Positions 1 to 21,693 of a stretch of 21,693 nucleotides of DNA are shown piece after piece. The notes beneath the pieces were generated by a model, which made no database searches, was not told the origin of the DNA, and saw only the letters and a program-made list of their open reading frames with translations. Positions within the stretch are counted from its first letter, which is position 1, and each line of letters starts with the position of its first letter. Position numbers and translations under genes: made by a program. Location of the stretch: IMG/VR virus record IMGVR_UViG_3300017732_000084, positions 1 to 21,693 of that record, one strand, 5' to 3'. The stretch comes from a virus.

Positions 1-940
1 TAAAAATCAACAAGTTTATTTAAGTTATGGAGATTTTTATAATCCTGAACAACTATTAAACACGTATGTAAACCAGTTAGGAGTAGCTACAAAAACAACA
101 AGCGTTAGTAATCCTGTATCGTATGAATATAGAATAAGTGAAGCATATGATACAAGAGAAATGGCAGCTTGTCAAACACCTAGTATATTAGTATATGCAA
201 GAGAGTGGGCTTTTAGATATATATCACAATTATTTACTGATCCTGCTTTAACTTCTGCTTATGTACCGGGTACTACAGGTGATAAATATTTTTCATACAG
301 CGGGGTTAATAATGATGATTTAAATGTTGTATGGGGTAATGAAAATGCAAATTCAGAAAATGGTGGTGCACCAAACCCTACCAGCTCATCATCATCAACA
401 TCAACATACAGTAGAACAGGTCAACCTTTTGTTAGAAAATGGACTGCTCAATTTAGCAATACGGGTAAAAAATTAATGCAAACAGCTCAACCTTGTATTG
501 GTAATAGTTCCCTTAATACAGCAACTAATTTTAGATCACTAAGTGATGCACAAAGGTTACCATGTAGTACGCCGGCAGGTGGTGTTCAGTATGGTAAAAT
601 GAACATATATAATATGAGTAACTTAGGTAACAATGAATTTGTTGTTAATTTTTCTGAAACCACATCTAGTGGGCAAACTTTAATTAACTTTTTAACAGGT
701 GTATCAGCAGTACAAAACGTATCTTATTCAGTTACAGGCTCTACAGATTCATTAGTAGTTTTTGATGGTGATAGTCCTTATGCTCAACTGTTAGATATTA
801 CTTTAAATTTAAGTACAACTACAGTATTGTGGCAAAGTTTTAATGGTTATGATAGAATAACTTTTAATAACACAACAACAGATCTTTCAGGAATTGGTTT
901 TCCTCAGAATCCATCTAACTTTTATTGGGTAATAACCTAA
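1..940 (+). CDS. Tail/structural protein, 3' part (5' end outside window)
   Basis: The reading frame is open from base 2 to the TAA at 938-940, so this is the C-terminal 312 residues of a gene beginning before the window. An ATG at 161 lies in frame, but the upstream codons read as normal protein, so 161 is not the real start. The product is rich in Ser, Thr, Asn and Gly, with a low-complexity Ser/Thr stretch near base 385-405 and alternating beta-type sequence. This composition fits a phage tail, fibre or other virion surface protein. No catalytic motif is visible. The next gene (a tail/stabilisation-type protein) starts 33 bases downstream on the same strand, which supports a structural role. 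The exact part is not recognised. Confidence 0.7.
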   Translation, partial: KNQQVYLSYGDFYNPEQLLNTYVNQLGVATKTTSVSNPVSYEYRISEAYDTREMAACQTPSILVYAREWAFRYISQLFTDPALTSAYVPGTTGDKYFSYSGVNNDDLNVVWGNENANSENGGAPNPTSSSSSTSTYSRTGQPFVRKWTAQFSNTGKKLMQTAQPCIGNSSLNTATNFRSLSDAQRLPCSTPAGGVQYGKMNIYNMSNLGNNEFVVNFSETTSSGQTLINFLTGVSAVQNVSYSVTGSTDSLVVFDGDSPYAQLLDITLNLSTTTVLWQSFNGYDRITFNNTTTDLSGIGFPQNPSNFYWVIT

Positions 941-973
941 GTAATAAGATAAATAAATAAGTAATAATAAGTT

Positions 974-2446
974 ATGGCAGCAACTATAGAGGTAAAATAT
1001 TTTAATAGTTTTATACTTCGTAAAACCGCAACAGATGGCACACAGCCTTCTGCTGTAGGATGGAATGGCTCTAGAGGCGATGCTACTTTAGGTGCTTTAC
1101 CTGCTAACATGAATAACTGGGCTGTTGAAGAAGCAAGAATTAGAGGTGGATATAACAATACTTATGTTGGCCAAGGAGTTAAAGCATTTTTAGTAGAAGA
1201 TAGTCCTAATGCTTCATTTAGAATTAACTCGCTTATTTACTCAGGTATATTTAATTCAAGAACAGGTATAAATGACACCAATGTATTTTCTGTAGGTGAA
1301 GATATAATTAAAAGTGTAGACCCTGCAAATGGTAGTATACAAAAAATTTATGCAGAAGACACTAACTTAATTATATTCCAAGAAAAGAAAATAAGTAGAG
1401 CTTTAATAGATAAAGATGCTATTTATTCTGCAGAAGGTAATGCAACTATAACATCTGGGCCTAATGTAATAGGCCAAATACAAGCTTATGTAGGTAACTT
1501 TGGTATAAGTAAAAATCCTGAAAGCTTTGCTGTATATGGTAGAAGAAAATATTTTACTGATAAAGATAGAAATGCTGTAATGAGACTATCACAAGATGGT
1601 TTAACAGAAATATCTAACTATGGTATGATTGATTTCTTTAGAGATCAATTTGGTACATTAGGTACAGGTAAACTACAAGGCGGTTGGGATATATATAATA
1701 AACAATATGTTTTATCTATACAACCTTCTAACACTGGAATAGAATATAAAACACTATCTTTTGATGAAACAGTACAAGGTTGGACTAGTTTATATAGTTA
1801 TAAACCTGGTATGATGTTGAGTTTAAGAAACAAGTTTTATACCACAGGACCATCTGTTGTTGGTAGTACAGATACAGCTGGTTTATATCAACATTATATA
1901 GATACACAACCTCGATGTAATTTTTATGGTACACAGGATAAAGCTTCAATAGAATTTATTTTTAATCCTAATGTAAGTGTATCTAAAGTATTTAAAACAA
2001 TAAATTACGAAGGTAGCAACGGTTGGCAGGTAGATAGTTTTATATCAGATTCTACAGGTATAGGATATACTAATATTGATTTTGACAATTTTAGTACAGT
2101 AAATACTAACGATAGTGTTAGTTTTATATATAGTTTTAATGAAGGTTCATATGATAATCATGGTAATACATTTGTTAATACTACTACTACACCAATTACA
2201 GCCAATACAAAACCACTTATACCACCAGTTAATTATGCTGGGTTTACTAGAAAAGAAAATAAATATATGGCTAATTTAGTAAACAATAGTACGGCAGCTC
2301 CTGGAGAAATTATATTTGGTAATAAAATGACAGGTATTAAAGGATATTTTGCAACAGTTAAAATATCTACTGATACTTTAACAGATCCAGGAGGTATGAA
2401 AGAACTTTTTGCAGCTTCATCAGATTATGTAGAATCTGCATACTAA
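974..2446 (+). CDS. Virion structural protein, tail/stabilisation type
   Basis: A 490-residue protein, Gly/Asn/Tyr-rich, with predicted beta strands and no signal peptide. The segment from about residue 55 to 260 contains motifs I recall from a conserved phage structural family: an IRGGYNNT start, an IYSGIFNSRTGINDTNVFS block, an IYAEDTNL-IFQE block, a KDAIYSAEGN block and a GGWDIYNKQYVLSIQ block. Such proteins are usually annotated as tail or head-tail stabilisation components of short-tailed phages. The ATG at 974 follows the A/T-rich leader 941-973, which has no Shine-Dalgarno. It sits between another structural gene and the internal virion proteins. The structural role is fairly secure, but the exact position in the virion is inferred. 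Confidence 0.75.
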   Translation: MAATIEVKYFNSFILRKTATDGTQPSAVGWNGSRGDATLGALPANMNNWAVEEARIRGGYNNTYVGQGVKAFLVEDSPNASFRINSLIYSGIFNSRTGINDTNVFSVGEDIIKSVDPANGSIQKIYAEDTNLIIFQEKKISRALIDKDAIYSAEGNATITSGPNVIGQIQAYVGNFGISKNPESFAVYGRRKYFTDKDRNAVMRLSQDGLTEISNYGMIDFFRDQFGTLGTGKLQGGWDIYNKQYVLSIQPSNTGIEYKTLSFDETVQGWTSLYSYKPGMMLSLRNKFYTTGPSVVGSTDTAGLYQHYIDTQPRCNFYGTQDKASIEFIFNPNVSVSKVFKTINYEGSNGWQVDSFISDSTGIGYTNIDFDNFSTVNTNDSVSFIYSFNEGSYDNHGNTFVNTTTTPITANTKPLIPPVNYAGFTRKENKYMANLVNNSTAAPGEIIFGNKMTGIKGYFATVKISTDTLTDPGGMKELFAASSDYVESAY

Positions 2447-2455
2447 ACAAATTAA

Positions 2456-2866
2456 ATGAAATTTAATATACGTAAACTTACAGAAAATGATTGGGATACA
2501 TTAGTATCTTGGTGGGATGCTTGGCCTAGTTGGGTTAATCCTCCAAAAGATTTTTTACCTGACAATGGAACAGGTGGATTAATAATAGAAAAAAATAATA
2601 TACCTATAGTTGCAGGTTTTTTGTATTTTACAAATTCTGCAGCTGTTTTATTAGAGTGGATTATATCTAATCCAAAATATAAAGAAAAAGATAGAAAAGA
2701 AGCTATTGAAACACTAATAGAATCAGCAGAAATATTTTGTAAAAACAACAATAAAAAGTATATGTTTTCTATAGGTAGAAATAAGTCATTAATAAATATA
2801 CATAAAAAACTTAATTGGCATATAGATGAAAAACCATCTTATGAAATAACTAAAAATATAAATTAA
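2456..2866 (+). CDS. GNAT-like acetyltransferase
   Basis: A 136-residue protein with a GNAT-like layout: an N-terminal strand and helix (MKFNIRKLTENDWDTLVSWW), a central strand pair GGLIIEKNNIPIVAGFLY, a strand LLEWIISNP where acetyl-CoA usually docks, a long helix (residues about 78-98) and a final strand pair before NIHKKLNWH. The canonical Q/RxxGxG/A loop is not clearly present; the region after LLEWIISNP is KYKEKDRKEAIETL. This is therefore a divergent member, or one that binds CoA differently. It starts 9 bases after the tail protein and ends 1 base before the next gene, inside the virion module. It may modify a virion or host protein, but no substrate can be read from sequence. Confidence 0.6.
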   Translation: MKFNIRKLTENDWDTLVSWWDAWPSWVNPPKDFLPDNGTGGLIIEKNNIPIVAGFLYFTNSAAVLLEWIISNPKYKEKDRKEAIETLIESAEIFCKNNNKKYMFSIGRNKSLINIHKKLNWHIDEKPSYEITKNIN

Positions 2867-2867
2867 T

Positions 2868-3656
2868 ATGGCAGCAGTAACAGCGGCGGTAGCTGGTGTT
2901 GTTGGAGCAGCAACAACAGTTGCAGGAACAGCAATAGGAGCATCACAAGCAAACAAACAGGCTAAAAGAGCAGGTAGAAAAGCAGCAAGATTAGAAGCGA
3001 AGCTTGAAGGTTTAGAAAAAAGTAGACAGGCTATTATAAATCCATTCGAAGGTGTAACTAGTTTATCTAGTATGATATTTAATACTAGTAATGAACTTTC
3101 AAATCCTTATAATAACCTATCTGTAGCCACTCAAGCTGCTGAATTTCAAGCAGAAGAAGCTGATATTGCCTTAGCAAACACACTAGATGCATTACAAGCT
3201 AGTGGTGCCTCAGCTGGTGGAGCAACAGCTTTAGCACAAGCTGCATTACAAAGTAAAAGAGGTATTAGTTCTAGTATAGAAAAACAAGAGGCTTATAATC
3301 AAAAACTAAGAGCTGATGGAGAAGTTAACTTACAATCAGCAAGAATGAATGAGGCTATTAGAGTTCAAGGACAGCAATTAGGCGAATCAAGAAGATTACA
3401 ACAAGCAGATGTAGCGGGAAGAGAGTTTGTGTATGGTGAAAAAGAAAGAAGAGAAGGTGAACAATTAAACAGAGTACAAGCACAAATAACAGGTGCTCAA
3501 CAACAACAAGTTGCTGCAAGAGCTAGTCAAGCAGACTTTATAGGTGCTGGTGTTGATGCTGTTGGAAATTTAGCGGGATCTATATCTGGAGCAAGTGGTG
3601 CTTTTAACAAAAAACCAGTTACTAACACATATCAAACTTCCAGCCAACCAGGTTAA
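2868..3656 (+). CDS. Internal virion (ejection) protein, T7 gp14-like
   Basis: A 262-residue Ala/Gln/Gly-rich protein. The N-terminus (residues 1-27) is a small-residue hydrophobic segment with Gly and Ala every few positions that could insert in a membrane. It is followed by a basic coiled-coil stretch (residues 29-55) and long helical Gln/Glu/Arg-rich regions to about residue 220. The C-terminus is a GAGVDAVGNLAGSISGASG small-residue segment. This pattern of a glycine-zipper-like hydrophobic start and Gln-rich helices resembles the internal core protein gp14 of T7-like phages, which forms the outer-membrane part of the DNA ejection channel. Its place directly before two larger internal proteins matches the gp14-gp15-gp16 order. 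The assignment is by architecture and synteny, not strong sequence identity. Confidence 0.65.
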   Translation: MAAVTAAVAGVVGAATTVAGTAIGASQANKQAKRAGRKAARLEAKLEGLEKSRQAIINPFEGVTSLSSMIFNTSNELSNPYNNLSVATQAAEFQAEEADIALANTLDALQASGASAGGATALAQAALQSKRGISSSIEKQEAYNQKLRADGEVNLQSARMNEAIRVQGQQLGESRRLQQADVAGREFVYGEKERREGEQLNRVQAQITGAQQQQVAARASQADFIGAGVDAVGNLAGSISGASGAFNKKPVTNTYQTSSQPG

Positions 3657-3670
3657 AAAAATAAAAAACT

Positions 3671-5272
3671 ATGCCAAGACAATATTATAAATCAGGCGCT
3701 TACGAAAATCCAGTAGCAGTTATAGACAGAGAAGCAAATATGATCTATGCTGACACTATTAGAAATATTGGTAAAGTTACTGCTGGTATTATAGATAAAA
3801 AAGTAGCGCAAGAAACTGAAAGACAAAGAGCTGCAAATGAACAAATGAAGTGGACTATGGATTGGACATTAAAAAACCAAGACAAGTATTTAGATCAACT
3901 TCAAAAAGCTGGTAATAAAAATCCACAACTTACTGCTATGTTTATGGAGCAAATAAATATGATGGGTGATTTAGCTGGAAGAGCTAGACAAGCTTCTACA
4001 CCTGAAGAACAAAGAGCATTGTTAAATGAAGTTGGTTCATATAAACAAAGATTAAATGCTGGAGCTACAAATGTACAGCTTATGAATGATGCTATGGGTG
4101 TGTTTACAGAAGATACTCAAGGATCATTAAATACAGAAGGTAATTTAAATTTAAATAACCCTAAGGCTTTAGAATGGGGTAAAAAAATGGCTATTACTAC
4201 AGGTATGAATCCAGGTACTATGACTTGGTTTGTAGATAAAGATGGTGATTGGTCTGTAAGACACGAAGGTGAAAGGCTTGAATCCCCAACTGAAACTAAA
4301 GCATCTTTGTTTTTTGGTTATGAACCAGGTATAATACCTGAAAGTACAAATGAAATGCAAGATATTTTAGAAAACAAAATAAAAGCAATTAATGTTAAAA
4401 CAGGTAAGGTTGATGATCAGTTTTTAATGGGTCAAATGATTGATGGAGTAATGGCACCTAGCGTAACATATGTTAAGACAAGCGAAGATGGTATGTTACA
4501 ACCAGTTTATAAAACTAACATGAATATGGTTGCTCAACAATTAGCACCTCAAGCAGAAGCTGTGGCGTTAAGTTATGCTAAAGATGTTAATACAGCTGAA
4601 GCTTTTTGGGATAGTCTACCTAAAGATATTAAAAATAATATGATGGAAAAACATAGTGTAGGTGAAGATTTACAGGTAGGTAATTTTCAAATGCCTAATG
4701 GTGTAGCAACTAAACTAAATAAATCATCAACACAAGCTATTATAGAGGGTTTACAATTAAAAGCATTAACTCAAGTACCTAAAATGAGGTTAGCTGGTTC
4801 ACCAATAAAAGATCCTAAGATTAAATCTTCAAAAGGAGGTAGTATTAGAGGTAACAAGCTAACTTTACAAGATTTATTAAATTTATCTAACAAATCACCA
4901 CAACAACAAGTTGCTCATGTAGAATCAGCATTAGACTCTGATACGCAAGAAATAGCATATAACCCTCAAAATAATACTATAACTTTTTCTGAAAAAGTAG
5001 AAGTTACAGAAGGAACAGGAAAAGATAAAGTTACAAAAGAAGAATATCAAGATACCGTATATTATTTAAATGATCCAAGTGGTGATAGTATACCAGGCGC
5101 TACTGGAGATAAAGTAGAAGGAAGAAATCAATGGTTAAATAGAATGGCTGAACTTTATACTGGAGGAAGTGATGCTAGTCAAAAATTATTATTTGATTTT
5201 AGAAATACTATTACTGGTGTAGATCCTAACTCTGGTGTAAACATTAAAAAAGGATTTTTAGATAAAAACTAA
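3671..5272 (+). CDS. Internal virion protein, gp15-like by position
   Basis: A 533-residue soluble protein with no membrane segment or signal peptide. It is helical and Gln/Met/Lys-rich in residues 20-130 (an ETERQRAANEQMKW helix and similar), then more mixed. Its position between the gp14-like protein and the giant 2144-residue protein is where T7-like phages carry gp15, part of the ejectosome that spans the periplasm during DNA entry. A basic loop near residues 380-395 (KIKSSKGGSIRGNK) is visible. The start at 3671 follows an A-rich leader with no Shine-Dalgarno. No enzymatic motif was seen. The functional call rests on gene order and helical character. Confidence 0.6.
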   Translation: MPRQYYKSGAYENPVAVIDREANMIYADTIRNIGKVTAGIIDKKVAQETERQRAANEQMKWTMDWTLKNQDKYLDQLQKAGNKNPQLTAMFMEQINMMGDLAGRARQASTPEEQRALLNEVGSYKQRLNAGATNVQLMNDAMGVFTEDTQGSLNTEGNLNLNNPKALEWGKKMAITTGMNPGTMTWFVDKDGDWSVRHEGERLESPTETKASLFFGYEPGIIPESTNEMQDILENKIKAINVKTGKVDDQFLMGQMIDGVMAPSVTYVKTSEDGMLQPVYKTNMNMVAQQLAPQAEAVALSYAKDVNTAEAFWDSLPKDIKNNMMEKHSVGEDLQVGNFQMPNGVATKLNKSSTQAIIEGLQLKALTQVPKMRLAGSPIKDPKIKSSKGGSIRGNKLTLQDLLNLSNKSPQQQVAHVESALDSDTQEIAYNPQNNTITFSEKVEVTEGTGKDKVTKEEYQDTVYYLNDPSGDSIPGATGDKVEGRNQWLNRMAELYTGGSDASQKLLFDFRNTITGVDPNSGVNIKKGFLDKN

Positions 5273-5274
5273 TA

Positions 5275-8200
5275 ATGAAAGAACTATATAACTCGCTATA
5301 TAATCAAGGTTTATATACAGGTACGTTTGAACAATTTCAATCAGACTATGGTGGTGAAAATTATCAAGAGTTATATAATAAATTAAATGATAATGATTAT
5401 TATACAGGTAGCTTTGATCAATTTAATACTGATTATGATCCAAATATAGCTGAAAAAGAAGAAACAATAACAGCTGAGGTAGATGATAAAACAAAAGATG
5501 GTATATCTGAAATTAAAATAAATGGTAATATTACAACTCGTAATAGTGCTGCTAATACAATAAATGCTGTTGAAAATATAGAAGATTTTAATAAATTAAA
5601 TATTGAAATTAACAACGATAATGAAATAAGTAATCTTTATACACAAAAACAAAAAGATTTAGAACAAAAAGATATTAATGTGTTTAAAAGTTTTGGAGCT
5701 TATGCTGGAAGCGGAATATCTAAGTTCTTTGAAGGTTTAGGAGAAACACAAGATGCTTTAATTTATGGTGCAGCTACTCTTTTTAATCCAGACATGGACA
5801 AAGAAGAAAAGTTATTATTAAAAGATAGTATAAAAAAAGGTTATATAACGCCATCATATAGTGCTAGAATACCTACACAAGAATTAGAAAACGCAACAAA
5901 GTTTTTTGATAACTACAAAAGAAAAACAGAAAGTAAAAATATTTTAGATGCTGTTGATAAAGGTAATTATTTAGAAGCAGCAGAATTAACTGTAGGAGGA
6001 GCTTTAGAATCTATTCCTTCTATAGCTTTGGTTTTTGGTGGTGGTGGTGGTTTAAGTCTTTTAGCAACAAGTGTTTCAGGTAATAAGTTTGCAGAAGAAT
6101 TTGAAAACAACCCTGATGAATCATTAGGTACATTATATGCTAATGCTGCAGGTACAGGAATAGTAGAATCTTCTTTTGAATTAGTAACAAGAGGTTTGTT
6201 AAAACAAGCTGGTATAATTGGGGGTATTAAAGGTAAAGATGTAGCTCAACAGTTTTTAAAAGATGGCGCAAAAGATCTTGTTAAAAAAGTTGGTTGGTTT
6301 GCTGGAGCAACAGGAGCTGAGGGTTTATCAGAGGCTTCAACTGAGCTCGCAACAATGTATATTGATGCATATGGTATACCAATAGCTGGTGGTCTTGGTA
6401 GTATAGGAAGTTTAAACAGAAAATCTGATTTTACTGTTGATTTTTCTGAAGGTAAGTATGGAGAAGGAATAGTAAGACTTTTTGACTCTTTTATGATAGG
6501 TTCTTTTGTAGGAGGAAATTTTCAAAGTGTAGCTGCTGTAGGTGATACTAGAAGTGCCGCTAGAAATAGAGCAGAAACATTATTAACACCTGCTTCAATA
6601 AAAAAAATATATGCCGATGGTGCAACACAACTTTCTGAAATATATAAAAACTTAGATAATCCTAATATATCAGTTCAAGCTAAAAAAATATTAAAACAAA
6701 AAGCTGAACAAATAGAACAAGATATAGCTAGAGTTAAAAAAGAAACTTCAAAAGCTTTAAATAATTTAACTAAAGATGAGTTAATAGAGAACTTTAAATA
6801 TGTAGAACAAATACAAGAAAATGTTGAAGCATATAATTCATTACCAGATAAAAGAAAATCAACTGGTAGAATACTTAGAAAAAATATACAAGAAGCACAA
6901 CAAGCGCAGCAAGATTTATTTGAACAAGCAGCACAAAGAGAATTACAAAAAAGTATAGAATTTGCTAGAACTCAAAGTGAAGAAGTAACTGGTAGAAAAA
7001 CAAAAATTATAGAAACGTTTGAAAAAGTTAGAACAGAATATGGAGATGAAGCTGCTGCTGCTGATGCATTTTTTGATCCTTCTACAGGTGATATAGTTAT
7101 TAATAAAGAAATTGCTTCTAAAACAAAAGCTGTTTCTGTTGGTAGCCATGAATTATTACATGGAATTTTGCAACAATTATCTTTGTCTGATCCATCAATT
7201 ATAACAGGTGAAGGAGGATTTTTAGAAACATTAAATGATAACCAAAGACAAGCTTTAGAAAAAAGAATTAAAGACAATGGATATACTAAAAAATATTTAA
7301 AAGCTAATCCTGATGAATATCTTACTCAGTTTTCTGATGCTATTAATGAAAACGAAATAGTTTTTGAAGAAAATTTATTTACTAAAATAGGAAATATTTT
7401 TACACCACTTTTAAGAAGATTAGGTTTTAATAAAATAAAGTTTAATACAGGTAAAGACGTGTATGACTTTATGAAAGAATATAATAAAAGTATTAAACAA
7501 GGTAAATTAACTGGTGCTATAAAAGAAGTATTACCAGATAAAACTAAAACTAAAAAAGGAGGATTAAAGTTTTCAAGATCTGCGGATATAGACGCATTAG
7601 TAGGCCCTAAAACTGATGGCCAATATACACTAACTAAAGCTGAATACCTTCGTAAAGCAGATGAAACGTTATCTAAAGTATTTCCTAAGCTTCAAGGTTT
7701 AATTGAAAGTAAAATACCTATAGATAGGCCACCTGGTTTTTCACAAGAAGATTTTGTAAGTGGTACTGTAGAAGAATTAATACCACATATAAGAAACTTT
7801 AATCCAGAACAAAACAATAGTTTATCTGGTTGGATTAATTCACAGTTACAAAATAAAATAGGTAATGTATTTAAAAAAGGCGAAGCTGCTACTAAAGAAG
7901 TATTTGAAGACGATGTAACTGAAGCTAAAGGTGTAACTGAAGTACAAGAGACAGTTGAAGAGGTAACACCAGAAACACAAACTGCTTCTAAATTAAGAAA
8001 AATAGTTGGTGTAGAAAGAAAAAGAGGTTTAGAAATAGCACGTAACATTGTTAAAGGTAAACTACCTGATCTTAATGATAAAAAACTTAGAAGTCAAATA
8101 AACAGACAGGCAAGAGATGAATATCTTACTGAAATTAGAGATTTATTAAATGATTTAACTGATAATCAAAAACTTGAAATAGTTAAAACACTACCAGTGC

Positions 8201-11200
8201 AAGATCTAGTTAAGTTAGAAAGATTACAAAAAGATAAAATATTTGCTAAAATAGTAGCAAACAACATTAACCCTACACAGGTTGACAAAGCAATTAAAGA
8301 AGGTAAATTACCTAAAGGTACAAATAGACTGTCTGGGCCTAAACTATATGAAAGACTTGATGTTACTGCAGAACAAGTTGCAGACTTTTTTACAAGTAAA
8401 AAACGTAATGCTTTTGCAGGTGTAATAGCTGAAAACTTAGTTAAAGATGCTTTACCAGAAGTTACAGCTGAACCAGAATCAAAACAAAGAAGAGCAAGAG
8501 CTGAAGAAGCACAAGGTAGAAAAGTAGTAGAAAAAGATAGAGAACAATTATTAGAAAAAGTAGAACGAGATCCTGGTTTAAAATTTAGCAAATCATTTAA
8601 AGGTGCACCAGAATATGTAATTGAATTAGGAAAAAAACTTAATACAAGATTAACTAAAAACGCTATTGATAAAGCTCTTGTTGATATAAATAATGAATTA
8701 ACAGATGAGCTTTTTGATGTATATAATAAAAAATATTTTCAACCTTATATTAAGGCAAGAAAAGCAGCTGACAAAATGGCTTGGCCTAATGCTGAAGAAA
8801 CAGTTTTAAAAAATATTAAAATATTAGAAAATAAAATTCCTGGTATTAAAATAACTCAAGTAGAATTAAATAAAGATGCTCAAAAAGTAGATATAGAATT
8901 TATATTAAATGGTGACAAAGTTTTTATTGAAGTAAAGAAAAATGATCAAGCTCGATTAAGTCAAGTTTATTTACACAGAAATAAAAAAAATAAAGTTTAT
9001 GCTACTGAAAACAGAGCTGATAAAAAATATATTGATCGTATAATAAAAGAAGATTCTAATAATAGAAATGTTTTAATAGATTTTATTAAAGAAAAATATT
9101 CTAATGAAATATTTGAAGAAAAAAGAGGTGATAAAATAAATATAGTAGTTACACCTGGTGCTTATTATGGAGCAAAAAGACAATTAGCAAAACAAAATAG
9201 AGCTGTTGAAAAAAGATTAAAATTACCTATAGATTTTGTTAGTGATGTTTATAATAGAAAAAATACATATTATATAGATTTTGGAGATATAGGTACTTTT
9301 TATATGAACAAAAATCCTCAAAATTTTCCTGTTGCTTCTTTACTACAAAAAAATAAAGATGGAAAATTAATTGATGTAGAAGTTAGAACACAATGGAAAC
9401 CAAGTAAACCAAGAGCAAATGGTAACTTTACTATTAGTAGAATTGCTGTTCCTACATTAACAAATGAAGCAAAAAAAGTTTTGTCTGATACTCAAACATT
9501 CTCAATGCAAGACGAACAGCAAGCTGAAAAGGTTTTAAATGTTAGTGGTAATAAAATATTAGCTTCAAAACTTAATAATAGTATTTTACCTCCAGTTGAT
9601 AAATTTAAAGGTGATTTTAATAATACAGAAGTATTAGATAAGATGGCTGAAGTTGATAATGCTAGTGTAAAAGAAGAAAGAAAACTTAGTAAATCAGCTA
9701 ATTTAAGTAAAGGTTTTAATGAAATACTAGAAAAGAAAACAGGTATTGCTGCAGATAAAACATATTCTAAAGTAAAAGCACAAGTAGTTGGTGCTAATAA
9801 AGGTAGATTTAATTTCTTTATACCACCATCAGCTGAAGATTTTGTAGGTTTATTATATAAAACATTAAGTAAAAACAAACTTGGTGATAGCCAAATGGCT
9901 TGGTATAAGGCACATTTATTAAATCCTTTTGCAAGAGCAATGGATAATTTAACTAGAGATAGAGTTGCTTTAATGAATGATTTTAAAGCATTAAAAAAAG
10001 AATTAAAAGTTGTACCTAAAACATTAAAGAAAAAAATACCAGGTGAAGGTTTTACACAAGAACAAGCGGTAAGAGTTTATATATGGGATCAACAAGCTAT
10101 GGATATTCCAGGCATGGAAGAATCAGATGTTAAAGAACTAGTAGACTTTGTAAATAGTAAAAAAGATTTAAAGTTATTTGCTGATCAGTTAATTGCGTTA
10201 CAAAAAGGTGATTTATATGCTGCACCAAGAGATGGTTGGAACGCTGGTACTATTACAACTGATTTAATAGAAGGTATTAATACAACTAAAAGAGCAAAAT
10301 ATTTAGAAGTATGGCAACAAAATGTAGACGAAATATTTAGCCAAGAAAATTTAAATAAGCTTGAAGCTATATATGGTAAAGGATATAGAGGTGCGTTAGA
10401 AAATATACTTAAACGTATGCAAACTGGAAGAAATAGAACTTTTCCAGGTGATTCATTAACAGGTAGATTTACAGATTGGTTAAGTAACTCTATTGGTGCT
10501 ATTATGTTTTTTAACATGAGATCAGCTGTACTTCAAACAATATCTACAGTTAACTTTATAAATTTTAGAGACAATAACATTTTAGCGGCATCAAAAGCTT
10601 TTGCTAATCAACCACAGTTTTGGGCTGACTTTAAAAAATTATTTAACTCAGACTTTTTATTAGATAGAAGAGCTGGTCTTAAGTTAAATGTACAAGAGGC
10701 TGATATTGCTGAACTTGCTAAAAAAGGTGGTGTAAGAGGTGTTATTAGTGAATTATTAAGATTAGGATTTTTACCTACACAACTTGCAGATAGTTTTGCT
10801 ATATCATCTGGTGGTGCTACTTTTTATAGAAATAGAATAAAAACATTAGAAAAACAAGGATTAACACCTAAAGAAGCAGAGAAACAAGCATTTCAAGATT
10901 TTAGAGAGGTTGCAGAAGAATCTCAACAATCAAGCAGACCTGATAGAATTAGTCAACAACAAGCAGGACCATTAGGACGTATTATATTAGCTTTTCAAAA
11001 CACTCCAATGCAATATGCTAGATTAATTAAAAAAGCCGCTAGTGATCTTAAGAATGGCCGAGGGGATGCAAAGACTAATATATCTAAAATACTGTATTAT
11101 GGTTTTGTACAAAACTTAATATTTAATACATTACAACAAGCTGCTTTTGCTTTAGGTTTTGGTGATACAGAAGAAGAAGAAGAAAAAAGAGAGAAAAAAT

Positions 11201-11709
11201 ATAATAGTATATTAAATAGTATGGCAGATAGTATTATAAGAGGTACAGGTGTTGCTGGTGTTGTGTTTGCTACTATAAAAAATACACTAATTAAATTAGA
11301 AAAAGAAAGTAAAAAGAAATCACCTAAATATCAAGATGCTGTATTAGAACTAGCACAAGTATCACCACCTTTAGGATCTAAAATAAGAAAAATACAGTCA
11401 GCTGGTAGATCTTATTCTTGGAATAAAAAAGAAATGTTAGAAAAAGGTTGGTCTATAGACAACCCAGCTTATTTAGCAGCAGGTCAAGTTATAGCTGCAA
11501 CAACCAACATACCACTAGATAGAGCGTTTAAAAAAATTGATAATATTAGAAACTCAAGTAGATCAGATTTAGAAGCTTGGCAAAGAATAGCCTTAATAGC
11601 AGGTTGGTCTGATTGGGATTTAGGTATTAAAGATGTAAAAACTAAGTCTACAAAAACCAAAAAAACAAGACGTGTAATAAAGAAAAAATCTAAAAAGAAA
11701 AAATTTTAA
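5275..11709 (+). CDS. Giant multi-domain internal virion protein with HExxH and PD-(D/E)xK-like domains
   Basis: A 2144-residue protein, far longer than T7 gp16 (about 1300). Visible parts in order: two 22-residue repeats (4-25 and 33-54); Gly-rich hydrophobic segments near 243-265 and 285-345; helical coiled regions 440-590; a zinc metallopeptidase-like motif HELLH at 625-629 with a candidate third ligand E681; an LKFSRS linker (764-769); a helical segment faintly like sigma region 2 (about 830-862); an LKFSKS linker (1102-1107); a PD-(D/E)xK nuclease-like core with E1174/E1175, D1206, E1219 and K1221; FSM (1409-1411) and KLSKS (1470-1474) linkers; and a conserved helical C-terminal region with hydrophobic helices (about 1739-1757 and 1898-1926), ending in a Lys-rich tail. 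It resembles the polyvalent proteins described for phages, which are injected with the DNA. Ejection with the genome is inferred from position after the gp14/gp15-like genes. Confidence 0.75.
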   Translation: MKELYNSLYNQGLYTGTFEQFQSDYGGENYQELYNKLNDNDYYTGSFDQFNTDYDPNIAEKEETITAEVDDKTKDGISEIKINGNITTRNSAANTINAVENIEDFNKLNIEINNDNEISNLYTQKQKDLEQKDINVFKSFGAYAGSGISKFFEGLGETQDALIYGAATLFNPDMDKEEKLLLKDSIKKGYITPSYSARIPTQELENATKFFDNYKRKTESKNILDAVDKGNYLEAAELTVGGALESIPSIALVFGGGGGLSLLATSVSGNKFAEEFENNPDESLGTLYANAAGTGIVESSFELVTRGLLKQAGIIGGIKGKDVAQQFLKDGAKDLVKKVGWFAGATGAEGLSEASTELATMYIDAYGIPIAGGLGSIGSLNRKSDFTVDFSEGKYGEGIVRLFDSFMIGSFVGGNFQSVAAVGDTRSAARNRAETLLTPASIKKIYADGATQLSEIYKNLDNPNISVQAKKILKQKAEQIEQDIARVKKETSKALNNLTKDELIENFKYVEQIQENVEAYNSLPDKRKSTGRILRKNIQEAQQAQQDLFEQAAQRELQKSIEFARTQSEEVTGRKTKIIETFEKVRTEYGDEAAAADAFFDPSTGDIVINKEIASKTKAVSVGSHELLHGILQQLSLSDPSIITGEGGFLETLNDNQRQALEKRIKDNGYTKKYLKANPDEYLTQFSDAINENEIVFEENLFTKIGNIFTPLLRRLGFNKIKFNTGKDVYDFMKEYNKSIKQGKLTGAIKEVLPDKTKTKKGGLKFSRSADIDALVGPKTDGQYTLTKAEYLRKADETLSKVFPKLQGLIESKIPIDRPPGFSQEDFVSGTVEELIPHIRNFNPEQNNSLSGWINSQLQNKIGNVFKKGEAATKEVFEDDVTEAKGVTEVQETVEEVTPETQTASKLRKIVGVERKRGLEIARNIVKGKLPDLNDKKLRSQINRQARDEYLTEIRDLLNDLTDNQKLEIVKTLPVQDLVKLERLQKDKIFAKIVANNINPTQVDKAIKEGKLPKGTNRLSGPKLYERLDVTAEQVADFFTSKKRNAFAGVIAENLVKDALPEVTAEPESKQRRARAEEAQGRKVVEKDREQLLEKVERDPGLKFSKSFKGAPEYVIELGKKLNTRLTKNAIDKALVDINNELTDELFDVYNKKYFQPYIKARKAADKMAWPNAEETVLKNIKILENKIPGIKITQVELNKDAQKVDIEFILNGDKVFIEVKKNDQARLSQVYLHRNKKNKVYATENRADKKYIDRIIKEDSNNRNVLIDFIKEKYSNEIFEEKRGDKINIVVTPGAYYGAKRQLAKQNRAVEKRLKLPIDFVSDVYNRKNTYYIDFGDIGTFYMNKNPQNFPVASLLQKNKDGKLIDVEVRTQWKPSKPRANGNFTISRIAVPTLTNEAKKVLSDTQTFSMQDEQQAEKVLNVSGNKILASKLNNSILPPVDKFKGDFNNTEVLDKMAEVDNASVKEERKLSKSANLSKGFNEILEKKTGIAADKTYSKVKAQVVGANKGRFNFFIPPSAEDFVGLLYKTLSKNKLGDSQMAWYKAHLLNPFARAMDNLTRDRVALMNDFKALKKELKVVPKTLKKKIPGEGFTQEQAVRVYIWDQQAMDIPGMEESDVKELVDFVNSKKDLKLFADQLIALQKGDLYAAPRDGWNAGTITTDLIEGINTTKRAKYLEVWQQNVDEIFSQENLNKLEAIYGKGYRGALENILKRMQTGRNRTFPGDSLTGRFTDWLSNSIGAIMFFNMRSAVLQTISTVNFINFRDNNILAASKAFANQPQFWADFKKLFNSDFLLDRRAGLKLNVQEADIAELAKKGGVRGVISELLRLGFLPTQLADSFAISSGGATFYRNRIKTLEKQGLTPKEAEKQAFQDFREVAEESQQSSRPDRISQQQAGPLGRIILAFQNTPMQYARLIKKAASDLKNGRGDAKTNISKILYYGFVQNLIFNTLQQAAFALGFGDTEEEEEKREKKYNSILNSMADSIIRGTGVAGVVFATIKNTLIKLEKESKKKSPKYQDAVLELAQVSPPLGSKIRKIQSAGRSYSWNKKEMLEKGWSIDNPAYLAAGQVIAATTNIPLDRAFKKIDNIRNSSRSDLEAWQRIALIAGWSDWDLGIKDVKTKSTKTKKTRRVIKKKSKKKKF
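5284..5436 (+). repeat. Two tandem N-terminal YTGxFxxFxxDY repeats in the giant virion protein
   Basis: Residues 4-25 and 33-54 of the giant protein are imperfect copies of one unit (LYN-L---G-YTG-F-QF--DY), spaced 29 residues apart. They may be a docking or packaging tag at the protein's N-terminus. The repeat is at protein level; the DNA copies have diverged. Confidence 0.75.
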
Positions 11710-12123
11710 ATGATAAAAAACGGAAGACAAAAAGAAATAAGACATTACGTAGGGGCAATAGGTATATTTATATTTGTTGTAGGTATATTAACATTTTTAT
11801 CGTTTCACGAAATACCTACAGTAAATAAAGACATTATTGTGTCTATTATAGGAATGATCGTTGGTAGTTTATCTGTTGTAATTATGACAGTTATAGGAAG
11901 AAATCCAGATGAAGTTAACGAACTTAAAAAATCTAATGAAGGTTTAAGTTCTAAAGTTGAGCATTTAGTACAACAAAAAGATGAGTTAGAAAAAATGCTT
12001 ATAACAGTACAAACTAATATAATAGATCAACTAACTATGTTAGGATCAAATGCTTTTGATACTATATACCATCCTAAAGAATGTACTTGTGGTAAAGAAA
12101 GTTGTAAATGTGAAGGAAAATAA
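11710..12123 (+). CDS. Two-helix membrane protein with coiled coil and CxC-x4-CxC tail; holin candidate
   Basis: A 137-residue protein with hydrophobic helices at about 13-31 and 41-63. These are followed by a charged coiled coil (66-105) and a C-terminal Cys cluster C125-x-C127-x4-C132-x-C134, preceded by His121, which could bind a metal. The ATG directly abuts the TAA of the giant protein gene. Two helices, small size and a location between the ejection proteins and the endolysin suggest a holin or another membrane protein used in lysis or entry. The Cys cluster is not a usual holin feature, so the function remains a guess. The gene itself is secure. Confidence 0.65.
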   Translation: MIKNGRQKEIRHYVGAIGIFIFVVGILTFLSFHEIPTVNKDIIVSIIGMIVGSLSVVIMTVIGRNPDEVNELKKSNEGLSSKVEHLVQQKDELEKMLITVQTNIIDQLTMLGSNAFDTIYHPKECTCGKESCKCEGK

Positions 12124-12125
12124 TT

Positions 12126-12410
12126 ATGGCATATAAAAATCCAATAAATATTACAGAAAAAGCTTACGAAAAATCAAATAGAAAGATGCGTAGTGAGCAT
12201 AAAAAAGATACTGGTAAAACATTAGGTACTAGACAAACTAGTGGTAAGGGTAAACGTAGAGTTTCTTTTGCTTGTAGGTTTGCAGGTATGAAAGCTAGCA
12301 TGACAGATAAAAGTGGTGGACCAAGTAAATATGCTATGGCATTAAAGAAATGGGGTTTTGCTAATAGAGGTGAAGCTAGTAGTTTTTGTAGTTCAAATAA
12401 AGAAAAATAA
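12126..12410 (+). CDS. Small basic Cys-containing phage protein
   Basis: A 94-residue, strongly basic protein. The central part reads KGKRRVSFACRFAGMKASM, then TDKSGGPSKYAMALKKWGF and a C-terminal Cys (SSFCSSN). I recall similar small proteins with a Phe-Cys-x-Arg-Phe-x-Gly-Met core followed by a DxxGxPxxxAxALxxW segment in marine phages, usually annotated only as hypothetical. It starts 2 bases after the preceding gene and is the first of a run of small Lys-rich proteins. DNA binding or packaging with the genome is possible from charge alone. No function is established here. Confidence 0.65.
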   Translation: MAYKNPINITEKAYEKSNRKMRSEHKKDTGKTLGTRQTSGKGKRRVSFACRFAGMKASMTDKSGGPSKYAMALKKWGFANRGEASSFCSSNKEK

Positions 12411-12411
12411 T

Positions 12412-12555
12412 ATGGGAAAAATAAGTGGACCTTGTAAAGCAGCGGCTAAAAGAAAATTTAAAGTATGGCCAAGTGCATACGCTTCTGGGTGGGGTGTAAG
12501 ATGTACTAAAGCTGGTGGGCCTGGTAAAATGGGTAAATCAAAAAAGAAAAAATAA
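12412..12555 (+). CDS. Tiny basic protein with WPSAYASG motif
   Basis: A 47-residue protein starting at ATG 12412, one base after the previous stop. An in-frame ATG at 12358 would overlap the upstream gene by 53 bases, and its extra residues look like out-of-frame sequence, so 12412 is preferred. The sequence has CKAAAKRKFKVWPSAYASGW followed by VRCTKAGG and a Lys-rich tail. The (W/Y)PSAYASG motif occurs in many small phage and large-virus proteins of unknown role. Two Cys flank the motif. The stop codon overlaps the next ATG by one base (TAATG). Confidence 0.7.
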   Translation: MGKISGPCKAAAKRKFKVWPSAYASGWGVRCTKAGGPGKMGKSKKKK

Positions 12556-12671
12556 TGGATACTAAAAAATTAAAACAAATAGCAAGTGAATTAAAAAAAG
12601 CATCAGCTATGCACAAAGCTCAAGCTTTAAAAATTGACAAAATGCTAAAATCAATTAAACCTAAAAAATAA
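12555..12671 (+). CDS. 38-residue helical phage peptide
   Basis: A 38-residue reading frame starts at the ATG that shares an A with the previous stop (TAATG) and ends in TAA, which again shares its last A with the next ATG. It reads MDTKKLKQIASELKKASAMH, then KAQALKIDKMLKSIKPKK: a single amphipathic, basic helix. The KLK-IA--LKKAS-MHKAQA pattern resembles short peptides I recall next to other small basic genes in marine phages. The chain of one-base overlaps on both sides is strong evidence that it is translated. Function is unknown. Confidence 0.6.
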   Translation: MDTKKLKQIASELKKASAMHKAQALKIDKMLKSIKPKK

Positions 12672-12763
12672 TGAGATATAAAAATGCTGCTCAACGTAAG
12701 GCTAGATGGGCTAGTGAAAACGATGAAAAAAAGAAAAAGAAAAGAAAAAGAAAAAAGAAATAG
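12671..12763 (+). CDS. 30-residue Lys/Arg-rich peptide
   Basis: A 30-residue frame starts in a one-base overlap with the preceding stop and ends in TAG, two bases before the next gene. It begins MRYKNAAQRKARWASENDE and ends in a run of eleven Lys/Arg. The YK-AAQR-A-WA start resembles other very short phage peptides. The all-basic tail suggests nucleic-acid or membrane contact, which is inference. Its place within an unbroken series of coupled genes is the main support. Confidence 0.55.
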   Translation: MRYKNAAQRKARWASENDEKKKKKRKRKKK

Positions 12764-12765
12764 TT

Positions 12766-13146
12766 ATGGCATATACTCAACCATCTTCACCTCTTAACTG
12801 TTGGAAAACTCATGAACAACGTGGAACAAAAATGAAAGAAGGTAGAGAAGTTCCTAACTGCGTTCCAAAAGGATCTTCAAGCAATTCACCAGCTACAAAA
12901 AAACAAAAAGGTGGTGGTACAACTAAAACTTGTTTACCTGCTTCTAAAATAAAAAGCATGAGTAAAGAACAAAGACAGAAGCTTGTTAATGCTAAACAAA
13001 AATCTGGAGCAAAGGGTAAATATAAAAGATCTTCAAGCACAAATGTTAAAGGTGCTAGAAAAAAAGGTGCTACGTTAAGAGATTGGTTTGAAAAAGAAGA
13101 CTGGAGACAAGTTAATGATCCTAGTAAAAAATGTGGAGAAAAATGA
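12766..13146 (+). CDS. Small basic protein with WKTHEQRGTKMKEGREVPNC and C-terminal RDWFEKEDW motifs
   Basis: A 126-residue basic protein. The N-terminal part (residues 13-35) holds a conserved-looking block ending NCVPK, similar to small phage proteins of the form GTKMKGGKxVPNCVPK. The middle is Ser/Gly/Lys-rich. The C-terminus has TLRDWFEKEDWRQVNDPSKK and a final Cys, resembling the DWF-containing DUF5872-type domain seen in viruses. It is the last of five small basic genes and ends in TGA, overlapping the endolysin start as ATGA. Function is unknown; a virion or DNA-associated role is plausible from charge and location. Confidence 0.65.
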   Translation: MAYTQPSSPLNCWKTHEQRGTKMKEGREVPNCVPKGSSSNSPATKKQKGGGTTKTCLPASKIKSMSKEQRQKLVNAKQKSGAKGKYKRSSSTNVKGARKKGATLRDWFEKEDWRQVNDPSKKCGEK

Positions 13147-13496
13147 AATATTTTACAATAACAGAGTTTGATTCACCAGATGTAGTTGGTAGCGGTAAAT
13201 TAATGGATGAAGATTTTTTAGAAAAATTAGATTTAGTTAGAGCTAAGTTTGATAAACCTATAAAAATAAACAGTGGTGTACGCACAGAAGAACACAATAA
13301 AAAAGTAGGAGGAAAATATAACTCCTCACATTTAACAGGCTATGCAGCTGATTTACATTGTAATAATTCAAGAGATAGGTATGAATTGTTAATATGTTTA
13401 TTAGATGTAGGTTTTAATCGTATAGGTATAGCTAATACATTTATACATGTAGATGCTGATCCAAATAAAGATCCAGATGTAATTTGGATATATTAA
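13143..13496 (+). CDS. Endolysin, peptidase M15-like (zinc L,D/D-carboxypeptidase type)
   Basis: A 117-residue protein from ATG 13143, which overlaps the previous stop as ATGA; the in-frame ATG 13131 would add only four residues. The fold signature of peptidase M15 is clear: an INSGVRTEEHN turn at residues 42-52, then S62-H63-L64-x-G66-x-A68-A69-D70-L71 with zinc ligands H63 and D70, and F100-I101-H102-V103-D104 with the third ligand H102. M15 enzymes cut peptide bonds in peptidoglycan stem peptides, and in phages they release progeny at lysis. No signal peptide is present, so export would need a holin, perhaps the two-helix protein at 11710-12123. It is the last + strand gene before the terminator. 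Confidence 0.88.
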   Translation: MKYFTITEFDSPDVVGSGKLMDEDFLEKLDLVRAKFDKPIKINSGVRTEEHNKKVGGKYNSSHLTGYAADLHCNNSRDRYELLICLLDVGFNRIGIANTFIHVDADPNKDPDVIWIY

Positions 13497-13511
13497 AAGG
13501 AACACGATAAA

Positions 13512-13559
13512 ATGGGATTCCACCCCCAAAGTTCCTGCATAAAGGGAGGTCTTAATTGA
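13512..13559 (+). other. Possible 15-codon micro-ORF overlapping the terminator hairpin
   Basis: An ATG at 13512 opens a 15-residue frame (MGFHPQSSCIKGGLN) ending in TGA at 13557-13559, inside the terminator loop. An AAGGA stretch lies about 10 bases upstream, the only Shine-Dalgarno-like spacing noticed in the window. Codons such as CCC, TTC, CAC and TGC are unusual for this genome. An inverted repeat (13498-13503 with 13531-13536, AGGAAC/GTTCCT) covers the start. It may equally be a structured RNA leader or chance. Confidence 0.2.
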
Positions 13560-13570
13560 TCTCCCTTTAT
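13539..13570. terminator. Bidirectional hairpin terminator between convergent modules
   Basis: A perfect 10-bp stem (13539-13548 with 13561-13570, core AAAGGGAG/CTCCCTTT) encloses a 12-base loop. A T-rich tract follows on the + side (TATTATTTT), and an A/T flank lies on the other side. It sits between the end of the endolysin gene and the end of nrdA, where the two transcription units converge, so it likely stops both. Confidence 0.85.
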
Positions 13571-13574
13571 TATT

Positions 13575-15293
13575 TTAACCATCACAAGCTAAACAGTTTT
13601 CATCCATAGCTGAAGCAGCAATATCACCTCTAAGAACTGATTCAGTTCTCATATAGTATAAAGTTTTAATACCTTTTTTCCACGCATCAAAATGTACTTT
13701 ATTAATCCATTTAGGTGTTGCTTCAGAAGGAAAAGCTAAATTAAGAGATACAGATTGATCAACATATTGTTGTCTTAATCCTGCTTGATTTATTAATTCT
13801 AATTGATTAATCTCTTTAAATGTTTTAAAAACTTCTTTAGCCGATATGTTGTTATTAAACATAATATCATCAAGTTCTCTAATATTCTGTACAGAACCTC
13901 CGTCTTCAAGTATTTTATCCCAAATTTCATTTGTGTTAAGTTTATATTTTCTTAATAATTTTATAAGTGTAGGGTTTTTTCTAATAAATGTACCTTTAGC
14001 TGATTGTTCTGTAAATACATTAGCAGCCCATGGTTCAATACCTGGTGATATATTACCTGATAATTTACTATTACTAACAGTTGGTGCTATAGCTCTAAGA
14101 TGAGTATTACGCATACCTGTACCTACACACCATAAAGGTTCTCCATAAGTTTCAGCTAGGTTTCTACTTGCTCTATCAGATTCTATTTTTATCTGACTAA
14201 ATATTTTTCTAGTTTCATATTGTGCCAATAGCCCTTCAAATGGTATATTTTTTTCTTGTAAATAAGTATGCCAACCTAAAACTCCTAAACCTAATGCTCT
14301 ACCTTTTTCAGCAGATCTAACTGAATTTTCAAAACCTATTTTACCTTTTGCTTTTTGTATAAACTCTTCTAATACACCGTCTAAAAACCATATTGAATCA
14401 TAAATAATGTTAGTATTTTTCCACTCTTCATATTTAGCTAGGTTTAAACTAGATAAACAACAAACAAAACTATGAGATTCATCTGTTTGTAATACTATTT
14501 CACTACATATATTAGTCATATGTACTTTTAAACTGTTTTTCTTATATGCTTCTGGATTAGCTTTGTTTGTATTTCCTTTAAATAAGATGTATGGTTCTCC
14601 AGTTGCTTTACGTTTTTGAAGTAATCTACTCCATTTGTTTCTTGCGTCTTGATCTCCTTGCTCAAGCTTTCTCATAAACTTATCGCCAATGACAGCACAC
14701 TGGTGAAGGTTAAGAGATTGTCTATTGACATCTCCTTTAGGTTCTCTAATTTCCAACCACTCGAGGAAATCACTGTGTTCAATGTTGATATTAACGCTTG
14801 CAGCTCCTCTTCTAACGGAACCCTGATTGGTCGCGAGTATAGTTGAGTCGTATATTTTGCAAAAAGGGACAACGCCATCTGAAGTTCCATTACCTGTAAT
14901 TTTAGCTCCGGCAGGGCGAATCATATTAATGCCTATACCTACACCGCCGCCGTGTTTTGCAAGTAACATCATTTCTAAATTTTTCTTTCCTATATCATTT
15001 ATACTATCAGCAACATCAATACCAAAACAACTTATTGGTAAACCTCTATCTGTACCTGTATTTGATAACACAGGTGAAGCTAAACAAAGCCAACCATTCC
15101 ATATATATTCAAAAAATCTATCAGCTAGTTCTGGTTTATATAAACGTCTAGCTACTGTTTTAGCTACACGCATATAAGCATCACGAGGTGATTCACCGTT
15201 AAATAAATATCCGCCAGATATTGTTTGTTTGTATATATCATTATTACCCCAAGAAGGATAATCTTCACCTTTTACCCAATCGTTATTCCACAT
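13575..15293 (-). CDS. nrdA: Ribonucleoside-diphosphate reductase class I, alpha subunit
   Basis: A 572-residue large subunit that reduces ribonucleotides to deoxyribonucleotides for phage DNA synthesis, working with the beta subunit encoded at 16952-17920. Key residues are visible: C89 in LPISCFG (redox-active), N261-x-C263-x-E265 in TNICSEI (thiyl radical site), C278 in SFVCCLSSLNL (partner of C89), a Tyr pair in TLYYMRTESVLRGD (radical path), and a C-terminal C567-x-x-C570 tail that re-reduces the active site. It is shorter than the bacterial enzyme (about 760), and no N-terminal ATP-cone is seen, so allosteric dATP inhibition is probably absent, as in many phage forms. The segment 14640-14955 has very different codon usage from the rest. 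It is the last gene before the terminator, and its start overlaps the upstream gene by 11 bases. Confidence 0.95.
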   Translation of the reverse strand: MWNNDWVKGEDYPSWGNNDIYKQTISGGYLFNGESPRDAYMRVAKTVARRLYKPELADRFFEYIWNGWLCLASPVLSNTGTDRGLPISCFGIDVADSINDIGKKNLEMMLLAKHGGGVGIGINMIRPAGAKITGNGTSDGVVPFCKIYDSTILATNQGSVRRGAASVNINIEHSDFLEWLEIREPKGDVNRQSLNLHQCAVIGDKFMRKLEQGDQDARNKWSRLLQKRKATGEPYILFKGNTNKANPEAYKKNSLKVHMTNICSEIVLQTDESHSFVCCLSSLNLAKYEEWKNTNIIYDSIWFLDGVLEEFIQKAKGKIGFENSVRSAEKGRALGLGVLGWHTYLQEKNIPFEGLLAQYETRKIFSQIKIESDRASRNLAETYGEPLWCVGTGMRNTHLRAIAPTVSNSKLSGNISPGIEPWAANVFTEQSAKGTFIRKNPTLIKLLRKYKLNTNEIWDKILEDGGSVQNIRELDDIMFNNNISAKEVFKTFKEINQLELINQAGLRQQYVDQSVSLNLAFPSEATPKWINKVHFDAWKKGIKTLYYMRTESVLRGDIAASAMDENCLACDG

Positions 15294-15657
15294 GATTTAA
15301 TTTTAAAGTTGCTTTTGTTAGTTCTGCTATAGTGTTTATATCACCTGTATAAGTAGCTATTATTTTTTTATTTTCTAACATACGATATGTTATATTTACT
15401 TTCCATCTATTATCATGGTTTATTAATTTAGTATCAATAGCATAATTACTAGTTATTTTAACTATTTTTTCTACTACAGCTGATGGATCTCCAAAACTAA
15501 AAGTATATATTTCTAATATATCATCTTTTTCATTGTATGTAAAAATTTTATACCAATATGAATAAGGTGAAGACCATATACCTTCAAAATCTTGTAAAGT
15601 GTTTTGACTAAATAAACTGTTTGATAAAAATAAAAATAATATTATTAGTTTTTTCAT
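15283..15657 (-). CDS. Secreted small protein with Bacteroidota-type signal peptide
   Basis: A 124-residue protein. Residues 1-18 form a classic signal peptide: MKK, a hydrophobic core LIILFLFLSNSL, and FSQ at the predicted cleavage site, the pattern common in Bacteroidota exported proteins. The mature part has alternating polar and aromatic strands (GIWSSPYSYWYKIF, ILEIYTFSFGDPS, KVNITYRMLENKKIIATYTG) and looks like a small beta-barrel or lipocalin-like domain. There is no lipobox Cys. It lies between nrdA (11-base overlap) and a coiled-coil gene (ATGA overlap). A periplasmic or surface role during infection, such as blocking superinfection, is possible but unproven. Confidence 0.7.
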   Translation of the reverse strand: MKKLIILFLFLSNSLFSQNTLQDFEGIWSSPYSYWYKIFTYNEKDDILEIYTFSFGDPSAVVEKIVKITSNYAIDTKLINHDNRWKVNITYRMLENKKIIATYTGDINTIAELTKATLKLNHVE

Positions 15658-15884
15658 TTTGTTTCTAGTTTTTTTTCTTTATTTTTTTCTTGTAGTTTTT
15701 TCATTTTTTCTACAAGTTTATTCCATTCATCTTCACCCATAAACATTTGTAAAGAACTTAATGTTCCATTAGCTAAAGTTTCTAATTTAGAAACATCTTG
15801 AATTAATCTTTGTAACACTCTACTTATAGCATTAATTTTTTTATCTGTTTCATTTAATTTACCTATTAATTTACTTTCTTTCAT
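15654..15884 (-). CDS. Coiled-coil small protein
   Basis: A 76-residue, nearly all-helical protein with heptad-like spacing of Leu/Ile through residues 5-50 and a Lys/Glu-rich tail (KMKKLQEKNKEKK). There is no signal peptide or membrane segment. It overlaps both neighbours through ATGA junctions, which implies translational coupling with the zinc-ribbon membrane protein upstream and the secreted protein downstream. Oligomerisation is likely; the function is not recognised. Confidence 0.6.
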   Translation of the reverse strand: MKESKLIGKLNETDKKINAISRVLQRLIQDVSKLETLANGTLSSLQMFMGEDEWNKLVEKMKKLQEKNKEKKLETK

Positions 15885-16231
15885 TGCATTGAATATATTG
15901 TGTAACCTATAATTACATTAATGTTTACTAAAACTAAATTCCATTGTTTTGCTACCCACACTTGAGGTATGGAAATTAAACCTCCTAAAATATAACAAAC
16001 AACACCTATATTTCCTTGTGGCAATAAATAAGGGCCTACCATAATAAATGCTGTACCCATATATCCTAATCTATTTGCTATTCGTTCTTTTGCGCTTAAT
16101 CTTCTATCATGTACTAATAATCTTAAAAAAGATCTTTTCCATCTAAACTCACAACGCATACAAGTTTTTTTATATTCGTGTTTAAATTTAGAATCTTTTT
16201 TTGTTTTTTTACATATATTACAAGTTCTCAT
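15881..16231 (-). CDS. Zinc-ribbon plus three-helix membrane protein
   Basis: A 116-residue protein. Residues C4-x2-C7 and C24-x2-C27 form a four-Cys zinc ribbon. A basic linker (28-53) follows, then three hydrophobic helices at about 54-70, 75-93 and 98-115. PQ pairs occur at the ends of the first two helices (71-72 and 89-90), and an Asn-rich third helix starts QWNLVLVNINV. I recall similar three-helix PQ-containing proteins in marine phages. A relation to small PQ-loop/SemiSWEET-type transporters is conceivable, but the PQ placement does not match their usual order. The start overlaps the end of the oxygenase gene by 14 bases and the end couples to the coiled-coil gene. Confidence 0.6.
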   Translation of the reverse strand: MRTCNICKKTKKDSKFKHEYKKTCMRCEFRWKRSFLRLLVHDRRLSAKERIANRLGYMGTAFIMVGPYLLPQGNIGVVCYILGGLISIPQVWVAKQWNLVLVNINVIIGYTIYSMQ

Positions 16232-16783
16232 ATTTATAAAACATTACAAAAACAATTCTGCTTTCTTTAAATTTATTAGGATATTTACTATGAAAATAAT
16301 TACAAGGATAAGATAATAATCTATTTTTTTTATGTCCTATTATGCTTTTAACATTCCATTTTTTTAAATCTTCAGCATCTTCTTTTAACATTCTATTAAA
16401 CTCTTCTGCATTTGTATTCTTATAGGTATCTCCATATTTTTTATGTTTCCAAAAAGCAGTACCATTAATTTTTTTTAATTTATTATCAGATAAATATAAA
16501 ACTATAGCTCGATCTGGTTGTTTATTTTCTATTATTGAATCATTATGTATTCTCCATTTATCATCTTGATTTTCTTTTGCTTCTCTAAAAAAAGCTAAAA
16601 TATTTGTAATTTTTTTATTTTCTATTAATTGTAATCTTTTACAAATATAATCTATAAACTCATTAGTAGCATTTTTTATCCAAAAGCTTTTACCTGGTGT
16701 GTCTACTTTTTTAAAACTATTAAGATCTTTTATTACAAAATCTAAAATTTTTTTATCTAAAAATTATCTACAAAATAAACCAT
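16218..16783 (-). pseudogene. 2-oxoglutarate/Fe(II) oxygenase-like gene with a -1 frameshift near the start
   Basis: The main frame (16763 down to 16218, TAA) has no usable ATG. An ATG at 16783-16781, one base after the previous gene's stop, starts MVYFVDNF and then hits TAG at 16759-16757. Shifting at the five-T tract restores a smooth 188-residue protein, MVYFVDNFLDKKILDFVIKD onward. In that numbering the catalytic triad of the family is visible: H80-x-D82 (RIHND) and H165 (YPCNYFHSKYPN), with R176 (KESRIVFV) eleven residues later to hold 2-oxoglutarate. It resembles the DUF6445-like oxygenases of phages, which also have an NGTAFWKHKKYG block. It may be a real mutation, a sequencing indel, or slippage at U-UUU-UAG. 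The body is well preserved, so any loss is recent. Confidence 0.75.
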
Positions 16784-16784
16784 T

Positions 16785-16958
16785 TTATTTTTTATAAATT
16801 TTTACTGATTGTTCTTCAGCTAAAGCTCTTTTAGTATCAAAGCTACCATTTTTTAAATAAGGATAAAAATGTTTTTCTTCCCAATGTTCTCTATACTCTA
16901 CACCACTAGGAAACTCTGCATCACATTGACTACATTTTATTATATTTCTTTTTACCAT
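16785..16958 (-). CDS. C2H2 zinc-finger small protein
   Basis: A 57-residue protein from ATG 16958 to TAA 16785. The finger is C9-x2-C12-x12-H25-x4-H30 (KCSQCDAEFPSGVEYREHW then EEKH), a typical C2H2 spacing. A short helical tail ends in KIYKK. The ATG overlaps the last 7 bases of nrdB, and the stop is followed after one base by the ATG of the oxygenase gene, so it is coupled to both. DNA or protein binding is the usual role of such fingers. No target can be read. Confidence 0.7.
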   Translation of the reverse strand: MVKRNIIKCSQCDAEFPSGVEYREHWEEKHFYPYLKNGSFDTKRALAEEQSVKIYKK

Positions 16959-17920
16959 ATATCTTCAAAATCTTCGCCCTCATTCGCTTTTGAATAATCA
17001 GTAGGCCTAACAGCGAAAAAATCAGTATGAGTATGCCCTCCTGTAAGGTGGTAGAACCAATCAAGTTTTTTTGCTGCGTTTTTGTTATAATCAAAGTGCT
17101 CCCGTTCGTTCCTGTAACCGAGTTCCACGAGCTTTTCATTAAGTCTTTTTCTGATAAATTGTTTAAGATCGTAGGATTTGAGGTTTTCAATATCTCCTTG
17201 TTCAAACATTTTATCAATATATTTTTCTTCTGCGATGAGCATTGCGTTTGCTGCATTAATAACATCTTTTTTACATTTATTTAAAAGTGAATTATCTTCT
17301 TCACACATATGTCTAAATAACCTACAACCCATTTTAGAATGTAAAGATTCGTCTCTAACAGACCATTTCATTTGCTGACCTATACCTTTTAAAAGATTTC
17401 TGAGTTGAAAACTATATAAAACAGCAAAGGCAGAATAAAGACTAACGCCTTCAGCAAAGGCGCTAAAGATTGCAATGCTTCTTGCAATTCCTGTGGTGTC
17501 GTTTCCATCATAACTAATTAAATTATCAAAGCGTTCCATTGTTGCTTCGTCTTGTAAAAACGCTTCAAAATTTTCAAGACCAAGTGTTTCATTTAAATAA
17601 GAATAAGCTACTGCGTGTATTGTTTCTTGTGATCCAAACATCATAGCCATTTGTTGTATTTCATGTTTAGGAAACCAGCCTACAACTTTTTGTGTCCAAT
17701 AATCTGATACAGCACACTCTGTCTGTGCAAAACCTAGTAATATATTACCTACTAAATTTTTTTCACCATCAGTAAGTTTTTCTTGCCAGTCTTTAACATC
17801 ACTTGACATAGGTATTTCTGTGTGTAACCAAAAAGCTTGTGCTTGTTTTAACCATCCATCATTATAGTATTCAGGATATTCAAATGGTTTATAATGTATT
17901 CTTTGATCAAATAATCCCAT
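16952..17920 (-). CDS. nrdB: Ribonucleoside-diphosphate reductase class I, beta subunit
   Basis: A 322-residue small subunit that holds the di-metal/tyrosyl radical cofactor and passes the radical to NrdA. Ligands match the family: E68 (FAQTECAVSD), E99 and H102 (SQETIHAVAY), E157 (FAEGVSLYSAF), E191 and H194 (RDESLHSKMG). The radical Tyr is Y106, seven residues after E99 as in E. coli E115/Y122. The first ligand is Glu rather than the Asp of E. coli. The C-terminal tail (EGEDFEDIW) is an acidic, aromatic-ended peptide suited to docking on NrdA. Codon usage shifts to a GC-richer style in about 16965-17160 and 17405-17510. It starts 2 bases after the lipoprotein gene's stop. nrdA is separated from it by five other genes, an unusual split. 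Confidence 0.95.
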   Translation of the reverse strand: MGLFDQRIHYKPFEYPEYYNDGWLKQAQAFWLHTEIPMSSDVKDWQEKLTDGEKNLVGNILLGFAQTECAVSDYWTQKVVGWFPKHEIQQMAMMFGSQETIHAVAYSYLNETLGLENFEAFLQDEATMERFDNLISYDGNDTTGIARSIAIFSAFAEGVSLYSAFAVLYSFQLRNLLKGIGQQMKWSVRDESLHSKMGCRLFRHMCEEDNSLLNKCKKDVINAANAMLIAEEKYIDKMFEQGDIENLKSYDLKQFIRKRLNEKLVELGYRNEREHFDYNKNAAKKLDWFYHLTGGHTHTDFFAVRPTDYSKANEGEDFEDIW

Positions 17921-17922
17921 AT

Positions 17923-18168
17923 TTATTTTTTTAGTTTATATGGTCTGGATTTAGGATAACGTTTGTTATCAAATATATAATGTCTATATGTTAGTCTAAC
18001 TTGAGGATTGAAAGGTCTTAACCCTTGTTGAAAATCCATTTGATCTTTATCAAACTGACCATCATTGTTTAATGGTATATCGTAAGTTGTCCTAGCTTCA
18101 ACAAATAATTGTCCTCCAGCACACGAGGTTAATAGTATTATCATACTAAAGTAAAATAATTTTTTCAT
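17923..18168 (-). CDS. Small lipoprotein
   Basis: An 81-residue protein with a lipoprotein signal: MKK, the hydrophobic core LFYFSMIILL, and lipobox L-T-S-C16 followed by AGGQ. After lipidation the mature chain of about 66 residues is polar and basic towards the end (RYPKSRPYKLKK). It lacks membrane helices. It lies between nrdB (2 bases downstream) and a small cytosolic protein. Phage lipoproteins often sit in the outer membrane and block receptors against superinfection; that role is inference from type only. Confidence 0.7.
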   Translation of the reverse strand: MKKLFYFSMIILLTSCAGGQLFVEARTTYDIPLNNDGQFDKDQMDFQQGLRPFNPQVRLTYRHYIFDNKRYPKSRPYKLKK

Positions 18169-18187
18169 AATATTTAATTTAATTTAT

Positions 18188-18331
18188 TTAATCTTTAAAA
18201 ACTTCTAAACACAAGTCGACAAACGGTAAATAAATAACGTGTTGTACAGATCCCTTGTGATCATAAGATCTTATACCTATAAGTATACCGGGATAAAAAC
18301 CTAATGTTAACTCCCAACTTCTTTCTTTCAT
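18188..18331 (-). CDS. 47-residue conserved phage protein (ELTLGFYPG family)
   Basis: A 47-residue frame from ATG 18331 to TAA 18188. It reads MKERSWELTLGFYPGILIGI, then RSYDHKGSVQHVIYLPFVDL and CLEVFKD. I recall many marine phages with a near-identical short protein carrying ELTLGFYPGI-FGIR-Y and an IPFVDL-L end, of unknown function. The ATG overlaps nothing and starts one base after the stop of the gene before it. The well-formed pattern makes this a real gene despite its size. Confidence 0.75.
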   Translation of the reverse strand: MKERSWELTLGFYPGILIGIRSYDHKGSVQHVIYLPFVDLCLEVFKD

Positions 18332-18332
18332 T

Positions 18333-18503
18333 TTAATAGCATTTTATATTAAACTTGTCTTGCATTTCTACAAGATCTTTATATAGGATAAAACCTTTAT
18401 ATTCTCCTCTCCACTTTACCCATTTATCAATTTGTCTTTCAGCATATTTTTGTCTAGCTAATTGTTTTTTGTTTCTTGTATCAGCTTTATTGTTATATCG
18501 CAT
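18333..18503 (-). CDS. 56-residue basic protein overlapping the resolvase gene
   Basis: A 56-residue frame from ATG 18503 to TAA 18333. The N-terminal half is a basic helix (NKKQLARQKYAERQIDKWVK), followed by WRGEYKGFILYKDLVEMQ. It begins inside the 3' end of the resolvase gene, overlapping by 46 bases, and ends one base before the next ATG. The later part, outside the overlap, reads as good protein. The only other in-frame Met is at residue 46. Function is not recognised. Confidence 0.6.
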   Translation of the reverse strand: MRYNNKADTRNKKQLARQKYAERQIDKWVKWRGEYKGFILYKDLVEMQDKFNIKCY

Positions 18504-18904
18504 TCTTTTTGATTTTGTGGTTTGTAAAGAGTAACACCAGGTAAATGGTTTACTATGTATTTTTTAAACATTTTCCAACGTAAAGGAAAACTTTCATTTG
18601 CTCTTCCTTTAGTTTCAATTATAAAACCTTTACCTATAAAATCCGGCGTGTATTTAATGTTAAGAATTTTTTTATTACCTCTATTTTTGTAATCTCCTTT
18701 ACCATTACCACACCTTTCATAAGATTCATGAGGAAAATCAAACCCTGAAAATATTTCATAAGTTTGTCCTTCATAAACTACAGGTATTCTAGCTTTTTTT
18801 AAAGCTATATACATATATTTTTCAAGACCTGAAGCAAAATTAATACCATCGTGTGATATTTTTTTAGACTGTACAGGTCCTTTTTTACGGCGAAACTTCT
18901 TCAT
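18458..18904 (-). CDS. T7 endonuclease I-like Holliday junction resolvase
   Basis: A 148-residue nuclease, the same size as T7 gp3 (149). The PD-(D/E)xK core is complete: E28 (ASGLEKYMYIALKKA), P87-D88 (KYTPDFIGKG), E97-x-K99 (FIIETKGR). The order and spacing match endonuclease I, which cuts branched DNA to resolve junctions and, in T7-like phages, helps degrade host DNA. The N-terminus is basic (KKFRRKKGP). It overlaps the upstream helical gene by 20 bases and the downstream small gene by 46 bases. It ends in TAG, rare here. Confidence 0.85.
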   Translation of the reverse strand: MKKFRRKKGPVQSKKISHDGINFASGLEKYMYIALKKARIPVVYEGQTYEIFSGFDFPHESYERCGNGKGDYKNRGNKKILNIKYTPDFIGKGFIIETKGRANESFPLRWKMFKKYIVNHLPGVTLYKPQNQKECDITIKLIQETKNN

Positions 18905-19154
18905 AATCTACATGAATATGCTTTAATACTCCTTCTTCTATTTCATCTTGTAGACATTGTTTAGCAGCTTCAATATATAATAATGCATCCATTATTTCTT
19001 CTTGTACATCAACTAAAAATTCATGTAATCCTTTTTTACCTTCTTTAACTTCAGACATCATTGTACGACCATATTTTTTTTGGCCAACTAAACTACGCTG
19101 ATCCATTTTTTTAATAACAGCTTTTACTATATCATCTTTTGTATTTAATTTCAT
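18885..19154 (-). CDS. MazG-like/all-alpha small protein with EExxD motif
   Basis: An 89-residue helical protein. Residues 19-31 (QRSLVGQKKYGRT) and 45-65 (EFLVDVQEEIMDALLYIEAA) resemble the phage family with RSxxGxxKYG, then helices carrying E52-E53-x-x-D56. That family belongs to, or lies near, the all-alpha NTP pyrophosphohydrolases, but only one half of the metal-binding motif is seen, so catalysis would need a dimer partner. It lies directly after the GIY-YIG/MazG fusion gene (1-base gap) and overlaps the resolvase start by 20 bases. A nucleotide-pool role fits the neighbours. Confidence 0.55.
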   Translation of the reverse strand: MKLNTKDDIVKAVIKKMDQRSLVGQKKYGRTMMSEVKEGKKGLHEFLVDVQEEIMDALLYIEAAKQCLQDEIEEGVLKHIHVDYEEVSP

Positions 19155-19155
19155 A

Positions 19156-19929
19156 TTATTTATCTTTTACAAATGTTCCGTTTACCATTTTACCTGTTCT
19201 ATTTTTAATTTCATTGTAAGCGCTTGATATACAAGTTTCTATATGTACACCTCTTTGATTTGCTAAGTTAGTTAAAACTACAACAATATCACCTATAGCA
19301 TCTATAACTTCTTCTTGATTATTTTTCAACAAAGCTTCTGCTAGCTCACCAGCTTCTTCTTGTAATTTCATATACTGAACGTGTATGTTACCTTTTTCAT
19401 ATATACCTTTTTCTTCAGCCCAATCTCTAATTTGTTGAAACATTTTTAAAGGTTTTTTATTACATTTTTTAACTTTTGTTTCTGTAGTTAAAAACGCTTC
19501 ATAGTAAGCTTTATTATATATATAAGATCTATCTTCATTATACATAGATTTTTTAGCATTTTGTATAATCCAATACATAGTTTCATCTGAAATTATATAT
19601 GTACCATGTGATGTATCCCACTCAGTACCTTTAGCATTATTCAACATTGCAGGTAGATCTTGTAGAGAACATGGAAATGTTGTTGTTTGCTCTGTTATAT
19701 TTATTTTCATTTTATTAGAATTAATTAATTTGTTATAACGTTGTCTATCAACTTTATAGCCATAAGACTTTTGAAGTTCTATCTCCTTTTCAGATATATA
19801 ATCTATATCCTCACTAGTTTCTAGAACTTCATACTCTCCTTCTTTATACCCTTGTATAAGTGTAACTCTTGTATTAAGATTACGTGTCACTCCTATTTTT
19901 TTACCAGGTATATGATATAAGTAATACAT
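19156..19929 (-). CDS. GIY-YIG-like domain fused to a MazG-type pyrophosphohydrolase
   Basis: A 257-residue fusion. Residues 1-68 resemble a short GIY-YIG nuclease of the T5orf172 kind: YYLYHIPGKKIGVTRNLNTR with the conserved Arg region at 16-21, and a later Glu (E49/E51) before QKSYGYKVD. Residues 73-155 form an unrecognised middle domain (TEWDTSHGTYIISDETMYWI). Residues 162-257 are MazG-like, with E191-E192-x-x-E195 (QEEAGELAEALL) and D210-x3-D214 (IDAIGDIVVVL), the Mg-binding motif of NTP/dNTP pyrophosphohydrolases, and a typical KNRTGKMVNGTF tail. MazG enzymes hydrolyse non-canonical or excess (d)NTPs or ppGpp. The fold of the N-terminal part is less sure than the MazG part. It starts 5 bases after the ThyA-like gene. 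Confidence 0.7.
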   Translation of the reverse strand: MYYLYHIPGKKIGVTRNLNTRVTLIQGYKEGEYEVLETSEDIDYISEKEIELQKSYGYKVDRQRYNKLINSNKMKINITEQTTTFPCSLQDLPAMLNNAKGTEWDTSHGTYIISDETMYWIIQNAKKSMYNEDRSYIYNKAYYEAFLTTETKVKKCNKKPLKMFQQIRDWAEEKGIYEKGNIHVQYMKLQEEAGELAEALLKNNQEEVIDAIGDIVVVLTNLANQRGVHIETCISSAYNEIKNRTGKMVNGTFVKDK

Positions 19930-19934
19930 AAGTT

Positions 19935-20588
19935 TTATTTGATTTTATTATTATATAAATGTAGATTATGAGCAAAGTGATAATATGTACCTATAGGTAC
20001 ATTTATTCTTTGTGATACAAGCTTTTGTAACATAGAAAAACAGTACTGATCATTACAAAATCCATACCATAAATCATTAGATCTCATTAATACAGCCATA
20101 TTTAATTTATTATTAACTATACTAAACTGTACAGCGTATGTACATGGTGTATCTTTTGTATATGTATTTATTTCTTTACCATCATAAATACTTATAGCAG
20201 CTTGTCTCGTATCTTTAACTTTTTTTAACATAGCTACAACATGATCTAATTGATAATTCCTACTCCATTGCCAACCATAATTAGACCTACATTTACCTTC
20301 TGAGTCTTGCATTTTTTCCCAAATTGGAGGTACATTACCATATATTTCACCTAGTTGTGATATATGAGGATCTTCAGTTAAATACCACTCCCATTCAGCT
20401 TGCGCATATTTTTTATTCCAGTTTCTTCCTTCATGAGTAATATCAACATCATTTGGGTTTTCAATATAAAAACCTATATTAAATAAAGCTTTAGTATCTC
20501 CATACTCTATACCGTCTTTAATTATTTTTTTGTAAAAATATTTAAAAACTTTGTCTGCATTTAAAAAACTATTTTTTACGTTTGTCAT
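19935..20588 (-). CDS. ThyA-family enzyme (thymidylate synthase or dCMP/dUMP hydroxymethylase)
   Basis: A 217-residue protein of the ThyA fold, shorter than E. coli ThyA (264). Matching residues: E65 (AEWEWYL), I89-W90 (PPIWEKM), Y104-x-x-Q/W (SNYGWQW), R128 for phosphate (DTRQAAI), nucleophile C149 (DTPCTYAVQFS), R169-S170-x-D172 (MRSNDLWYG), and H210-x-Y212 (NLHLY). The enzyme transfers a one-carbon unit from methylene-tetrahydrofolate to C5 of dUMP or dCMP. An ungapped alignment puts D180 (FCNDQYCFSML) at E. coli Asn177, the residue that selects dUMP; Asp there is typical of dCMP hydroxymethylase. The substrate is thus uncertain. The start overlaps the upstream small gene by 20 bases. Confidence 0.85.
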   Translation of the reverse strand: MTNVKNSFLNADKVFKYFYKKIIKDGIEYGDTKALFNIGFYIENPNDVDITHEGRNWNKKYAQAEWEWYLTEDPHISQLGEIYGNVPPIWEKMQDSEGKCRSNYGWQWSRNYQLDHVVAMLKKVKDTRQAAISIYDGKEINTYTKDTPCTYAVQFSIVNNKLNMAVLMRSNDLWYGFCNDQYCFSMLQKLVSQRINVPIGTYYHFAHNLHLYNNKIK

Positions 20589-20841
20589 AATAATATTTAC
20601 ACATTTGATAATAAGATTCCATTACATTGTCTTGAGTATAAATTGATGGAGAAACGTGTGGTGTTTCACCTTTTTTATACGGTCCTAAACTTACTGTAAT
20701 ATACCATTTTCCTTTTTCACCATCAACAGGTTTTTGTGATATTCTTATATTGTTATTAACACAATATCTATACCATTTGTTTTCTTCAGAACCTGCTGAA
20801 TATTGTGGTAATGAATTAGCATATTTATTTTTTAATCCCAT
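20569..20841 (-). CDS. Small hypothetical phage protein between helicase and ThyA-like genes
   Basis: A 90-residue protein with no recognised family. It starts MGLKNKYANSLPQYSAGSEE, has a strand-rich middle (RISQKPVDGEKGKWYITVSL, GPYKKGETPHVSPS) and ends in a Tyr/Lys-rich helix (VMESYYQMCKYYYDKRKK). The KWYITVSLG and YTQDNVMESYY parts suggest a compact alpha/beta or ssDNA-associated accessory domain, but this is only an impression. It overlaps the helicase gene end by 10 bases and the ThyA-like start by 20 bases. It stops with TAG. Co-transcription with the replication genes is likely. Confidence 0.6.
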   Translation of the reverse strand: MGLKNKYANSLPQYSAGSEENKWYRYCVNNNIRISQKPVDGEKGKWYITVSLGPYKKGETPHVSPSIYTQDNVMESYYQMCKYYYDKRKK

Positions 20842-21693
20842 GGCATTATATCAATTACATCTTTATTAATTTCATGAGGAATAAAACATCCTGATTTAGG
20901 TTCCCATTTAAAATGTGCTTCAGCGCCATTTTCACCTAAGTTTTGAAATTTAACTTTTAATACTTTAGCTTTAACTGTTTTTTCTTCATAGTTTCTATGT
21001 ACTAATATACCATGGTAACTTGCATCATACCATTCACCTCCACCTTTAATATTATACATATTAGGTTCTTCAAGCTTACCATCTTTATCTCTATACATTT
21101 TTGTAGGATGTGCTACAATAAAAACTAATACATCAAACTTTTTAGCAAACACCTCAATTTTTGTAAGGTATTCCATAGTATAACGATTAACATCTTCTGT
21201 TTTGCAATCAACATCTCTAATTTTATTAAATGGATCTATAACTAAACATTTTATACCTTTTCTTTTAACAAGCTCTGCACCCTTTTTTAATACAGATTCT
21301 AAAGTATAACGCTCCATATCAATAAAAAAGAAATTATCATTAATATGTTCTGCAACTTTATTCCACTGTGTTGTGTTTATATCTCCAGGTGTAGGCATAT
21401 CTTGCCATACTTTACGCATAAGTTTATGTGCGTGTAAATATGTAGGTGCATTTTCAGGTGATGCAAAAGCTGTTTTCCATTTATAATTTACGTTGTATCC
21501 GACCACCATTTGATCCACGAAGTCAGACTTACCACTGCTAGGTATGCCAGCTTCATAAAAAGATAAAACGTCCATTTCTCCTTCCACAATATAACAATCA
21601 TTATACCCAACAATGTTATCAATATTATAAAATATTTTTTCTGCTCCTTTATATAGTTTAAAGTTTTTTCTACCATCTCTGTATTTTATATTA
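20832..21693 (-). CDS. Primase-helicase (TOPRIM + DnaB-like RecA core), 5' part outside window, internal deletion
   Basis: The frame is open to the window end, so the GTG at 21587 is not the true start. The first codons read NIKYRDGRKNFKLYKGAEKI, then the TOPRIM signature YIVEGEMDVLSFYEAGI. In T7 gp4/Twinkle-type proteins the TOPRIM should continue for well over 100 residues before the helicase. Here EAGIP runs straight into the Walker A PSSGKSDF (junction 21540-21548), so most of TOPRIM and the linker are missing in frame. The helicase part is intact: Walker B KCLVIDPFNKI, VAHPTKMYRDKDGK, GGGEWYDASYHGILVHR and a C-terminal PWD end. It would unwind DNA as a hexamer, but primer synthesis is doubtful. 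Confidence 0.88.
   Translation of the reverse strand, partial: NIKYRDGRKNFKLYKGAEKIFYNIDNIVGYNDCYIVEGEMDVLSFYEAGIPSSGKSDFVDQMVVGYNVNYKWKTAFASPENAPTYLHAHKLMRKVWQDMPTPGDINTTQWNKVAEHINDNFFFIDMERYTLESVLKKGAELVKRKGIKCLVIDPFNKIRDVDCKTEDVNRYTMEYLTKIEVFAKKFDVLVFIVAHPTKMYRDKDGKLEEPNMYNIKGGGEWYDASYHGILVHRNYEEKTVKAKVLKVKFQNLGENGAEAHFKWEPKSGCFIPHEINKDVIDIMPWD

Follow-up and report, generated by a model that had tools for sequence, protein, structure and literature searches.

The right-hand end of a viral contig presents the first motif of a TOPRIM primase domain running straight into the Walker A motif of a helicase, which raises the question of whether it encodes a new kind of primase-helicase or has been put together wrongly at this point. 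The window analyzed here is the whole linear virus record, 21,693 bases in length. A minus-strand frame (21692–20832) is open for 286 residues followed by a stop codon and exits the right-hand end of the contig; because the contig ends there, the gene is without its 5' part. What remains is the 3' portion of a standard T7 gp4-type primase-helicase gene, from which an internal 429 nt are missing compared with all relatives. The translation contains ...CYIVEGEMDVLSFYEAGIPSSGKSDFVDQMVVGYN...; here PSSGKSDF (Walker A, GIPSSGKSDF) comes directly after the first TOPRIM motif, VEGEMDVLSFYEAGI, in the same frame. The direct, in-frame join that a preliminary description had placed within 21525–21600 is thus borne out by the frame and its Pfam matches. 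All features of the gene lie on the minus strand. Upstream of the join (21551–21693) are the end of the N-terminal RNA-polymerase subdomain and the first TOPRIM strand and helix, with the motif EGEMD, and the join itself is a 12-nt stretch, CTGGCATACCTA (21539–21550), which is common to both parent sites and holds the codons for a GIP tripeptide. The helicase Walker A, or P-loop, GIPSSGKS spans 21525–21548 but lacks the preceding β-strand (QFITVT in relatives), and the DnaB/gp4-type helicase domain (20832–21538) is collinear with the relatives. DnaB_C is matched by residues 48–236 over profile positions 25–216 (E 5e-7), and the TOPRIM remnant corresponds to only the first 19–21 positions of the Toprim_2 and Toprim_4 models. 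The window copy therefore has no complete TOPRIM with both EGE and DxD motifs, the DxD falling within the missing segment, and it is also devoid of the primase-helicase linker.

A first scan of IMG/VR gave 464 confirmed stretches related to the gene, the best of them 93% identical, and the loci fetched in two scans include 145 in which both sites are read in one continuous alignment. The remaining fetched loci are cut by contig ends or by apparent frameshifts, none by a 429-nt deletion. The frameshift-broken genes, L054 (at 2788–2789) and L090 (at 2093–2100 and 2511–2518), appear as overlapping alignment pieces in different frames and possibly reflect sequencing errors. The closest long relative, L002, lies on a 65-kb contig (G002) and encodes a 571-residue protein with 93% identity to that of the window. 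In this protein Toprim_2 is matched at residues 176–266 over the whole model (1–88 of 88, E 1e-16) and DnaB_C at 310–523 from its first position (E 1e-9), so that the intact parent gene carries TOPRIM and then a DnaB/gp4-type helicase in one chain. A CPWSHEH...C...CHNC pattern, read by eye only, is found at its N-terminus; the window contig ends before the N-terminal zinc-binding domain. More distant primase-helicases, at 33–42% identity to the window, are encoded by cultured Bacteroidota phages.

Alignment with L001 and L002 shows that the window tracks the upstream copy until CTGGCATACCTA and then the downstream copy, with 429 nt dropped, the absent 143 residues being those between the GIP sites at 191 and 334 of L002. 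The part upstream of the join is 91% identical to L001 and L002 at the nucleotide level and the downstream part about 89–90%, and over the final 8 kb of the window G002 runs collinear except for the 429-nt gap. A spacing of more than 100 residues had been expected in this family, and the GIP-to-GIP distance is indeed 429 nt (143 codons) in 124 of 124 distinct relative sequences. This constancy of TOPRIM and linker led us to reject the converse reading, that an intein or intron sits at the Walker A of the relatives. The proposal of a short-homology crossover at the GIP sites also holds, in that the missing segment lies exactly between the two GIP triplets. The intact relatives L075 and L158 carry CTGGTATACCTA, a perfect direct repeat of 12 nt, at both sites in the same register, and the window keeps a single copy, CTGGCATACCTA, at its join; in the other relatives, 2–10 nt are shared between the two sites. 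One short-homology event therefore accounts for the join. Because GIP is specified by the two repeats in a common phase, the frame and the Walker A consensus are retained automatically, and in-frame continuity is consequently no sign of selection. The helicase side had further been described as GC-richer, with a change in codon usage. Its 40% GC at 21481–21540 is real; the argument drawn from GC and codon usage finds no support, because 9% of all window 60-mers are as GC-rich and the relatives span 27–42% in the same stretch, which is no sign of foreign DNA. A foreign helicase half is likewise rejected, as both sides of the join share their nearest relatives.

The junction was then sought elsewhere, a check for which the preliminary description had called. 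The exact junction 31-mer gave no match elsewhere in 2.9 million viral contigs, and two degenerate junction codon patterns returned from the same contigs only three matches, all to unrelated proteins. With a junction-spanning protein query of 81 residues, the best 80 of 595 relatives all stopped aligning at residues 50–53. A 44-residue junction peptide compared with 50,697 phage records revealed no second case in the records inspected. Of two apparent one-piece matches (E about 3), phi19:1 was dismissed, since its protein was read and is intact; the other, Nekkels_2, has an equal score and identity. Nor was the junction pattern encountered a second time in the contigs of 84,980 bacterial and archaeal genomes. 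A shared variant is rejected on the basis of these exact, degenerate and junction-spanning searches.

The join also lies close to a contig end, the window contig ending 143 nt beyond the repeat. Relatives have 23 contig ends in the 3 kb upstream of the Walker A GIP, and 9 of these lie in the 150 nt next to it, a clustering with a binomial P of about 8e-7 if ends are taken to be uniform and independent; assemblies thus break in this region. The clustered left ends belong to L009, L012, L029, L036, L037, L055, L056, L058, and L080, and right ends on the other side to L100 and L102. Strong conservation at Walker A was considered as a cause of the breaks and discarded: it is only moderate there, peaking at 0.85 where the mean is 0.75, and no such breaks occur in other stretches with higher conservation.

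The preliminary description had left the choice between a natural deletion and a chimeric assembly. We favor the latter, with a probability of roughly three in four: judged from sequence, the join is probably no phage allele but a chimera of in vitro or in silico origin, and the arrangement in the window most likely reflects sequencing or assembly, not a novel protein type. What is observed directly is the absence of 429 nt, the short repeat that relatives carry, the unique junction and its position at a contig end; from these we infer an origin outside the phage, and the route. The parent gene is a T7 gp4-type primase-helicase of the usual kind, about 571 residues long, in which two 12-nt GIP-encoding stretches lie 429 nt apart. 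Near the contig end these stretches would have been joined through the short repeat, dropping the intervening 143 codons. The template may have switched while the library was prepared or the whole genome amplified, or an assembler may have bridged the gap from one dead end to another. The product would be in frame, with the Walker A consensus restored, by virtue of the repeated GIP codons. Dead ends that are linked by read pairs can be joined by some assemblers across overlaps of roughly 10 bases, and the 429-nt gap is about the size of a short-read insert. A repeat of 12 nt is shorter than the usual assembly k-mers, however, which makes simple repeat collapse unlikely and calls for a chimeric molecule or overlap-based gap closure. 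Chimeras formed during multiple displacement amplification (MDA) join at matches of 2–21 nt, about once per 22 kb of DNA, but 85% are inversions and direct-orientation joins within 10 kb, the type seen here, are a small minority (11 of 475; PMC1855051). It is also documented that viral contig ends can be wrongly extended with reads belonging to other parts of the same genome (PMC7953547). Against a chimera, other contigs that end in the primase-helicase gene stay collinear with their relatives at the tip, and misjoined tips are thus not frequent here.

Deletion between short direct repeats is also known to take place in phages in vivo, where short-homology deletion is common, and this weighs against an artificial origin. 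The main alternative is accordingly a real but non-functional 429-bp deletion that arose in vivo when the GIP repeats slipped or recombined through their short homology. Its carriers would be defective or minority genomes, reliant on intact phages sharing the cell. Such an event would find its 12-nt direct repeats in real genomes, and the equal distance of both sides of the join from L001 and L002 is what one parent genome would give. It would nevertheless have to be abundant enough to become the assembled version, and no other record with the junction was found in the searches described above. It would also remove the only Toprim_2 domain found in the relatives: eight relatives of 65–70 kb, searched for second matches to DnaB_C and Toprim_2, have one of each. 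The TOPRIM codons that are retained differ from L001 by 4 synonymous and 5 non-synonymous changes, within the spread among intact relatives; they show no clear relaxation of selection, the changes being too few to tell. We therefore prefer a chimera, given that the junction is unique, lies 143 nt from the contig end and costs the only detected TOPRIM primase domain, and regard the natural, non-functional deletion as unlikely.

The content of the lost segment bears on whether the product could work. It holds the catalytic TOPRIM DxD, whose aspartates (Asp-230 and Asp-232 of L002) are invariant in 44 aligned sequences, together with the linker and QFITVT, the strand leading into the P-loop. T7 gp4 requires its linker to form active hexamers, and in that protein β1 (residues 307–313) precedes Walker A (PMC9198812). 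AlphaFold2 gave no structure for residues 1–56 of the fusion, with mean pLDDT values per block of 20–27 up to residue 50, whereas in the intact control TOPRIM was modeled at pLDDT 67–91 with strands at 174–179 and 329–332; this comparison counts little, because both alignments are shallow. A functional primase-negative helicase, that is, a living lineage that shed most of TOPRIM and the linker through the in-frame deletion, kept only the first TOPRIM strand and helix, is primed by the host or another phage gene and still assembles, is thus very improbable. In its favor, the frame stays open, a Walker A consensus is retained and Twinkle of metazoans is a known helicase-only relative (PMC3610141). 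Against it, the linker and β1 equivalent are gone, the model (weakly) shows no ordered N-terminus and relatives contain no second Toprim_2 domain; Twinkle, for its part, became inactive as a primase because the sequence of its primase domain changed, not through such a deletion (PMC3610141).

Elsewhere in the window, a 2144-residue protein (5275–11709) matches no Pfam or PHROG model. Positions 8585–9549 inside it have no DNA match to G002, which is otherwise 92–95% identical, and may therefore represent a divergent or swapped segment. On the minus strand, 13575–20588 form a nucleotide-metabolism block with the large and small subunits of ribonucleotide reductase, a MazG-like pyrophosphatase, thymidylate synthase and a Holliday-junction-resolvase-like/DUF1064 protein.

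The locus serves as a caution that one 12-nt chimera at a contig tip can yield an in-frame fusion of two domains whose motifs are both preserved, the frame surviving because the tripeptide codons are repeated. When viral contigs are mined for unusual primase-helicase architectures, joins seen in a single contig near its end should be discarded. A real join, by contrast, would be informative about the parts of gp4 that helicase function requires. Compared with known amplification and assembly chimeras, the window shares a join within one genome at a match in the 2–21 nt range (PMC1855051) and the setting of contig-end errors (PMC7953547); it differs from most MDA chimeras in its direct orientation, and an MDA origin would presuppose that the sample was amplified. 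T7 gp4 (PDB IDs 6n7i, 5ikn, 1q57, and 1nui) resembles L002 over residues 137–557 (E 1e-15), and in both proteins TOPRIM is followed by the linker and then the helicase; the window copy differs in having neither the 143 residues that separate the first TOPRIM motif from Walker A nor the 5' part. The intact relative likewise matches the DNA primase/helicase family PHROG 239 (phrog_239) over residues 25–561 (E 7e-84), and the primase-helicases of the cultured phages examined, Cellulophaga phage phi10:1 and Flavobacterium phages, keep the segment that is missing in the window.
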